Notes under the pieces: model-generated
Databases searched by the model: none
What the model saw: only the letters and a program-made list of their open reading frames with translations
What the model was told of the DNA's origin: nothing
Shown here: piece after piece, positions 1 through 64,000 of the stretch
How positions within the stretch are numbered: position 1 is the first letter of the stretch
Layout: every line of letters begins with the position of its first letter
Origin: Armatimonadota bacterium
Lineage (GTDB): Bacteria > Armatimonadota > Fimbriimonadia > Fimbriimonadales > Fimbriimonadaceae
Assembly (NCBI GenBank): GCA_018268255.1
Contig: JAFDWX010000004.1
Span: 186,001-250,000, forward strand
Length of the DNA stretch: 64,000 nucleotides
Direction of reading: 5' to 3'
Made by a program: the position numbers and the translations under genes

Positions 1-94
1 TTTTTTTCATTTGCTAAACGGGGGGGGGTCCCCTAGCCTCGTCCGTCGGCAAAAACCTTCACGGCCAACTCCTCAAGATCAGACCGCCTCAGCA

Positions 95-124
95 CAAAGG
101 CCCACTCCTCCAATGGAGGAGAAT
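95..124 (-). repeat. Intergenic hairpin repeat family 1, inverted partner copy
   Basis: Read on the minus strand, this stretch starts ATTC and folds as CTCCTCC-ATT-GGAGGAG (105-121), followed by TGGGCC. It matches, with changes, the copy at 178-220, which lies in the opposite orientation about 53 bases away. The two therefore form a head-to-head pair around a short spacer. No gene is apparent in 1-239; the extreme left end has a T run and a G run. Confidence 0.5.
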
Positions 125-177
125 CCGCCCTTCCTGCTTTCTGCGACCTCGCGTAGTCGGCACTCTGGATCGCAACA

Positions 178-220
178 ATTCCCCTCCTTTGGAGGGGTGC
201 CCGGAGGGCAGGGTGGTTGG
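178..220 (+). repeat. Intergenic hairpin repeat family 1, copy A
   Basis: The unit is two small hairpins in tandem: CCCCTCC-TTT-GGAGGGG (181-197), then TGCCC-GGA-GGGCA (198-210), then GGGTGGTTGG. The same layout recurs at 49975-50014 (minus) and 50161-50200 (plus), with stems kept while loop and stem bases differ. It lies just past the 3' end of mutY. Confidence 0.7.
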
Positions 221-239
221 AAAACACGGACTGATTGCC

Positions 240-1226
240 TCAGCCGCCGAACAGCGAAGATTGGGCTAAAGCGAACACCTTTCGCTGAGGCGATGGCAGG
301 GCCAACTGGGCCAGTTCCTCATCCAAAAAGTACCGGAGTTCAGCGCGGTTCGCCTCAACAACAAAGACATCCAGGCTGATCTTGTGATGCGTGACCGTAT
401 GGCGGACCCGACCGAGCGGAACCGCGCCGTCTGCCCAATCGGGCAAGCTTTGGAACCTGGGAAACTCCCACATTCCTCGCCACCAAGGTCCATCTTGAAT
501 CTGGCGCAAACCCCATTTGGCCGCCCAGCGAACCACCACCACCACTTCGCTGAGCAAGACCGATTCTCGCCGCGTGGCGGGAACCGGAATTTCGGTCTGA
601 ATGCCCTCCGCGAACGCACGGCACGACTGTGAAATTGGGCAAACGCCGCATTTTGGCAACGCCGGAGTGCAAACGAGTGCTCCGAGTTCCATGAGGGCCT
701 GATTCCACTCACCCGGCGATTCGATCAACATCACGGCCACAGCCCAATCCCAGGCAGCGCTGTGCAATGCTGCGTCTCTCAATCGAGATCCCTGCAACCG
801 AGCAAAAACCCGCTCGACGTTGCCATCCACCAGCGGTGCGGCCTCGTGCATGGTGATCGATGCGATGGCCGCAGCTGTGTATTTCCCCACGCCGGGCACC
901 TTGAGCCACTCTCTGGATGACTGCGGCCAGCCATTCTGCGCGACATGCTTGGCACCGGCCAGCAACAGCTTGGCGCGGCGATAGTATCCCAAGCCTTGCC
1001 ACAACGAAAGTACTTCGTCCTCCGAAGCATCTGCAAGCAATTGAACATTCGGGAACCGATCTATCCAACGTTCAAAATAGGGCAACACCGTGGCAATTTG
1101 GGTTTGCTGGCACATAATCTCGCTGACCCAAACAGCGTAAGGATCAGGATGCGAACGCCACGGCAACGCACGACCATTCTCCCGGTACCACTGCACCAGA
1201 AGCTGCTTCCAATTGGCTTCCGACAA
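240..1226 (-). CDS. mutY: A/G-specific adenine glycosylase MutY
   Basis: Base-excision repair enzyme that removes adenine mispaired with 8-oxoguanine. The 328-residue product has the helix-hairpin-helix segment VPGVGKYTAAAIASI (about 110-124), a catalytic Glu in VSEIMCQQT (Glu36) and the active-site Asp in PLVDGNV (Asp134). A four-cysteine iron-sulfur cluster follows with C-x6-C-x2-C-x5-C spacing (Cys186, 193, 196, 202). The C-terminal part (about 225-328) fits the NUDIX-like domain that recognises 8-oxoG. The only reasonable start is a TTG at 1226, one base after the pyrF stop, so it is probably translationally coupled to pyrF. Length is slightly shorter than the usual 350 residues. Confidence 0.95.
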   Translation of the reverse strand: MSEANWKQLLVQWYRENGRALPWRSHPDPYAVWVSEIMCQQTQIATVLPYFERWIDRFPNVQLLADASEDEVLSLWQGLGYYRRAKLLLAGAKHVAQNGWPQSSREWLKVPGVGKYTAAAIASITMHEAAPLVDGNVERVFARLQGSRLRDAALHSAAWDWAVAVMLIESPGEWNQALMELGALVCTPALPKCGVCPISQSCRAFAEGIQTEIPVPATRRESVLLSEVVVVVRWAAKWGLRQIQDGPWWRGMWEFPRFQSLPDWADGAVPLGRVRHTVTHHKISLDVFVVEANRAELRYFLDEELAQLALPSPQRKVFALAQSSLFGG

Positions 1227-1227
1227 T

Positions 1228-1950
1228 CTAGGCGACGCCCGCCTTCCCCAGACCGTACTGCAGCAGAGTCTCTGTCGGATTCTGGGATTTGATGAGCGAG
1301 CGACCCATCACCAGATAGTCCGCTCCGTCGCAAAGCGCCTGAGTAGCCGACCCGACTCGACGTTGATCTTGCGTATCCACCCCCTCCAGTCGGATTCCCG
1401 GGCACACAATCACGCACGGATGGTGAACCACAGATCGCAACGTTTTCACTTCCTGCGGCGAACACACAACCCCGTCCATTCCGCAATCCACAGCCAGTTG
1501 AGAGAGATACTTCATATGCTCTGGGATCGAGCGTTGAATACCCAGGTGGTCCGTCACCACGTGCTGATCGAGCGATGTCAGCACCGATACTCCGATCAGA
1601 AGGGGCCTTTGATCTTCTGGGTAGGTGCTTGCTTCTTCAACGGCAGCCGTCATCATGGCTGGGCCACCGGCTATGTGGAGCGTCATCATCCACACTCCGT
1701 AGCTCGCGGCTTGTTTTACTGCCAAGCCGACCGAGTTGGGAATGTCGTGAAACTTGAGATCAAGGAAAATGCGTTTTGCCCCTGCCGCATTGAGAGCGTG
1801 AATCACTTCCAACCCATGGCTTAGCGTCAACGCGTGGCCAATTTTGAACGCTCCGACGTGGTCTTTCAGGCGATGAACCGCGTCGATGGCTTCGGATTTG
1901 CTGCTGGTATCCAGTGCACAGATGACTTTTCGCTCCATTGATTCCCCCAT
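1228..1950 (-). CDS. pyrF: Orotidine 5'-phosphate decarboxylase
   Basis: Last step of UMP synthesis, decarboxylating OMP in the cytoplasm. The 240-residue product carries the hallmark FLDLKFHDIPNSV, with the catalytic Asp-Lys-Asp set at 64, 66 and 69, and the phosphate-binding end VCPGIRLEG. Length matches the short bacterial PyrF group. The first ATG (1950) has AGGGGA a few bases upstream; a second in-frame ATG at 1938 also has a G-rich stretch before it. It is the first gene of a two-gene unit with mutY and is divergent from the aldehyde dehydrogenase, with about 65 bases between them. Confidence 0.95.
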   Translation of the reverse strand: MGESMERKVICALDTSSKSEAIDAVHRLKDHVGAFKIGHALTLSHGLEVIHALNAAGAKRIFLDLKFHDIPNSVGLAVKQAASYGVWMMTLHIAGGPAMMTAAVEEASTYPEDQRPLLIGVSVLTSLDQHVVTDHLGIQRSIPEHMKYLSQLAVDCGMDGVVCSPQEVKTLRSVVHHPCVIVCPGIRLEGVDTQDQRRVGSATQALCDGADYLVMGRSLIKSQNPTETLLQYGLGKAGVA

Positions 1951-2015
1951 TCGGCTCCCCTAACTTATACTGCTCCTTACGCACCACAAGTGCCAATTGC
2001 CGTATCTTTAGGCAT

Positions 2016-3461
2016 ATGTTACACCGCGAGATGCTTGTCAATGGAGTCTTTCTTGGCGGAGTCTGCGATCAGGGGACGGGCAAACAACTCATTCGGTCTC
2101 CATATGATCATTCTGTTGTGGGAACGGCGGCGGAAGGCGGATGGTCCGAGTGTGATGCCGCTTTGCACTCCGCCGCGCAAGCGTTCCCAGCCTGGAGTGC
2201 AACCCCACAGCAAACTCGGTCTGACCTTGTCAACCGGATCGCAGATGCGATCGAGGCGCGAACACCAGAGCTAGCCGAACTGATGGCGCTGGAGATCGGT
2301 AAGCCGATTTCGGTAGCTCGCGGCGAACTGGAACGCACTGCCATTACTTTTCGGCTGGCGGCGAACCTTAAGAACGAACAAGAGAATCTCGATCTGAGCT
2401 ACGACAAACGAGGTCCGGGTTTTAGAGCAACGGTCCGTCGAGCTCCCATCGGGGTCGTCTTGGCAATCTCACCATTCAACTGGCCGTTCAATCTGGCGGC
2501 GCACAAGATCGGCCCGGCGCTGATGGCCGGCAACACAGTGGTTGTCAAGGGCTCAAGCCAGGCTTCCCTTTGCACTTTGACCTTGGCGCGTATCATCCAC
2601 GAAGCGGGGTGCCCCCATGGAGTGTTCAATGCTGTCAACGTCCCTGGCAAGCTCGCAGAAAAAATGGCCTTGGATGATCGCGTGGCCAAAGTCAGCTTCA
2701 CGGGCTCGCCCTCGGTCGGATGGGGGCTCAAGCAGCTGCTTCCCCACAAAAAGGTAACTCTGGAACTGGGCGGAAATGCCTTTGTAATCGTGGATTCGGT
2801 AGGGGACGCGGAGAAGTTCGCATCCGAAATGAACGCTGCCGCCTATGGATATGCCGGCCAGGTCTGTATTTCGGCACAGCACGTTTTGGTGCGCCGTGAG
2901 CTTTTTGCAGAAGTAAGCGGTGCCCTTGCATCGGCAGCGGCGACCGTGAAAGCAACCGATCCCCTTTCCGAAAATTCGCTGTGTGGGCCACTCATTTCCG
3001 AGGACGCCGCCCGGCGCGTGGAATCATGGTTATTGCACGCCACTGAATCTGGTGCACGAGTTCTAGCTGGTGGAACCCGCAATGGGACTCTGATTGATCC
3101 CACGCTCGTCGAGGTCTCCGATTTCGGCTCGATGCAAGCGAAAGGTGTCGCACTCACTTGCGATGAAGTGTTCGGCCCAGTGCTCACCGTTTCGCCCTTC
3201 AACGTTTTCGACGAGGCACTGAATTGGATCCAGGCAAGCCAGTTTGGAATCCACACATCGGTTTACACAGACGACGAGGAACTTATCGAAAAGGCATTTG
3301 ACACGCTCCCGGTTTCAGGCCTGATCGTGAACGCGCCACCAACAGTGAGGTTCGACTCAATGCCCTACGGAGGGGTTCGACGAAGCGGCTTCGGGCGAGA
3401 AGGGGTGCCGTACACCTGGCTTGAGATGTCCGAGCCGAAAGTCATCGTCCGTCGCAATTAG
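2016..3461 (+). CDS. NAD(P)-dependent aldehyde dehydrogenase
   Basis: Oxidises an aldehyde to its acid (or acyl form) with NAD(P)+. Motifs run in family order: ISPFNWPFNL with the catalytic Asn (about 155 from this start), FTGSPSVGW for cofactor binding, LELGGNAF with the general-base Glu (about 250), GQVCISAQ with the nucleophilic Cys (about 284), and CDEVFGPVLTVSPF. Length, 481 residues, is normal. The frame stays open upstream to 1938, but that part overlaps pyrF and its promoter; ATG 2016 with TTTAGG before it, or ATG 2031, is the likely start. The substrate cannot be read from sequence; the C-terminal PYGGVRRSGFGREG resembles succinate-semialdehyde and glyceraldehyde-phosphate types. Confidence 0.9.
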   Translation: MLHREMLVNGVFLGGVCDQGTGKQLIRSPYDHSVVGTAAEGGWSECDAALHSAAQAFPAWSATPQQTRSDLVNRIADAIEARTPELAELMALEIGKPISVARGELERTAITFRLAANLKNEQENLDLSYDKRGPGFRATVRRAPIGVVLAISPFNWPFNLAAHKIGPALMAGNTVVVKGSSQASLCTLTLARIIHEAGCPHGVFNAVNVPGKLAEKMALDDRVAKVSFTGSPSVGWGLKQLLPHKKVTLELGGNAFVIVDSVGDAEKFASEMNAAAYGYAGQVCISAQHVLVRRELFAEVSGALASAAATVKATDPLSENSLCGPLISEDAARRVESWLLHATESGARVLAGGTRNGTLIDPTLVEVSDFGSMQAKGVALTCDEVFGPVLTVSPFNVFDEALNWIQASQFGIHTSVYTDDEELIEKAFDTLPVSGLIVNAPPTVRFDSMPYGGVRRSGFGREGVPYTWLEMSEPKVIVRRN

Positions 3462-3548
3462 TTTAGTCGCACCTTATATAGCCCCCAAAAGTCACGCCGC
3501 TAACACCGACTACCCGTATATACTCTAGATGGTAAGGCAAATTTGGCG

Positions 3549-3959
3549 ATGCAGAATAGTTCCAAAAAGGTAGTTCAAGAGCCCATAAGTCCAGAAGATA
3601 GGTCAATGGGAGCTCTTGTCTGGGGATTGACCGTTTTCATGGGGATTCTGTCTGGAATCGTTTTTTATGGCATTGGGTTCAACAAGCCATTTGTCCGAAG
3701 GCAGAGCGCAGTGGTGATCACCACGCATATTTTGCTGATCCTTATTTGGCTTTTCTGGGCTGGAATAAGTTCAGCATCGGCGCCGAGCTACATCGTTACG
3801 CCGTTCTATCGAGTGTTGATCGAAGACCTCGTTTATTTGCAAGTAGCGACCATCTTATTTGGGATAGTTGGCGCCGCGGTCTGTGCGAATGGGGCGGATT
3901 TCAAAGTTCCCCTCGCTGCCCAACTGGCCGAAGGCATCTTTAATCTGCCGGTAAGATAA
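3549..3959 (+). CDS. Small DUF4870-like membrane protein
   Basis: The 136-residue product has three predicted membrane spans: about 18-42, 55-80 and 95-120. It shares the pattern GxIFYxI-x-(N/D)-(K/Q)-(S/K)-PF-(V/L)-(R/K)-RQ-(S/A)-A with the protein at 44478-44897, typical of the DUF4870 family, whose function is unknown. An in-frame TTG lies two codons upstream; the ATG at 3549 with AAGG before it is preferred. It converges on smc with a four-base gap. No enzymatic motif is visible. Best taken as one of two paralogous small membrane proteins in the window. Confidence 0.75.
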   Translation: MQNSSKKVVQEPISPEDRSMGALVWGLTVFMGILSGIVFYGIGFNKPFVRRQSAVVITTHILLILIWLFWAGISSASAPSYIVTPFYRVLIEDLVYLQVATILFGIVGAAVCANGADFKVPLAAQLAEGIFNLPVR

Positions 3960-3963
3960 TCTC

Positions 3964-6900
3964 TCAGTTCCCCTGAACGTACACCCGTCCTGCGGTCTGT
4001 CCACCAGTGGTACGATAAGGGATCACCGAGGTGATTCCAGGCTCTTGCATGGTCACGCCGAACCAAATCGGCGAGGCCTCGATGGTCAGGTTGTTGTGGG
4101 TGATGCACAGGAACTGGCTTCGCTTCCCGAACTCGCGCATTACTTCAATAAATCGCTCGACGTTGCGTCCATCCAGTGGCGCGTCGACCTCATCGAAAAT
4201 GACGAGCGGACTAGGTTTGACCTTGAGCAGCGAAAAGATCAGAGCTGAGGCAGCAAGGGCCCTTTCTCCTCCACTCAGGAGTTCCAATCGTTTTTTGGTT
4301 TTGCCGGGAACGGTCACTTCGACCTCGACCCCCGTTTCGAGAAGATTATCGGGCTTGGTGAGCATAATCGTGCCCTCACCGCCACCAAACAGCCGAGTGA
4401 ACAGCGTCTGGAATTCCGTTTTGACTGCCTCAAACGTCGTAGCGAACCGGTCACGGGTGAGTTTGTCCAACTCTCGTATGCTCGCCTCGACTTGCTCTTT
4501 GCCCTCTAAGATATCGTTGCGTTGCGTGGATAATTCCTCGTACCTCTCGGTCAGGCGTTCGAAGCTCTCGATCGCACCAAGGTTGACGTCCCCCATAGCC
4601 CGAATCTCCCGCCGCAGCCGATTCACAGTGGTAGTCGCATCGTCTGGGATCTCCAAATTGGGCGCCTGTAAAAGAGCTTCTTCCTCCGTGATTTCGTACG
4701 CCTCCATCAATCGCTGGAGAGCTGCTGCGCGCTTGCTGTCGAGCTTGGCGCGTTCCAGTTCAGCCTGGTGCATCAGCGTGCTGAGATCGCGACTCTGGTT
4801 CTCCAATTCCTTGATTTGCTCGCTGACTTGGAAGCTCTTTTCGAGTTGACGCGAGCGGTCTTGCCCCGCAGACTCAATTTCCTTGGCCTGCTTTTGAATG
4901 CGCGCATCCGTCTCGGTGATCTCCTGTCGCTGGTGAACGATCTCTTCGCGAATCTGCTCTCGCTCGGTGTTTAGGCCGCCCAGCCGCTTTGTTCGCTGTT
5001 CACCTGAACTTGATTCAAGATCGAGCCTGCGCTCAGTATCTCTTCGACGCGTTCGAGCCTGGTCAACTCGTGAACGAAGCTCCACCAACTGCTGCCGAGC
5101 GGCTTCGGCGTCCGCCGACTCGCGCGCAGCTCGCGTCAATGTTTCCTCACGCTCTGCCTCTAGTGCGGTGATGTCTTCCGGCAACTGGGGCTCCTCACCT
5201 TGCTTGGCCAATCTCTCTAGTTCGCCCGTAAGTCGATCCTTTTGCCTTGAACTCTCTCTGGATTCCGCGACAAGCTGGTCCCGCCACTGCACAGCCTCGG
5301 CATGGGCTTCGACCACTGCCGTCTGCTCGCCCAAATCGACCATTTGGGACTGCGCAGACGAAGCTTGCATCTCGATCGCCTCTTTCTGTTTATGGAGTGC
5401 GTCTCTCGCCTTCTCCAACTTGGCGATCTCAAGCTCAACGGCTTCCAACTCGGACTTTCTGTGAACAACGCCGTGCCCAGTTCGCGCTGCGACACCACCC
5501 GATACCGCACCGCTTGCGTGGACGACTTCTCCATCGAGGGTGACCAATTTGGACCAACCTCTCGATTTGGCGTGGCGCAGCGCGACGTCTAAGGACTCGG
5601 TGATGACGGTTCGGGCCAATAGGCTGGCGATGGCCGGTCGGAACTCTGGGTCGCACTCAACCAGGTCTGCCGCAACTCCGATGATGCCGCTTGTTCCGAG
5701 AAGCCGATCCAATTCGGGATCATCGCGCCGAGACCGCATCAGGCTCAAGGGCTGAAATGTGGCCCGCCCGCCTCGGCTCTTTTTCAGGAACTCGATTGCC
5801 GCCTTCGCATCGCTTTCGTGTGGCACGATGAGATCGTTCACTGATGCACCCAGCGCGGTTTCAATGGCTGTCGCGAGATCTGTGGGCACAGAGATCGCCA
5901 ATCCAACTGGTGTGTAGCGGTCCGGCAACTCGCGATTTTCGACACCCTCCAACACGGAGCGCGACCCCAGGGAAAGTCCGTCGAGGGATTCAATCGTCGA
6001 TTCAAGACCTCGCTTCCTGCCGGTGAGGGCACCGATTTCCGCTGAAATCTGCGACACTTCTCTTTCGAGAGCTGCGAGCTTTGCCCGAGTTTCCTTGGCG
6101 AAAGCCTCCCGAGCCTCTTCATCGGACTTGAATTTTGCAAGTTCAGCTTGAAGTCGGTCGACTTCAAGTTGGGCTTCGGCGACCCCTTGTTCAAGCTGAG
6201 ATGCGCCTTCCTCGATCCCCTCGAGTTCGCGTCGAATTTCCTTCTGCCGTTTGGCGGCAAACTCATTTTCGGTTTGCCAGCGGAGCCGAGCATGCTCTAA
6301 AGTCTTCGCTTGATCAATCCTCTCGCTTAGGGACTTGAGCGCGAGAGTGACGGCATGGGCAGACTCCGTCGATTGGCCCGCGGCGATCTGCAAAGCCTCC
6401 AGACGAGACTCCAGCTCGGCTTCTTCAACCTTCGCTTGCTCCAAGTCTGCGTCAAGCTGTTCCAAACGCTGGCTTTCGGCTTCCACTTGGGTGTTGAGAC
6501 TTTGTTCGAGTTCATCGAGACTGGTGAGGCGCTGTTCGCACAAGGTGATTCGCGCCAACGCACGTTCCTTCGCGGCGAAAGTCGAGCGCTGGAGATCAGC
6601 CAGTGCATCCAGCTTGCGATCGAGCTCGGCAAGTTGGGACTGAGCAACATCCAGTTCCACGGAGAGCGACTCAAGTTCTCTTCCGACGTTTTTGGACCGG
6701 GCTGTGCCGGTATTGATGCGAGCTTCGACCTCTCTCAAATCGCCGATGGCCTGAGCGACCTCCACCATCATCAAAGCCGACTCGACGCCTCTCAATTCGT
6801 GCTGGGCCGCTTTGTATTTGCGCGCAATTTCGGCTTCAGCTTCCAGCGGCCCCCGTTGCCTTTCGATCTCGTTGAGGATGTCTTCAACCCGCGCTAAATG

Positions 6901-7479
6901 GTCTTGGGTTTGCTCCAAACGGCGCAGTGCCTCGTGGCGTTTGGCTCGATAACGCTGAACCCCTGCGGCTTCATCGATCCACGCTCGGCGATCCTCGGCA
7001 GAAGCGGCCAAAGCGGCGTCGATTTCCTTCTGGCCCACAATCGCGTAACCCGCCTTGCCCAACCCTGAGTCCGCCAGAACATCAAAAATGTCCTTTTGAC
7101 GGCACGCCTGTTTGTTTAGGAAGTACTCGCTGTCGCCGTTTCGATGCACCCTACGGGTGATAGAGACTTCGGGCGTGTCAACTGGGAGAGAGCCGTCCTC
7201 GTTATCGAAGAGCAGCATGACCTCGGCATAGCTGTGCGCTTTCCGATTTTGGGAGCCCGCGAAAATCACTTCGGTAGCATTGGCCGCACGCAGATTTCGA
7301 GGCTTGGGCTCTCCCAGCCCCCACAAAATCGCATCGACGATATTGCTTTTGCCGCACCCGTTCGGCCCCACGATAGCGACTAGTTCGCCATCCAGGTCAA
7401 ATTCGGTCTTTTCGGCAAAGGTTTTAAAGCCGACGATGCGTACGCGTTTGAGTCTCAGTGCTGGTGCTCCAAAGTTCAA
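3964..7479 (-). CDS. smc: Chromosome segregation protein SMC
   Basis: Condensin ATPase that compacts and segregates the chromosome with ScpA and ScpB. The 1171-residue product shows Walker A GPNGCGKSN (38-46), a Q-loop region, long heptad-rich coiled coils (about 170-500 and 690-1010), a hinge (about 515-680, including GGVAARTGHG), the ABC signature LLSGGERALAASAL, and Walker B PLVIFDEVDAPLDG near the C-terminus. Length is typical. The start is uncertain: TTG 7479 is used, and a six-pair hairpin (7480-7499) sits directly before it with no obvious ribosome site. It lies 35 bases downstream of the flavin reductase gene on the same strand. scpA and scpB are not in the window. Confidence 0.97.
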   Translation of the reverse strand: MNFGAPALRLKRVRIVGFKTFAEKTEFDLDGELVAIVGPNGCGKSNIVDAILWGLGEPKPRNLRAANATEVIFAGSQNRKAHSYAEVMLLFDNEDGSLPVDTPEVSITRRVHRNGDSEYFLNKQACRQKDIFDVLADSGLGKAGYAIVGQKEIDAALAASAEDRRAWIDEAAGVQRYRAKRHEALRRLEQTQDHLARVEDILNEIERQRGPLEAEAEIARKYKAAQHELRGVESALMMVEVAQAIGDLREVEARINTGTARSKNVGRELESLSVELDVAQSQLAELDRKLDALADLQRSTFAAKERALARITLCEQRLTSLDELEQSLNTQVEAESQRLEQLDADLEQAKVEEAELESRLEALQIAAGQSTESAHAVTLALKSLSERIDQAKTLEHARLRWQTENEFAAKRQKEIRRELEGIEEGASQLEQGVAEAQLEVDRLQAELAKFKSDEEAREAFAKETRAKLAALEREVSQISAEIGALTGRKRGLESTIESLDGLSLGSRSVLEGVENRELPDRYTPVGLAISVPTDLATAIETALGASVNDLIVPHESDAKAAIEFLKKSRGGRATFQPLSLMRSRRDDPELDRLLGTSGIIGVAADLVECDPEFRPAIASLLARTVITESLDVALRHAKSRGWSKLVTLDGEVVHASGAVSGGVAARTGHGVVHRKSELEAVELEIAKLEKARDALHKQKEAIEMQASSAQSQMVDLGEQTAVVEAHAEAVQWRDQLVAESRESSRQKDRLTGELERLAKQGEEPQLPEDITALEAEREETLTRAARESADAEAARQQLVELRSRVDQARTRRRDTERRLDLESSSGEQRTKRLGGLNTEREQIREEIVHQRQEITETDARIQKQAKEIESAGQDRSRQLEKSFQVSEQIKELENQSRDLSTLMHQAELERAKLDSKRAAALQRLMEAYEITEEEALLQAPNLEIPDDATTTVNRLRREIRAMGDVNLGAIESFERLTERYEELSTQRNDILEGKEQVEASIRELDKLTRDRFATTFEAVKTEFQTLFTRLFGGGEGTIMLTKPDNLLETGVEVEVTVPGKTKKRLELLSGGERALAASALIFSLLKVKPSPLVIFDEVDAPLDGRNVERFIEVMREFGKRSQFLCITHNNLTIEASPIWFGVTMQEPGITSVIPYRTTGGQTAGRVYVQGN

Positions 7480-7499
7480 CGCCGCATCAATAGGCGGCG
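7480..7499 (-). promoter_or_regulatory. Hairpin abutting the smc start codon
   Basis: On the minus strand CGCCGC pairs with GCGGCG around an eight-base loop, ending immediately before TTG 7479. No T tract follows and no clear ribosome-binding sequence is free. It could affect smc translation or may simply be a weak 3' structure of the flavin reductase message. Confidence 0.35.
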
Positions 7500-7514
7500 A
7501 GTATCTTTGGGACG

Positions 7515-8147
7515 TTAGGAAGGCAGAATTGGGCGCGCCAGTTCAGAGATTTCAGGCTCGTTGAGATCGATGTATTCGTTTCCACCCATCCGGCCGACGG
7601 GACGAATCATGCCCGGTTTGAGAGCATCGCCAGTGAAAAGGCTCTCCTCGGCGTGGATCCTCACCACTTCCCCGATCACATAGTTCGTTCCGAAGGGTCC
7701 CGCTCCGTGTTTCACGATTTCGAAAAGTCGACACTCAAACGCGATGGGACTTTCCGCAATGCGGCTTGCCCTTACCAAATCGCATTTCATCGGGGTAAAG
7801 CCGCTGAATTTCCATTCATCGACTTCAGTCGGATAGTCGACCCCCGTCTGATTCATGCCGGGAACCATTGCCCGGTTGACCATATGGACCACGAATTCCC
7901 CCGTCTCCTCAGCATTTCTCAGACTGTCCTTGGGTTCTCCGGATTTGAGATTGGCTGGGCAGTAGCAGAGGCTCGCCGGATTCACTCCTCCGATCACGAA
8001 GTAACTGAACGGTGCCAGATTGGGAATTCCGGCTGAGCTGATCGTGCTTACCAGAGCGATGGGACGAGGAGCAATGGCCGCGACTAGGAGATCATAGACG
8101 AGCGATGTAGGCGCGTCCGGCGGAGAAAATGAGCGTGTGGCCACCAC
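7515..8147 (-). CDS. Flavin reductase-like FMN-binding split-barrel protein
   Basis: The 210-residue product fits the flavin reductase domain family. Features are APRPIALVSTISSAGIPNLAPFSYF near the N-terminus (FMN phosphate loop), CYCPANLKSGEPKDSLRNAEETGEFVVHMV in the middle, and a conserved GxNYVIGEVVRIHAEE strand (sequences given in part). Members reduce FMN or FAD for partner oxygenases or act as stand-alone oxidoreductases; no partner is nearby. The GTG at 8147 is the only plausible start because the next in-frame Met is deep inside the domain. It precedes smc by 35 bases and may be cotranscribed with it. Confidence 0.85.
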   Translation of the reverse strand: MVATRSFSPPDAPTSLVYDLLVAAIAPRPIALVSTISSAGIPNLAPFSYFVIGGVNPASLCYCPANLKSGEPKDSLRNAEETGEFVVHMVNRAMVPGMNQTGVDYPTEVDEWKFSGFTPMKCDLVRASRIAESPIAFECRLFEIVKHGAGPFGTNYVIGEVVRIHAEESLFTGDALKPGMIRPVGRMGGNEYIDLNEPEISELARPILPS

Positions 8148-8265
8148 TAGAGATTATGGTCCATCCCTGTTTTGAACTGAGAATGATTGAGGTTTTCTCT
8201 CCTTAACAATTTGTTGACCCTCGCTTAGCAAATCCTTAATATAGGACTCGGAAAATCCTTCTCGG

Positions 8266-9114
8266 ATGAAACGAGTTCGCAAGGCATTTACGCTCATTGA
8301 GTTGTTGGTCGTTATCGCTATCATCGCCGTCCTCGCGGCAATTCTCTTCCCAGTGTTTGCGCAGGCCAAAAAGGCGGCTCTCAATAGCCAGTGCGCGTCG
8401 AACCTACGCCAAGTGGCCATCGCCATGCACATGTACCTCGTGGACAACGACGATACGTTCCACAAAGGCGCGACCGTCGTCGGTGAACGCCAATATGGAT
8501 TTGGCAATCGGCACAAGAGTGGGGAGATTTCGGGCTGGGATCAGTGGCCCTATTTCTATGGCGCTTACCTTAAGAACACCAAGATTCTGAACTGCCCGAC
8601 CAGTTCGGATATCGACGAGACCACTGGCGAAAACGTGGCCGACCTCAGCCGAGACGATTGGAACTACCGATACAACTACGGATACAACTACAGCGGATTA
8701 ACGCGGGACCAAGGTACCGGCCCTCGATCCACCTCGCAAGTCGAGGAAGTCTCAGGAACCTTCGCATTTTTTGATTCGGGCGATGCATCTACCAGGCCCA
8801 GCAGCGGAGGCTACGACAACGTCTATATCGGGCTGCTCGAAGACCTTGATCTGAACCTCAAGTGCTTTCCCCAAGACCCTTTGAAAAAAGGCTATACGAC
8901 TCGCATAGCCCTGCGCCACCACAAGATGGCGAACATGGTTTATGTAGACACCCACATGGGCAAAGTCGGGTGGTCCAAGATGCTGACTCGCGTTGGCAAT
9001 AACGTCGCGCCTTGGATGATCGCCTGGCAAGATTGTCCCAACGACGTTTGTCCCGCTCCACCCATTACGGGCAACTTTGCCTGCTTCAAACCGGAGTGGC
9101 TGCCTGACTTCTGA
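8266..9114 (+). CDS. Prepilin-like secreted protein with C-terminal H-x9-D(G/T) motif
   Basis: The 282-residue product begins with a type IV prepilin leader: short basic MKRVRKA, then [20 protein letters not shown], cleaved before the Phe by a PilD-like peptidase. The globular part contains [21 protein letters not shown] and ends with [19 protein letters not shown], the H-x9-DG-like signature of the large pseudopilin-like family abundant in Planctomycetes and Armatimonadota. It probably sits at the cell surface after leader cleavage. The dockerin-tailed gene follows by 34 bases with its own strong ribosome site, so the two probably share a transcript. Related proteins lie at 45852-46820 and, without the pilin helix, at 59984-61036. 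Confidence 0.9.
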
Positions 9115-9148
9115 AACGCTTTTCGAACGAAAGAGAGGAGTACTCAAA

Positions 9149-10858
9149 ATGAAAAAACTGAGCATTACATTGCTTGCACTATTGGCGACGGGCGCCATTG
9201 CCGATGTCGTCTCTGACAACTGGGATTCTGCACCGGCCCCTCGTTCCGACGGTCGAGACGGTTGGTCGCACAACTATGGATATGGCACGGAGAACTGGTT
9301 CGTCTGGCCGCAGGGCGACCAGGTGAGCTATGTGGAGTGGGCAACCGACGGCACTGAGCGATACATTCAGAGTTGGGATACGGCCTCGGGACAAGGCGAG
9401 TTCTTTGTGGCACCAACCGAATACACAGTTAATGGCGGAGTCTGGACGAACTTCTCAAAAGCGACCCTGGACTTTGATTTCAAGCGAATCATCCCAGTTG
9501 GGAACGCGACGAGCCCGGATTCCTTGGTTGTACAGATCGTGAGCGGCGACAGCGCTCTTCGGCTGTCAATTGCTCCTGCGACGATTTACTCGGACTTCTT
9601 CACCACGAACCAGTGGCGACACTTCACCGTCAACTTCTTGGACCCAGCGCTAACCATTTCGACCAAAAGCGGCTCCACGCCCAAGACTCGAGACGAGATC
9701 CTTGCGGCTGTGGACCGAGTTCTTATTGAAGGCGAAGTCCGAAGCGGTTCAGAGCTCAATGCGATCGACAATGTTGTTCTGACCTACAATACCGGTGCTG
9801 GCGACGATCAATCGGTGTCGACCAACTTCAACACGGGGCCAACCGAAGATCCTCGAAACGGGTGGAAGCACAACGGAGTTGAGGACGGCTACGCAGGCGC
9901 GTCCATGGGCGACGCCCAGTCGAGAATCTACTGGGATAACGACGGATTTGGGAACGGATTTCTGAAAGGCATGGAAGCTGCCCAAGGCCTCAACGATTTC
10001 TATCTTGCTCCCGCGCGTTACATCGTCAACGACGGCAACTTCGGCAGGCTCGCTTCGGGAGACTTCTACTACGAGATCACGCGGTTCTACCCAGCAACGG
10101 TCGCCGTTGCAAGTCAATCTGGAGTCCGAATTCGCATGTACTCAGGCAGCGACTATGCCGAACGAAAGTGGCAACCGGCTGATCTAGTCGACTTCTACAA
10201 CGCAACATTCGTAACGTTTAGCCCGGATGCAGTTCTTTTCGATTCCAATTGGACAACCAACCGCGCCTCGATCACGCCTGAGGAAGTCCTTGCAAATGTC
10301 ACGGAGATCAATATCTTCAGCGACTTGATTAGTGGAAAGGAAGTCAGCTTCCTGGATAATGTCCGCTTCACCTATGAAAATCTGCCCGGAGTTCTAACAG
10401 GGACTATTTCCCTCGGCGATCTGGCGGGAGACGCTCCAAAATCTGGAACGATTGAGTATCGAGAGCCTGGCACGACAAACGTGGTGCTGAAGAGAGGCAT
10501 GAAGATCGATCCCTCTGGAACATACGAGGCAGGCGCACCGGCCGCTGGCACTTATGATGTGTCGATTAAGGTTGGCTCTTGGCTACGAAAAACCTTGTCC
10601 AACGTTGCCATCACTTCCTCATCTTCAGCTGACTTCTCGTTGATCAACGGAGATATCGACCGAGATGACATGGTGACGATCTTCGACTATGTCACGCTGA
10701 GCGACTACTTCGATAAGTCGAGCGCAGACACTGACTGGAACACCGTGGGTGCAAACGGATTCGCTCCAGTCGATGCAGACGTCGATCGAGACGGTGTCGT
10801 GACCATTTTCGATTACCTTACGATCTCCAATAATTTCGATATGAGCGGGGATCTCTAA
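9149..10858 (+). CDS. Secreted protein with C-terminal dockerin-like calcium-loop repeats
   Basis: The 569-residue product has a signal peptide (MKKLSITLLALLATGAIA). Two related beta-rich regions follow, about 25-240 and 245-425, each opening with a Trp-rich DGWSHNYGY / NGWKHNGVED pattern. A carboxypeptidase-regulatory-like segment comes next (about 432-495), then two dockerin-like loops: GDIDRDDMVTIFDYVTLSDYF and ADVDRDGVVTIFDYLTISNNF (shown in part). The loops have the Asp spacing of EF-hand calcium sites. ATG 9149 is chosen because AGAGAGGAG lies just upstream and the signal peptide begins there. No catalytic domain was recognised. The second loop closely resembles the short remnant at 48594-48782. 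Confidence 0.85.
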   Translation: MKKLSITLLALLATGAIADVVSDNWDSAPAPRSDGRDGWSHNYGYGTENWFVWPQGDQVSYVEWATDGTERYIQSWDTASGQGEFFVAPTEYTVNGGVWTNFSKATLDFDFKRIIPVGNATSPDSLVVQIVSGDSALRLSIAPATIYSDFFTTNQWRHFTVNFLDPALTISTKSGSTPKTRDEILAAVDRVLIEGEVRSGSELNAIDNVVLTYNTGAGDDQSVSTNFNTGPTEDPRNGWKHNGVEDGYAGASMGDAQSRIYWDNDGFGNGFLKGMEAAQGLNDFYLAPARYIVNDGNFGRLASGDFYYEITRFYPATVAVASQSGVRIRMYSGSDYAERKWQPADLVDFYNATFVTFSPDAVLFDSNWTTNRASITPEEVLANVTEINIFSDLISGKEVSFLDNVRFTYENLPGVLTGTISLGDLAGDAPKSGTIEYREPGTTNVVLKRGMKIDPSGTYEAGAPAAGTYDVSIKVGSWLRKTLSNVAITSSSSADFSLINGDIDRDDMVTIFDYVTLSDYFDKSSADTDWNTVGANGFAPVDADVDRDGVVTIFDYLTISNNFDMSGDL

Positions 10859-10883
10859 CTAGAGACTAGAGGACAAGACTATA

Positions 10884-10916
10884 GCCCCTCGTCGCCGGAC
10901 GGGGGGCAACTTTATT
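10884..10916. terminator. Terminator between convergent genes
   Basis: A ten-pair stem (GCCCCTCGTC with GACGGGGGGC, one G-T pair, loop GCCG) ends at 10907 and is followed by AACTTTATTT on the plus strand. It lies after the dockerin-tailed gene and reaches into the last codons of the convergent SARP-like regulator. Confidence 0.75.
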
Positions 10917-12516
10917 TGCCGAACTTCGTCTCTCGGAGCCGTGTCGCGGTTTGTCGAATCAGAGGGAGCTCCAATTTGGATGGGACTGTACCAATCTGCT
11001 TTCTATATGAAATGGATCGCCGAAAAGCGTCTTTCGCGAGGCTTAGCTCGTTGAGGGTGCAGTAGGTGCTCGCGATCAAGTCATCTGCTACTGAAATCGC
11101 GGAATGGCCGACTAGTTCCGCGCCAAGTTCCTTCACCAGATCCAGGCGCTCAAGGGCACGGAAATAGTCACCGACATGCCGGTAGATCACTGCCTCTCCG
11201 ATCCGGACCCAGGCGATGGAACGATTGGCACCAACAGACTCGAAAACCTTGCGGCCTCGATCCAAGGAGTGATACGCCTTCTCGACTTGACCGGTGGACA
11301 GGAAACTCTCGATTGCGGTGAGATGGATGCCTCCCTGGGTCAAGAGTCCGCAAGAATCCTCGGATTCTGTGGGCAAGGCTGCTAGTTCACGAAAGCTCTC
11401 TTCGATATCTCCGGAGTGGCTCGCGATGATAGCCTTGAGTTGGCGGAACAGGATACGAATTTCTGGGTCTGTGGACCTCTTTGAGAGCACCTGTGCTTGG
11501 GTTGCCATGGCAAGCGCTTTCGCGAACTCGCCCTTGCTCAAGTAGCCATAGGCAACAGCTCCTGCAATTCGAGCAGCCATTACGTGCTCACCAGCAACCT
11601 CTGCCTCCTGGAGAGCCGTGAGGGTTTCGGTCATATCGCGAGCAATCCCGTCTTGTTGGACCCTCAGAATGATTTGCGTTGCGCGTACCGCAATCTTGCT
11701 AGAGGTCGAGGCGGTGTTGTGCTGGACACTGAGTGCTGCGGTGTGCAACCTTAGCGACGGACCGACAGGCATGTGCTGCCACTGAAGTGATGTGGATGCC
11801 AAGAAGTCGATGAGTCTCATGGGCTCGGTGCGCTCAATCCAGATCGCAGCTTCCAGCAAAGGTTGAGTCTCCTGCTGGCGAACGGGCTCTTGGGCAAACT
11901 CAGGCACTGTGCCGAGTTCCCGAAGGACTCGCGCGGAATGAGAACGACGGAGCGTGTCGATTTCCCCGGTTCGGCCCAGTTCAGCCAAAATCTTCAACTT
12001 GAGCTGAACAGCCTCGTCTGCCAATTGATCGATTGAGATCGCGCGGTCGAGCTCCTGAATTGCGGCCCTACGGTTCTGGCTCACCAGAAACTGATTGGCT
12101 CGGACCATCGCCTGATCGTACGCTCGCTGGCGGAGCTCAAGACGCCTTCCAATAACCCAGTCGATCTCAACCCCAGGGAAAAAGTCGCCTGGATACTCAG
12201 ACTCGTGGAGAGGGTGGAGGAAATCGCCTTCGACATGACAGCGCTCGACCCAGATGCGGCCATCGCGTTCCACCAACGCCACACCCAAGGCCTTCCTCAC
12301 CGAGGACAACGCCGCCCTAAGGCTAGCTCGCTGAGAGGTCTCTGGCTTCCCTTCCCACACCGCTTTTGCCAGATCCAAACGGCTCCAACTGCGTTCCAAC
12401 AGCATCGCAACGATCACGAAGCCAAAGCGGGTTGGCAGGTCCACGCGGTGCCCAGAACCATCTCGAAGCTCGATAGCTCCAAGAGTCCTCAACTTCATGG
12501 GCTGTGGCGGCAACAT
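10912..12516 (-). CDS. SARP/BTAD-family transcriptional regulator
   Basis: The N-terminal 95 residues fit an OmpR-like winged-helix DNA-binding domain of the SARP type, beginning MKLRTLGAIELRDGSG and including SQRASLRAALSSVRKALG. A bacterial transcriptional activation (BTAD) domain follows (about 100-230), with GDFFPGVEIDWVIGRRLELRQRA. The rest is a helical TPR-like region. The 534-residue form from ATG 12516 is used; ATG 12498 is also possible, and the frame stays open to 12603, which would leave only 10 bases to the divergent gene. It converges on the dockerin-tailed gene and diverges from a PEP-CTERM gene, so these are candidate targets by position only. Confidence 0.85.
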   Translation of the reverse strand: MLPPQPMKLRTLGAIELRDGSGHRVDLPTRFGFVIVAMLLERSWSRLDLAKAVWEGKPETSQRASLRAALSSVRKALGVALVERDGRIWVERCHVEGDFLHPLHESEYPGDFFPGVEIDWVIGRRLELRQRAYDQAMVRANQFLVSQNRRAAIQELDRAISIDQLADEAVQLKLKILAELGRTGEIDTLRRSHSARVLRELGTVPEFAQEPVRQQETQPLLEAAIWIERTEPMRLIDFLASTSLQWQHMPVGPSLRLHTAALSVQHNTASTSSKIAVRATQIILRVQQDGIARDMTETLTALQEAEVAGEHVMAARIAGAVAYGYLSKGEFAKALAMATQAQVLSKRSTDPEIRILFRQLKAIIASHSGDIEESFRELAALPTESEDSCGLLTQGGIHLTAIESFLSTGQVEKAYHSLDRGRKVFESVGANRSIAWVRIGEAVIYRHVGDYFRALERLDLVKELGAELVGHSAISVADDLIASTYCTLNELSLAKDAFRRSISYRKQIGTVPSKLELPLIRQTATRLRETKFGK

Positions 12517-12526
12517 CTGGAAGGCA

Positions 12527-12532
12527 TTATAC
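12527..12532 (-). promoter_or_regulatory. Possible -10 box of the SARP-like regulator
   Basis: A perfect TATAAT on the minus strand lies 11 bases ahead of ATG 12516 and about 29 ahead of ATG 12498. No convincing -35 box stands 16-18 bases upstream. If used, translation from 12498 would have a short leader. Confidence 0.35.
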
Positions 12533-12613
12533 GACCGTCCTTGAACCTGCCCTATACTGGATTTGGTCGATTTTGCGTTAATTTTGCGGTTGCTCTTGTA
12601 CATTCCATGCGAA

Positions 12614-13507
12614 ATGAGAGCACAGAACTACTTCCACCCCAAGTGGCTGCTTGTTTCGATAGCCTTAGGCGCAAGCGTCGGCGCACATGCGTTCGATACT
12701 TGGAATGCCTCAATCGTGGGCGTATCGAATACAGGAGGCCCTGGAATTCATAGCTTAGACTCGGTGTGGTCTAATGGCGCGTTTGCTCAAGCGAGTGCAT
12801 CAAAGTCGTTTACCGGCCTAGACCAATCCAGCGGCTCGCGGACAATGTCCTTTGATGGAATTTGTCGCACGAGTTCTTCGTTCGGATTCCTGCACAGCTA
12901 TTCAGAGTTGCATGCGACCAATGTCTATTACAATGCAAACAATCCTTCTTATCAACATCCAGATGGCTCGATTGATGAGAACGGCTCTCCAGAAACCTTG
13001 GTGAGCCTTGGCTTTGCAGGATTCAACGATACGCTTCACTTTGGCGGGTCGTTGCAGAGCGGCTACAAGGCTCGGTACATCTTCCACTGCTCTGGTACCA
13101 ACTCTGGCGTGGGCTACCTTGCGGATATGGCGTTTGGCATTGAGGGCTACCAGGACGAGTCGTTCTTTTCCTTCGGACAAGGCTATAACTCCGATATCTG
13201 GGCTACCCAGAGCTACGATATCAACGGTATTACGCCCCAAAAGGTGCATGTTCAGTTTTCGAACCAGGTGGTGTTCGACCTGTGGAACTACGATATGGGC
13301 AGCAACTTGGATGGCGTCAGCGACTATTCGTCCACGTTGGTTTTGGACCACATCGAGGTCGTCGACTCGTCGGGGAACCTGGTTTCTGGTGTAACAGTAA
13401 CTTCGGACTCAGGTACCCAATATCAGGTGGTGCCTGAGCCTGGAACCCTACTTATTTTGGTTGGAGGACTGGCAGCGTTTCGCAGGGCAAGGCGAAAGGC
13501 AAACTAA
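12614..13507 (+). CDS. PEP-CTERM sorting-domain secreted protein
   Basis: The 297-residue product has a signal peptide (about 1-26, ending VGAHA) and a beta-rich body with no recognised catalytic motif. Its tail, VVPEPGTLLILVGGLAAFRRARRKAN (shown here in full as the family's VPEP, hydrophobic stretch and basic end), is the standard PEP-CTERM arrangement that exosortase-type enzymes process. ATG 12614 is chosen because the signal peptide begins there; the open frame extends upstream to 12563. It overlaps the convergent glycosyltransferase gene by four bases at the 3' end and is divergent from the SARP-like regulator. Confidence 0.85.
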   Translation: MRAQNYFHPKWLLVSIALGASVGAHAFDTWNASIVGVSNTGGPGIHSLDSVWSNGAFAQASASKSFTGLDQSSGSRTMSFDGICRTSSSFGFLHSYSELHATNVYYNANNPSYQHPDGSIDENGSPETLVSLGFAGFNDTLHFGGSLQSGYKARYIFHCSGTNSGVGYLADMAFGIEGYQDESFFSFGQGYNSDIWATQSYDINGITPQKVHVQFSNQVVFDLWNYDMGSNLDGVSDYSSTLVLDHIEVVDSSGNLVSGVTVTSDSGTQYQVVPEPGTLLILVGGLAAFRRARRKAN

Positions 13508-14448
13508 CGCCAACGCTGCAGAATCTCAAGATACTGATCGACCAGGACGTCCCAGTCGAAGTGGAGTTCGGCGTATTGCCGAATATCACGCCGAAACTGG
13601 GCGTTTTGGTTGATGGCTATGGGCAACGCGTGTTCCACCACCTGCTCTGAATTGGCAAGATGGATAAACGGCTGGTTGAGGTCCAGGTTGGGTGCTCCTG
13701 CATCGTTGACCACAACGCTCAAACCTGCCGCAAGCGCTTCGACCACTACCAGCGGCTGCCCTTCAGACTTACTGAATAAGACGAGCGCGCTATATTCGGT
13801 AAGCCTCGATCGTAATTCTTCTCGGCTCCATTCTCCTAAGTGGTTTGCCCCCTTTGGCAGCAAGTCGTCTTTGATCGGCCCCACGAAATCGCAAGGAACG
13901 CCTGCCTTCTTGGCCGCATCAGCGATCAGGTTCTGCTGTTTACGACTCTCGATTCGGCCCACGCAGATTGCACGTCCGTTGCCTGGTGAGGGCTCAAAAC
14001 GAAACTGGCTAACCTCGCACCCGTTGGGCAGCACCTCCAGGGTGACACCGGGTTTGCGCTTCCTAATGAGCTTCGCCAATCCCTGCGTGAGGCACAACTG
14101 GTAAGGCGCGTAGCAGGTTTTGCGAAGAAGATCCTTGGATTCCTCTGAGAGATTCTGGAACGCGTAGGCGTGGTGAGACGTGGCAATCAGCTTGCTGCCG
14201 CGCAACATCGACGCGATCCGCATCCGGGACATGCCTCGTTCGTTGTGGTTGTGCACAAAATCGTACTTGGGACCAAGGAGAAGGGTACGAAAAGCTCTAC
14301 GCTTCTTCTCATTGATGATATCGACGTGGTGCCCTCTCGCCCGCATGCGCACAGCGTATTCCCAGATGATGCTCTCGACCGCTCCCCATCCGGTAGGCGG
14401 AATCGGCAGAAGCCCATGGCCGACCAAGGCAATTTTGAGCGGGTTCAC
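13504..14448 (-). CDS. Glycosyltransferase family 1/4 (GT-B)
   Basis: The 314-residue product begins NPLKIALVGHGLLPIPPTGWGAVE, the glycine-rich loop of GT4-type enzymes such as those in lipopolysaccharide or exopolysaccharide assembly. Its C-terminal half has CVGRIESRKQQNLIADAA for the nucleotide-binding domain and SKSEGQPLVVVEALAAGLSVV, containing the E-x7-E type donor-sugar site. The start is a GTG at 14448 whose GTGA overlaps the kdsA stop codon, so the two genes are translationally coupled. This suggests a role in Kdo-linked outer-membrane glycan synthesis (inference). Donor and acceptor sugars are unknown. Confidence 0.88.
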   Translation of the reverse strand: MNPLKIALVGHGLLPIPPTGWGAVESIIWEYAVRMRARGHHVDIINEKKRRAFRTLLLGPKYDFVHNHNERGMSRMRIASMLRGSKLIATSHHAYAFQNLSEESKDLLRKTCYAPYQLCLTQGLAKLIRKRKPGVTLEVLPNGCEVSQFRFEPSPGNGRAICVGRIESRKQQNLIADAAKKAGVPCDFVGPIKDDLLPKGANHLGEWSREELRSRLTEYSALVLFSKSEGQPLVVVEALAAGLSVVVNDAGAPNLDLNQPFIHLANSEQVVEHALPIAINQNAQFRRDIRQYAELHFDWDVLVDQYLEILQRWR

Positions 14449-15272
14449 ACGCCGACCGGCTCTCCAAGAGCGTTTCGAATAGCGGCAACTTGACTCAGCA
14501 ACACCTTTGCCTGATTTAAGGGCCATTGGGTTGCGGCGTCACTCAGTGCGTTCGCCGGATCGGGATGGACTTCCAGGAAAAGGGCATCGATCCCCACGGC
14601 CACTGCGGCGCGGGTCATCGCCGGTATGGAATCCCGGACACCACCCGTGGATTCGCCCTGGCCGCCTGGACGTTGAGCGCTGTGTGTCGCATCAAAGCAC
14701 ACAGGAACGCCAAAACTTCGCATGGTCTCCAGACCCGGCATATCGACGACCAGGGCATTGTAGCCAAAGCTGGTTCCACGCTCTGTGAGCATGATGCCGT
14801 TAGCTTCCGCGGCAACCAGTTTGTCAACGATGTTCTTCGCATCCCAGGGCGCCAAAAACTGCCCCTTCTTGACGTTGACCGGCTTTCCGGTTGCTGCCGC
14901 AGCTGCCAAAAGGTCGGTTTGGCGGCATAAGAACGCGGGAATTTGGAGCAAATCGACGGATTCCGAGACTGGAAATGCCTGCTCGCTCTCGTGAATGTCG
15001 GTAGTAGTGGGGAGTCCAAATCGCTCCTTAACCGCATTGAGATGGCCTAGGCCTTCCTCCAGCCCCATTCCCCGAGTCGATCGGGCAGATGTTCGGTTGG
15101 CTTTATCGAATGAAGCTTTAAAGATATAGCCAAATCCGAGGTCCTGACAGATCTCAACCATGGTCTCCGCCACCTGAAGGCAAAGCTCCCGGCTTTCCGC
15201 CAAACACGGACCGGCAATGACCGTCAACTTCGGACCGCCCACCTCAACCGAACCCACTTCAAATCGTCTCAT
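14445..15272 (-). CDS. kdsA: 3-deoxy-8-phosphooctulonate synthase (KDO-8-P synthase)
   Basis: Condenses phosphoenolpyruvate with arabinose 5-phosphate to make KDO-8-phosphate for the lipid A core. The 275-residue product has the N-terminal VIAGPCLAESRE, KASFDKANRTSARSTRG, TTTDIHE, and the late segments VNVKKGQFLAPWDAKNI and CFDATHSAQRPGG of the family. Length is typical. Its presence implies an outer membrane with Kdo-containing glycolipid. The stop codon overlaps the start of the glycosyltransferase gene. No other Kdo genes are in the window. Confidence 0.96.
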   Translation of the reverse strand: MRRFEVGSVEVGGPKLTVIAGPCLAESRELCLQVAETMVEICQDLGFGYIFKASFDKANRTSARSTRGMGLEEGLGHLNAVKERFGLPTTTDIHESEQAFPVSESVDLLQIPAFLCRQTDLLAAAAATGKPVNVKKGQFLAPWDAKNIVDKLVAAEANGIMLTERGTSFGYNALVVDMPGLETMRSFGVPVCFDATHSAQRPGGQGESTGGVRDSIPAMTRAAVAVGIDALFLEVHPDPANALSDAATQWPLNQAKVLLSQVAAIRNALGEPVGV

Positions 15273-15451
15273 CTCAACCTAGTTTGGTTGATTCGCACTT
15301 GGTACCGCAACGCAACTCATTGGGAAGCTCGGCTCATCGGAACCATAATCCAGACTGCCGAGACAAAAGTCCAAATAATGCAGAAATTTGTAGTAGAATT
15401 TAGGGGACTTCCTTGCTTCTGCAGGGTTATTAGTGATTCTTGGAGGGAAAT

Positions 15452-16096
15452 TTGAGATTTAAAAACTTCGCCCTAACGGGTGTTCTGTCTGTTGTCGTGT
15501 TAACTGGGTCGGCCGCAAACGCCAACCTCATCGTAAACGGAGGTTTTGAGAATCAGCCGAATTGGGACTCGGCTCTGCAAGGCGACAGCGGCTACCGGCT
15601 CTTTTCCGGATCGATGATCCCGGGATGGACTCTTGAGGCTGACCACGGCGCCACAATCCACAACACCGTTCTCTATCCGTATATATCCGGCAACTACTCG
15701 CTCAACACAGATGGCGAAGGTTGGAACGGTCACAACGTGGACATGTACCAAGATTTTGCCAGTGGCGCGGGGCAGAATTACGCTCTCAGTTTCGACTGGA
15801 AAAACTGGTATTCGGACAACAGTCCCAAGTTGGATGTTTCTGTCGTGGATACAGTCACCAGCGCTGTGTTGGCTCATGGCAATTACGGCGTCTCGGCTGG
15901 CTTGCACAACGAGCTGTTCAACTTTGTTGGCACTGGGAACGCACTACGCCTGCGCGTCAAGTGTGCGCCCGAAGTGAACTACAACGACAATACGTTCATT
16001 GTGGACAACTTTGCCGTGGAAGCAGTACCCGAACCCGCGACCATTTTGGTCGTAGCCAGTGGTCTCCTTGCCGCCGCTCGACGACGCCGAAGCTAA
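15452..16096 (+). CDS. PEP-CTERM protein with DUF642-like beta domain
   Basis: The 214-residue product has a signal peptide (about 1-24, ending GSAANA), then NLIVNGGFENQPNW, which resembles the start of DUF642/CBM-like beta-sandwich domains, and IPGWTLEADHG. It ends VPEPATILVVASGLLAAARRRRS, a PEP-CTERM sorting tail. TTG 15452 is chosen because GGAGGG (15442-15447) lies four bases before it; starting at TTG 15440 would put that ribosome site inside the gene. It is probably a surface or extracellular glycan-associated protein. A hairpin with a T-rich tail follows at 16118. Confidence 0.85.
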   Translation: MRFKNFALTGVLSVVVLTGSAANANLIVNGGFENQPNWDSALQGDSGYRLFSGSMIPGWTLEADHGATIHNTVLYPYISGNYSLNTDGEGWNGHNVDMYQDFASGAGQNYALSFDWKNWYSDNSPKLDVSVVDTVTSAVLAHGNYGVSAGLHNELFNFVGTGNALRLRVKCAPEVNYNDNTFIVDNFAVEAVPEPATILVVASGLLAAARRRRS

Positions 16097-16117
16097 GCCA
16101 AAGTCGTTCAACTGAGG

Positions 16118-16151
16118 CGGCCTTCCGAATCGGGAGGCCGTCTCTCTTTTT
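16118..16151 (+). terminator. Hairpin and T tract between PEP-CTERM gene and dNTPase
   Basis: CGGCCTTCC pairs with GGGAGGCCG (16118-16126 with 16132-16140; one G-T pair; five-base loop), followed by TCTCTCTTTTT. It has the form of an intrinsic terminator for the upstream gene. Its 3' arm also carries the only GGGAGG near the GTG start of the next gene. Confidence 0.7.
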
Positions 16152-17177
16152 GTGAAGTCTTATGAAATTCGGCAGTTGATTGAACAGCGAGAGCAAGAAT
16201 GGCTCTCGCCCAAGGCGTCCAAGGCTGCCGAAAGCCGTGGGAGAAAGATCGCTGAGGAGCCGGATTCTGTTCGCACCTGCTACCAGAGAGATCGAGACCG
16301 CATTCTTCACTCCAAGGCGTTTCGCAGACTGAAGCACAAGACTCAGGTCTTCATCGATCCTCAGGGAGACCACTACAGGACCCGAATGACGCACTCCCTG
16401 GAAGTCGCCCAAGTTGCACGGACCATCGGCCGAGCGCTCCGGCTCAATGAAGATCTAATCGAGGCGATTGCGCTCGGTCATGACGTTGGGCATACGCCTT
16501 TCGGCCATGCCGGTGAACAGGCTCTCGATGACGCTCTTTGTGAACGGCCTGAATCGAACAAACCCCAGCAGTTTCGGCACTACGAGCAATCACTCAGGGT
16601 TCTTGAGTTCATCGAGCCACTCAACCTGACCTACGAGACCTTGGAAGGAATCTCTGGGCACAGCAAGGGCAGGAGCGATCTCACCAGCGAGGATTCAGAC
16701 AAAATGCCCAGCCACGAGGCGGCGGTCGTGCGAATCAGCGACAGGATCGCCTACCTGAATCACGATCTGGACGATGCTTTGCGAAGTGGCATGATCGACG
16801 AGATACCGACAGCACTACGATCCTTGGGATCCACCCATGGAGAACGGATCGGAGTCATGGTCGAAAACGCCATCCTCACAAGTCTTGAAACCGATTCCAT
16901 CTCGTTGAGTGATGAAATGCTTGAACTTCTGAATTTCATGAAAGAGTGGCTTTTTGAGGAAGTCTACATGCGCTACCCGGTCGTTTATCCGGATATCCAG
17001 AAGTCGAAGCACGTGTTAAGAGCACTCTTTCACTACTATTGCGATCATCCGAGCCTCGAGGTACAAGGTGTCCAAGGCGCGGTGGACTACGTGGCCGGAA
17101 TGACCGATCGGTTCGCCATATTGGATTATCGGCGGCTCTTTATTCCTTCGGTTTTCCGAGGCGGATTTGAGCTGTAG
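16152..17177 (+). CDS. dGTPase-like dNTP triphosphohydrolase (HD domain)
   Basis: The 341-residue product matches the deoxyguanosinetriphosphate triphosphohydrolase-like family: RTCYQRDRDRILHSKAFRRLKHKTQVF, then the HD metal site as TRMTHSLEVAQVAR (His), GHDVGHTPFGHAGE (His-Asp) and RISDRIAYLNHDLDDAL (Asp), sequences shown in part. It probably hydrolyses dNTPs to nucleoside and tripolyphosphate; substrate preference cannot be told. GTG 16152 is the only start that keeps the N-terminus, because no ATG follows the upstream stop. It begins right after the hairpin at 16118-16151. Its 3' end overlaps the convergent gene by 38 bases. Confidence 0.9.
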   Translation: MKSYEIRQLIEQREQEWLSPKASKAAESRGRKIAEEPDSVRTCYQRDRDRILHSKAFRRLKHKTQVFIDPQGDHYRTRMTHSLEVAQVARTIGRALRLNEDLIEAIALGHDVGHTPFGHAGEQALDDALCERPESNKPQQFRHYEQSLRVLEFIEPLNLTYETLEGISGHSKGRSDLTSEDSDKMPSHEAAVVRISDRIAYLNHDLDDALRSGMIDEIPTALRSLGSTHGERIGVMVENAILTSLETDSISLSDEMLELLNFMKEWLFEEVYMRYPVVYPDIQKSKHVLRALFHYYCDHPSLEVQGVQGAVDYVAGMTDRFAILDYRRLFIPSVFRGGFEL

Positions 17178-17826
17178 TCACCTGCATGGTCTTGAGCAGT
17201 GGTTCCACGGCGTTAAGCACGGCTTTCCCGACAAACTCGACCTGTTTTTTCGCCGAGTTCTTCAAGACCAAATCTTTATCGTCCGGGCTGCCCTGAAGTT
17301 GCTTGGCGTCCATGGTGCCGATCCGGCTTCCCGTTGATCTCCCCTTGAGTGAGCTATTGTCGCTCCAGTTGACGAGTTTGGAGCTCACGGCGTCATAGAG
17401 CCATGTGCGAACGCTGACTTCGGTAAAGCTTCCTGCACCGGCTGGGTTAGTCATCGCCGCGCCGGCCGGAGCGTCCTTCTGATCGATCGATTCGACCCGG
17501 ATGACAATGATAAAGCCCAATGCAAGAAGGCCATTTGCTTTGCGTAAGTCCGGTTCCAAGAAGGGACAGCCGCTTTTCTGAACCATCGCGTTTGATCGTT
17601 CCAGAGCCGCCTCCACCTGCTCCGCACCAGAGACTTCACATCCGAGTTGAATCAGGCGTTTATTGAGGACCGACTTAATCCCTCTATCCAACGTGCTATC
17701 ACGGGTCTCGGGCGCACCGTAAGCCAGCTTGAATTTGGCGTCAATTTGTATGGGCGCGATTCCAACCGCTGTTCCACCGATTGAAACAGAGGACATCATC
17801 ATAGTTGCGATGGAGAGGGCAAACAT
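17140..17826 (-). CDS. Secreted protein of unknown function
   Basis: The 228-residue product begins with a hydrophobic signal-like stretch (about 1-22), then GTAVGIAPIQIDAKFKL, a run that recalls the opening of CsgG-like or similar periplasmic proteins, although the match is weak. Two cysteines (CEVSG, CPFLEP) lie in the first half. No catalytic motif was recognised. The last 38 bases overlap the end of the convergent dNTPase gene, which is unusual but leaves both proteins intact. The start is the first ATG of the frame. Upstream, 17827-17999 holds nothing I can identify. Confidence 0.65.
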   Translation of the reverse strand: MFALSIATMMMSSVSIGGTAVGIAPIQIDAKFKLAYGAPETRDSTLDRGIKSVLNKRLIQLGCEVSGAEQVEAALERSNAMVQKSGCPFLEPDLRKANGLLALGFIIVIRVESIDQKDAPAGAAMTNPAGAGSFTEVSVRTWLYDAVSSKLVNWSDNSSLKGRSTGSRIGTMDAKQLQGSPDDKDLVLKNSAKKQVEFVGKAVLNAVEPLLKTMQVTTAQIRLGKPKE

Positions 17827-17999
17827 CGTACTCCTATGGACGCTTGATGCGGCAGTTTTGTCCCACTACCTACAACCTTTTTGTGCTTAGGTGGGTAATA
17901 AGACACGAAATGGAGGAAGACAGGAAAAAGGGAGCCCGCGCCCACCCCATTTTGCGCGAAGCTCCCCGTATTGCGACCCTATTGGAGGAAAATTATTGC

Positions 18000-18287
18000 T
18001 TAGGCCGCATCATCGACGTGAACATTTTTAGCAGGCTCGGCCGATGCGTAATCCCAGTTGTCGCAATCGAGCCGTTTGCAGTAAATCATCTGCTGAGTCG
18101 TCCCATCCTGCATTTCGACATCGGCGCGATGGCCAAATCTGCAGTCTAGGCATAGTTCTGGCTCAAGTAGTTTCACCACGCGCAGCTGTCGTTTTGCCAT
18201 CTCCTGTCTCTGCTCCCTCTCGTTCTGGTAAATCTGTTCCGTGGGCAAGTCGATGCACCGGCCCACAAAAATGCGGGGATTAGGCAA
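18000..18287 (-). CDS. Small Cys-containing hypothetical protein (possible zinc ribbon)
   Basis: The 95-residue product has CLDC and CKRLDC pairs, separated by about 22 residues, which could bind zinc. The C-terminus is acidic. The start is unsure: TTG 18287 gives 95 residues but lies only two bases from the start of the divergent methyltransferase. ATG 18200 (AGGAG immediately before it) would give 66 residues and keep all cysteines. Function unknown; the codon use looks like that of its neighbours, so it is probably a real gene. Confidence 0.5.
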   Translation of the reverse strand: MPNPRIFVGRCIDLPTEQIYQNEREQRQEMAKRQLRVVKLLEPELCLDCRFGHRADVEMQDGTTQQMIYCKRLDCDNWDYASAEPAKNVHVDDAA

Positions 18288-18289
18288 TA

Positions 18290-18901
18290 TTGCGAAGACT
18301 CACCCAAAAAGAGCGGTTCGCACGCATGGAGGCGACCTTGGCCGAGGCTGGAAGAGCTGGGAGTGATTCCGGTTTGCGCGCGGATTTCGACAAACTTCCG
18401 CGGGCACCGATCAGGCTCATCGTCTTTCCCCAGGGGAAGGCGATCAACCAGGGCGGGATACTGCGGCTCGCCGATGCCTTTCGGATCGAGCGCGTGGACT
18501 TCCTGACCGAGCCGGATGGTGTGCAAGATTTTGCCGGTGCCATGGGCACATTTGATTGGGTGCCCCACCGTTTTGTTTCACCAGAAATTGCATTTGAAGA
18601 TTCGAGGAGCGACGGCCATACTCTGATTGCCCTCGCTCTGGAACAAACCGCTGTGGCCATGGAACGTTTCGAATGGACTTTTCCGGTAACGATTGTTGTT
18701 GGTTCTGAGCTGGACGGAGTTCCGAAAGAGTGGATCGATCAATGTGAAACAAGCATCGCCATCCCTCTGTTCGGATTGGTAACTTCGCTTAATGTCGCCA
18801 CCGCGGCTGGCATAGCAGTGTATGACGCAACTCGTGCCTATCGAGTGCAAAATCCTGCATTCACGCCAGCCCGGGAGGCGAGCGCCCGGCTACTTCAGTG
18901 A
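18290..18901 (+). CDS. SpoU/TrmH-family RNA 2'-O-methyltransferase
   Basis: The 203-residue product has the three SPOUT motifs: INQGGILRLADAFRIERVDF (N and R of motif 1), VVGSELDGVPKEW (motif 2) and IPLFGLVTSLNVATAAGIAVYD (motif 3, knotted SAM site), shown in part. It transfers a methyl group from SAM to a ribose in tRNA or rRNA; the exact target is unknown. TTG 18290 is used; ATG 18326 is the alternative and would shorten the N-terminal helix. It is convergent with the MacB-like permease and divergent from the small Cys protein. Confidence 0.88.
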   Translation: MRRLTQKERFARMEATLAEAGRAGSDSGLRADFDKLPRAPIRLIVFPQGKAINQGGILRLADAFRIERVDFLTEPDGVQDFAGAMGTFDWVPHRFVSPEIAFEDSRSDGHTLIALALEQTAVAMERFEWTFPVTIVVGSELDGVPKEWIDQCETSIAIPLFGLVTSLNVATAAGIAVYDATRAYRVQNPAFTPAREASARLLQ

Positions 18902-18921
18902 TTCAGCCTATTGTTCCTTTC

Positions 18922-20151
18922 CTACTCGTGGCGTAACGCAACGATGGGGTCGAGCCGAGAGGCTGCAAAGGCTGGATAGAACCCGAACACCATGCCAACC
19001 GTGGCCGAGAAAGCCAAAGCGCCCAATGCGGCGAGAGGCGGGAATGGAAGAGGAAGCCCACTCTCGTTCGGCCAAGAGCGTGCAACGGTGAGCGCAGTAA
19101 CTCCCAGACCCATCAGATACGCAATTCCCATCCCGATGAGGCCACCCACAAGACTCAGCGTGGCTGCCTCAATCAGAAACTGAGAAAGCACACTGCGCCG
19201 TTTGGCTCCAACTGCTTTCCGAAGCCCGATCTCGCGGGTTCGTTCGGTCACCGAGACCAGCATGATGTTCATGATGCCGATGCCACCCACAAGCAAGCTA
19301 AGTGCGGCAACGCCGGCGAGCAGAAATCCGGCTGCACCCAGCACACCATTGAAGACTTTCAGGATGCTTGCGCTGCTGTCCAGCGAATAGACCGCTCGAT
19401 TTCCGGTGCGAGCCATCAGGAGTCGCCAAACCTGATCCATCACATCCTCGATCTTGGTCCCAGGCTTGGATCGCATCAGAATGGCGTCGATCTTCTCCCC
19501 TCCGAGCCACTTTTCGTTCGCCGTCATGAGGGGCAAAAAGACCACTTTGGTGTTGCGCTGCCCCAGAACTTCCTGGACATCGGTTACTCCAACCACTTCC
19601 AACGTGATGCCAGGCATCTCGATGAACTTGCCCAGGGGATCCTTCGTGCCGAAAAGCTCTTCGCCGACGTCCTTGCTGATCACCGCCACATTCAGGCGCT
19701 GGTTAGAATCTTCATAGTCCAGGTTTCGGCCCTTGATGATTTTCACACGGTTCAGATCGATAAAATTCGCATCGACGCCTCGTATGGCGACGCTTTTTGC
19801 TTGCTTATCCCCATTCTTAACCGTCTGGCGACCTGCATCACGAAATCCGGCTGCCAAGATGATGTCGGGCACTCGGTCCCGGATGTACTGAATGTCGCTC
19901 GTCTTCAGGCCCTCGATGTCGCCCAGTGACTGGCCCTGGCCCAAGCGCCACGGTTCAAAAGTCAAAAAGATCGTGTCGGACCCAACTTTGGCAAACTCCC
20001 GCTCCAAATAGTATTGGAACCCGTTGGAAATCATGACGATAATCGTGACGCTCATGACTCCGATGATCACGCCCAACATGGTCAGAAATGCCCGCAGCTT
20101 GTGCAGGCGGAGCATGGTAAGCGCTATGACGAAGCTTTGCCAGATCTGCAT
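18922..20151 (-). CDS. MacB-like ABC transporter permease (FtsX domain)
   Basis: The 409-residue product has an N-terminal membrane helix (LRAFLTMLGVIIGVMSVTII), a large extracytoplasmic MacB core domain (about 45-250), and three C-terminal helices with the FtsX signature. That signature includes GGIGIMNIMLVSVTERTREIGLRKAVGA. It is the membrane part of a tripartite efflux or mechanotransmission complex. The adaptor gene ends three bases upstream. No ATPase (MacB/LolD-type) gene lies next to it, although such systems usually encode one in the same operon. Confidence 0.92.
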   Translation of the reverse strand: MQIWQSFVIALTMLRLHKLRAFLTMLGVIIGVMSVTIIVMISNGFQYYLEREFAKVGSDTIFLTFEPWRLGQGQSLGDIEGLKTSDIQYIRDRVPDIILAAGFRDAGRQTVKNGDKQAKSVAIRGVDANFIDLNRVKIIKGRNLDYEDSNQRLNVAVISKDVGEELFGTKDPLGKFIEMPGITLEVVGVTDVQEVLGQRNTKVVFLPLMTANEKWLGGEKIDAILMRSKPGTKIEDVMDQVWRLLMARTGNRAVYSLDSSASILKVFNGVLGAAGFLLAGVAALSLLVGGIGIMNIMLVSVTERTREIGLRKAVGAKRRSVLSQFLIEAATLSLVGGLIGMGIAYLMGLGVTALTVARSWPNESGLPLPFPPLAALGALAFSATVGMVFGFYPAFAASRLDPIVALRHE

Positions 20152-20154
20152 CCG

Positions 20155-21780
20155 TTACTCCGCTTGAGCAGAAAATGCTCCGGTGCGTGGAGGACCTTTG
20201 TATTCAGGTTTCTCAAGCACTTCTCCGCCCTTGAGGCCCTCAAGGACCTCTGCTGAGCTTCCAGTTTGGGCTCCGAGCCTGACATCACGGCGCGTGGCAG
20301 GTTTTCCTTTCCCTCCACTGATCATGACGAAGCTTCCCTTCTCGTCTTTGCCGAGATACTCGGTCGCGACACGCACCACGTTCTTGTGTTCCAGAGTTAC
20401 AACCGTGCACTGTGCCGACATCCCAGATTTTAAGTCCGTATCATTCTGGTCAAGGGTGATCTCGACTTCGTATTTGACCACGTTAGTTTGGCCCCCGGCA
20501 GCAGCAGCCTCTACCGCACTGGTGGGCGCGATTTTGGAAACCTTGCCAGTGTAGTCCTTGGAAGGAATGGCGTCAACGCGGACTTTAGCGGACATACCAA
20601 GCTCCAAGCGAGCCACATCGATTTCATTGATATTGAGCTTGATGAGCATCGCCTTGCGATCTTCGATCCGCACAATGGGCGTGCCAGAACTAAAACTGCT
20701 GAGGCTCGCGACCAACTCACCTTCTTGGATCAGTTTCTTTGTGACGACTCCATCGATTGGCGCACGAATCTCGGTCTCGGAAAGTTGGCGCTCGCTATCC
20801 CTTAGACTGCTTTCTAGTTGGTCCACCGTGGACTGGCTCTGCTCGCGAGATTGCTCCAACACCGCAGGATCTTCGAGCGCTGCTTCAGCATCTCTCAGGG
20901 ATTGCTGGGCTGTTTGGAGATCTTGAGTTTTCGTAACGTCCAACGTGCGCGTTGTACGGGCACGATTCATTTCTGATCGAGCTTGCTGGATGGTCTCATC
21001 GGCGGTTTTCAGTTGAGTTGCCTCCTGATCCTGCAACTTGTCCATCCGAGTTTGGGCCGTATCCAATTTGCTTTTTGCCAAGCTTCGCTGCAATTCGGCA
21101 TCTTGGTACTCGCGAAGGGAAATGTAGCCCTTGTCCAACAGCGCCTTTCGGCGAGCTTCCTCTCGAATTGCATTGGAGAGGCTCGATTTAGCATCTTCAA
21201 GCAACGCAACGGCACTTGCTCGCTCGTTGGGTTGGTCCACTTTGACCAGCTTCTCCCTGGCCTGCAACGCGGATCGGTAATTCGCTTCTGCGACTTCAAC
21301 AGACGCCTTGCTCAGCGCCGGTTGTGCCTCCAACTCCTTTTTCAGTTGGGCTATGCGGATTTTTGCTCGCTCGTAAGCTGCCTGGGCCGTAACTCTTCGT
21401 TGTCGAATCTCAATGGCGTTTCGGACGACCGCCGATTTCGCGCCTCGAAGTTGCGCCCGATCTTGCTCGACTCGAAGTTCGGTCTCCTTAGGATCGATTA
21501 CGGCGATCAATTGCCCTCTGGTCACCACATCGCCCTCTTTCACCAAGAGCTTGGCAACGCGACCCTGAACCCGGCTCTTGACTTCAACAGAGCGAATTGC
21601 ATCCAAGGCGCCCGTCTCCACAACCTGAACAGTGATATCGCCTTTTTCGACTTTATAGTCTTTGATTTTTCCGGCTTCGGCTACCTTTGCCTGGGCTGCC
21701 TGAAAAGTCCTATACGCAATTGCCCCGCCTCCGCACAGCACGATGAGGAGGACCAAGATGAACCAAACCGCTTTTTTCAT
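20155..21780 (-). CDS. Periplasmic adaptor (HlyD/MacA-like) of an efflux system
   Basis: The 541-residue product starts with one membrane helix (MKKAVWFILVLLIVLCGGGA). It then has a biotinyl-lipoyl-like half motif (VEVKSRVQGRVAKLLVKEGDVV), a long coiled-coil hairpin (about 90-330), the second lipoyl half (IRAPIDGVVTKKLIQEGELV) and a beta-barrel and membrane-proximal part. ATG 21780 is chosen because the signal/membrane helix starts there; the frame is open upstream to 22002, but this would run into the end of the C39-like gene. It precedes the permease by three bases, so the two work together as adaptor and permease. Confidence 0.92.
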   Translation of the reverse strand: MKKAVWFILVLLIVLCGGGAIAYRTFQAAQAKVAEAGKIKDYKVEKGDITVQVVETGALDAIRSVEVKSRVQGRVAKLLVKEGDVVTRGQLIAVIDPKETELRVEQDRAQLRGAKSAVVRNAIEIRQRRVTAQAAYERAKIRIAQLKKELEAQPALSKASVEVAEANYRSALQAREKLVKVDQPNERASAVALLEDAKSSLSNAIREEARRKALLDKGYISLREYQDAELQRSLAKSKLDTAQTRMDKLQDQEATQLKTADETIQQARSEMNRARTTRTLDVTKTQDLQTAQQSLRDAEAALEDPAVLEQSREQSQSTVDQLESSLRDSERQLSETEIRAPIDGVVTKKLIQEGELVASLSSFSSGTPIVRIEDRKAMLIKLNINEIDVARLELGMSAKVRVDAIPSKDYTGKVSKIAPTSAVEAAAAGGQTNVVKYEVEITLDQNDTDLKSGMSAQCTVVTLEHKNVVRVATEYLGKDEKGSFVMISGGKGKPATRRDVRLGAQTGSSAEVLEGLKGGEVLEKPEYKGPPRTGAFSAQAE

Positions 21781-21835
21781 AACCGAGAAGAATCCTAATT
21801 GCAAACAACAATACGGAACGCTACGCCCTGCAGAT

Positions 21836-22852
21836 TCACTTTTGTTCCCAGGGACCGCCTTTGAGGCGAGGAGCGTGCCGCTCACGAGGATACACGAGAT
21901 AGCAGGCTCGCTGGCTTGAGGCCCATGCTCTTTCAAAATCCTGACGCTTGTAGATATGGTGCAGCTCGGCGCGACTCCCAGGGTCATTGAAAACCGGATC
22001 ACCGTCTTTTGTGAATCCGATCAACACAACTAAATGGCCGTCGTTCTCACCTCGTTTCCCTTTCCCTCGGAGGAGATCGTAGGAAACGCTTGTGGCGACG
22101 GGGATACCTTCGGCAATCCAGTGCTCAAGGTCGGATATGGCGTTCATCCGTGTGACGTACGCATTGAGTCCCAACCCAGCAGCAAATGCCGTGTTGTAGG
22201 GCCAAACCCCGGTGCCACCCCAAACTGGATCGTAGATTGCGCTTGCGACCTGGCTCACATCCACAGCCCAAAATGGCTTTGCTTCCTGTTCAGCCCAGTA
22301 GCTGATAAGCATGGAGACCGATGTAGGGCTGCAGAGCACGCCTCCATTGGCATAGTCGCCCTGGCATTTTTTCGGAACCTCGATTTGTTTCCCCCATGCG
22401 GCCTTGTTGGGTAAGTCGTCCCCAGCCTTTGCCGCAGAGTTTGCGAAACTGAGATAGACGTGGTCGAGTTTTGGGGCGAAACCATCTTCCCCTGGAATCG
22501 AGGTAACGCGGATCGCCACCTTATTAGCCGGAGCAACCAGGTTGAGGATGTCGGTATCCACGGCCCCGTCGGCATCTTTTTGGTATGGAAACGACCGACG
22601 CAAGTTGGAGTCGACGCTCCACTGAGGCAGTTGGTACCACCGAGTCTCGCGTCCGGGGTAGATCACTTTGGCCTCAAACTTGAGAGCGCCTCCCGATCCA
22701 GAGTACGCGGAAAAGCTCAGGACCAACGAATCGAACGGTCCCGGCGCGATCACTGTCTGGACCGTTTCAGTTTGTGTTTGGTCCCAATCAAGACTCAAAA
22801 ACGTTGCGGGTGAAGTCACTGCAGCCAGGATACTAAACACGCATCCAACCAT
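21836..22852 (-). CDS. Secreted C39-like cysteine peptidase
   Basis: The 338-residue product has a signal peptide (about 1-18), a beta-rich N-terminal domain (about 20-155), and a C39-like peptidase fold. The catalytic Cys is in GVLCSPTSVSMLISYW (about 176), the His in NDGHLVVLIGF (about 271) and the Asn/Asp in FNDPGSRAELHH. It probably cleaves peptides outside the cytoplasm; no leader-peptide substrate was seen nearby. It lies 27 bases after dusB and 55 bases before the adaptor gene on the same strand, so it may share a transcript with them. Confidence 0.85.
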   Translation of the reverse strand: MVGCVFSILAAVTSPATFLSLDWDQTQTETVQTVIAPGPFDSLVLSFSAYSGSGGALKFEAKVIYPGRETRWYQLPQWSVDSNLRRSFPYQKDADGAVDTDILNLVAPANKVAIRVTSIPGEDGFAPKLDHVYLSFANSAAKAGDDLPNKAAWGKQIEVPKKCQGDYANGGVLCSPTSVSMLISYWAEQEAKPFWAVDVSQVASAIYDPVWGGTGVWPYNTAFAAGLGLNAYVTRMNAISDLEHWIAEGIPVATSVSYDLLRGKGKRGENDGHLVVLIGFTKDGDPVFNDPGSRAELHHIYKRQDFERAWASSQRACYLVYPRERHAPRLKGGPWEQK

Positions 22853-22879
22853 GAGAGAATGTTAGACCTTTCTTAAGGT

Positions 22880-23938
22880 TCAGGACACGGTGGAGAGTTG
22901 AGATTCGCGGTAAATCAGGGCGGCCTCACCCAAGATTCCTTCGAGATCGGCGAGTGTGCTTACCGAGGTCATTCTGCCTCTGAGTGCACCTGCGCCAGTA
23001 ACGCCTTTGATATACAGTGGTAGCTGGCCCCTGAGCGCACGAATCGCCCTCAACTCGCCTTGGTCGTATTCTGGATGCGCCTGGGCTTCTTGAAACTCAA
23101 AGGTTCCGCATTCGTGGGCGATCAGAAGCTTGGCGTGTTCAAGCGCGGTCTCGATCCGATCTTCAATGCGAGGTTCCGCTGGGATATCTTCGCCCTGCAA
23201 CGCAGCACTGATCCTCTGCAGGGCCCAAGGGTTTGAAATCGCCGCTCGGCCCACCATGACACCGTCGACCCCCGTCTGGCGAATCATGGCCAGAGCGTCC
23301 GCTGGCGTTTTCACGTCGCCGTTTCCAATGAGCGGAACTTGGACAGATTTTCGGAGCTGCTCGAGGAGATTCCAATCTGCCACCCCGTCAAACCCTTGTT
23401 TGGCAAAACGGGCATGGAGGGTGATCATTTGCGCTCCCGCATCCTGAAACCGCTTCGCCAAGTCGGGAGCCGCAAAGAGCGAATAGTCCCATCCGGCGCG
23501 AACCTTGACACTCACGGGCACCTTGACCGACTTCACGACCGCTCGGACGATGTTCTCGGCGAGATCGGGATCTTTGAGAAGCGCCGCGCCGGACCCGGTT
23601 TTGCAGACTTTTGGCACCCAACATCCCATGTTGATATCGATGAGATCGGCTCCCATCTCTTCGGCGATTCGCGCTGTTTCCGCCATGACGCTCGGTTCGC
23701 CGCCGAAAATCTGGATTCCCAGAGGCCGCTCATCCGGATGGATCTTCATTTTGCTGAGTGTCTTCACGGCGCCGTAGTGGATCGCCATGGCACTGACAAA
23801 CTCGGTAAACATTAGCCCGGGGCGGGCGATTCGCTTGGCTATCCGGCGAAAGGCAATGTTGGTCACGTCCTCCATTGGCGCAACGACCAAGGGAGGATCG
23901 ACCACTATCGAGCCAATGTTGAATCCGGGAATCTTCAC
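22880..23938 (-). CDS. dusB: tRNA-dihydrouridine synthase
   Basis: Flavoenzyme that reduces uridine to dihydrouridine in tRNA D-loops using NADPH. The 352-residue product has the FMN barrel opening VVAPMEDVTNIAFRR, the catalytic Cys in DINMGCWVPKVCKTGSGAALL (shown in part), the signature VSVKVRAGWD, and LHARFAKQGFDGVADW. Its GNGDVKTPADALAM and VDGVMVGRAA motifs bind the FMN phosphate. The assignment to the DusB-like group rests on the MGCWVPKV and QIFGGEP motifs; paralogue subtype is not certain. Length is slightly longer than the usual 320-340. Confidence 0.92.
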   Translation of the reverse strand: MKIPGFNIGSIVVDPPLVVAPMEDVTNIAFRRIAKRIARPGLMFTEFVSAMAIHYGAVKTLSKMKIHPDERPLGIQIFGGEPSVMAETARIAEEMGADLIDINMGCWVPKVCKTGSGAALLKDPDLAENIVRAVVKSVKVPVSVKVRAGWDYSLFAAPDLAKRFQDAGAQMITLHARFAKQGFDGVADWNLLEQLRKSVQVPLIGNGDVKTPADALAMIRQTGVDGVMVGRAAISNPWALQRISAALQGEDIPAEPRIEDRIETALEHAKLLIAHECGTFEFQEAQAHPEYDQGELRAIRALRGQLPLYIKGVTGAGALRGRMTSVSTLADLEGILGEAALIYRESQLSTVS

Positions 23939-23949
23939 AAGTTAAGCTT

Positions 23950-23972
23950 GATTTTACCGGCTGCTCAGCCGG
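23950..23972 (-). terminator. Possible terminator after the DinB-like gene
   Basis: CCGGCTG pairs with CAGCCGG (23957-23972) around a two-base loop, followed on the minus strand by TAAAATC. The T tract is poor, so termination is only possible. Confidence 0.35.
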
Positions 23973-23975
23973 ACT

Positions 23976-24451
23976 TCATTCAAGTCCAGATGTCCAGCCG
24001 CGCACCTCTCGAATCTTCACGATCTGCCCAATGTGGTAGGCAAGGTGTAGCACCCGGCATACTAAATCTGGAATACCCCAGGGCTGCTGCGAATCGCATC
24101 CAGGGAGCCAGTCTCAATAAGCAATCGGAGTTCTTCGAGGCTTGCAAGACATGCTTCTTTTGCCTGGAGCCAATGAGTTTCCGATGAATCCACGGGAATT
24201 TCGGGCCACGCTCCCTCAGCCGGACTTACGGGCTGGCTGGTGCGGATCCTATCCAAGATGTTGCGATTCCAAACCGTCACATGAAGCACAATTCTCCAGA
24301 TCCCTTCTCCTTCGGGCGGCTGCCAGCGAGCTTTCTCGCCAGTAATGCCATCCAGGGATCGGGCAAGCGGATGGGACCAGTCGTCTTCGTAAGCCGCATA
24401 CTGGAGCGCTTTCAGCAAGATATCTCTGACTTCGGCATCACACTCGCTCAT
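23976..24451 (-). pseudogene. DinB-family protein with a frameshift near its 3' end
   Basis: The open frame 24451-24062 gives 129 residues that fit the DinB/YfiT-like four-helix fold (LARSLDGITGEKARWQPPEGEGIW and IVLHVTVWNRNIL, in part), then stops after GVFQI. In another frame, the bases around 24100-23976 encode PWGIPDLVCRVLHLAYHIGQI followed by VKIREVRGW, a good match to the family's C-terminal metal-binding His motif HxxxHxGQIxxLR. A single-base insertion or deletion near 24080-24105 would restore one gene of about 158 residues. Either the gene is broken, or the sequence has an error there. No mobile element is nearby. Confidence 0.75.
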
Positions 24452-24506
24452 GGGAGCCTTTTACCCACTTTGGGTGCCGACCGCGTCTATCCGAAACCTC
24501 TTGGAG

Positions 24507-25277
24507 TTACGTGGGAGTGCAGGTGATGACGCCGTCGGGATTCCAATCACAGGATAATCCGGCAAACTCGGCGAGGGCTCGGACCGGCAAAAGGGCGACA
24601 TTGTCCACCAGGGTTACCGCGCTGGGGATTCTGCGATTGCCCACGTACACACACTGGCTGTCAGCATCCCAACGAATCGCCGAATCCGCTATTCCAGCCG
24701 CAGTTAGGAATCGCCGGACCGGCGCCAGGGTCACTCCGTGCTGCACTTCCACGGGACCCATATCGGTACCGCAAACTGTCAAAAGTGCTTGAGTACTGCT
24801 GGGCACCAGCTCCGCCCAACGAATGAACAGCATCGATCCGCCAAGCTTCCGCGTTCGCTTTAGAACGGCGTACCCTTCCGACCCACCCAAGGGATTTGTG
24901 TTGCCCTCAATCGTTCGCACATTGTGCCCGACAACCTGAGTCACTAAAAACGCATGATGAGCATCTTTTGTGCCGCGGACTAGCAGCCCGATATCTCCGG
25001 GAACCGGAGAATCGAATAACAACTTTCGCTTTTTGGCCCAAGCCAAGAGAAGGTCGCAGTCACCCGTCCGGGGCACCGGATTAGCTTCTCCGATGGCTTT
25101 CTCAAGGCACCAATAGCAGAAGCAAAGGCACCAAGGTACGGGAAAGCTGTAACCGGATGACCGGATGTACTCGTCGACGCGGGCACCGGTATTTTTATGC
25201 CCCGGCGACTCTTCCACACCGACTTCACCTTCGGCGATGTTAAGCACATCGCGAATCGCAGTTGCGTTGGATTTCAT
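24507..25277 (-). CDS. CHAP/NlpC-like peptidase with copper-amine-oxidase-N domain
   Basis: The first part of this 256-residue product fits a CHAP-like cysteine peptidase: VPWCLCFCYWCLEKA with the candidate Cys, then DAHHAFLVTQVVGHNVRTIEGN with the candidate His (both in part). The C-terminal about 80 residues (APVRRFLTAAG and LLPVRALAEFAGLSCDWNPDG) match the copper amine oxidase N-terminal-like wall-associated domain. Together these suggest a peptidoglycan-cleaving protein. No signal peptide is visible, even from the alternative upstream TTG at 25316 (MGCQTEPK). ATG 25277 follows AAAGGTG closely. It lies 60 bases after the infB stop, separated by a hairpin. Confidence 0.75.
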   Translation of the reverse strand: MKSNATAIRDVLNIAEGEVGVEESPGHKNTGARVDEYIRSSGYSFPVPWCLCFCYWCLEKAIGEANPVPRTGDCDLLLAWAKKRKLLFDSPVPGDIGLLVRGTKDAHHAFLVTQVVGHNVRTIEGNTNPLGGSEGYAVLKRTRKLGGSMLFIRWAELVPSSTQALLTVCGTDMGPVEVQHGVTLAPVRRFLTAAGIADSAIRWDADSQCVYVGNRRIPSAVTLVDNVALLPVRALAEFAGLSCDWNPDGVITCTPT

Positions 25278-25316
25278 CACCTTTACTACCGTCTTGGGCT
25301 CAGTTTGACAACCCAA

Positions 25317-25355
25317 ATTACAAACCGGGAAGCCTCGCGCAGAGCACTTCCCGGT
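25317..25355 (-). terminator. Terminator after infB
   Basis: A nine-pair stem, ACCGGGAAG (25324-25332) with CTTCCCGGT (25347-25355), follows the infB stop on the minus strand. After it comes TTTGTAATTT, a weak T tract. Confidence 0.5.
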
Positions 25356-25376
25356 CGTTTCCTAGCAGATAAGGAC

Positions 25377-27305
25377 TTAGTTAATCTGGACTAGTTCGTA
25401 AGCCTCGACCACATCGCCTTCCTTAAACGCCACCCAATCCACAAACTGCATTCCGCAGTCCTGACCGGCGATCATCTCACGAACGTCTTGTTTGACGTTC
25501 TTGAGGGAGTCGATCTTCCCTTCGAAGACGATTTCTCTGTCTCTTCGAACGCGGCAGTTCGCTCCGCGCAGGACCTTGCCATCGGTAACGTGGCACCCTG
25601 CGACCATCCCTGAGCGGGTGAGATTGAAGACCACCCGGATCTCCACTGTTCCAAGGTATTGCTCCTCGAACTTCGGAGCGAGCATGCCCTTGATAGCCGC
25701 CTCGATATCTTCGATCAATTCGTAGATGATCGAATAGGTGCGAATTTCAATCTTGTGTCGCTCTGCTTCTGCCTTGGTCTTGCCCTCGGGTTTCACGTTG
25801 AAGCCGATAACGATCGCGTCGGAGGCACTCGCAAGCAAGATATCCGATTCCGTGATGGGACCAACGGCCGAGTGGATCACCTTAACGTTGACTTCCTCGT
25901 TCTGGATCTTCTCAAGCATTCCTCGAATGGCTTCCACGGACCCCTGAACGTCGGCCTTAACAATCAAATTGAGGTCCTTAATCTCGCCTGCATTGAGCTG
26001 ATTGCGCAAGTCCTTCAGGGTCAAGCGCTTAATGGGACCGGCGAGTGACTTGATTCGGGCTGTATCGGCTCGTTCGTTGGCCACGTTTCGCGCAGATCGT
26101 TCGTCATCCGCGGGTTCGACCTTGTCGCCAGCCATCGGCACGTCTTCCAGTCCCAAAATTTCGATTGGCATACTCGGGCCAGCTGTGGTAGCACGCTCGC
26201 CCTTGTAGTCGTTCATGGCACGCAGTCGACCATAGGTGTTGCCGACGATGATCGCATCTCCGACCTTGATCGTCCCGTTTTGGACGAGAACAGTTGCCAC
26301 GGGCCCCCGTCCTTTGTCGATCTTGGCTTCAATCACAACGCCTTCCAGGTCACCCTTAGGGTCGGCTTTAAGCTCCATCAGACCCGCCTGGAAGAGAATC
26401 ACCTCCAGAAGATCGGGGATACCCGAACCCGTGAGGGCCGAGACCTTCACAACTTCCACGTCACCGCCATAGGCTTGCGGAATAACGTTGTGCTCGGTCA
26501 GTTGCTGCATCACCTTATCCGGGTTTGCATCCGGCTTATCCATCTTGTTCACGGCTACGATCATCGGAACGCCCGCGTTCTTAACGTGGCTGATTGCCTC
26601 GATCGTCTGCGGCATGAGGCCGTCGTCCGCGGCAACCACCAGAATCGCGATGTCCGTGACCTGTGCTCCTCGGGCGCGCATGGCGGTAAAGGCCGCGTGG
26701 CCGGGAGTATCCAAAAAGGTGATGACGCCTTCGGGCAATTGGACTTGGTAAGCACCGATGTGCTGAGTGATTCCACCTGCCTCCTTCGAGGCGACGTTTG
26801 CACTTCGGATATAGTCGAGCAAAGAAGTCTTGCCATGGTCGACGTGGCCAAGAACGGTAACCACAGGGGGGCGGCTTTGTGCTCCAGAAGGAGCGCTCTT
26901 TGGAACTTTGGGTACCGGTTTCGCCTCAGCTTTGGCAGCACTTCCCCACCGTACCGAATAGCCAAACAGCTTTACGAGCGCTTCAGCATCGGCCTCCTTA
27001 AGTGCCGTGGTCAGGGTCGCCATAACCTTGAGTTTAGTGAGCAGCGTTTTCTGGATTTCGGGCTGTGGCACACCCAGCGCGGAGGCGATATCGCGCGGAG
27101 TCGCACCTTTGTGCAGCACCAATTCCTTGGAACCCTTAGCCTCTTCTAGCGACTCCCGAACGAATTCCAGAGTCTCCTCATCGGCCTCAAACTTGCCGCT
27201 CTCATAGGCGACTCCAAGTTCTGTCAATACACTTTCAACCTGGCCAGGGAGTACCCCTAGATCCTTGGCGAATTTTTCAATCTGAATCTGCATGCTGCTC
27301 GTCAT
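25377..27305 (-). CDS. infB: Translation initiation factor IF-2
   Basis: GTPase that positions initiator tRNA on the 30S subunit. The product of about 642 residues has two short IF2-N-type helical repeats (about 5-110), then the G domain with [22 protein letters not shown] and NKMDKPDA motifs, domain II, and C-terminal domains ending in the fMet-tRNA-binding region. The N-terminus lacks the long low-complexity linker of many bacteria, giving a short IF-2. TTGAGG lies upstream; GTG 27308, ATG 27305 and ATG 27293 are all possible starts. It follows ylxR after one base or so, in the nusA operon. Confidence 0.96.
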
Positions 27306-27309
27306 CACC

Positions 27310-27543
27310 TCAATTCCATCCTAGCTGCTCGCGGAGCCGCTCCACGTCCTGTACCGTAATCGGACGTCGCAATCCGTGGCTAAGCCGCTTCGCATTCAAT
27401 GCGGCAGCCATACATTCGGGAGTACGACACGAATAAACACTCCGGCCAACCGAATCCGGCCGGATACGCACCAAATCTGCCTGCCTAAATCTTTGGCGAC
27501 AACCGATGCACGTTCGAATTGGAGTGAAGGACTTGTCTGGCAC
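27310..27543 (-). CDS. YlxR/RnpM-family RNA-binding protein
   Basis: The 77-residue product has the family signature TPIRTCIGCRQRF near the N-terminus, RPDSVGRSVYSCRTPECMAAAL in the middle (in part), and ends in a basic helix. YlxR proteins have been tied to RNase P regulation in Bacillus (known of the family; not shown here). GTG 27543 starts three bases after the nusA stop, with AGGGG overlapping the nusA 3' end as ribosome site. The position between nusA and infB is the classic one. Confidence 0.9.
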   Translation of the reverse strand: MPDKSFTPIRTCIGCRQRFRQADLVRIRPDSVGRSVYSCRTPECMAAALNAKRLSHGLRRPITVQDVERLREQLGWN

Positions 27544-27546
27544 TCA

Positions 27547-28614
27547 TCACCCCTGGCCCTCGCTGGCCTTTTTCTTGCCGGCCGATTCTTCTGCAGCCTG
27601 GCTTTCACTTCGAATATCGATCTTCCAATCCGTCAACCTGTGGGCAAGCCGCACATTTTGCCCGCCTTTGCCGATCGCCAACGAGAGCTGAGTATCCGGC
27701 ACGATCACATATGCGCTCTTTTCGTCCTCATTGATCTTGATCGAGTTCACCTTTGCCGGAGACAACGCGTTGACAATGTAGGTTTTCGGGTCATCGCTAT
27801 AAGGCACAATGTCAACTTTTTCGTCGTACAGTTCGTCAACGATCGTCTGTACACGGCGGCCACCCTGGCCGACGCAAGCTCCGACGGCATCGATTCGCTC
27901 ATCCGTGCTTTGGACCGCGACCTTGCTCCTCTGTCCGGGTTCACGAGCGACACTCTTGATCACGACAATGCCATCTTGGATCTCAGGAACCTCGAGTTCG
28001 AACAGCTTTCTGAGCAGGTTCGGGTGGGTTCGGCTTACGACAACTTTGAGCCCGCGGCGCGAATCATCCACACGCAAAACATAGACTCGAAGCTGGTCAT
28101 TCGTTCGATACGGTTCAGTCGGCACCTGCTCCCACTTTGGCAACTCGGCCTCGACCTTGTTCACCGTGACGTAAACCATGCCTTCCTCGCGTTTGCTAAC
28201 TACACCGCTGACAACGTCATTGAGCTTGGCTGCAAACGTGTCGTGGATTCGCCTGTGCTCGGCTTCGCGGAGCTTTTGGGTCAAAACTTGCTTGGCGGTC
28301 TGCGCGGCTATTCTGCCAAATCGGTTCGGATCGACCTCAACATCGATCATATCCCCGATCTCCACATCGGGCTTTCGCTTTTTCGCCTCGATAATGCTGA
28401 TCTGCAGACTCGGTTCCATCACTTGGCCGACCACTTCCTTTTGAAGAATTGCGGTCCAGCCTTTCTTGCGATCGAGCTTAACGGTTACTTCGCCGTGGGC
28501 ACCTACATATTTCTTGTATGACACCGCCAACGCTTCCTCTAATTCGACCAAAAGCTCGTCGACTGGGATGTCGCGCTCCTGTGCGATCTGATTGAGTTGC
28601 TGCAAGATGTCCAT
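27547..28614 (-). CDS. nusA: Transcription termination/antitermination protein NusA
   Basis: Binds RNA polymerase and nascent RNA to control pausing, termination and antitermination. The 355-residue product has the N-terminal RNAP-binding domain (about 1-125), an S1 domain (about 130-205), then two KH domains with VGACVGQGGRRVQTIVDEL and IGKGGQNVRLAHRLTDWKIDI (in part). It lacks the C-terminal acidic repeats of gamma-proteobacterial NusA, like many other bacteria. ATG 28614 is chosen because TTGGAG stands seven bases before it; the frame is open four codons further upstream. It opens the nusA-ylxR-infB operon; rimP, often the first gene, is absent. Confidence 0.96.
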   Translation of the reverse strand: MDILQQLNQIAQERDIPVDELLVELEEALAVSYKKYVGAHGEVTVKLDRKKGWTAILQKEVVGQVMEPSLQISIIEAKKRKPDVEIGDMIDVEVDPNRFGRIAAQTAKQVLTQKLREAEHRRIHDTFAAKLNDVVSGVVSKREEGMVYVTVNKVEAELPKWEQVPTEPYRTNDQLRVYVLRVDDSRRGLKVVVSRTHPNLLRKLFELEVPEIQDGIVVIKSVAREPGQRSKVAVQSTDERIDAVGACVGQGGRRVQTIVDELYDEKVDIVPYSDDPKTYIVNALSPAKVNSIKINEDEKSAYVIVPDTQLSLAIGKGGQNVRLAHRLTDWKIDIRSESQAAEESAGKKKASEGQG

Positions 28615-28646
28615 CGATGTCTCCAATATGTAGTTCAGGCAGATAC

Positions 28647-28672
28647 AAAAAAAAGCGGCACAGCCGCCTTTT
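28647..28672 (-). terminator. Intrinsic terminator hairpin in the nusA leader
   Basis: On the minus strand AAAAGGCGGC pairs with GCCGCTTTTT around a TGT loop (five GC pairs, one G-T pair, four A-T pairs), continuing into a run of eight Ts. It lies 33 bases ahead of the nusA start codon and downstream of a possible promoter. It could end transcription from pirin, or act as an attenuator of the nusA operon. On the plus strand it is followed only by TTTT. Confidence 0.75.
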
Positions 28673-28686
28673 CTTGGCCACGCTGA

Positions 28687-28694
28687 ATTTTATA
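28687..28694 (-). promoter_or_regulatory. Possible -10 box ahead of the nusA leader
   Basis: TATAAAAT on the minus strand lies about 15 bases before the leader hairpin. No clear -35 element is present. If it is the promoter, the terminator hairpin would fall entirely inside the nusA 5' leader. Confidence 0.35.
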
Positions 28695-28762
28695 CGTGCA
28701 GTTTAGCATAAACGCGGCATGGTCCGGGAAATCCGATGCCGAATTCCCGGACACGGTTGCAC

Positions 28763-29473
28763 TTAAGCAAGATCAAAAAGCAAGAACTCGCCCTGATCTT
28801 TGGTTGTCACAGTGATCTTCGAGCCACCGTTGAATTCGATGGCGTCGCCGCTCGTCAATGGCTCCCCATCGACCTCAATACTGCCGGTCGCTAGGTGAAG
28901 CCAGCCAAACCGTCCCTCCGGAATTTGCAGCTCCAGGGAATTCCCGTGATGCAGAATCGAAGCGTACACCCGCGCATCAGCATGGATGGTTAGGGCGCCG
29001 TCTTTTCCCCCTGGATCTAGCATCAGCCTGAGAACATTGAGCTTTGCGCTGTCCTCTATCCGCTTTTCCTGATAGCTGGGCACCAGATTCATCTGGGCGG
29101 GTTCGATCCAGATCTGCAGGAAATGAGTGACCGTATCGGCTCCATTGAACTCGGAATGGGTGATCCCACTCCCAGCGCTCATGAGTTGCATGTCCCCTCG
29201 CCGCAGATGATGGTCGTTCCCCATGGAATCTCGGTGTACGAGGTCCCCGTCCAGAACATATGAGAAGATCTCCATGTTGTCGTGGGGATGGGTTCCAAAC
29301 CCTTTCTGAGCCTCAACTCTGTCATCGTTCACGACGCGAAGGCCTCGGTAGCCCATTCTGTCCGGGTCGTAGTGCCTTCCAAAACTGAAGCTGTGCCAGC
29401 TATCCAGCCACCCCAGATTGGAATGTAGACGGTCTTTTGCACGGTGAATTGTAAAAGTCCCAGAAGTTTTCAT
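28763..29473 (-). CDS. Pirin-family cupin protein
   Basis: The 236-residue product matches the pirin/YhhW group: LDSWHSFSFGRHYDPDRMGYR near the N-terminus (in part) and the metal-binding set GTHPHDNMEIFSYVLDG, where His, His and Glu line the first cupin barrel, followed by HSEFNG. Members of this group have been reported as quercetinases; here only the metal site is visible, and the substrate is unknown. The ATG at 29473 gives the normal length. It lies upstream of nusA on the same strand, separated by the leader terminator. Confidence 0.9.
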   Translation of the reverse strand: MKTSGTFTIHRAKDRLHSNLGWLDSWHSFSFGRHYDPDRMGYRGLRVVNDDRVEAQKGFGTHPHDNMEIFSYVLDGDLVHRDSMGNDHHLRRGDMQLMSAGSGITHSEFNGADTVTHFLQIWIEPAQMNLVPSYQEKRIEDSAKLNVLRLMLDPGGKDGALTIHADARVYASILHHGNSLELQIPEGRFGWLHLATGSIEVDGEPLTSGDAIEFNGGSKITVTTKDQGEFLLFDLA

Positions 29474-29524
29474 ATCTATATCAAGGAGAGATCAACCAAG
29501 ATTGTTCCCAAAGGGGTGTAGATT

Positions 29525-29562
29525 GATAAAAGAAAACGCCCGATCTCTATCAAGATCGAGCG
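29525..29562 (-). terminator. Terminator after the L31 gene
   Basis: On the minus strand a ten-base stem with one mismatch (core CGATCT with AGATCG, 29537-29562) is followed by TTTTCTTTTATC. It follows the L31 stop by about 25 bases. Confidence 0.75.
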
Positions 29563-29585
29563 CATTCTAAAACGTACGGCTGAGC

Positions 29586-29837
29586 TTACTTCTTGCCCTG
29601 GTTGGTGTTCGCGTATCGTCGCATAAACTTCTCGACACGGCCAGCGCTGTCGACAATTTTCTTCTGTCCGGTGTAAAACGGGTGCGTAAATGCGCTGATT
29701 TCCACCGGCACGACGTAGTGTTCCACGCCATCGATGGTGCGGGTATCCGCCGTCTTCATGGTGGAGATTCCCGTCCAGGTGTGCTCGCCATCCACATAGA
29801 CGACAGGATAAACAGGGGGATGGGTTTCGGCTTTCAT
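29586..29837 (-). CDS. rpmE2: 50S ribosomal protein L31, zinc-free type
   Basis: Small ribosomal protein on the 50S central protuberance. The 83-residue product has the family core [12 protein letters not shown] and ends in a basic tail. The zinc-binding CxxC of the C-plus form is missing, so this is the type B (YtiA-like) form, which in other bacteria replaces the zinc form under zinc limitation (known of the family). AAGGAAAC stands before ATG 29837. Whether a second L31 exists elsewhere cannot be seen. It is divergent from the galactanase. Confidence 0.92.
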
Positions 29838-29926
29838 GAATACAGTTTCCTTCTTGAACTCAAGATTATACTTCGGATGCTGAACCCAATGCTACCGGCA
29901 ATCAGCTAACCGGATAACCTAGCAAT

Positions 29927-30988
29927 ATGGTTGGCGCGGTGATGGCGGCGATTCTGCTGGGCAAGGGTGCTTCGATGCCCTTTATCGGCGGAGACATATC
30001 TGAAATTCCCGAGGTGGAAGCTAGCGGAGGGCAATTCAGGGCGTCCGGTACAACTAAGGACCCACTCAAAATCCTGAAAGAGTCCGGTTGGAATGCCGTG
30101 CGGCTGCGTGTTTGGAACGAACCCAAAGATGGTTACTGCGACATGGCCCACACCCTGGCAATGGCCAAAAGGATCAAAGCCGCTGGACTCAAGCTGATGA
30201 TCGACTTTCACTACAGCGACTCCTGGGCAGATCCAGCGAAGCAAAACAAGCCAGCAGCCTGGGCTAAGCTCGATTTTGAGCAACTCAAGTCAGCAATTCG
30301 AGATTTCTCGAAGACGACCGTCCAGGCACTAGTCGCACAGGGAACACCGCCGGATGTGGTGCAACCCGGCAATGAAGTGACCAACGGCATGCTGTGGCCC
30401 GACGGCCAACTCCATATCAACACAGACGGTTGGGCCAAGTTCATGGAACTGACCAAAGCCGCAATCGCAGGGATAAGAGAGGGAGCCGGTGCTGCCAAGC
30501 CAAAAATCATGATCCACATCGACCAAGGCGGCAACAACTCGGTATCGAGGTATTGGTTCGAGAACTATTTCAAACGAGGCGGGGAGGCGGACATCCTCGG
30601 ATTGAGCTACTATCCGTTCTGGCACGGCACCCTCGATGAACTGCGTGCCAATTTGGCATTCTTGGCGAATACCTACCGCAAAGATATCCTCATCGCTGAA
30701 ACCGCCTACCCTCATACCGGGTGGAACGACCAAACCCATAAAGTGGATGAAGATGCAGTTCCCATTCCTCAGTTCAAAGCGACTCCGGAGGGCCAAGCAG
30801 GCTATCTGCGTGAACTTCGTAAGATTGGTGAGAACGTTCCCGGAAATCGCGGAATCGGGATTCTGTGGTGGGCGCCCACCTGGATTGCCAGGCCTGGTCA
30901 CGCGGGAGGATGGAATCGATTCACGCTATTCGATCCGGAATCCGGCGAGGCTTTGCCGGGAATTCGGGCGCTCGCCGGAGGAGGCTAA
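29927..30988 (+). CDS. GH53 arabinogalactan endo-beta-1,4-galactanase
   Basis: Cuts beta-1,4-galactan chains of pectin. The 353-residue product follows GH53 order: IGGDISEIPEVE, VRLRVWNEPKDGYCDM (in part), IDFHYSDSWADP, the acid/base Glu150 in VQPGNEVTNGMLWP, YYPFWHG, and the nucleophile Glu258 in IAETAYPHTGW. A short signal-like N-terminus suggests export. Length is typical for the catalytic domain alone, with no added binding module. The last four bases overlap the convergent amidase gene. The product fits plant-polysaccharide use. Confidence 0.93.
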   Translation: MVGAVMAAILLGKGASMPFIGGDISEIPEVEASGGQFRASGTTKDPLKILKESGWNAVRLRVWNEPKDGYCDMAHTLAMAKRIKAAGLKLMIDFHYSDSWADPAKQNKPAAWAKLDFEQLKSAIRDFSKTTVQALVAQGTPPDVVQPGNEVTNGMLWPDGQLHINTDGWAKFMELTKAAIAGIREGAGAAKPKIMIHIDQGGNNSVSRYWFENYFKRGGEADILGLSYYPFWHGTLDELRANLAFLANTYRKDILIAETAYPHTGWNDQTHKVDEDAVPIPQFKATPEGQAGYLRELRKIGENVPGNRGIGILWWAPTWIARPGHAGGWNRFTLFDPESGEALPGIRALAGGG

Positions 30989-31608
30989 CCCTTGGGCTGC
31001 TTCAGTTGCTCGCCCTTGACCCAATATCTCAACCTGGACAGGTAGTTCTTGAGATAAGTGCCTGGGCAATCGGTTTCGGCGAAATCTCCGTGCCCCATGA
31101 TCTCGTCGGGGTTGAGATTCCATTTTTGAACGGCCCACAGAGTGAGTTTTCTCAGTGATTCCAGCTCTTCTCGGGTCGGCTTTTCCTTGGTGAAGTCGCC
31201 TTCTACCATGATGAGCAGGTGCCCGGTTGGGTCATAGGTGGTGTTGGTGTCGCCTACGTACTGCCATGGGCGCCCTTCTCCAATCCGACCATCGATGGCG
31301 ATGTAGTAGTGATAAGGGATATCCGGCCAGGCGGGCTTGGTTCTGCCATCGGCCAGCTTATCTTCCCGTTGGCCAAACGCTTGGAGACCGCGAAGTTTGT
31401 CTTCCAGCGATCGCTTTGCGTTGGACATCACTCCTGCATGGTGGATCGTGAGGCGTTTGATGACGTGCTCTTTTGCTCCCGCACCAACCGGCTTGGCACC
31501 CCACTCCTCGCGGGTAATGATGCTCGGTTGTATAGCGGGTGCTTGGAGCGTAAGAACCAGGAAAAGTCCAACCATAGATAGCAACCAGGATACTTGAGGC
31601 TGTTGCAT
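30985..31608 (-). CDS. PGRP-type N-acetylmuramoyl-L-alanine amidase
   Basis: Cuts the amide bond between MurNAc and the stem peptide of peptidoglycan. The 207-residue product has a signal peptide (about 1-25) and the amidase_2/PGRP fold: ITREEWGAKP, the zinc His in LTIHHAGV (56 or 57), YHYYIAIDGRIGEGRPW (in part), and the later zinc ligands in MGHGDFAETDCPG (His and Cys). It may act in cell-wall turnover. It overlaps the convergent galactanase gene by four bases. No immunity or partner gene lies beside it. Confidence 0.92.
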   Translation of the reverse strand: MQQPQVSWLLSMVGLFLVLTLQAPAIQPSIITREEWGAKPVGAGAKEHVIKRLTIHHAGVMSNAKRSLEDKLRGLQAFGQREDKLADGRTKPAWPDIPYHYYIAIDGRIGEGRPWQYVGDTNTTYDPTGHLLIMVEGDFTKEKPTREELESLRKLTLWAVQKWNLNPDEIMGHGDFAETDCPGTYLKNYLSRLRYWVKGEQLKQPKG

Positions 31609-31668
31609 GAGTCGGCATCTGTCATCTTGCCGAGTCAGATGTCCGTAGGGGACGCAAACACAAGTGAC

Positions 31669-32286
31669 TTACTTCTTCATCGAAACGATGCCGACGATAC
31701 CAAGGGGCTTCTTCATGGAAGCTCCTTCGTGGCATTCGATGCAGGAATTCTCAGAAGCCATTACAGGAGTCACCGTAAGAAAGATCACTTTCCCTTCGAT
31801 CGACTTGCCAACCACCACAATTCCCGAAGTCTTATCCTTGAGCTTGAGCGCTAGCTTCTGGCCTTCGGTATCCACAAACTTCCTAGCCTCCACCGTTAGC
31901 TTCTGATCCTTCGACCCCCGTTGCCAGACGGTTTTCGGATCTTGCGAATGGACCGTGCGGATCACTTTTCCATTCAGCAACCCGAACGACACAAGTTCGA
32001 GGTCGTGGGTCTCTGCCAGGTCGTTCCACAACTGATCGAATTCCTGGACATGGTCTTCCCCACTCAGCTTAAACGATGGATAGTGCAAGGTCTGCACGCG
32101 CTGCAAGCCGAACTTATCCCCATCGGGCGGCTCCCGAAGTATGGAGACGGTTTGTGCCAGCAACTTTCCAATTCGGGCATCCAGCGTCTCGGATTTGGTC
32201 GGTTTCTTGGCTTTGGGTCCAAACCCGACCATCACTATCGATGTGACAGCCAATCCCAAGCCGGCGAGGAGGATCTGAGTTCGCAT
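31669..32286 (-). CDS. Exported one-heme c-type protein (DUF3365/Tll0287-like)
   Basis: The 205-residue product has an N-terminal export signal (MRTQILLAGLGLAVTSIVMV) and a DUF3365-like sensory fold (TLHYPSFKLSGEDHVQEF, LVSFGLLNGKVIR, TPVMASENSCIECHEGASM, all in part). CIECH near the C-terminus is a covalent heme c site. Such proteins are often linked to redox or gas sensing, alone or fused to kinases; this one has no kinase domain. A two-component pair lies 4.8 kb away and is not obviously linked. Confidence 0.85.
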   Translation of the reverse strand: MRTQILLAGLGLAVTSIVMVGFGPKAKKPTKSETLDARIGKLLAQTVSILREPPDGDKFGLQRVQTLHYPSFKLSGEDHVQEFDQLWNDLAETHDLELVSFGLLNGKVIRTVHSQDPKTVWQRGSKDQKLTVEARKFVDTEGQKLALKLKDKTSGIVVVGKSIEGKVIFLTVTPVMASENSCIECHEGASMKKPLGIVGIVSMKK

Positions 32287-32349
32287 TTGGACACTATCTT
32301 ACTGCTCCACGCCACGGCATGCAACAAAAAAGAGCAACCAGCAATCTTT

Positions 32350-32378
32350 TTGGGCTCAAAGGAGTCGGTAGGTATACT
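32350..32378 (+). promoter_or_regulatory. Probable promoter of ppdK
   Basis: TTGGGC (32350-32355) and TATACT (32373-32378) are separated by exactly 17 bases, a good sigma70 pattern with a strong -10 box. Transcription would start near 32385, leaving a leader of about 85 bases before ATG 32471. Confidence 0.5.
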
Positions 32379-32470
32379 GGCGAATACTTAAACTGTCGGA
32401 GCCGCGACCCCTTCGCCGAAGCTGCCGAGCTTTCGTGGCCTCCACGGATTTTAGGAGATTTCCTGAATTT

Positions 32471-35164
32471 ATGAGCACCAAACGTGTCTACCTCTTTCGC
32501 GATGGCAACGCCAAAATGCGCGATCTCCTAGGCGGCAAAGGAGCGAATCTTGCCGAAATGACCAACATCGGACTTCCAGTCCCGCCTGGGTTCACAATCA
32601 CGACCGAGGTCTGCAACGAGTACTACAAGAACGGCCGCAAGATGCCAGCCGGCCTCATGGATGAAATCCGCGCCGGCGTGGCCGACGTGGAGAACGCCCT
32701 GGGAAAGAAGTTCGGCGACGCTGGGAACCCACTGCTGTTCTCAGTCCGCTCTGGCGCAAAGTTCTCCATGCCGGGAATGATGGACACCGTCCTCAACCTG
32801 GGTCTCAATCCCGTGACGGTCGAGGGCATGATCAAGCTGACCGGCGACGCACGGTTTGTCTATGACAGCTATCGCCGCTTCATCATGATGTTCAGCGATG
32901 TGGCATTCGACCTCAGCAAGCACGGGTTCGACAACCACATCATGGCCGAGTACAAGAAGAAAGTCGGCGCCAAGTATGACGTCGAACTCACCGCCGATCA
33001 TCTGAAGGAGATCTGCGACCTGTTCTTGGCACACGTTAAAGAAGGCACAGGCCGCGAATTCCCCACAGACGTTTGGGAGCAGCTAGAACTTTCAGTCGAG
33101 GCTGTCTTTAAGAGCTGGAACAACGACCGAGCCATCGTTTACCGAAAGAAGGAAAAAATCTCCGACGACATCGGAACAGCCGTCAACGTTCAGTCGATGG
33201 TTTACGGCAATGCGGGCGACGATTGCGGCACGGGTGTTGCTTTCACGCGCGATCCGTCCACAGGCGAAAAGGTCCTGTACGGCGAGTACCTGATGAACGC
33301 CCAAGGCGAAGACGTCGTTGCTGGCGTCCGAACACCGGTCCCCATCAGCAAGCTCCAAGAGCAGAACGCCGCCATTTACGACGAATTCGTTCGAACCTGC
33401 GACACGCTCGAAGAACACTACAAGGATCTTCAAGACCTTGAGTTCACCATCGAGCACGGAAAGCTGTTCATGCTTCAGTGCCGATCGGGCAAGCGAACCG
33501 GTCCTGCTGCGGTTAAGGCTGCTGTGGACATGGTCGGCGAGAAGCTGATCACCAAGGAAGAAGCGCTTCAACGAGTTACTGCTGCTCACTTGGACCAGCT
33601 GCTTCACAAGCGAATCGACTCCAAGGATCTTGGAGCGCGTGGCGTGAAGCCGGTCGCTAAGGGACTTGCCGCTTCTCCTGGCGCAGCCGTTGGTAAGGTC
33701 GTATTCGATGCAAACACTGCCGAAGAGCGCGGTCACGCGGGCGAAAAGGTCATCTTGGTTCGCGAAGAAACCAACCCGGATGACGTGCACGGAATGCTCG
33801 CATCCCAAGCCATTCTCACGGCTCGCGGTGGCAAGACATCCCACGCAGCAGTTGTCGCTCGTGGTTTTGGTATCCCCTGTGTTGCCGGTTGTGAGGCGCT
33901 CCACGTCGATGCCAAATCAAAAACGATCACCGTCGACAGCTTGGTCATCAAGGAGGGCGACGTGATTTCCGTTGATGGAAACTCGGGCGAAGTCTTCAAC
34001 GAAGGACTTAAGCTGATCGAGCCGGAGATCACCGGAGATTTCGATACCTTGATGCACTGGGCAGATGAGTTCCGCTCGCTCAAGATTCGAACCAACGCGG
34101 ACAATCCGCACGATGCTCAGCAGGCTGTGAAGTTCGGATGCGAAGGCATCGGCCTCTGCCGAACGGAACACATGTTCTTCGGCGAAGATCGACTCCCCAT
34201 CGTCCAGAAGATGATCTTGAGCAAGGACGAGGCGGAGCAGCAAACGTGTCTCGACCAACTGCTGGTCTTCCAGCAGACCGACTTCGAAGGCATCTTTGAA
34301 GCCATGGCCGGCAGACCCGTCACCGTTCGCCTCATTGACCCACCGATGCATGAGTTCCTTCCGTCACACGAGGAACTTCTCGTCGAAGTCACCAAGCTTG
34401 AAACCAAGATCGAACTCGGCAAGACTGGCCTGGAAGCTGAACTAGAAGAGAAAAAGAAACTCCTCGCAGCAGTCGGCACCATGAAGGAAAGCAATCCGAT
34501 GCTCGGTCTCCGTGGCGTCCGCCTTTCGATCGTCTTCCCCGGCATCGTGGTAATGCAGGTTCGGGCGATTCTTCAGGCTGCTGCAAAGCTCATCAAGGCT
34601 GGGAAGCCAGCTCATCCCGAGATCATGATTCCGCTGGTCGGCACGGTCAACGAGTTGCGCGTCATCCAGAGCCAGCTCGAGGCTACAGCGAAAGAAGTGG
34701 TCAAGGAGCAAGGCGTCGAGATACCGTACCTGTTCGGCACGATGATCGAAATTCCGCGAGCTGCTCTCACGGCAAGCGAGATCGCTGAGTACGCTCAGTT
34801 CTTCAGCTTCGGCACGAACGACCTCACGCAGATGACCTTTGGTTATTCGCGAGACGATGCGGAAGGCAAGTTCCTGGGTCGATACGTCGAGCAGAAGATT
34901 CTGCCCTACAACGTGTTCGAGACCATCGACTTTGCTGGCGTTGGCAAGCTCATGAAGATGGCTGTGGACGATGGCCGAGCTACTCGCAATGACCTCAAGT
35001 GCGGAATCTGCGGAGAGCACGGCGGCGACCCTGAGTCGATCTACTTCTGCCATGAAATCGGACTCGACTACGTGTCATGTTCCCCGTTCCGCGTTCCCAT
35101 CGCGCGACTTGCAGCCGCACAGGCAGCGATCCGCACGCGCGTCAAGGTGGCCCTCGACAAGTAA
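32471..35164 (+). CDS. ppdK: Pyruvate, phosphate dikinase
   Basis: Interconverts pyruvate, ATP and phosphate with PEP, AMP and pyrophosphate. The 897-residue product has the N-terminal nucleotide-binding domain (LLGGKGANLAEM, FSVRSGAKFSMPGMMDT), the swivelling phosphohistidine domain with GGKTSHAAVVARGFGIPC, and the C-terminal PEP barrel (IGLCRTEHMFF, FFSFGTNDLTQMTFG, CGICGEHGGD). Length is normal. ATG 32471 follows AGGAG at 32453 by about 13 bases; the frame is open to 32435. It supports gluconeogenesis or pyrophosphate-linked glycolysis. A very strong terminator follows. Confidence 0.97.
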   Translation: MSTKRVYLFRDGNAKMRDLLGGKGANLAEMTNIGLPVPPGFTITTEVCNEYYKNGRKMPAGLMDEIRAGVADVENALGKKFGDAGNPLLFSVRSGAKFSMPGMMDTVLNLGLNPVTVEGMIKLTGDARFVYDSYRRFIMMFSDVAFDLSKHGFDNHIMAEYKKKVGAKYDVELTADHLKEICDLFLAHVKEGTGREFPTDVWEQLELSVEAVFKSWNNDRAIVYRKKEKISDDIGTAVNVQSMVYGNAGDDCGTGVAFTRDPSTGEKVLYGEYLMNAQGEDVVAGVRTPVPISKLQEQNAAIYDEFVRTCDTLEEHYKDLQDLEFTIEHGKLFMLQCRSGKRTGPAAVKAAVDMVGEKLITKEEALQRVTAAHLDQLLHKRIDSKDLGARGVKPVAKGLAASPGAAVGKVVFDANTAEERGHAGEKVILVREETNPDDVHGMLASQAILTARGGKTSHAAVVARGFGIPCVAGCEALHVDAKSKTITVDSLVIKEGDVISVDGNSGEVFNEGLKLIEPEITGDFDTLMHWADEFRSLKIRTNADNPHDAQQAVKFGCEGIGLCRTEHMFFGEDRLPIVQKMILSKDEAEQQTCLDQLLVFQQTDFEGIFEAMAGRPVTVRLIDPPMHEFLPSHEELLVEVTKLETKIELGKTGLEAELEEKKKLLAAVGTMKESNPMLGLRGVRLSIVFPGIVVMQVRAILQAAAKLIKAGKPAHPEIMIPLVGTVNELRVIQSQLEATAKEVVKEQGVEIPYLFGTMIEIPRAALTASEIAEYAQFFSFGTNDLTQMTFGYSRDDAEGKFLGRYVEQKILPYNVFETIDFAGVGKLMKMAVDDGRATRNDLKCGICGEHGGDPESIYFCHEIGLDYVSCSPFRVPIARLAAAQAAIRTRVKVALDK

Positions 35165-35189
35165 GAAGAGAGCTATCCAAACGCTCACC

Positions 35190-35235
35190 ACCCCGGTCTG
35201 GGACCCTCCAGACCGGGGTTTCTTATACTATTTTT
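35190..35235 (+). terminator. Strong intrinsic terminator after ppdK
   Basis: ACCCCGGTCTGG (35190-35201) pairs perfectly with CCAGACCGGGGT (35208-35219) around a six-base loop, followed by TTCTTATACTATTTTT. Confidence 0.9.
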
Positions 35236-35382
35236 AGCCCAAAACCCGCTGAATTCCGTCAAATCCTGAAAATTTGATGACAGCGCTTGAACAGAGTCTG
35301 TCACTCATTGGTTTCTGAGGGCTGAGTGGCATAGAGTTTCTTCAGGCTTCTCGTAAAAGTAGCGGGAAGAGGAGAGAAAACT

Positions 35383-36273
35383 ATGAGAACTCAAAACCAA
35401 TATCGGATTCTGGCCCTGGCGATGGTCCTCGGCTCTGGTGTCGCTCAAGCTTCCACGATCTACGGCCTGACAAGTCGTGATCATCTGATTCGCTTCGATT
35501 CCATGACTCCGAACACCCTTGCCGCAGACACGATGCTCTGGGGCCAAGCAGCCAACGAGATGTTTGTCGGAATCGACTTTCGGCCCGCTACAAACCAGCT
35601 CTATGGTGTGGGTTCCTACGGAAACCTCTACACGATCAACACCATGAACGGCATGGCCACAAAAGTCGCGACGATCATGGATTCCTCTAATAACCCGATC
35701 ACGTTGATGGGCAGCGAGTTTGGAGTCGACTTTAACCCAACGGTCGACCGCCTCCGAATCACCTCCAACCTCGGGATGAACCTGCGAGTGAACCCAGTCT
35801 CGGGCTCAACAATCGTTGACGGAAACCTCAATATGGGCGGCGGAACGCCATATATCGTCGCATCCGCGTATTCCAACAACGATAACGACTCCAGCACAGG
35901 GACTACCCTATACAACATCGATTCAGCGTCGGACATGCTCACGATCCAGACCCCTCCGAATAACGGCACGCAGGTCAATGTCGGAGCTTTGGGCTACGAC
36001 GTCACAGCCTTGGCAGGGTTGGACATCGAAACCATGGGAACGAGCAACATGGCCTATGCAGCCCTTCAGTCCAGCGCGGCCAACGGCTCATGGCTCGCAT
36101 CGATCAATCTTTCCACCGGCGCAGCGAGCGTCATGGGTTCGATCGGCTCGGCCCAAACGAGCGACTCCATCGCCGTCCGGGACATCGCGGTTCAAACCGT
36201 TCCCGAGCCTGCGACCATGGCAGCTCTCGTGTGCGGTATCGGTGCACTGCTTCGACGCAAGCGCTCAGCCTGA
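35383..36273 (+). CDS. DUF4394 beta-propeller-like PEP-CTERM protein
   Basis: The 296-residue product has a signal peptide (about 1-23) and a DUF4394 domain (IYGLTSRDHLIRFDS, IDFRPATNQLYGVGS, FNPTVDRLRITSNLGMNLR, in part), a repeat-rich fold of unknown role. It ends VPEPATMAALVCGIGALLRRKRSA (in part), a PEP-CTERM tail. AGAGGAG precedes ATG 35383. The ferritin-like lipoprotein follows after 17 bases with AAGGAG, so the two form an operon. A surface function is likely; no catalytic motif was recognised. Confidence 0.85.
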   Translation: MRTQNQYRILALAMVLGSGVAQASTIYGLTSRDHLIRFDSMTPNTLAADTMLWGQAANEMFVGIDFRPATNQLYGVGSYGNLYTINTMNGMATKVATIMDSSNNPITLMGSEFGVDFNPTVDRLRITSNLGMNLRVNPVSGSTIVDGNLNMGGGTPYIVASAYSNNDNDSSTGTTLYNIDSASDMLTIQTPPNNGTQVNVGALGYDVTALAGLDIETMGTSNMAYAALQSSAANGSWLASINLSTGAASVMGSIGSAQTSDSIAVRDIAVQTVPEPATMAALVCGIGALLRRKRSA

Positions 36274-36290
36274 ACAACACAAGGAGAACA

Positions 36291-37058
36291 ATGAAATCCC
36301 TCACCCAACCCAACTCACCAGCGGACCCCAGTCGCCGCGGTCTGCTCAAAATTGGTGCATTCGCCGGAATCTCCCTCCTCGGAGGGGGACTTCTGGCGGG
36401 TTGCGGTGGCAACGGAGACGACAACACTCTCGATACGAGCCAAGATGCTTCGATCCTGGGTGCCGCCAAGATCGCCGAAGCCCTTGCAACCACGATGTAC
36501 ACCGCCATCATTGAAGATGCACCGTTCTTCGGAAGCATCGATGACGACGACAAGCAGTACATCTTTGCCGCTCGCGAAGAAGAGAAGTTTCACTATGACC
36601 TTCTCAAATCTTCAACAGACGGCATGGATGCTCCGCTGAAGTACTACTTCCCAGCAGGAATGTTCGCGGATGTCCAAACAACCTTGAACGTGCTGGTGAC
36701 CTTGGAGGACGCTTTTATCGCGGCGTACCTTATAGGCGTGCAGGATCTAAGCTCCTCATCGCTCAAGGTACTCGCAGCACAGATTTTGGGTGTTGAAAGC
36801 GAGCACCGGACCCTGGCGCGCGTAATCGCCAGCGGTCTTGGACTACCCACGGTTACCGGACTCAGCGGATCGCCGGAAAACGTCGAGCCACCCAACAACG
36901 TGGTGTACGAACGTCGGTTTGGCTTGACCTCCATCGACCAAGTGGTGACGGCCCTTACGCCTTTCATCACTCCCGATGAAGCTCGCGTGGAAAAGACATT
37001 CGACCCTACCTATGTTCCCGTTAACAACGGGCTTTACCCAAATCCTGCCAACCCATAA
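36291..37058 (+). CDS. Ferritin-like domain lipoprotein
   Basis: The 255-residue product starts with a Tat-like RRGLLK signal followed by a lipobox (LLAGC), so it is probably exported and lipid-anchored. The body fits a ferritin-like/dessication-type four-helix fold, with EEEKFHYDLL, VTLEDAFIAAY and VESEHRTLARVIAS (in part) as candidate helices bearing carboxylate and His ligands for a di-iron site. ATG 36291 follows AAGGAG by four bases. It is 17 bases after the DUF4394 gene. It may act in oxidation or storage of iron at the surface (inference). Confidence 0.8.
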   Translation: MKSLTQPNSPADPSRRGLLKIGAFAGISLLGGGLLAGCGGNGDDNTLDTSQDASILGAAKIAEALATTMYTAIIEDAPFFGSIDDDDKQYIFAAREEEKFHYDLLKSSTDGMDAPLKYYFPAGMFADVQTTLNVLVTLEDAFIAAYLIGVQDLSSSSLKVLAAQILGVESEHRTLARVIASGLGLPTVTGLSGSPENVEPPNNVVYERRFGLTSIDQVVTALTPFITPDEARVEKTFDPTYVPVNNGLYPNPANP

Positions 37059-37145
37059 TCATCCCTCTGCCCCGTGCCGTCGCGGTCCGAACCTCTTCTG
37101 GACTGCGGCGGCCAAATATTGCCGAATGCGGGAGTAGAGAGTTAT

Positions 37146-38729
37146 ATGGATTGTGTCGATCACCCGAAGATCGTGTTAAGACCGTGGATTAGTCAAGAAG
37201 CCGAGCACCTGCTGATGGCTGTGCTCCGATCCATCGACCTTGGCATCCTGGTGACCGACCTCAGCCACACCACACTCGCCTGCAATGAGGCTTTCGGGCG
37301 AATATTCGGCATCAAGATCGAAGATGCCGTCCAGCAGAATCCCGATGAGGTGCGCGCGATGGTGCATGATCGACTATTGGATCCGGATTCGTGGTACACG
37401 AATCTTGAGCAGGTCTACGCTGATCCACATGGAACGCAGTCGGATCTTTTGGAACTCCGCAATCCACCACAAACCTTGGCTCGCGCGACCATGCCAGTTC
37501 GAGATGGGCAGGGCATGCCGATTGGCCGGTTGTGGCTGTTCGACGATGTTACAGCCCAGAAACGGAGCGACCGCGTCTTGGGGGTTCTCCATGAGATCAG
37601 TCTCCTTTCCGATCCCGATCCAGCCCAAGTGTATACAGCGATTGTGGAGCGGATCAGCGCCCTCTACAATACAAGCGCATTCCTCAGCATTCAAAGTGGC
37701 GAGATCATGGAGTTTGCGGCCGTGGCAAGCCCGATTCCAGAAGTGCGCGCCATGGCTTCCAATCGACTGGTCGATACCTACTGCCAGTTTTGCGTCGAGC
37801 AGGATGAACCCATTCTCATTCAGAACGCGCTTCACCATGCTCGCTACGGCGCAATATTCCCCGCTCTCCATGGTTTCACCCGATACTGCGGTGCTCCGAT
37901 TCGCGATTCAAACGGCATCATGGTCGGAACACTCTGCTTTCTGGACCAACACTCAGATGAACCGCTTTCGAGCGACGATCTGAACATGATGCAGGTTCTT
38001 GCAATGCGAATCAGCAGTGAAGTGGAGCGAGAAACCCATCTCCGGCTCCTTCAACGCGACCTCGCTACGGCACAGAGCCAGGTGATCCAGAGCGAAAAAT
38101 TGGCAGTGGCTGGAACGCTGAGCGCTACCATTGCTCACGACATTCGAAACATTGTCAGCGCCGCTCGCCTGGATTTGGAGATGGGTCTGGACCGCCCAGA
38201 AGAAACCTTGCATCAACTCCAGACCCACCTCGACCGCTTTAGCGTTTTGGCTCACCGGCTTCTGAGCTACGCAAGGCCTCTTGAGGTGAGTACACAGCCA
38301 ACGTCGGTGGGTGACTCTTTGAAACGAGTGGTGCACCTGCTGGAAGGGCATTTCAAAGTTGCGGATATCAAAACTGAATTTGACTTCCAAGAACAAATGC
38401 CTCTGGTGATCGCAGATGCAGCGCGTTTGGACCACCTTTTCGTGAACCTGATGATGAACAGCGTACAAGCGATGCCACATGGAGGCGTTCTCTCTGTAAG
38501 TTCTGCGCAAAAAAATGGCTGCGTGGAAGTTGCCGTACAAGATTCTGGGCTTGGAATAGAGCGCGATCAATTGGACCAGCTCTTTCAGCCGTTTAAAGCC
38601 ACAGGCGGTGGATTCGGCCTGGGGTTATACAGCTGCAAACAAATCGTTCATGAGATAGGAGGCCAAATTCTCATTGAAACGAACATTGGCCACGGAACAA
38701 CTTTTCGAATCCAAATTCCACACCTATGA
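37146..38729 (+). CDS. PAS-GAF histidine kinase
   Basis: The 527-residue product has an N-terminal PAS domain (about 20-135), a GAF domain (about 150-300), a HisKA region with the phospho-His in ATIAHDIRNIVSAARLDLEM (about His331, in part), and a HATPase domain with NLMMNSVQAM, DSGLGI and GGGFGLGLYSC motifs. No membrane helix is visible, so it is probably soluble and senses an internal signal through PAS/GAF. ATG 37146 follows a purine-rich GGAGTAGAGAG. Its stop overlaps the response-regulator start by four bases, so they are partners. Confidence 0.92.
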   Translation: MDCVDHPKIVLRPWISQEAEHLLMAVLRSIDLGILVTDLSHTTLACNEAFGRIFGIKIEDAVQQNPDEVRAMVHDRLLDPDSWYTNLEQVYADPHGTQSDLLELRNPPQTLARATMPVRDGQGMPIGRLWLFDDVTAQKRSDRVLGVLHEISLLSDPDPAQVYTAIVERISALYNTSAFLSIQSGEIMEFAAVASPIPEVRAMASNRLVDTYCQFCVEQDEPILIQNALHHARYGAIFPALHGFTRYCGAPIRDSNGIMVGTLCFLDQHSDEPLSSDDLNMMQVLAMRISSEVERETHLRLLQRDLATAQSQVIQSEKLAVAGTLSATIAHDIRNIVSAARLDLEMGLDRPEETLHQLQTHLDRFSVLAHRLLSYARPLEVSTQPTSVGDSLKRVVHLLEGHFKVADIKTEFDFQEQMPLVIADAARLDHLFVNLMMNSVQAMPHGGVLSVSSAQKNGCVEVAVQDSGLGIERDQLDQLFQPFKATGGGFGLGLYSCKQIVHEIGGQILIETNIGHGTTFRIQIPHL

Positions 38730-39430
38730 CAAATTCCATCTTAATAATTGACGATGACCGCTTTTTGGCGCAAGGTATCGCGCGCCTTTTAAGAAACCAG
38801 GGCTACGAGGTCAATTGCGCCCATTCCGCTGTTGATGGGGAGCGTTGCCTCGCTTTGGATCGCCCCGACCTCCTGGTTCTCGATTTGTGTTTGCCGGATG
38901 GCGATGGAATCTCCATTTGCCGGAAAATTCGTCAAAAGGATCAGTTTCCGATCTTGATGTTGACATCGAGGAGCGATTCTATTGACAAAGTTGTCGGATT
39001 CGAAGTAGGCGCAGACGATTACATGACCAAGCCCTTCGATCCGCATGAGCTAAGCGCTCGGGTCAAGGCACTCCTAAGAAGGATGCGTCAAATGCAAAGT
39101 CCGGCTCGAGAACACGATCCGATTCAGATCGGTCCCATGCGCATCGACGGTCAGAAGCGCGAAGTGCGCGTAGATGATCATCCGATTACCCTCACCAACA
39201 CCGAGTTTGAGTTGTTAACCTATCTTGCGATGCATGTCGGCAAGGCTTGCCCGCGAGAAGAAATCTTCACATCAGTCTGGGGTTACAGCTCGGAGTTCAG
39301 CTCCAATTCGCTGGATGTCGTTGTGTATCGCCTCCGCAATAAGCTCAAGCCTTACGGGCTGGAGAACATGGTGGAAACGGTGCGCGGATTTGGCTTCAAA
39401 CTCACCGATCCTGACGTGGAATTGGCTTAG
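38726..39430 (+). CDS. OmpR-family response regulator
   Basis: The 234-residue product has a receiver domain with acidic DDD (10-11), the phospho-acceptor Asp53 in VLDLCLPDGDG and the conserved Lys in DDYMTKPFDPHEL. A C-terminal winged helix carries LTNTEFELLTYLA, SSNSLDVVVYRLRNKL and GFGFKL (in part). The ATGA overlap with the kinase gene shows coupling. It is a cytoplasmic DNA-binding regulator; targets are unknown. A stable hairpin lies right after the stop, at 39436. Confidence 0.94.
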   Translation: MTNSILIIDDDRFLAQGIARLLRNQGYEVNCAHSAVDGERCLALDRPDLLVLDLCLPDGDGISICRKIRQKDQFPILMLTSRSDSIDKVVGFEVGADDYMTKPFDPHELSARVKALLRRMRQMQSPAREHDPIQIGPMRIDGQKREVRVDDHPITLTNTEFELLTYLAMHVGKACPREEIFTSVWGYSSEFSSNSLDVVVYRLRNKLKPYGLENMVETVRGFGFKLTDPDVELA

Positions 39431-39435
39431 CCTAG

Positions 39436-39458
39436 GCCCGCAAGGTACGCTTGCGGGC
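39436..39458 (+). promoter_or_regulatory. Perfect hairpin just before the trhO start
   Basis: GCCCGCAAG pairs with CTTGCGGGC around GTACG (nine base pairs, no mismatch). It ends four bases before the likely ATG of trhO and has no T tract. It leaves no room for an exposed ribosome-binding site, so it could affect translation of trhO or mark the 3' end of the upstream transcript. Confidence 0.5.
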
Positions 39459-39462
39459 TAAC

Positions 39463-40431
39463 ATGGCTGGCTTCCGAGTTCTTTTGTATTACAAGTTCGT
39501 CGAGATCGACGATCCCAAGACCTTTGCTGAAGAGCACTTGGAGATGTGCCGGGAACTGGGTCTGCACGGACGCATCCTCGTTGCTAGCGAAGGGCTGAAC
39601 GGCACGGTTTCTGGACCCGTTCAAGCCACGGACGAATACAAGAGCCGGCTCCATGCCGATCCGCGATTCGCGGACATGCTGTTCAAGGAAGATCCCGTTG
39701 AAACCCATGTTTTCCAAAAGCTATTTGTCCGGGTTAGGCCAGAAATCATTACGCTCGGTCCAGCCGAACCAGCCGATGCAGTTCATGAAGCGGGTCCGTA
39801 CGTCTCTCCAGAGGACTTCTTAGAAGGGATCGACGATCCGAATACGATCATTCTGGATGGCCGGAACAAGTACGAAAGCGATCTGGGCCGGTTCAAAAAC
39901 GCAGTCTGCCCGCCACTCATGAACTTTCGAGAGTTCCCCGAGTGGCTCCGCGAGAACCTGGCGGATGCCAAAGACAAAAAGATCTATACCTACTGTACTG
40001 GTGGGGTGCGTTGCGAAAAACTGACGGCATGGATGATCAAGGAAGGCTTTTCTAACGTCTTCCAGCTCAAAGACGGGATCGTAACCTATGGCCGAGATAA
40101 TGCCGTGTTGGGTGATGGCTGGGAAGGTGAGTGCTACGTCTTTGACGAGCGCGTTTCGGTGCCGATCAACCACACGCCCGGAGACCACATCATCACCGAA
40201 TGTCTCCACTGCGGAGTGAAAACAGCTCGCGCTCAGAACTGCACAAACGTCCAGTGCAACGTTCAATTTGTCTGCTGCGAGTCGTGTTCTGGCACTTTTG
40301 GGGGCGCATGCAGCGCAGAGTGCGAGGGTGCGAAGTTTCACCGCGTACCCGGGCGAAAACTCGGGGAGAAATCGATTTTGAAGGATCGCCCGGCGGGACG
40401 GCGAGCATATCGCCTTTCCGCCGAGCGATAG
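39463..40431 (+). CDS. trhO: tRNA uridine(34) hydroxylase, rhodanese-type (TrhO)
   Basis: Rhodanese-like enzyme that hydroxylates U34 of tRNA (known of the TrhO/YceA family). The 322-residue product has an N-terminal UPF0176 region (GRILVASEGLNGTVSG), a rhodanese domain with the catalytic Cys in YCTGGVRCEKL, and a Cys-rich C-terminal tail (CLHCGVKTARAQNC, CCESCSG) typical of the family. ATG 39463 is used; TTG 39451, inside the hairpin, is also open. It ends eight bases before the convergent tricorn-like gene. The tail cysteines may bind a metal. Confidence 0.92.
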   Translation: MAGFRVLLYYKFVEIDDPKTFAEEHLEMCRELGLHGRILVASEGLNGTVSGPVQATDEYKSRLHADPRFADMLFKEDPVETHVFQKLFVRVRPEIITLGPAEPADAVHEAGPYVSPEDFLEGIDDPNTIILDGRNKYESDLGRFKNAVCPPLMNFREFPEWLRENLADAKDKKIYTYCTGGVRCEKLTAWMIKEGFSNVFQLKDGIVTYGRDNAVLGDGWEGECYVFDERVSVPINHTPGDHIITECLHCGVKTARAQNCTNVQCNVQFVCCESCSGTFGGACSAECEGAKFHRVPGRKLGEKSILKDRPAGRRAYRLSAER

Positions 40432-40438
40432 TCGACGC

Positions 40439-43400
40439 CTATTTCAGCTGCTTCATCAGGACTTCCACGGCCTTGCGGAGCTGTGGGTCGTCACCAGCAA
40501 GATACTGCTCGCCGGTCAGGGGCACCTCGTAGTCTGGCACCTGGCCCATATTCTCCAAGGGCGAACCGTCCATTCGGTACACGCCAGCGGTCGGCATCCG
40601 GGCTGAAGTTCCATCCACAAGACCCAGTTCGTAAGTCCAAATGACGTACCCAGGCGTGGGCATTCCCACAAGGGTCGCCAGCCGACTGGATTTCATCGCA
40701 TACGGGAACATCTCCGCATTCGAGTAGCTGGTTTCGCCGTGCATGACCACTGTCGGCATAGCCCAGCTTTGGTCTGGAGCATGCTCGGGAATTCCGTCGC
40801 GATCGACATACCAGCTGTGCGGCTTGCGCTCCAGGATATCGATCAGCCGGTCCGAGATGTTCCCGCCGCCATTCCACCGGACGTCGATGATGACGGCTTT
40901 GCGGCCCTGGATCTCCTGCCAGATCTCGCGGTTGAACGCATCGAAGTTACCCCCGCCCATCCCAGCGATGTGGACATAGGCAATCTGTCCCTTGGACCAC
41001 TCATCCACCAACTTACGATAGCGATCGTATCGGTTGGCATCCACGATGCCATTGAACTGCCCGTCGCTCAAAGCTCTGAACGTCACTTTGCGCGCTCCCT
41101 CGGCAGTCGGCTTGGAATTGACGGTGAGAGTGACATCCCGACCCGCTTGGTAAGTGAGCGAGCTCCACAGCTGCTCGTTCAGTTTGGGTACTGACTTGCC
41201 ATTGATTTCCAGGATGTAATCGCCCGGGTTGATCTTTGTCTTGGGATAGCTGCCAGCCGTTCGTTCCGGCACATCCTTCACTCGGAGCCCAGGACCTGCG
41301 TAGCTGTAATCGAACGTAACACCCAGCGATGCAACCGGCTCAGAACCAGGATTGCCACCAGCAGGGCCAACCTCGGAGTGGGACGATTCAAGTTCACCGC
41401 ACAGCATGTTCCCGACCAAAGCCATCTCGTTGCGATGGACAACGGTGTCCACCCATGGCAGATATCGCTCGCGCAACGCGTCGAAATCTCGGCCATGGAA
41501 GTTCGGATCGTAAAATCCGCGGTTGAATTCGCGCCATAGCTGCTCAAAGGCTGCGATATGTTCCTTCTTGGTGTCTCGAGTCCAATCCGCGCGGAAGTCG
41601 ACGAGGGCAAGCGGGTTGCCATTCGCCCGAAGGTCGAGTTTCGCAGGCTTGCCATCCAGAACCCAAACGGCGCTGTTGGTGTCATCGCTGAACTGGAAAT
41701 CACCGACGTCGCGGGTGTTGTTGAGTCGGCGCACATCGGTGCCATCGTAGTTGGCTTTCCAGATTCCGCCTTCACTTGAGAAATACAGGTCTCCATTTGC
41801 GGGATCGGTGTAAATCGATCCGCCCAGACCCTTGTCCGTGAACCGTCGAATCCGTTCGTCGATGTACTTGAAGTCAATCTCCGTTTTGACAGGGTCTTTC
41901 GGCTTCTCGTACTTAATTTCGGTATCAGTGGTGAGCGCCGCCTCAGGTTGAAGTGGCACCACAGAGATGCCGCCTCCCGGCCGCGAAGAGCCGAAATAGA
42001 GATACTTGCCGTCAGGCGAGAATTTCGGTCGGAAGTGAAACGCGTTCAGCTTCGTAACGTTCACATCCTGTTTGGTCTGGGTGTCATAAATCCAAATATT
42101 GCGAAGACCACGAACGGTTTTGGTGTACGCGACATAGCGCATATCTGGGGACCAATCGTAATCCGGCTCGCGGCCGAAACGATAGTCGTTGGGAAGGTCG
42201 ATAATCTTCTCCGGCGCGCCACCAGCATAGGCGTACTTGAAAAGCCCGCCTTTTGATCCAGTTTGCCAGTAGCTGAAGCTCTTGCCATCCGGATTGCGCT
42301 GCGTCGAGGTGACGTCGTTGTTCGTGTTTGTCACCTGCTTAATCGTGTTGGATTTGAAGTTGTACGCAAAAATCTGGATGCTCTTGGATCGGTCCGACAG
42401 GAAGAAAAGCTCCTCGTTGTTGGGATTCCAAAAGGTGCCGTAATCCAGTCCCTCGTACGATGTGATCTGGCGGGCGTCATCTTTGTTCGGGCCCTTCCCT
42501 TTTTGCGTGGGCACCGTCCAAATCTCGCTATTCACCACGAACGCCATTTGGTCGTTTTTAGGACTGATGGCTGCCTCGGATGCACCGCTCGTGAGAATTT
42601 GACGCTGGAGGGTGGTGAACTTCTCATCGAGAGTGGCTGTGAATTCAACCTTGCGAGGCTGCTTGCCTGGCTCCATCACAAACACATGTCCGGCTTGCGA
42701 AAAGGCGATCGTTCCAGCCTTGCGAGCGACAGCCAGCCACCTTACGGGCTCATCCTTGAACTGCGTCAGCCGTTTCTCCTTGCCGTTCGTCGCGATTTGG
42801 TACACGTTCGGACATCGGTCAGCGTTGTCCACGTTTTTGGGAATCGGCTTGTTCAGATAACTGCTGCTCGGTGTTTTTTCGCTCACCGTAACGCAATAGA
42901 TTTCTCCCTTGGGGCCAAGCTGCGGCCAAAGGTGTTGGAATCCATTGGCACTGATGGTTGTTCGCTTGCCCGAAGCCAAATCGACGCTGCAAATCTGTGC
43001 GGCAGCGGACCCTTGATAGCGGGGGCGGAACCATGGGAACCCTGCCCGGGTAAAGATGCCCGACTTTCCATCGGGCGTTATCTGCATGCTCCCCAACCCC
43101 AGATAGTCCTGAGCGATTTCCTTCAAGTCGCCGGTCCACGGATTGATCATGTACAGACCTCCATCCGCCTTTTCCCGCGATCCGCTGAAGGCGATCCAGT
43201 TTCCATCAGGGGACCAGTCGGAGGGCACATCGTTCGACGGGTGGAATGTGACGCGCTTGACAGAGGAGAGGCCTGGTGCGACCACAAAGATCTCTCGGCC
43301 ACCAAATCGGTTGCTGGAAAATGCGAGCCACTTGCCGTCGGGCGACCAAACAGGGTTGTCATCCATCTCGACGTGATTGGTGACTTGCATCGCCGTTCCG

Positions 43401-43579
43401 CCTTGGGTTGCGGCGACCCAAACATCGCCACCATAGACAAAGGCGATCTTGGATCCGTCGGGAGAGAGCGCCAAATTGCGAACGCCGAAAAGAACATCGG
43501 GTTTGAGGTCCGGTGCCTGGGCAAATGCTCCGCTCAACAATGCCAATGCAGCCAAGCTAGATATTCCGTGCCGAAACAT
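40439..43579 (-). CDS. Secreted tricorn-like protease (PD40 propellers, PDZ, S41)
   Basis: The 1046-residue product has a signal peptide (about 1-20), then WD40/PD40-type beta-propeller repeats (LALSPDGSKIAFV, PVWSPDGKWLAFSS, PKFSPDGKYLYFGS, in part) over residues 25-650. A tricorn core and a PDZ domain follow (about 770-850, with GDYILEINGKSVP). The S41 serine-peptidase domain ends the protein, with the candidate catalytic Ser in GETSYSNAEMFPYA and DVRWNGGGNIS before it. It probably degrades peptides outside the cytoplasm; the propellers would gate substrate entry. It is divergent from the class II aldolase with only 38 bases between starts. Confidence 0.93.
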   Translation of the reverse strand: MFRHGISSLAALALLSGAFAQAPDLKPDVLFGVRNLALSPDGSKIAFVYGGDVWVAATQGGTAMQVTNHVEMDDNPVWSPDGKWLAFSSNRFGGREIFVVAPGLSSVKRVTFHPSNDVPSDWSPDGNWIAFSGSREKADGGLYMINPWTGDLKEIAQDYLGLGSMQITPDGKSGIFTRAGFPWFRPRYQGSAAAQICSVDLASGKRTTISANGFQHLWPQLGPKGEIYCVTVSEKTPSSSYLNKPIPKNVDNADRCPNVYQIATNGKEKRLTQFKDEPVRWLAVARKAGTIAFSQAGHVFVMEPGKQPRKVEFTATLDEKFTTLQRQILTSGASEAAISPKNDQMAFVVNSEIWTVPTQKGKGPNKDDARQITSYEGLDYGTFWNPNNEELFFLSDRSKSIQIFAYNFKSNTIKQVTNTNNDVTSTQRNPDGKSFSYWQTGSKGGLFKYAYAGGAPEKIIDLPNDYRFGREPDYDWSPDMRYVAYTKTVRGLRNIWIYDTQTKQDVNVTKLNAFHFRPKFSPDGKYLYFGSSRPGGGISVVPLQPEAALTTDTEIKYEKPKDPVKTEIDFKYIDERIRRFTDKGLGGSIYTDPANGDLYFSSEGGIWKANYDGTDVRRLNNTRDVGDFQFSDDTNSAVWVLDGKPAKLDLRANGNPLALVDFRADWTRDTKKEHIAAFEQLWREFNRGFYDPNFHGRDFDALRERYLPWVDTVVHRNEMALVGNMLCGELESSHSEVGPAGGNPGSEPVASLGVTFDYSYAGPGLRVKDVPERTAGSYPKTKINPGDYILEINGKSVPKLNEQLWSSLTYQAGRDVTLTVNSKPTAEGARKVTFRALSDGQFNGIVDANRYDRYRKLVDEWSKGQIAYVHIAGMGGGNFDAFNREIWQEIQGRKAVIIDVRWNGGGNISDRLIDILERKPHSWYVDRDGIPEHAPDQSWAMPTVVMHGETSYSNAEMFPYAMKSSRLATLVGMPTPGYVIWTYELGLVDGTSARMPTAGVYRMDGSPLENMGQVPDYEVPLTGEQYLAGDDPQLRKAVEVLMKQLK

Positions 43580-43617
43580 TGGATCACGTTACCCACCTAC
43601 TGCCATAATTCGCCTAG

Positions 43618-44265
43618 ATGGAGCCAGAATTCCAGTTGCGAAAGCTGATGTGCGAGGTCGGGCGCCGCCTGTACTCGGCAGGATTGGTCGTGGCATCGGA
43701 AGGCAACATCTCGGCGAGGCTGAGCGGCGACCGGATTTTAGTGACGCCCAGCGGCGTGTGCAAGGGCTTTATGGCTCCCGAGCAGCTCGTGATCACTGAC
43801 TTAGATGGGCACCTGATAGAAGGAGAATCCCAACCGAGTTCGGAAATCCTTCTGCACACAATATCCTATCAAATGAGGCCTGATGTCCAAGCTGTGGTGC
43901 ACGCCCATCCACCCTATGCGACCGCGATATCGCTCACGGCACTTCCCTTTCCGTGGATGACCACGCCTGAGTCGGCGTGCGTGCTCGGTCCCGTCGCCCA
44001 AGTGCCTTTTGCCATGCCTGGCACCCAACAAGTCTCAGACGCGATGGCGGAGGTTTGTGAACATGCCAAGTCGTTCATTCTGAGCCACCACGGCGCAGCA
44101 ACATATGGATTCGATCTCCTGAGCGCGCTGTATCGCATGGAGACACTTGAACGCACGGCATATCTCATCCACAAGGCCAATAAGTTTGGTGGCCCCATCC
44201 CGCTGCCGGATCAGATTCAGCAGCAGCTTTGGGACCGATTCGGCCACGGTCGCCTCGATAACTAG
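43618..44265 (+). CDS. Class II aldolase/adducin family protein (FucA-like)
   Basis: The 215-residue product has the class II aldolase zinc sites: VVHAHPPYATA (two His) and SHHGAATYG (His), with the phosphate loop EGNISAR and the catalytic-type Glu in SQPSSEILLH. Related enzymes split L-fuculose- or L-rhamnulose-phosphates, or demethylthiomethyl pathway intermediates; the substrate here cannot be read. ATG 43618 gives the normal length. No other sugar-degradation genes stand next to it. A short inverted repeat that recurs at 55081 follows at 44309. Confidence 0.88.
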   Translation: MEPEFQLRKLMCEVGRRLYSAGLVVASEGNISARLSGDRILVTPSGVCKGFMAPEQLVITDLDGHLIEGESQPSSEILLHTISYQMRPDVQAVVHAHPPYATAISLTALPFPWMTTPESACVLGPVAQVPFAMPGTQQVSDAMAEVCEHAKSFILSHHGAATYGFDLLSALYRMETLERTAYLIHKANKFGGPIPLPDQIQQQLWDRFGHGRLDN

Positions 44266-44308
44266 ATATCCGGAACTTCACTGGAGATCACCTTCGACAC
44301 CCGGTAAG

Positions 44309-44356
44309 TCCCCCTCACAAGTGCGGAGCACGCGTTGAGGGGGATTTAGGGGGAGA
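44309..44356 (-). repeat. Intergenic C/G-run inverted repeat, copy 1
   Basis: TCCCCCTCA pairs with TGAGGGGGA around an 18-base loop, and the right arm continues into TTTAGGGGGAGA. Read on the minus strand, its first 21 bases are identical to 55081-55101. In 44266-44477 nothing else is recognisable. Confidence 0.7.
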
Positions 44357-44477
44357 CCAAACTGCCCTAAATCATAGGCTTCAATAAATCAAAGGTTGCA
44401 GACTTAGGACCCTGTCGCCATACTCCTAGATACCTTTGCAACGGAGAGATCGTCCTCTCCTGTTGGAGGAGAATTGA

Positions 44478-44897
44478 ATGGACGAACAACAGGAACAACA
44501 ACCGCCGCAACAGGCACCGTCGCCTTATCCAAGGCCCGATATGGGTGGAGGGATGATGGGTCCCACGCAAGAAGAGCGCTCGCAGTCGATGCTGTGCTGG
44601 ATTTTGACGATCTTTGCAGGGTTCATCCCGGGACTGATTTTCTATCTCATCTCGGATCAATCGAAGCCCTTCCTTAAGAGACAGGCGGCCCTGGCGCTGA
44701 CCTTGTCGATCGTTGCTATCGTCGGCTACATCGCCAGCGCAATTTTGATGATGATTCTTATCGGGATCGTCACCTACATCGCGGTGGGAATCTGGAGCCT
44801 CGTTGTGTGCATCATGGGCGCGGTGGCTTGCAACAAGGGCGACAACTATAGCCCCGGTATTGTCACTGGTCTCTGCCAATCGATGTTTAAGATGTAA
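44478..44897 (+). CDS. Small DUF4870-like membrane protein
   Basis: The 139-residue product has a Pro/Gln-rich N-terminus (about 1-30), then three membrane spans (about 38-60, 70-100, 100-125). The core ILTIFAGFIPGLIFYLI and KPFLKRQAALALTLS match the DUF4870 pattern and align with the protein at 3549-3959. GGAGGAG stands eight bases before ATG 44478. The function of the family is unknown. It is separated from both neighbours by about 170-210 bases, so it probably has its own promoter. Confidence 0.82.
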   Translation: MDEQQEQQPPQQAPSPYPRPDMGGGMMGPTQEERSQSMLCWILTIFAGFIPGLIFYLISDQSKPFLKRQAALALTLSIVAIVGYIASAILMMILIGIVTYIAVGIWSLVVCIMGAVACNKGDNYSPGIVTGLCQSMFKM

Positions 44898-45071
44898 TCT
44901 CGGGGAACCCATTGGGGAACGAAGTGCCGATAGGCGCCTCCTTCCCCATTCCCCACTCACTCTTTTCCCCAATCCTCTTCCCTAAAGTCCCGATTTCGCG
45001 GTACTTCCCCTCCCCCTGTGGTTGAATTATCTTAAGCAGCAGGACGTCTGCCTTTTATTGGAGGAATTTCG

Positions 45072-45602
45072 ATGCAACTTTTTGGAAAAACCTTTGGCGC
45101 AGGAGTGATCGCCGGTGGACTATTGGTCACGGCGTTCCTTGGACCGAGCGCCCCAGCCGATGGCAGTGCAGCAACCACTCCCACAGCTCAAGCTCCGTTC
45201 GGGATGGCCGGATTCAACGCGTACGCCAAGACCATGGGCGGCAAGCCCTTCATGGTGACCTACACCCGCAACGACTCGGTGGAAATCACCCGCGAAGTTT
45301 TTGAAAAGCACATGGAGACGGTGCAGTTGATGCGAAAGCAGAAGCGCGCCTTGGTCGGTGGCACTTTTGAAGACACCGGCGAGCAAATGGTAATTCTGTG
45401 GGGACGAAGCGAGGACGATCTCCAGCGGGAGCTTAACAACGATCCTGCGATAGGAACGGGAGCATACAAGATCGCCGTTCGGCCGCTCACGATCAAGCTC
45501 GACGGAACCCAGTGCGAGGCAGCCGGAACAACGACCAAACCCGAAAAAACAGGTCCACCGCCGAACGCGCCCATGGAGATTCCTGGAAAGGAAAAACCTT
45601 GA
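45072..45602 (+). CDS. Exported YCII-like domain protein
   Basis: The 176-residue product starts with a signal-like hydrophobic segment (about 5-28), then a Pro/Ala-rich stretch, then a domain resembling YCII-related folds: HMETVQLMRKQKRALVGGTFEDTG (in part) and DDLQRELNNDPAIGTGAYK, the usual DP-x-(V/I)-x-x-G pattern. The tail is Pro/Lys-rich. Export of a YCII-like protein is unusual, as most are cytoplasmic. TTGGAGGAA precedes ATG 45072. Function unknown. A bidirectional hairpin follows. Confidence 0.7.
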   Translation: MQLFGKTFGAGVIAGGLLVTAFLGPSAPADGSAATTPTAQAPFGMAGFNAYAKTMGGKPFMVTYTRNDSVEITREVFEKHMETVQLMRKQKRALVGGTFEDTGEQMVILWGRSEDDLQRELNNDPAIGTGAYKIAVRPLTIKLDGTQCEAAGTTTKPEKTGPPPNAPMEIPGKEKP

Positions 45603-45606
45603 CGCA

Positions 45607-45645
45607 GAAAAAACTCCCTCACCGTTTCGATGAGGGAGGTTAGTT
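45607..45645. terminator. Bidirectional terminator
   Basis: CTCCCTCA (45614-45621) pairs with TGAGGGAG (45631-45638). On the minus strand it is followed by TTTTTT, on the plus strand by GTTAGTTT. It separates the YCII-like gene from the convergent lipoprotein. Confidence 0.75.
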
Positions 45646-45666
45646 TATCAATGGACCGGTGATCGA

Positions 45667-45864
45667 CTAGCCACCTTCGTCTTTGGACTTGTCTGCTCCC
45701 TTAGTACCCTCGCCGGGTGCCGTGGTCCCAGGCGGAGCTTCCTTGATATCTACCTTGCCTTCGACTTTCGGGCTGTCATCAGCTGGAGCACTGGAACAAC
45801 CACCAACGACTCCAAGGGTGCCAAGAAGTAGGGCCAAAAGACCAACTTTCGCTAGAGACTGCAT
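45667..45864 (-). CDS. Small lipoprotein
   Basis: The 65-residue product has a lipoprotein signal ending in VVGGCSS (lipobox Cys at about 22), then a short charged, Gly/Pro/Lys-rich stretch with no fold. ATG 45864 is chosen because the lipoprotein signal starts there; the frame is open to 45948 inside the upstream gene. Its first 13 bases overlap the end of the prepilin-like gene, so it is probably coupled to it and may be its accessory. Function unknown. Confidence 0.7.
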
Positions 45865-46820
45865 GATGGATCTGTACCTCCGTCTAGGAAATAAGCTTGT
45901 TCGTTCGTTGTTCCATCGTAATCCGGACGAAACATGTAAGGATGGCAAAACGCCTTATCCCAGTAGCGACCGCAAGGCTTGTCCTTGTAGTAACGGGCCC
46001 ACGGGTCGACTCTCGGATCAGTCCGTTGGGTCTTGCTTGTGCCGCCGATTCCGAGCTTCCGAGATCGTGCGCTGGAATCGGAGTAGATCATGATAATTGC
46101 GCCTGCATAGAGATCGACGCCTCGCGTTGAGGTGTTTGTGGTGTAGCCGCTCGTCCCGCCATTTCCCGTCGCACAAGCTGTGCCGCTAGGCACATAAGTG
46201 CATGGGGCATTGGTGGTATCGCATGTCAGCCAAGGCGAGGCATATCCATAGCCATACAGAGCACGCTTTCCGTGTCCGTGCCAGAACACGGGAACACTGG
46301 AGGGTGACTGGATTCCACCCTGGTTGTAGCCGTGAAGTAACCCGTTGTACGTGTAAGAGATACTGGGGAGCCCCGTCGGCTGAGTCGCCGGACCATAAGA
46401 ACCAGATGTTGCAAGGGTACTGCCATTTGGTTCGTTCAGTATCTGGACATTCTTCATGTAAGGTTGCATGCTGTTCAGCACGAAGGAGTTTGCTGCAGCA
46501 AGTTTCCATGCCGGTTCCGTGGCCGCCAACTGAGTAGCGGGGACGGGCACAAACCGATTGTAGTTCCACCCACCAACAGGATCACTTGGATGGAATGCTA
46601 ATGCAAATGTATCGTCATTGTCGTTGAGATACATCTGGATGGCGATACCCATTTGTTTTCCATTGCTGAGAGCCGATGTTTTCTTGGCTGCCATCTTAGC
46701 TTGGGCAAAGACCGGGAACAGGATCGCCGCCAAGATCGCAATAATTGCAATGACAACCAACAGCTCAATCAGGGTGAATGCCCGAATCTTTGCTGCGCTC
46801 TGTCTAAGATTTCTCTTCAT
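45852..46820 (-). CDS. Prepilin-like secreted protein
   Basis: The 322-residue product has a prepilin leader ([14 protein letters not shown], then [20 protein letters not shown]) and [21 protein letters not shown], as in the gene at 8266. The body is Gly/Thr-rich; no clear H-x9-DG motif is seen near its end, unlike the 8266 protein. GAGGAATCT stands before the ATG. It is followed by a small lipoprotein that overlaps its last 13 bases. It is probably surface-located. It is divergent from the rplJ leader. Confidence 0.88.
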
Positions 46821-47083
46821 AGATTCCTCTAAACCAGTGGTCCGCCGTCAATTGGCGGTCACAAAAGACAACGCTGTATCTTTCTTAACCTGCTACTATA
46901 CGCCACAACCGTACTATTGTGGGGATGGAAATTGCCCGATGTCTCTGGGTACCATACAAATTCGCTCTCTAAAGACAGCCGGCAATCGGGTTCGCCCGAT
47001 AGAAGTCCAGCCGAGGGGTAGTCGGACAAAACAGCCATCATACGTATTTTGAGGCAGGCTCCTTGCCGTTGCCGAGACTGAGT
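46821..47083. other. Divergent intergenic region before rplJ
   Basis: No gene is supported here. It holds the 5' leader of the prepilin-like gene (with a short inverted repeat, CCGCC with GGCGG, near 46842-46857) and the upstream part of the rplJ leader. Promoters are expected in both directions but no pair of boxes is convincing. Confidence 0.5.
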
Positions 47084-47116
47084 TTGGGCTCCCGATCTAC
47101 CGGATTGGGAGCCCAA
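47084..47116 (+). promoter_or_regulatory. Probable L10 leader hairpin (rplJL autoregulation)
   Basis: TTGGGCTCCC (47084-47093) pairs perfectly with GGGAGCCCAA (47107-47116) around a 13-base loop. It lies 15 bases before the strong ribosome site AAGGAGG of rplJ and has no T tract, so it fits a translational autoregulatory leader bound by the L10-L12 complex (known for this operon class). The fit to the L10-leader consensus was not tested. Confidence 0.5.
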
Positions 47117-47140
47117 TCGCATTCTAAACAAGGAGGAAAC

Positions 47141-47815
47141 ATGCCTACAGAAGCAAAAGCCGAAGCCATTGCCGAAGCCAAAGGCCTTTACGAGAAATCG
47201 CTGGGCGTGATCTTTACGGATTACCGCGGCGTTAAAGTGAAGGAAATGCAGAAGCTGCGCCGCGATCTCAAAGCCAAAGGCGGCGAGATTCACGTGTTGA
47301 AAAATACGCTGTTCCGTATCGCAGCTGGCGAGAGCGTTGTGTCGAGTCTCCCGTATGAGCTCCACAACGGGCCCACCGCCGTCGCATTCATTTATGAAAA
47401 CGAAGGCGAGTGCGCCAAAGTCATCACCGACTTTGCAAACTCTCACAAGAACCATTTTCAGGTTAAGGGCGGCTATTTTGGCAAGCCATTCGACCAGAAA
47501 GGCGTGGAAGCGCTGAGCAAACTGCCATCGCGCGACCAGCTCATTGCTCAGGTTATCGGAGCCATCGCGGCACCGCTGACCAACCTGGTTGGAGTCATCG
47601 AGGCTTTGTACGCCGACCCGATCCGTGTGATCGGAGCCGTGGCCGACAAGGTCGCCGAAGGCTCACCAGTGCCGGAACCCGCTGCTGCTGCACCTGCTGA
47701 ACCAGCTCCTGCTGATGAAGCACCCGCCGCAGAGGCTCCCGCAACCGAAGAAGCCGTAACCGAATCCCCCGCAGCCGAAGAAGCTGCCCCGTCCGAAACC
47801 CCAGAGGAAAACTAA
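47141..47815 (+). CDS. rplJ: 50S ribosomal protein L10 with acidic Ala/Pro/Glu tail
   Basis: Base of the ribosomal stalk. The 224-residue product has the normal L10 core (about 1-175: IFTDYRGVKVKEMQKLRRDLKA, KNTLFRIA, HNGPTAVAFIYE, L12-binding C-terminal helix). A low-complexity acidic tail of about 45 residues follows (Ala, Pro, Glu repeated), which is not standard. ATG 47141 follows AAGGAGGA by a few bases. rplL follows after 15 bases. rplK and rplA, often upstream, are not here; the neighbour is a divergent prepilin-like gene. Confidence 0.96.
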   Translation: MPTEAKAEAIAEAKGLYEKSLGVIFTDYRGVKVKEMQKLRRDLKAKGGEIHVLKNTLFRIAAGESVVSSLPYELHNGPTAVAFIYENEGECAKVITDFANSHKNHFQVKGGYFGKPFDQKGVEALSKLPSRDQLIAQVIGAIAAPLTNLVGVIEALYADPIRVIGAVADKVAEGSPVPEPAAAAPAEPAPADEAPAAEAPATEEAVTESPAAEEAAPSETPEEN

Positions 47816-47830
47816 GAGGAATTTACAACA

Positions 47831-48220
47831 ATGGCAACTACCGTTGAATCAATCGTTGATCAGATTAGCAGCATGACCGCGCTTGAGCTGAGCGAGCTCA
47901 AGAAGGCTCTTGAAGACAAGTTCGGCGTGACCGCCGCGGCTCCCATGATGGGCATGCCCATGATGATGCCGGGCATGGGTGGCGGCGACGCTGCTCCGGC
48001 CGAAGAGAAGACCGAGTTCGACGCGATTTTGAGCGATGCTGGCGGCCAGAAGCTCCAGGTCATCAAGGTCGTCCGCGAATTGACCGGTCTCGGCCTCAAG
48101 GAAGCCAAGGACCTGGTCGATGGCGCTCCACAGCCGGTCAAGCAGGGCACCAACAAGGAAGAAGCCGAGAAGATCAAGAAGGCTATCGAAGAAGTCGGCG
48201 GCAAAGTCGACATCAAGTAA
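47831..48220 (+). CDS. rplL: 50S ribosomal protein L7/L12
   Basis: Ribosomal stalk protein that recruits translation GTPases. The 129-residue product has the N-terminal dimer domain (about 1-35), a flexible hinge (about 36-60), and the globular C-terminal domain with the conserved [21 protein letters not shown] (in part). The hinge carries a Met-rich run ([14 protein letters not shown]), unlike the common Ala/Gly-rich hinge. It follows rplJ by 15 bases; a strong terminator follows at 48242. Confidence 0.97.
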
Positions 48221-48241
48221 TTCCCTACTTGTTGGGAAAAC

Positions 48242-48277
48242 AAAAGCATTCAGGGTTTCTCCTGGATGCTTTTGTCC
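48242..48277 (+). terminator. Intrinsic terminator after rplL
   Basis: AAAAGCATTCAGG (48242-48254) pairs with CCTGGATGCTTTT (48261-48273) with one G-T pair and a six-base loop, followed by GTCCTTT. Confidence 0.85.
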
Positions 48278-48593
48278 TTTAGGGCTTGCTCGGGTCGCCG
48301 CTTGGGCCCGAAGCCAGGCCCGATGCTGGGACCCCGGTCGCTCCGCGCCCGCCCAGCATTTCGCCCCCAACCGGCGACCGACTCTGTTGGGTGGCGGGAT
48401 TCCATTTGAACTGTCTGGCGAAAAAAGGGGTTGGTGGCAGAATTGAGACCTGTTCCAGCCCCGCGGACGGCGAGGTGGGCGACGCGCCAGCGTCGGGGTC
48501 CCATCTCGGGGAGTGGCCTCCGGGCCGGGGCTGGACACCGTTCGTGGTCGCCAGATCTAGTCTTAACGACCGTGACGAAAGAAAATAGCTAAC
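48278..48593. other. Repeat-bearing intergenic region
   Basis: No gene is supported; the open frames here are not protein-like. It holds one 80-base repeat (48455-48534) and, at about 48290-48350, a GC-rich stretch (containing GATGCTGGGACCCCGG) that looks like a diverged inverted copy of the same repeat. Confidence 0.6.
48455..48534 (+). repeat. 80-base intergenic repeat family 2, copy 1
   Basis: This unit and 50251-50330 are both 80 bases long and match at 76 positions. Each begins CCAGCCCCG and ends CGGGGCTGG, so the ends are inverted copies of each other. It is in the same orientation as copy 2, about 1.8 kb away. Confidence 0.8.
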
Positions 48594-48782
48594 ATGGGTG
48601 TGGTAAGCATCGTCTGTAAGGCAATCCACATGAGACGCAATTCTGGGACTTTCGATGGATTAGGTTCTGCACCAAAAAATCGACTTAATAACGTGCGAGC
48701 CGATCTGGATGACGACAACGCCGTCACCATCTATGATTACCAGATCTTGAGCAACAACTTCGATAAGCACGGTGACAATTAA
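48594..48782 (+). pseudogene. Remnant or stand-alone dockerin-like module
   Basis: The 62-residue frame ends ADLDDDNAVTIYDYQILSNNF followed by DKHGDN (21 residues shown in two parts). This aligns closely with ADVDRDGVVTIFDYLTISNNF plus DMSGDL at the C-terminus of the dockerin-tailed protein at 9149-10858. It lacks the signal peptide and upstream domains of that protein, so it looks like the surviving 3' end of a larger gene. The stop TAA shares a base with the ATG of the next gene (TAATG). A functional small peptide cannot be ruled out. Confidence 0.6.
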
Positions 48783-49867
48783 TGAAAATCCTAACGCTTA
48801 TCGGAGCTAGTTTAGTGTATGGTGCGGCGCAGGCCGCACCACAGTATAAGGCTACAACCCTGCAACCTCCTGCCATTACTCAGCAAGTCATCGGATTATG
48901 GGCTAGCAGCAGAGCGAGTCATCAGTTTATTGCAGGTTCGATACTCTATCTTGACAATGGCGACGTATCGAGAGCAGTGGTATGGCGGAACGATGTACCC
49001 GAGATTTTGCCGCCGGCTGAACCAGACAATCAGCACGCATTATGTATCGCGGCCTACTCTGATCAATCGGTGCTCATCAGAGATGGTTACACTGGTAAGT
49101 GCTACTGGTACAAAGATGGAGCCTTTACAAAGATAGACACCCTTGGCAAAGGTATCTATGTTCAGCAAGCCAATAAGAATCGTCAATTTGCTTTGTTGCT
49201 CAACAGTTCTACGTTTCAAGATCAAGCCGCACTTTGGCAAAATGACGTGATTGCGCCACTCAACGGGATCGGATACCGAAGCCGAGCTTACGGGATACTG
49301 GAGGATGGAACAGTACTCGGAAACGCAGAACAGCCGAATCAGTTTGGCGCAGCCTGTATCTGGAAACCCGGCTCGCTCAATCCGACTCTGCTCAACGTAC
49401 CCGGGATTGGCTCACGGATCGAACGTGGAACTTCGAATGGCTACTACTTCGGAATCCGCACCCTAGAGGACTATTCCAATGCGCCGTTTCTGTATAAAGA
49501 TGGACTGTCCACCGACCTGGTTAAACCTCAATGGTATGGTGATAATCCTTTCGTTATCGGCGTTGACACTTCGGGGCGAGCGATCATCCATACTCAAAGC
49601 AGCACTTACGGCGTAAAAGACACGCTCTGGGACCATGGAGTGCCATACAAATTTACCGACTTGATCCTTGATTCTGAGGTGGCGAATAACTTTCCAACTT
49701 TGCGCAGTATGTCCGAGGATGGCACCTTATTCGGTGGCTACCTCACACCTGATTTCAAATACACAGCAGTGGTTTTCACCCCCGTACCCGAGCCTGCCTC
49801 CATGGCTATCCTGGGTCTCGGTGCATTAGCCGTATTGCGTCGCCGTCGTGGCAACGGGGGTCGATAA
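48782..49867 (+). CDS. PEP-CTERM secreted protein
   Basis: The 361-residue product has a signal peptide (about 1-18, ending AAQA), a body with repeated short beta-rich units (YKDGAFTKI, LYKDGLSTDL, LWDHGVPYKF, and the like) that suggests a propeller-type fold, and a PEP-CTERM tail (VPEPASMAILGLGALAVLRRRR). Codons look more AT-rich than in neighbouring genes. The ATG shares a base with the stop of the dockerin remnant. It lies between two direct 80-base repeats. Function unknown; surface or secreted location is likely. Confidence 0.78.
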   Translation: MKILTLIGASLVYGAAQAAPQYKATTLQPPAITQQVIGLWASSRASHQFIAGSILYLDNGDVSRAVVWRNDVPEILPPAEPDNQHALCIAAYSDQSVLIRDGYTGKCYWYKDGAFTKIDTLGKGIYVQQANKNRQFALLLNSSTFQDQAALWQNDVIAPLNGIGYRSRAYGILEDGTVLGNAEQPNQFGAACIWKPGSLNPTLLNVPGIGSRIERGTSNGYYFGIRTLEDYSNAPFLYKDGLSTDLVKPQWYGDNPFVIGVDTSGRAIIHTQSSTYGVKDTLWDHGVPYKFTDLILDSEVANNFPTLRSMSEDGTLFGGYLTPDFKYTAVVFTPVPEPASMAILGLGALAVLRRRRGNGGR

Positions 49868-49974
49868 CAACTTCCATCGACGCAAGGCCGCGCTGCTGAC
49901 CGAGCCTCCCCCGGGGACTTCACTAACGATCGCCAGCCCCGGGGGCGGACTCTTCTGCGAAGGTTCGTGCACGG

Positions 49975-50014
49975 ACCACCCCGCCCTGCGGGCACCCCTC
50001 CGGCGGAGGGGAAT
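49975..50014 (-). repeat. Intergenic hairpin repeat family 1, copy B
   Basis: On the minus strand it reads ATTCCCCTCC-GCC-GGAGGGG, then TGCCC-GCA-GGGCG, then GGGTGGT. Both stems of copy A are kept while the loops differ. It faces copy C head-to-head across about 146 bases. Confidence 0.7.
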
Positions 50015-50160
50015 ATTCGCATATTGAGTTTCCCTGGGGATTGGCATCGCATAAGCCCGCTGTTTGAGGTGAGTTTCCGCCAGTTGCTGCGGGGTCATCA
50101 GTTGGCAACCGAAAGAGCGATACCAACCGGCGACCATCAGCGAACGATTGTCCCCGCGTG

Positions 50161-50200
50161 ATTCCCCTCCTTCGGAGGGGTGGCCCTAAGGCCGGGGTGG
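50161..50200 (+). repeat. Intergenic hairpin repeat family 1, copy C
   Basis: ATTCCCCTCC-TTC-GGAGGGG, then GGCC-CTAA-GGCC, then GGGGTGGT. The second stem has different bases from copies A and B but still pairs, which is a compensating change. Confidence 0.7.
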
Positions 50201-50250
50201 TGTCAGAAAGCAGATGAACGAGGCAAGTACGTTAATGCGAGGCTCGGCTA

Positions 50251-50330
50251 CCAGCCCCGGGGGCGGCGAGATGGGCGACGCGCGAGCGTCGGGGTCCCAT
50301 CTCGGGGAGTGGCCTCCGGGCCGGGGCTGG
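50251..50330 (+). repeat. 80-base intergenic repeat family 2, copy 2
   Basis: Same length and orientation as 48455-48534, with four mismatches. It ends about 50 bases before the OsmC start. Confidence 0.8.
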
Positions 50331-50381
50331 GCCAACGGCAAAACCCAACGAGACCTCCCTCCCTCGGATACACTGGAGCAG

Positions 50382-50837
50382 ATGGCACACTTGCACGAGT
50401 ACCCAGTTCTCGTCGAATGGACCGGCGGCCGAGAGGGCCACGGCAACGTCCTCTCCGAACGATCCGGAATCACCAATCCGCTCAGCGTTCCGCCCGAATT
50501 CCAAGGTCCTGGCCAGGGAACCAATCCTGAAGAGCTCCTCACCAGCGCAATCGCCGCATGCTACAGCATCACCTTCGGCATCGTGGCTGCAAACCAAAAG
50601 CTGCCCGTCAACACCTATTCCGCAAAGGCAGTTGGAGTCGTCGAGCAAGCAGGAGCGACGTTCACCTATAAGTCGATCACCATCAAGGCCGAAATCCAGT
50701 TGGATCGTTCCGCCACCGATGAGCAGGTCGCCAAAGCGGAAGATATGGCCCATCGCGCCGATGCGTACTGCATCATCACCAATGCTGTGCGAGACAAAGT
50801 GAACATCGTGGTCGAGCCGACCATTACGCGGGGCTGA
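50382..50837 (+). CDS. OsmC/Ohr-family peroxide-related protein
   Basis: The 151-residue product fits the OsmC fold: GTNPEELLTSAIAACYSITF with the first Cys, and AHRADAYCIITNAVRDKVNIVVEP with the second (both in part). These are the paired peroxidatic cysteines of organic hydroperoxide reductases. It starts at ATG 50382 with GGAG five bases upstream; the frame is open upstream through the repeat, but that part is not protein-like. It leads into tpiA after six bases. Role: detoxifying organic peroxides (family knowledge). Confidence 0.9.
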   Translation: MAHLHEYPVLVEWTGGREGHGNVLSERSGITNPLSVPPEFQGPGQGTNPEELLTSAIAACYSITFGIVAANQKLPVNTYSAKAVGVVEQAGATFTYKSITIKAEIQLDRSATDEQVAKAEDMAHRADAYCIITNAVRDKVNIVVEPTITRG

Positions 50838-50843
50838 TCCAGA

Positions 50844-51641
50844 ATGCCGAGAAGACCCTTCGTCGCCGGAAACTGGAAGATGAACAAAACCTCCAGTGAA
50901 GCTCACCAGTACGTCACTGAGTTCGTTGGCTTGGTCAACGAGATCACTTCGGTCGACATCGTGCTGTGCCCACCCTACACATCACTTGCGCGGTTGAATG
51001 AAGACCTTGCCGACGAGAACGTGAAGTTGGGTGCCCAGGATGCCTTCTGGGAGGACTCGGGGGCGTTTACATCCTGTATTTCGGCTGGAATGCTTAGCGC
51101 GGAAAAGATCCCCTACTGCATCGTGGGCCACAGCGAGCGACGCGGGCGCTTCGGCAAGCTGGAAATACCGGAAACTACCGTCGGTTACTTCGGTGAGACC
51201 GACGAATCGGTCAACCTCAAACTCAAGGCGCTGGCCAGGGCCGGAATTACGGCGATCTTGTGCGTCGGTGAGACTCTGGCGGAACGCGAGGCTGGCAATA
51301 CGGATTCCGTGATCGAAAATCAGCTCAACGCCGCCCTAGATGGTCTGGGAGATGATGCGCTGAAATCGCTCATCATCGCATACGAGCCGGTGTGGGCCAT
51401 CGGCACCGGCAAGACCTGCGATACACCTGAAGCTGAGCGAGTCTGCGGGTTTATTCGTCAGGTACTTGCGGATGCAACTTCCCCGCACTTGGCGATGGGT
51501 TGCCGTATTCTCTATGGAGGAAGTGTCAAACCGAGCAACGCGCAGGACCTCTTTAGCCAGGAGAACATCGACGGTGGACTGGTTGGCGGCGCTAGCCTGA
51601 TTGCCACCGACTTCGCCGAAATCGTCAAGGCTGCCGTATGA
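50844..51641 (+). CDS. tpiA: Triosephosphate isomerase
   Basis: Interconverts dihydroxyacetone phosphate and glyceraldehyde 3-phosphate. The 265-residue product has FVAGNWKMNK (Lys12), GHSERR with catalytic His96, AYEPVWAIGTGK with Glu181, and the phosphate loop YGGSVKPSN. A block of about 13 residues (near 101-115, GRFGKLEIPETTVGY) separates GHSERR from FGETDE, where most TIMs have two residues. It lies between the OsmC gene and the thioesterase gene, overlapping the latter by four bases (ATGA). Confidence 0.96.
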   Translation: MPRRPFVAGNWKMNKTSSEAHQYVTEFVGLVNEITSVDIVLCPPYTSLARLNEDLADENVKLGAQDAFWEDSGAFTSCISAGMLSAEKIPYCIVGHSERRGRFGKLEIPETTVGYFGETDESVNLKLKALARAGITAILCVGETLAEREAGNTDSVIENQLNAALDGLGDDALKSLIIAYEPVWAIGTGKTCDTPEAERVCGFIRQVLADATSPHLAMGCRILYGGSVKPSNAQDLFSQENIDGGLVGGASLIATDFAEIVKAAV

Positions 51642-52189
51642 GCGAAGGGATCGAGTCAAGGTCGGTAAGTTCAACTGAGGTTCAAATCGCCGAAATCGTC
51701 GAGCCGGGAGATGCGAATTTTCTCGGCAAGATGTTCGGTGGCGCCGTGTTGGCAAAAATCGACCTCTGCGCTTACGCGGTTTCCAGCAAATTTGCGGGCA
51801 CGATCGCCGTCACGGCTAGCTTCGATCGTGTGGATTTCCACGAGCCCATCGAGGTTGGTGAACTCCTGACTTTGATCGGGCACGTCACCTTCGTGGGCCG
51901 CACCTCGATGGAGGTCACCATCGAGCTTTATGCCCACAACCTCTTCAGCGGCAATCGACGGCACACCAACACGGCGCGTGTTACAATGGTCGCGCTGAAA
52001 GATGGAAAACCGTGTCCCGTCCCGCGGCTGCATTGCGAAACCCGCGAAGAGAGGATTCGATATCTCGAGGGACACATTCGTCGTGAACGGAGAAAAGTCT
52101 ATCGAGCCGCGCTCGAACAAGAATTCAAGACGCTTCAGACCTTGTCGGATGCGGAACTTGATGCCATGATAAAGTCATCAACTCCCTGA
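51638..52189 (+). CDS. Acyl-CoA thioesterase (hotdog fold)
   Basis: The 183-residue product matches the YciA/BACH-like group: GDANFLGKMFGGAVLAKID near the N-terminus, FDRVDFHEPIEVGELLTL and RTSMEVTIELYAHN (in part), with a basic helical C-terminus. It probably hydrolyses acyl-CoA thioesters; chain-length preference is unknown. It overlaps tpiA by four bases and its stop shares a base with the next gene's ATG (TGATG), so OsmC, tpiA, thioesterase and lipoprotein form a likely four-gene unit. Confidence 0.88.
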   Translation: MSEGIESRSVSSTEVQIAEIVEPGDANFLGKMFGGAVLAKIDLCAYAVSSKFAGTIAVTASFDRVDFHEPIEVGELLTLIGHVTFVGRTSMEVTIELYAHNLFSGNRRHTNTARVTMVALKDGKPCPVPRLHCETREERIRYLEGHIRRERRKVYRAALEQEFKTLQTLSDAELDAMIKSSTP

Positions 52190-52677
52190 TGCGAAAAACT
52201 TCCCTCCTTTTCAGCTTTGGCGTGATCATCCTTTTGGCTGGGTGCAGCACGCGTCCGCCCGCGGCCAATCCGGATTTTGTCGAGCAGTTTGATCTCCTCG
52301 CCAAAACACCGCCGGACGCCGTAACCTCAGTCGAACTAGTGGGAGTGCTTTCCAAAAAGACTGCCGACGGAAAACTCGGCGATCCGCAGGTGATTACAGA
52401 ACCGCACGAGATCAAGGCTATCTGGCACTCGGTAGTGAACGAGACTTCGAAGAAGAACAAGGCCAAAGTTCCGCCTGTCCAATCGCCCGACATCATTCGA
52501 TTCAATATACGTCACAAGCCACCGATCACCATTGACTTCAGCGTGGACGAAGCTTCGAAATACTTTGGCCCGAACCTCCAAAAGTTGATCGAGTTCTATA
52601 AGAAGAAATCTAAGTCGGCTGATAATGCGCCAGATCCAAAAACCGCCCCAAAAGATCCCGATCATAGCGGTCCATAG
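52189..52677 (+). CDS. Lipoprotein of unknown function
   Basis: The 162-residue product has a lipoprotein signal with lipobox LLAGC (Cys about 19), then a soluble domain with no recognised family; the middle has PQVITEPHEIKAIWHSVV and the C-terminus is Lys/Pro/Asp-rich. Translation is probably coupled to the upstream thioesterase. The last 68 bases overlap the end of the convergent TPR gene, where both reading frames look usable. Function unknown. Confidence 0.72.
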   Translation: MRKTSLLFSFGVIILLAGCSTRPPAANPDFVEQFDLLAKTPPDAVTSVELVGVLSKKTADGKLGDPQVITEPHEIKAIWHSVVNETSKKNKAKVPPVQSPDIIRFNIRHKPPITIDFSVDEASKYFGPNLQKLIEFYKKKSKSADNAPDPKTAPKDPDHSGP

Positions 52678-53479
52678 TCTTTGCTCTGGCCTCTTCCGCT
52701 TTGGCGTCCTCGACCTGCCCGGCCTCGAGCAAAAAGCGGTGGAGCAACCCATAGTAGACCCCTTTCTCCGGGTCTAGGTCGCTGGCGAGCCGCACACTCT
52801 TGATCGCCTCGACGTACTTTTCGGCTCCCCAAAACGCCAGCGATGCCAGCGCATAGAGATGGTCATCGCCGGGAGAAAGCTCGATCGCCGCTCTCAGCGC
52901 AATGAGCGCATCCTCGAATCGGCCCATGTGCAGCAGAAGGTCTCCCATCCAGTAGTGGTAGAAGCTCTGATCGGGTGCGGCAGCCACAGCGCGCTGAATC
53001 GCTCGAAGAGCTTTCTTGCGTTCGCCCAATTTGCGAAGGGCTTCGGCAAGTTTGTGATGGTAATGCGGGTTGTCGGGCTCCAGGCGAATGGCGCGCTCGA
53101 TTTCCTCAATAGCTTCCCGGGATTTACCATAACGCTGATAGATGTCGGCCAAGCCAAGGTGCGGCTCCGACAGAGTCTCCTCCGCTCGGATCGCCCGCCG
53201 ATACTGCACCATCGCCGCAGGAGCGTTCTCCAGCAATTCGTAAGCGCTCCCTAATCCAATGCGAGTCTCAGGCTCTTCGCCCTCTGCCTTTCGCAAAGCC
53301 CGCTGATAGTGCTCGACTGCCTTGCCGTAATCTCCTCGACGCAAGTTCGCGTCTCCGATTACGATCCCCGGTTCTGACTGCTCGTCCTCGTTGGTAAGCA
53401 GCTCAGATTCCGGATCGGCTTCGACCTCTGGAGGCAAAAGCCCGAACAATTCGACAATTTGCTGGTAATCGGGGTTCAT
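52610..53479 (-). CDS. TPR-repeat protein
   Basis: The 289-residue product contains several tetratricopeptide repeats (for example GDYGKAVEHYQRALRKAEGE, LADIYQRYGKSREAIEEIERAI and MGRFEDALIALRAAIELSPGD, in part) from about 40 to 260. It lacks a signal peptide and so is probably cytoplasmic. It likely works as a protein-protein scaffold. The convergent lipoprotein gene overlaps its 3' end by 68 bases. The partner cannot be guessed from position. Confidence 0.88.
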   Translation of the reverse strand: MNPDYQQIVELFGLLPPEVEADPESELLTNEDEQSEPGIVIGDANLRRGDYGKAVEHYQRALRKAEGEEPETRIGLGSAYELLENAPAAMVQYRRAIRAEETLSEPHLGLADIYQRYGKSREAIEEIERAIRLEPDNPHYHHKLAEALRKLGERKKALRAIQRAVAAAPDQSFYHYWMGDLLLHMGRFEDALIALRAAIELSPGDDHLYALASLAFWGAEKYVEAIKSVRLASDLDPEKGVYYGLLHRFLLEAGQVEDAKAEEARAKTMDRYDRDLLGRFLDLAHYQPT

Positions 53480-53767
53480 GGATTGACCTCTATTGTATCG
53501 TGTCCCGGATAAGGGTAGACGTTGGGCACGGTCGCTGAGGGAAAAGGATGATATGGCTAATATGCTGTTTGCTCAAGTGCAAACTATGACCTAACTGACC
53601 TATTCCAGTTCTTTCTTGGCTTGTATCTACTTATGTAGAACTTTGCGGGCTCAATGTGCGGGCAAGGTAAAGTACGGAACACAGTTCAGAATAACGTTCG
53701 CTCAGAGCGTCGGCTGGTAATAAAGTAACAATCTGAGCGGCTGTAGACACCACAAGGATGTACCAGT

Positions 53768-55072
53768 ATGAATTTAGTCGAAACGCTTAAGGGCCAATTG
53801 GGTGGCCCCATTGTTCAACAAATTGCCCAGTATTTTGGGCTTGATGTTAGCCAGATCGAGAAATTTTTGGATGGTGCCCTGCCTTCGATTTTAGGGGGAT
53901 TCGGCCAACTATCTCAGACGGCAGACGGCGCATCCCAACTCGCAACTTTAGCAAACTCGCCATCTGTGCCCGGTGATCTTGAGAAATTCTCGCAGATCTC
54001 GAGTCCAGGATCGGCGGACTCGATGCTCGCAGAGGGCAACAGCCTTGTTGAGAAGTCCTTCGGGGGAGATTCGGAAGCCGTTGCAGCCAAACTCGGCGAA
54101 CACGCGGGAATCGACCCTGCCAAGGCAGGAGGCATCCTTGCGATGCTCGCTCCGTTGGTTTTGGGTCTTCTGGGCAAAATCATCCCTGGCGGGTTCTCGG
54201 CTGATGGACTTCGTTCACTTCTCAAAGACCAACTGCCCAACATAGCCAATGCGATGCCACGCGGCCTTTCGATTCCGGGTCTGGGACTGCTCAGTGGGGC
54301 AGGTGCGACAGCAGCCGCAGCGGCGGCAACCAGCGCCAGTAGCGCGACTTCGGGAGCCACAACTTATCTCAAGTCGGTTGCCGATTCAACCCCATCTCCT
54401 GCTGCGAATGACTCTAAGGGATCTAATCTGATCTGGGCTCTGTTGCCTCTCTTTGCAATCGGAGCTGTCATCGCCTATCTCATCATGAACCCGCTGCCAA
54501 AAGAAGCAGATGCCGCTTCGGAACCCAAGGCTCTTGCGGGAACGCCTATTGAAAAGCCTTCAGTCGCCACGGAACCTGCGGCAGCCATGGAACCTAGCGC
54601 AACGGCCCAAGGATCGGGCATGACTGAGAAAGATCTTCCAAGCGGCGAGAAGCTCACTTTCCCTGCCGAAAGCATCGAGGCCAATCTAATTGCGTTCATT
54701 GAGGATGCGAATCGGCCAGTGGACAAGACCACATGGTTTACTTTTGACCGATTGAACTTTGATACGGGAAAAGCCACGATCAAGCCCGATTCTCAGGCGG
54801 TGCTGGATAACATTGCCAAGATCTTGGCGGCATATCCTAAAGTGAAGCTGAAAATCGGAGGTTATACCGACAACACCGGTAACGAGCAGAGCAACCTCAA
54901 GCTCTCTGGAGATCGCGCAGCAGCCACGCGAGAGGCTCTCGTCAAATTGGGTGTCGCGGAAGACCGGCTGGACCCAGAAGGCTATGGAAGCCAGCATCCG
55001 AAAGCGCCCAACGATACCGAAGAAGGTCGAGCCCAGAATCGGCGCATCGACGTTCGAGTTACCGAAAAGTAA
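53768..55072 (+). CDS. DUF937 - membrane helix - OmpA fusion protein
   Basis: The 434-residue product has an N-terminal DUF937 region (about 1-180, IVQQIAQYFGLDVSQIEKFL, in part), a transmembrane helix (about 221-241), a Pro/Ala/Glu-rich linker, and a C-terminal OmpA-like peptidoglycan-binding domain (about 310-434). The OmpA part shows GYTDNTGNEQSNLKLSGDRA, GYGSQHPKAPNDTEEGRAQNRRI, in part. It starts with MNLVETLKGQLGG and has no signal peptide, so DUF937 probably lies in the cytoplasm and OmpA in the periplasm. AAGGATG precedes the ATG. Similar proteins occur in other bacteria; role unknown. Confidence 0.9.
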   Translation: MNLVETLKGQLGGPIVQQIAQYFGLDVSQIEKFLDGALPSILGGFGQLSQTADGASQLATLANSPSVPGDLEKFSQISSPGSADSMLAEGNSLVEKSFGGDSEAVAAKLGEHAGIDPAKAGGILAMLAPLVLGLLGKIIPGGFSADGLRSLLKDQLPNIANAMPRGLSIPGLGLLSGAGATAAAAAATSASSATSGATTYLKSVADSTPSPAANDSKGSNLIWALLPLFAIGAVIAYLIMNPLPKEADAASEPKALAGTPIEKPSVATEPAAAMEPSATAQGSGMTEKDLPSGEKLTFPAESIEANLIAFIEDANRPVDKTTWFTFDRLNFDTGKATIKPDSQAVLDNIAKILAAYPKVKLKIGGYTDNTGNEQSNLKLSGDRAAATREALVKLGVAEDRLDPEGYGSQHPKAPNDTEEGRAQNRRIDVRVTEK

Positions 55073-55080
55073 TTCCTGAA

Positions 55081-55129
55081 TCTCCCCCTAAATCCCCCTC
55101 ACCGCGCTTCGCTGTGAGGGGGATTTTTT
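55081..55129 (+). terminator. Terminator containing the C/G-run inverted repeat, copy 2
   Basis: TCCCCCTCA (55093-55101) pairs with TGAGGGGGA (55115-55123) and is followed by TTTTTT. The first 21 bases, 55081-55101, are identical to the minus strand of 44336-44356. Confidence 0.75.
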
Positions 55130-55137
55130 GTATGAAG

Positions 55138-55638
55138 CTAGGAGGTCGTCGTCACCGGTGGATTTTCCAGCTGTGGCGTCTTAGGTGGAGAAGTCTGGGT
55201 CGCGACGAGTATGACGCCAAGTATGACCACGACGACGCCGACTATTCGAAGAGGCGTTGCAGGCGTTTGGTACATCCCCCCAACGCCGAAGTGGTCCAAG
55301 AACAGTGTCGTAATCAGCTGGGCCGAAACCACAACTGATAGCATCAATGCTGAACCCAGCTTTGGCCCCACCAGGATGGCTGTGAGGACATAGAACGCAC
55401 CTAAGGCTCCGCCGATCCAAAACCACTTCGGCATCGCAGCTGTATTCGACAGGTTCGGCATTCCTGCCCGCGAGACCACTAGGTAACCCGTTACAACAAT
55501 CAGCCCTACAACGAACGAGAGCGCCGCTGCCCACACTGGGTTCCCAACGTATTTCCGCAACCCTGCGTTGCAGATCACCTGGACTGAAAGCCCGATGCCT
55601 GCCACGAAGGTCAGAGCCATCCAACCAAAAGATTTCAC
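55138..55638 (-). CDS. YdcZ/DUF606 DMT-family transporter
   Basis: The 166-residue product has five predicted membrane spans (about 7-27, 37-55, 70-90, 95-115, 130-150) and matches the DUF606/YdcZ group of the drug/metabolite transporter superfamily. Its N-terminal QVICNAGLRKYVGNPVWAAALSFVVGLI (in part) and C-terminal RIVGVVVVILGVILV fit that group. The half-size forms probably work as dimers. Substrate unknown. It ends just after the terminator of the OmpA fusion gene; the next gene on its strand starts upstream at 58707. Confidence 0.82.
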   Translation of the reverse strand: MKSFGWMALTFVAGIGLSVQVICNAGLRKYVGNPVWAAALSFVVGLIVVTGYLVVSRAGMPNLSNTAAMPKWFWIGGALGAFYVLTAILVGPKLGSALMLSVVVSAQLITTLFLDHFGVGGMYQTPATPLRIVGVVVVILGVILVATQTSPPKTPQLENPPVTTTS

Positions 55639-55677
55639 TCGGTTAAGGACGTTCTCCCGGACCCAAAAGCACGGAGT

Positions 55678-58600
55678 TTACGGGCGCCCTCCGGAGTTTG
55701 GCCGCACCGTTCCAGATTCGGTATTTTGGCTAGCAAGCACCAATCGGATGGTCGTGGTTGCACCAGCACCCGACGCCATAGCTCCTTCGACCTTGATTCG
55801 ATGGGCAACTTTGTCATAGGTCGTGGCCACGATGCGGTTGTTCACGTATGCCTTCGCCGCAACGTAGCCCACAGGCAACTTCAGCCACGCCGAGAAATTG
55901 CTGGCAAAACCGCTGTTGTTCTTGATGACAAGCCCAGGACCGGCAGTACCCTGGGTAGCAGTCACATCAACGCTGTTGGGACCATATTTCAAATTCTTGA
56001 AAGTCATGGTGGGCCACCCTGTCGGCAGCTTCGGAGCTACTCTCAGAGTGTTCGCCGGTGCATCTGGAGTGAAGTCCAAATACATCATGATCGCGTCCGC
56101 AAGGAAGCTCATGGATTCCCACGCGTTAGGCCAGGCGGCTTGGAGCCTGAAATCGCTCTGACCTGGGTAAAGCAGGCTGTTGGACGGCGAGATCTGCTCG
56201 GAGCCGAGGCCCAAGGGACCCATAAAGTCTCGAACTCGATCGATGCGCAACTTGAGGTTGTCAATGTCGGCCGCCCCAGGAGTGTAGTTGGCTCTCTGGC
56301 CGTAATAGCATCCGTACCAAAGTGTGGAAAGAGTCCACGGACCGCCGTTCCAGTAAGTGTCGCCCCAATAGCGGTTCACCAAGTTTTGCCATTCGCCCGA
56401 GAAATTCATAATCGGGTGCGTATTGCCGTAGCGATCGGTTGCCACGCCGTTCATTCTATCGACCACCTTCGCCATACGAGCATCGTTGGGAGCGAGGACA
56501 TTGAATGGATAGCTCACGCCGAGTTGGCTGATGTCGGTGTTCTCACCGTTCCAGTCGAGCCTTCCTTTAACCCCGTTGAGAATGTTGCCCGCGCGACCGT
56601 TGAACGTGTCCCGATCGGAGAAGTTGCCGAGCAGGTGGGCGATTGAAGCCGCATCCCACAATCCTCGCACCACGTTGGCGTTCGAGAAAATGAACTCGTC
56701 GAAGGCATCTTCCCACAGGCTCATGCTGTACATGAGGTTGGTGCCGTCGTCGTAATACAGTCGCGAATCAAGAGCGCTGTCGCTGCTCATCGAAAACGCG
56801 CTATCGCGGACCATGGTCCAGTTTTGAGTGAGAATCGCGTTGTTCCCAACAGCATCGTAGAGGTACTTCACACCCCAAGGCATCACTGCGGTCTCATCAA
56901 CCTGAGGCGACCCCCAGATGATATAGCCGTCTGTTGTGTACTTTTGGTAGAAGAATCCTTTGCCCCAAGCCTCACCCGGTGCGCGATAAGCCACCTCTCT
57001 GAGGAATCGGTAGACCTCGGAAGCCTCGGTGAAGTGACCCGTTCGGGTCAGAGTCACTGCAGCCCAGACGGCGTCCCGCGGCCAGCAGTACATATAGGCA
57101 CCATTGTGCATTCCAGCGACCACCGCGCCGGTCTTTCCGTCCAGGTGCAACGCCGTTCCAAGTTCACTCCGATTGAACAGTTTGTCCAGATCGTTGTCTG
57201 GCGTATCGATGGTGACTCCGCTCGTAAGCCAGTTGGACCAATAGGAATCCGTGGCGGTCATCATGGAAGCCATATTGTTGTTCTTGAACCAGTCCAATAC
57301 GGGTGCCATCTGGTAGTTGTACGTGCCCGTTGCATTGGGAAAGGCGTCGAACCCACCCACCAGGATCAAGTCGATTTCTTTGGTCTGGCCCGCCGGAATT
57401 GTGACGCGGGTTCCCAGCCAACCTTCCCCATTGTCCGCACTGGTGTCGCGCCAAAAATCGGTCGCATACGTGCCTGAGGTTCCGCCGACGGAATCAAGCA
57501 CTTTCGCGCTCGCCGCGAGATAGATCGAAACCTGCTTATCATAGTTGCTGAATGAACTGGGGTTGTACTCTCCAGCTGAGTTTGCGGTGCGCCCCGTGTT
57601 GTCGTAGGCGATCATCGCGCCGCGCGTGGAATCGACCGACATCGCATCGAAGTTGTCCCCGCCGTTCAGGGCCGGATCCATGTAGAAGTAGTAATCCAGG
57701 GTTTGGGTCGAACCGCCGTTATTCGTCAAAAGAATCCGCTTAACAGAAAAGCCCTGGCGAGCGGTGCCACCCAAGTCCGTCGGGTAGGAGATCCCTTTTG
57801 GGGCGAAGTCATACTGCTGGATGTCGATGTTTCGTCCACCAACCGAAAACTTCTGGCTCGTGTAGACGGTCTGGCTGTTGTCGACGTATCGCTGTTGCAG
57901 ATTTTGGTAGTCGCCACCGTTGGAGTTGGTGAGCCAATAGGTGATTCCGCCAACTCGAATGCCGCCGAACGCACAGTTGAGATTGAGCTGACCACGGGAA
58001 CCCTGGGGCAACCCCGGAGGAAACGTGTCCAACCCATCGACGTAACCTTCATTCTTGGCGGCGACACCCTGGACCGTTCCCGCGGACGGATAGTACACGT
58101 CGTAGAACGTCCCATTTTGGTCGAGCATGACGTTGATATAGTTGTTTCCGGTGACCGCTTCCTCTTTCCACATGTGGTACGGGGGATAGCCAACATTGGG
58201 ATTGGAAAACGCGCTTCCTTGGCCGGGCCACGCGATCTTATTGGTGAAGCTGTAGACCGTCGTGTTCGCGAGAGTGGAGTTTGTCCAAGCCTGCATCGCG
58301 TATCGGACCGTCTGTCCGAAGGATCTGGTGTTCGATGGGAGCGTTGTCTTCCACCAGTCGACGACTCCATTGCCAGTGCTCTGGTTCGCATGAAACTGGA
58401 TTTGGCCCGAGCTGCTTTTGAGAACCTGGCTGGTACCGCTGGGGACACCCCGAGTTCCAGAAGGAGTGGAGCCATCGGTTGTGTAGTACACCGCAACCGC
58501 GTCGTACGTGAACTGATATCCCACCGAGAAATAGAGCGTGACGATCTCATCTTCGCGGGGGGAATACGGGTCCCGCTGCGTGCCCGAGGCGTTATACACG

Positions 58601-58707
58601 CCCGTCGCCGGATCATGGGCCACAAAGCTTTGCGCACCAGCCAATGTGCACAAGCTTGAAATCAGAACGAAGAGCGCTATCCGAATCGCCTTTAACATCA
58701 TCGTCAC
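55678..58707 (-). CDS. Secreted GH15-like glycoside hydrolase
   Basis: The 1009-residue product has a signal peptide (about 1-27), an N-terminal beta-sandwich region with glucodextranase-N features (about 40-500), then an alpha/alpha6-barrel catalytic domain (about 540-900). The barrel shows GMHNGAYMYCWPRDAVWAAV, QVDETAVMPWGV and SLWEDAFDEFIFSNANVV (in part), characteristic of GH15 glucoamylase/glucodextranase types. The C-terminal about 100 residues are beta-rich and resemble glycogen-debranching or alpha-L-rhamnosidase tail domains. It should release glucose from alpha-glucans. It is divergent from galM by about 180 bases, which suggests a shared sugar-use role. Confidence 0.87.
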   Translation of the reverse strand: MTMMLKAIRIALFVLISSLCTLAGAQSFVAHDPATGVYNASGTQRDPYSPREDEIVTLYFSVGYQFTYDAVAVYYTTDGSTPSGTRGVPSGTSQVLKSSSGQIQFHANQSTGNGVVDWWKTTLPSNTRSFGQTVRYAMQAWTNSTLANTTVYSFTNKIAWPGQGSAFSNPNVGYPPYHMWKEEAVTGNNYINVMLDQNGTFYDVYYPSAGTVQGVAAKNEGYVDGLDTFPPGLPQGSRGQLNLNCAFGGIRVGGITYWLTNSNGGDYQNLQQRYVDNSQTVYTSQKFSVGGRNIDIQQYDFAPKGISYPTDLGGTARQGFSVKRILLTNNGGSTQTLDYYFYMDPALNGGDNFDAMSVDSTRGAMIAYDNTGRTANSAGEYNPSSFSNYDKQVSIYLAASAKVLDSVGGTSGTYATDFWRDTSADNGEGWLGTRVTIPAGQTKEIDLILVGGFDAFPNATGTYNYQMAPVLDWFKNNNMASMMTATDSYWSNWLTSGVTIDTPDNDLDKLFNRSELGTALHLDGKTGAVVAGMHNGAYMYCWPRDAVWAAVTLTRTGHFTEASEVYRFLREVAYRAPGEAWGKGFFYQKYTTDGYIIWGSPQVDETAVMPWGVKYLYDAVGNNAILTQNWTMVRDSAFSMSSDSALDSRLYYDDGTNLMYSMSLWEDAFDEFIFSNANVVRGLWDAASIAHLLGNFSDRDTFNGRAGNILNGVKGRLDWNGENTDISQLGVSYPFNVLAPNDARMAKVVDRMNGVATDRYGNTHPIMNFSGEWQNLVNRYWGDTYWNGGPWTLSTLWYGCYYGQRANYTPGAADIDNLKLRIDRVRDFMGPLGLGSEQISPSNSLLYPGQSDFRLQAAWPNAWESMSFLADAIMMYLDFTPDAPANTLRVAPKLPTGWPTMTFKNLKYGPNSVDVTATQGTAGPGLVIKNNSGFASNFSAWLKLPVGYVAAKAYVNNRIVATTYDKVAHRIKVEGAMASGAGATTTIRLVLASQNTESGTVRPNSGGRP

Positions 58708-58887
58708 CAGGTTAAGAATACGTATACACAGCGTACACCATAAACCAAGGGAAACTCTTCTTTTGGAAACTCAGACAAGTAGAATTACGGAGCGAATTTG
58801 GCGCAAGGACCGCACACCAAACCTGTTGGCCCGCCAGGCAAGTAATATTGGGCTTGGTCCTTCCCAGAACGACCAGAACACAAACCC

Positions 58888-59979
58888 ATGAACTCGACCC
58901 AATTCTCAAGTGACCACTCTTCCGTACACAGCGATTCTTGGGGCACCTTGCCATCGGGCCAGCCGGTGAAGCTGTTTACGCTCAAGCGAGGTGCACTGAC
59001 CGCCACGATCTCTAACTATGGCGGCATCGTGCAGAAACTCCTGGTTCCCGATCGCAATGGGGTCGTGGTCGACGTCGTATTGGGCTATGAAACTCTGGAA
59101 GAATACGTCGCGCAGTCGCCCTATTTCGGCTGCTTAATCGGTCGGTTCGGGAATCGAATTGGAAACGGCCAATTCACATTAGACGGCACGACCTATTCCC
59201 TACTCAAGAACGATCCAAGCAGTTCCCCGCAATGTCACTTGCACGGCGGTTTGGTGGGTTTCGATAAGAAGGTGTGGGAAGCCTCTGAGGGTGTCGACGA
59301 CGGAAACCCCTATGTGGACCTTTCGCTTACAAGCCCTGATGGAGACGAGGGTTATCCAGGCGACTTAGTCGTCAAGGTTCGATACACCTTGCTTGCCGAT
59401 ATGTTGCGCATCGAGTACCGCGCAACTACTACTAAACCAACGCCCGTTAACCTGACCAACCACTCCTACTTCAACCTTAAAGGCGAAGGAGAGGGCACGA
59501 TTTTAGACCATGAAGCCAAGATCGAGAGCTCCCATACCACCCACTGCGACCAGTGGCTGATCCCAACCGGGAATCTTACTCCCGTTGCGGGAACCCCGTT
59601 TGATTTCAGGGATTGGCGTGTGATCGGAGATCGGATCGAGGCCGACGATGAGCAGATGAAGTTTGGAATCGGTTACGACCATAACTATGCGCTCGACAAA
59701 GTCGAGGAGTTTGGTCTGGCGGCGTCTGTTAGAGAACCTGCTTCGGGCCGGGTGATGGAGGTTTGGACCACGGAGCCTGGGATTCAGTTTTACGTGGGGA
59801 ATCACCTTCCCGGAACTATGGTTGGCAAGTCGGGAAGAACCTATTTGAATCGGTCCGGTATCTGCCTAGAAACGCAACATTATCCGGATTCCCCGAATCA
59901 CCCCGAGTTCCCGAACTGCATTTTGCGGCCGGGTGAGAACCTGTACTCCAAAACGGAATACAGATTCTCCACGGAATAG
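58888..59979 (+). CDS. galM: Aldose 1-epimerase (galactose mutarotase)
   Basis: Interconverts alpha and beta anomers of hexoses. The 363-residue product has the catalytic His in QCHLHGGLVGFDKKVW and NLTNHSYFNLKGEGEG, and the catalytic Glu in ICLETQHYPDSPNHPEFPN (in part). No signal peptide is visible, which fits the cytoplasmic form, although some homologues are exported. ATG 58888 gives a normal length. It is divergent from the GH15-like gene and convergent with the 59984 gene, from which it is only four bases away. Confidence 0.93.
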   Translation: MNSTQFSSDHSSVHSDSWGTLPSGQPVKLFTLKRGALTATISNYGGIVQKLLVPDRNGVVVDVVLGYETLEEYVAQSPYFGCLIGRFGNRIGNGQFTLDGTTYSLLKNDPSSSPQCHLHGGLVGFDKKVWEASEGVDDGNPYVDLSLTSPDGDEGYPGDLVVKVRYTLLADMLRIEYRATTTKPTPVNLTNHSYFNLKGEGEGTILDHEAKIESSHTTHCDQWLIPTGNLTPVAGTPFDFRDWRVIGDRIEADDEQMKFGIGYDHNYALDKVEEFGLAASVREPASGRVMEVWTTEPGIQFYVGNHLPGTMVGKSGRTYLNRSGICLETQHYPDSPNHPEFPNCILRPGENLYSKTEYRFSTE

Positions 59980-59983
59980 ACCG

Positions 59984-61036
59984 CTATTTTTTGAGCGGAT
60001 CTGAATCCAGCATATAGTCCATCGGAAGGAGTCCGGCCGAGCGCGGATATGTGTTTCTTAAGGTGGGCTCTAAGTCTTCCCACTCGCTCGATCCGACCGA
60101 CTTTGCATGGCCATCCGTATATCCGATGATTCGGGAGCCATCTTCCCAGGGCGTGGTTTCGTACCAAAGGATAGTCTCAGCGGGATACTCGATTATTTCG
60201 GCGTTGACCGACGCGAGAGCACAATTAAACCGAAACTCCGATTTCGCAGGATTTTGCGACTGGAAAACTTCCTTATTTTTTACGTAGGGTAGGAGCACGG
60301 CTCTAGCACTCGCGGTTGATTGAACTCCCGGATAGAGATCGTCATTGTCACCTGCGTACATGATCGTGGCGAGGCACACCTGTTTCATATTCGACAGAGT
60401 CGCAGTTTTTTTCGCTGCTTCCTTGGCCTGCCCGCCGGATTCCATCAGGTCGCTCACACTTTTGAAGAGACCGTTCAAGTCAACAGACGGCTCGTGGGTC
60501 ATCGACACAACCTTGTCCTCGCGTAAAAGCTGTAGTTTCCATCTCAGTCCACTGGTGGCCGGCTTTCGTTCTGTGGCGGGTTGAGTCCCTGCGTTGCTTT
60601 CGGCTTGACTTTGAGCAGCAGCAGATTGGGCTGCCATTGCGAAAATGTCGAAATCAAGCTTGTAGCAGATGAGGCACCGTTGCCCCGCGAACATGACTTC
60701 ATTGCCGTTGGTGAACGAATACCCAGCGACCTTCATCAAGGACATTACAGCATTGGATTCCGAGTTTTCGCCATTCGTTCCGGCCGACATCAGCCCGCCA
60801 AACATCCCGAAGAACGAAGTGAACATGTTGTCCATCGGATTGCTGCTGGTGGCACCCTCAGTCACGATAGAAACCGGGACTGAGCCTTCCGGAAGATCTT
60901 TCAAATCCAGAGTCTTGGGAATCTTGTCTCCTTTGACAAAATCGGTAATGGTGTAGTTTTCAATGATGTCCGCGAACGCAGGTGAGCTCAATGCGCAAAC
61001 GAGCGCGGCCAGGAAAATCTGGAAAAGTCGCTTCAT
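59984..61036 (-). CDS. Signal-peptide protein with a prepilin-type C-terminal half
   Basis: The 350-residue product has a classical signal peptide (about 1-22, ending PAFA) and an N-terminal region of unknown fold (about 23-215). The C-terminal half resembles the globular domain of prepilin-like proteins: TLSNMKQVCLATIMYAGDNDDLYPG, and near the end GYTDGHAKSVGSSEW (in part). The pilin helix FTLIELL is missing, so this domain is delivered by the Sec pathway instead. It follows the sigma/anti-sigma/RseB-like cluster on the same strand after 42 bases, and could be its target or sensor partner. Confidence 0.72.
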   Translation of the reverse strand: MKRLFQIFLAALVCALSSPAFADIIENYTITDFVKGDKIPKTLDLKDLPEGSVPVSIVTEGATSSNPMDNMFTSFFGMFGGLMSAGTNGENSESNAVMSLMKVAGYSFTNGNEVMFAGQRCLICYKLDFDIFAMAAQSAAAQSQAESNAGTQPATERKPATSGLRWKLQLLREDKVVSMTHEPSVDLNGLFKSVSDLMESGGQAKEAAKKTATLSNMKQVCLATIMYAGDNDDLYPGVQSTASARAVLLPYVKNKEVFQSQNPAKSEFRFNCALASVNAEIIEYPAETILWYETTPWEDGSRIIGYTDGHAKSVGSSEWEDLEPTLRNTYPRSAGLLPMDYMLDSDPLKK

Positions 61037-61078
61037 ATTCGTCTCCGATATGGAGACGTTACCAGACGTGAAATGTCG

Positions 61079-62104
61079 CTATTTCGCGAATTTCGCAAGT
61101 TGCGCTAACCGATCTGGCATCATCTCGCCCACAAGGACTAGGCTGTACCCGCCTTGCTCCCATCGATAGGTCTTGATGAGACCCTTTTCCTGTCTTGCGA
61201 GGCGCTTCATATCGATATTTCCCTTGAATTGGAATAAGGTCAGTCGCCGCCCTTCCAAGATATAGGTCTGCGTCAAAACATTGCGGTCACCTATCTTGAC
61301 GGCACGGGAATTCTGGAGCAAAGCTCCCGAATCCTGAGTCAATGCGATTGGGGTGATCCCCGCCTCGCGCGCGGCTGCCCGCAAACGATCCTGGGAATCG
61401 ACTACTTTCGCTCCCCGGCGGTTGATCACGAAGTCCTCATCGCTGATCTTGGGATCCAGATTCAGGCGGGTGAATTCAAAGGCTCCGATCTTGGAACCTG
61501 CTCGGTCAAAAATCTCTCGCTTGAGTTGAATACCGGTCGTATTCTCAATCCAGACCCGTTGCACCGGGTTCCCGTTTGGGTCGGCAACTTGAAGCAGAGT
61601 GGTTTTTCGCCCCACAATGTCGGGACCATTGTCGGTCGTCACTTTCAGACGCCCGTTGGCCGAACTTTGCAGAAACTGCCGCAACCGCATGATGCTCTCA
61701 TCGCGGGGGCTCACCCCGACAAAAATCTCGTTCCGATCGGGAAAGAAGTGCGTCCGTCGGTTGCGATTATCGACGATTACCTGTCCGTACCAACTTGAGC
61801 CAGCGGCAAATTCAATCCTGGACCGGAGCCCATCGACGATCAAGTTCTCAATGTTCTTATAGCGCTCGCCATCAAGGCGAAACTCTACAACGCGCTGGCC
61901 GCTGTAGCGTTGTTTGCCAAATCGGGCGAACATGAGCTTTACCGGCGCGGGAAGACGGTCCAGAACTTCCTGAAAGGCGCGGCCTTTCGGTCCTGCACCA
62001 GCAGGGCCTTGGGGTCCTCTGGGACCATGCTGACCCATCGCCATAGGGGCGAGAGCCACGGCCATCAACAGGCCTAAAGCGATTCGAGGTCGCTGGTACT
62101 CCAT
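61079..62104 (-). CDS. RseB/MucB-like periplasmic regulator
   Basis: The 341-residue product has a signal peptide (about 1-24) and a domain resembling the lipid-binding MucB/RseB or LolA fold (about 50-200, RYSGQRVVEFRLDGERYKN and GPDIVGRKTTLLQVADPNG, in part), then a second small domain. In other bacteria RseB-type proteins bind the anti-sigma factor and tune its cleavage. AGGAGGAATG gives a strong start at 62104, and its first 31 bases overlap the anti-sigma gene. Position and coupling support a role as the third part of this cluster; sequence resemblance alone is moderate. Confidence 0.75.
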   Translation of the reverse strand: MEYQRPRIALGLLMAVALAPMAMGQHGPRGPQGPAGAGPKGRAFQEVLDRLPAPVKLMFARFGKQRYSGQRVVEFRLDGERYKNIENLIVDGLRSRIEFAAGSSWYGQVIVDNRNRRTHFFPDRNEIFVGVSPRDESIMRLRQFLQSSANGRLKVTTDNGPDIVGRKTTLLQVADPNGNPVQRVWIENTTGIQLKREIFDRAGSKIGAFEFTRLNLDPKISDEDFVINRRGAKVVDSQDRLRAAAREAGITPIALTQDSGALLQNSRAVKIGDRNVLTQTYILEGRRLTLFQFKGNIDMKRLARQEKGLIKTYRWEQGGYSLVLVGEMMPDRLAQLAKFAK

Positions 62105-62556
62105 TCCTCCTCCCCAGTGTAACTCGTTTCCTTACTGCTGACCACGTCCAGAGCATATGCGCTGGAGACATCCATTGCAGCAGCAGACTCGACGTGACTT
62201 TGCATCAGCTGATCCTCAAAGTTCGTCGAATCGGCGATCGTGGTGTTGGTTGTCGCGATCACAGGGGTCCGAGTGTTGACGACCGACCAGACCGCTAAGC
62301 TGGCTGCGCCGACCACCACAACACCGCTCGCCCATTTCCAAAGCCCGATCCTGCGCTTGGGCTTTTCAGCCAAAACACTCAGCTTCTCATTAAGTTGGCT
62401 TCTCCACACCAGATTCGGTTCTTCGTGTGGAAGATCGCGGATGACATTCCCGATTGAACTAGATGAGTCCAGAAGAGCATCGAGCTCGGTGGACTCCTCA
62501 GCAGAGAGGGCCATTTCTCCTTTCAATTTAGTAATCAAATTCTGTTCTTCTTTCAT
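62074..62556 (-). CDS. Anti-sigma factor with one membrane helix
   Basis: The 160-residue product has an N-terminal acidic helical domain (about 1-55, EESTELDALLDSS, in part) that would bind the sigma factor, a single membrane helix (about 76-93, ASGVVVVGAASLAVWSVV), and a periplasmic tail of about 65 residues. No zinc-binding HxxxCxxC is visible, so it is not a ZAS type. It overlaps the sigma gene by four bases and the RseB-like gene by 31 bases. It probably holds the sigma factor at the membrane until a signal triggers its release. Confidence 0.78.
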   Translation of the reverse strand: MKEEQNLITKLKGEMALSAEESTELDALLDSSSSIGNVIRDLPHEEPNLVWRSQLNEKLSVLAEKPKRRIGLWKWASGVVVVGAASLAVWSVVNTRTPVIATTNTTIADSTNFEDQLMQSHVESAAAMDVSSAYALDVVSSKETSYTGEEEWSTSDLESL

Positions 62557-63179
62557 TGCACCTCTCCCCTTCGATATTCCTCAATATGGGCTTTCATATG
62601 CGCCCGAGCGAGAAACAGCCGACTCTTGACGGTTCCCACCGGCACTCCAACAGTCGATGCAATCTCTTCGTAGGCGAGTTCCTCCGCGTCGTGCAGAAGA
62701 AGAACCGTCTTGAGCTTTGGGCTCATGGTCCTAAGCGCTTCTTCCACCACCAGCTGAAGTTCGTCGGTCATCAGCATTTCGATGGGACTCCACCGCTCAT
62801 CTGCAAACTCCAGCGGATCGGATTCAGGATCCGAGGCCTCGATACTGACTTCGGTCAAACTCCGTTCCGCTTTGCGCGATCGATCGACACACAAGTTATA
62901 GGCGATCCGGAAAAGCCACGTCTTCAAGGAGCAGCGTCCATCAAACCGCTCAAAAGCCGTAAAGGCTTTGATGAATACTTCCTGTGTTACGTCGAGCGCT
63001 TCTTCCGGATTCCGCACCATCCGCTTGACAAAGCCGAGAACCCTCGCCTGGTATGCATCCACGACTTTGCCGAACGCATCGAAGTTTCGTTTGCGGCACT
63101 GGTGGATCAAGGCCTGTTCAGTTTCAGAATCAAGCCTCTTTGGTATTTGCAATCCCATGACTCCCAGGTACTGGCTCAT
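62553..63179 (-). CDS. ECF-type RNA polymerase sigma factor
   Basis: The 208-residue product has region 2 (DAYQARVLGFVKRMVRNPEEALDVTQEVFIKAFTAF, in part, with FDGRCSLKTWLFRIAYNLC) and region 4 (LLHDAEELAYEEIASTVGVPVGTVKSRLFLARAHMKAHI, in part). Such factors direct RNA polymerase to stress or envelope promoters. ATG 63179 is used; ATG 63158 with GGGAG just ahead is possible. The upstream stretch contains GAACTT, then about 17 bases, then a GTT, which could be an autoregulated promoter, but this is weak. It is divergent from the metalloprotease-like gene. Confidence 0.93.
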   Translation of the reverse strand: MSQYLGVMGLQIPKRLDSETEQALIHQCRKRNFDAFGKVVDAYQARVLGFVKRMVRNPEEALDVTQEVFIKAFTAFERFDGRCSLKTWLFRIAYNLCVDRSRKAERSLTEVSIEASDPESDPLEFADERWSPIEMLMTDELQLVVEEALRTMSPKLKTVLLLHDAEELAYEEIASTVGVPVGTVKSRLFLARAHMKAHIEEYRRGEVQ

Positions 63180-63338
63180 GACTAAGGAGCCATAACGTCG
63201 AGCAACTTCCGAAGTTCACCCAACAACTACCAGTTTATTTTCCTTGCGAGCCGAAAAACAAATGGCACCAACACAGGCCGAGATCGGTAGTATTACCGTT
63301 ATCGAACTCGATCGATCCGATCTTAACCAACGAAGGCT

Positions 63339-64000
63339 ATGAATTCATATCGTGTTTCCTCCATCTTTTGCCTCGCACTGTCGCTCATTCTCGCGGTCAG
63401 TCCAGTTCACGCCCAAAATCGCCGAGCGGGCCCAGGAGCCGGAGGAGGCGGTGAATTCGGTCCTGGTCAAACCTCGAGACCAGAGGAATATGGGACCGCA
63501 ATCAAAGATTTCGCAAAGCAGGACGGCGTGTTTACGGTCTTCACCAAAGACGAGTCCATCTACTTTGAGATTCCTAAGAACATGTTCGGACGTGATTTTC
63601 TGATCAGTAGCGAACTCGCCCAATCTCCGGCTGGAGGATACAATGGCAGTGCAGCACGATCCACGGTCATTCGTTGGGAGCTTCGAGGCGAGAAAATACT
63701 GCTCCGATCGATAGACTACGCCGCACGAGCAACCGGTAGCGATGCCCTTTCGATGGCAGTCGCCGATTCTAATATCGACCCGATCATCCAGGTGTTTGAT
63801 ATCAAGAGCAAAAACCCAGATGGCAACGGAATTGTGGTGGACGTATCGCGCATGTTCAAGCAAGAAATCACCGAACTGAGCGTACGCAATCAACTGGGTG
63901 GTGGTTCGCCCGATCCAACCCGGACGTTCATCGAGCGAGTTGTCGCTTTTCCGGAAAACATCAATGTGGAAGTGCTCATGACGTTCACCGGCGCACAACA
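63339..64000 (+). CDS. Zinc-metalloprotease-like protein (DUF5117/5118), partial
   Basis: An open frame runs from ATG 63339 to the end of the window without a stop, so 220 residues of the N-terminus are seen. A signal peptide (about 1-26, ending VHA) and a Gly/Pro-rich linker precede a region resembling the DUF5118/DUF5117 start of the DUF4953-type zinc metalloproteases (DGVFTVFTKDESIYFEIPKNM, FGRDFLISSELAQSP, FDIKSKNPDGNGIVVDVSRMF, in part). The metal site (HExxH) would lie beyond the window. No upstream ribosome site is strong. It is divergent from the sigma gene with about 160 bases between starts. Confidence 0.78.
   Translation, partial: MNSYRVSSIFCLALSLILAVSPVHAQNRRAGPGAGGGGEFGPGQTSRPEEYGTAIKDFAKQDGVFTVFTKDESIYFEIPKNMFGRDFLISSELAQSPAGGYNGSAARSTVIRWELRGEKILLRSIDYAARATGSDALSMAVADSNIDPIIQVFDIKSKNPDGNGIVVDVSRMFKQEITELSVRNQLGGGSPDPTRTFIERVVAFPENINVEVLMTFTGAQ

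Follow-up and report, generated by a model that had tools for sequence, protein, structure and literature searches.

The segment that follows the genes we take to be rplJ and rplL (names that come from the initial annotation and from relatives matched by sequence) raises the question of whether a PEP-CTERM surface-protein gene lying between direct repeats was brought there as an acquired island, or whether it sits in a cluster built from the repeats themselves. The window, by which we mean the whole 64,000-nucleotide stretch that was analysed, is G000:C4:186001-250000, part of a genome (G000) of 3.19 Mb in nine contigs that is 98.5% complete. The initial annotation described an island bounded by two 80-base direct repeats, and its parts are all present at the coordinates given: the direct repeats at 48455-48534 and 50251-50330 are identical at 76 of 80 positions and spaced 1796 nt apart, the 62-residue dockerin-like fragment is an open reading frame lying between them, the PEP-CTERM gene (GC 0.506, GC3 0.508) is richer in AT than its neighbours, and the inverted pair of repeat family 1 (49979-50014 and 50161-50196) is 81% complementary. 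The bounds need correction, however, in that the 80-mers are present but are not outermost, an inverted third member of the family lying at 48296-48378, and although the pair is real it is not particular to this locus, with 48 matches genome-wide. The corrected unit spans approximately 48294-50330, starting to the left of the first 80-mer, and reads as a minus-strand element, a plus-strand 80-mer, the gene cassette, a truncated 80-mer, a REP-like inverted pair, and a second plus-strand 80-mer. Its features are as follows, R1 being a covariance model based on an alignment (A1) of 19 G000 copies that was first folded.

48296..48378, minus strand: hairpin element of a second subtype, at the left edge of the composite just past rplL (R1 66.8 bits, E 2.6e-11)
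48455..48534, plus strand: 80-nt hairpin element, left direct copy (76/80 identical to 50251-50330; R1 75.7 bits)
48555..48593, plus strand: point from which the paralogous C6 cassette is homologous (local alignment with L047 from 48555; a boundary without a repeat)
48594..48782, plus strand: 62-codon ORF corresponding to the second half of a dockerin-like terminus with two loops (ORF list, comparison of copies)
48782..49867, plus strand: PEP-CTERM surface-protein gene with a HAF-repeat-like body, 361 aa (PF07589, E 4.9e-7)
49933..49948, plus strand: truncated 80-mer start, 16 nt (identical to positions 1-16 of 50251-50330)
49975..50014, plus strand: REP-like repeat family 1, forward copy (inverted-pair comparison)
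50161..50201, minus strand: REP-like repeat family 1, inverted copy (inverted-pair comparison)
50251..50330, plus strand: 80-nt hairpin element, right direct copy (R1 84.0 bits; the exact right block edge at six loci)

The composite is modular, and its left edge, gene cassette and right block are each found in other combinations on contig C6, which supports the earlier proposal of a segment assembled by recombination at repeats. The 80-mer is found repeatedly at the borders of variable segments. A gene-less composite of 583 nt at G000:C6:111037-111624 (L048) has the left part, 48294-48478, fused directly to the right part, 49940-50335; its homology with the window begins at the outer stem of the 48296..48378 element, it carries a 20-nt version of the truncated 80-mer start at the corresponding place, and in both composites a minus-strand element comes first and a plus-strand 80-mer last. 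The cassette, 48555-50335, has a paralogue at C6:233667-235619 (L047), 82-90% identical in three blocks that cover the genes; upstream of it the 80-mer and the left element are absent, and it is flanked by sugar-kinase-like and transporter-like genes, as named by eye. The left cassette boundary at 48555 coincides with no repeat. The right block, which ends exactly at the 80-mer, is present at six loci, and in all 15 pairwise comparisons between them the 80-mer is 89-100% identical versus 54-86% for the rest of the block. At the two gene-bearing loci the 80-mers (50251-50330 and L047 7535-7614) are identical at 80 of 80 positions versus 215 of 274 for the rest of the block. The 80-mer is thus either under stronger constraint than the block around it or homogenised on its own. 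Repeat family 1 has 11 copies genome-wide with no more than two mismatches to the pattern of the forward strand.

The 80-mer is a structured element. The copy at 50251-50330 folds with z = -5.2 and none of 200 shuffles equals it, and the copy at 48455-48534 folds with z = -3.0 (1 of 200 shuffles equal). In the fold of A1, 10 of 23 predicted pairs have changed on both sides with pairing kept, and compensatory changes run through the outer stem, the inner stem and the apical hairpin, whereas the G-rich loops are constant. Among 66 distinct aligned copies (alignment A2), 97.0% of 1507 pair cells form standard pairs and 251 cells are altered on both sides; sliding the 3' side by 1-3 columns brings pairing down to 31-53% and the covariation score from 0.489 to 0.038-0.109. 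A2 was fitted to the model and its pair counts lean towards it, and double changes, like the G-T cells described below, count inherited copies more than once. Two tests were made without A2, on copies that were still found with the model and with those misfitting the anchors skipped. In the first, on 64 of the 66 copies, the outer arms pair within their own copy with a mean best of 8.95 out of 10 versus 7.24 across copies, a value reached by none of 5000 permutations. In the second, on 60 of the 66, the inner stem, with the constant loop letters as anchors, gives 330 Watson-Crick, 17 G-T, one A-C and 12 other cells, and because G-T exceeds A-C by 17:1 one strand, the plus strand of the 80-mer as written here, is the folding strand. 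The element therefore has polarity. In 9 of 66 copies, versus 1.5 expected, the stem extends by at least four further pairs into unique flank. The 66 copies leave out a 67th R1 match (L147:81-159, E 0.0068) and three weak G000 matches (C6:151986, C1:169619 and C5:291951); those read outside G000 are mostly the best-scoring ones, being 15 of 29 from G001, 2 of 5 from G043, 3 of 5 from G004, the single one from G002, none of 5 from G003 and none of 2 from G023.

The family is confined to a narrow lineage. At E<=0.01, R1 matches occur in 7 of 61 related genomes, with 48 in G000, 29 in G001, five each in G003, G004 and G043, two in G023 and one in G002; at E<=1e-4, 6 of 291 genomes across the phylum have a match, all in one bacterial family. 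An exact-pattern scan of a genome collection, with a pattern that recovers 48 of the 66 known copies and so misses some, returned 18 stretches, all from Armatimonadetes-type MAGs, with record titles that include Chthonomonas sp. UBA2391 and UBA2017, Fimbriimonadaceae bin.224_sub and Armatimonadetes SZAS-2. The literature searched, with subscription journals outside its coverage, holds no description of such repeats for Armatimonad-, Fimbriimonas or Fimbriimonadaceae, and the 80-mer is apparently an undescribed, lineage-specific dispersed hairpin repeat of about 80 nt. A new family of the general stem-loop kind is in itself unsurprising, given that a systematic survey of such families in 40 bacterial genomes exists (PMC2267715).

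We consider it probable that 48294-50330 is a cluster of hairpin elements at the end of rplJL with a duplicated PEP-CTERM gene inside it, produced by modular joining and by copying of a folded strand. The modules would have come together through recombination or duplication at copies of the element, and the paralogues would have been partly homogenised afterwards; the element would fold, either as single-stranded DNA or in the form of a separate RNA, and would be copied by some non-Y1 activity in the manner of REP/BIME or MITE sequences. Recombination or duplication at the elements has the modular copies as its basis, and we infer spread as folded single strands from the polarity, structure and copy number. 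The explanation is weakened by the lack of an empty orthologous site, by the absence of target-site duplications from the composite in the window and at L048 and their near absence from single elements (at least 5 nt at 2 of 66 versus 0.9 expected), by a left cassette boundary that lies off the repeats, and by no mobilising enzyme having been found. With its co-varying stems, fixed loops, single folding strand and carriers that lack Y1, the family offers a clean natural case for studying the spread or upkeep of REP-like elements without a RAYT, and since it is small, lineage-limited and found with one covariance model, carriers and non-carriers are directly comparable.

The 361-residue product of the PEP-CTERM gene has a C-terminal PEP-CTERM motif (PF07589, 30 bits versus a cut-off of 20.7) and resembles the PEP-CTERM/exosortase HAF-repeat proteins in this C-terminal sorting signal, in the HAF-like repeats of its relatives and in the presence of an exosortase gene, of which G000 has one. 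HAF_rpt (TIGR02913) is found in 7 of 10 aligned relatives, the window protein falling below the threshold used. The structure model (pLDDT 75.8) is mostly beta with an N-terminal and a C-terminal helix, and the best matches among solved structures include many beta-propellers with modest TM-scores, so that the predicted fold is beta-propeller-like. G000 has 64 PEP-CTERM matches at E<=0.01, of which 62 are over the cut-off (one only together with its neighbours). Compared with the C6 copy, the gene has an overall dN/dS of 0.29; dS exceeds 1 in the first 160 codons, where one 40-codon block is saturated, and is 0.16-0.59 thereafter, the four-fold-site contrast between the gene parts reaching only p = 0.038. 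This suggests an old duplication that may have been partly homogenised later. The gene is ordinary save for its place among repeats.

The upstream 62-codon ORF, whose stop overlaps the PEP-CTERM start as TAATG, corresponds to the second half of a dockerin-like terminus with two loops that is whole in seven genes at the loci fetched. Full-length genes with the corresponding terminus match Pfam Dockerin_1 (one of three just below the cut-off), and in the tests for a type I dockerin the 62-residue product has one calcium loop, not two, and no Dockerin_1 match. The initial annotation called it a dockerin remnant, and it is indeed half of a dockerin-like terminus, but its status as a remnant is uncertain: the frame is open in both copies with a dN/dS of 0.22, and nonsynonymous changes fall below the neutral level (11/22, p 0.008). 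Judged from these substitutions, it may tentatively be regarded as a small gene that has been kept rather than as debris.

Several other readings of the element and the locus merit consideration. The first takes the 80-mer for a structured RNA with a function, or for an element of transcript ends (a terminator, a stabiliser of mRNA 3' ends or a small RNA), conserved in place and not mobile. The strand-specific pairing, with constant loops and compensatory stems, is as such a reading would have it, and so are the contexts of the 45 G000 copies (with genes called by a simple codon score), where convergent gaps (12) outnumber divergent ones (5). However, of the other copies 14 lie between genes that run with the element, 13 between genes that run against it and one is ambiguous, and 14 versus 13 shows no preference of orientation relative to genes. 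At one of the 15 G001 loci read, two neighbouring genes are shared with a G000 element locus, and here the copies of the two species of this genus (L118 3726-3804 and L150 3218-3297) lie 62 and 58 nt past the 3' end of a common gene, as expected for a transcript-end element, but in opposite orientations relative to it. Three further G001 loci have one or more flanking genes in common with such a locus, at about 50-82% identity, and most of the remaining G001 positions do not coincide with element loci of G000, which counts against conservation in place; gene order is poorly kept between the species, and the mostly differing positions are no proof of movement. In the Rfam scan of 46000-52500, eight matches were found at E<=10 and none near a gathering score. 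Of the 8 nt that follow the element, five or more are T in only 1 of 66 copies, and an intrinsic terminator is rejected for this reason. Taken together, we regard a functional RNA as unlikely.

A second reading takes the 80-mer to be a new kind of mobile unit that folds as a single strand and is moved by a non-Y1 enzyme, with inverted pairs that capture and shuffle neighbouring genes. It draws on the coexistence of gene-less and gene-bearing composites in one genome and on the frequency of surface-protein genes as neighbours. A hairpin element lies within 300 nt downstream of 4 of the 64 PEP-CTERM matches, with p 0.0006 under a circular-shift null that ignores the preference of elements for gene ends and p 0.02-0.03 when a Poisson expectation is roughly estimated for an assumed total of 2700-3100 genes, and the association is weak. 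Gene capture of this kind seems quite unlikely to us. The four matches concerned, all distinct from the PEP-CTERM gene described here, are at G000:C4:115264, C8:359909, C2:187772 and C1:169704.

The third is that of a horizontally acquired island, in which a mobile unit with the 80-mers at its ends brought the PEP-CTERM gene from elsewhere. Direct repeats on both sides, the existence elsewhere in the genome of the composite without the gene, and base composition could all be so explained, the PEP-CTERM gene having the lowest GC3 of the 55 window genes (GC 0.550, sd 0.022; GC3 0.625, sd 0.045). The gene is thus AT-richer than the genes around it, as the initial annotation supposed, but two G000 paralogues are equally AT-rich (GC 0.501 on C6 and 0.499 on C5). 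The nearest relatives are paralogues within G000 itself, the C6 copy being anciently diverged and mosaic relative to the window gene, and divergent homologues occur across the family; at E<=0.001 they number 70 of 85 genomes, with many of the matches confined to the C-terminal signal. Between the repeats there is no long integrase- or transposase-like ORF, by eye, beyond the two ORFs described; no plasmid match (DNA) or phage match (protein) was found in the collections searched, a pattern scan of viral contigs gave no match, and the composite has no target-site duplication. Recent import is thus not borne out, an island is distinctly improbable, and what lies here is a cluster of repeats and not an island of recent acquisition.

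The place where the rplJL operon ends is no conserved landmark: the adjacent downstream gene is never common to any two of 20 relatives, and it differs from the window's in all 20 examined, leaving no empty orthologous site. The osmC-tpiA-thioesterase run is itself conserved and adjoins rplL, among the relatives examined, only here. With a different gene after rplL in each of these 20 relatives (L067-L086), rearrangement is frequent at this operon end in the family. G001, of the same genus and rated 98% complete, has no rplL match, probably owing to a gap in its 160-contig assembly.

Weakest is the view of the 80-mer as a REP/BIME of the classical type whose mover, a RAYT-type Y1 transposase, was later lost. 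This would suit an intergenic, high-copy, palindromic element found together with a shorter REP-like repeat in inverted pairs, but it is highly improbable: PF01797 is found in 0 of 7 carriers (G000 included) yet in 40 of 61 genomes, and none of the 66 copies has GTAG within 12 nt of a foot on either side. As the seven carriers have no Y1 transposase, a RAYT is rejected as mover for the living carriers.

RAYT transposases are the proposed movers of REP sequences in two papers (PMC6006769, PMC3733652), the second of which, Di Nocera et al. 2013, covers REP/BIME repeats including GTAG and CGTC families. Like the repeats in that account (PMC3733652), the 80-mer is a short, many-copy intergenic palindrome in co-directional and convergent gene gaps, with subsets distinguished by their stem or loop and copies that are often paired in opposite orientation; nearly all of the 45 G000 copies are intergenic, a few overlapping the ends of mechanically called ORFs. 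It differs in being 80 nt long with stacked helices and constant loops, where a REP is a hairpin of 20-40 nt, in having no GTAG tag, and in its restriction to a few genomes of one family whose carriers lack Y1. A CGTC-tagged REP is rejected: among the 66 copies, CGTC lies within 12 nt of an end in 4 cases at the 5' side and 5 at the 3' side. MITEs and small mobile repeats such as enterobacterial RU elements (PMC2759123) are similarly non-coding, dispersed and palindromic at about 80-130 bp, whereas the 80-mer is without a target-site duplication and has no known parent transposon. The inverted ends of the window and L048 composites, with a minus element at the left and a plus element at the right, resemble those of a composite transposon or MITE.

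Integron attC sites are imperfect palindromes in which structure is conserved over sequence and one strand folds, and they lie beside a gene cassette. The 80-mer has each of these properties, but its conserved letters are in the loops rather than the stems, and its copies are isolated with no cassette array. R boxes (RYYYAAC and GTTRRRY) are paired at the foot in 0 of 66 copies, in either order, and attC is rejected.

Copy orientation shows no bias with local GC skew either in G000 (18 of 45 positive, p 0.23) or in G001 (10 of 15, p 0.30). The paralogous cassettes form a mosaic: between 48555-49960 and L047 5668-7040, identity is 0.55-0.72 at 48841-49200 and 0.87-0.98 at 49201-49740, dips to 0.64 at 49741-49800, and is then 0.88-1.0 up to 49960, a pattern that in these alignments looks like partial gene conversion. 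A run of N (L047 6465-6646) lies inside the C6 PEP-CTERM paralogue, and the comparison excludes that middle part. At L056, two near-identical elements of another subtype (3195-3273 and 7464-7542) lie 4.3 kb apart in a common orientation, an arrangement that resembles the direct pair of 80-mers at 48455-50330.
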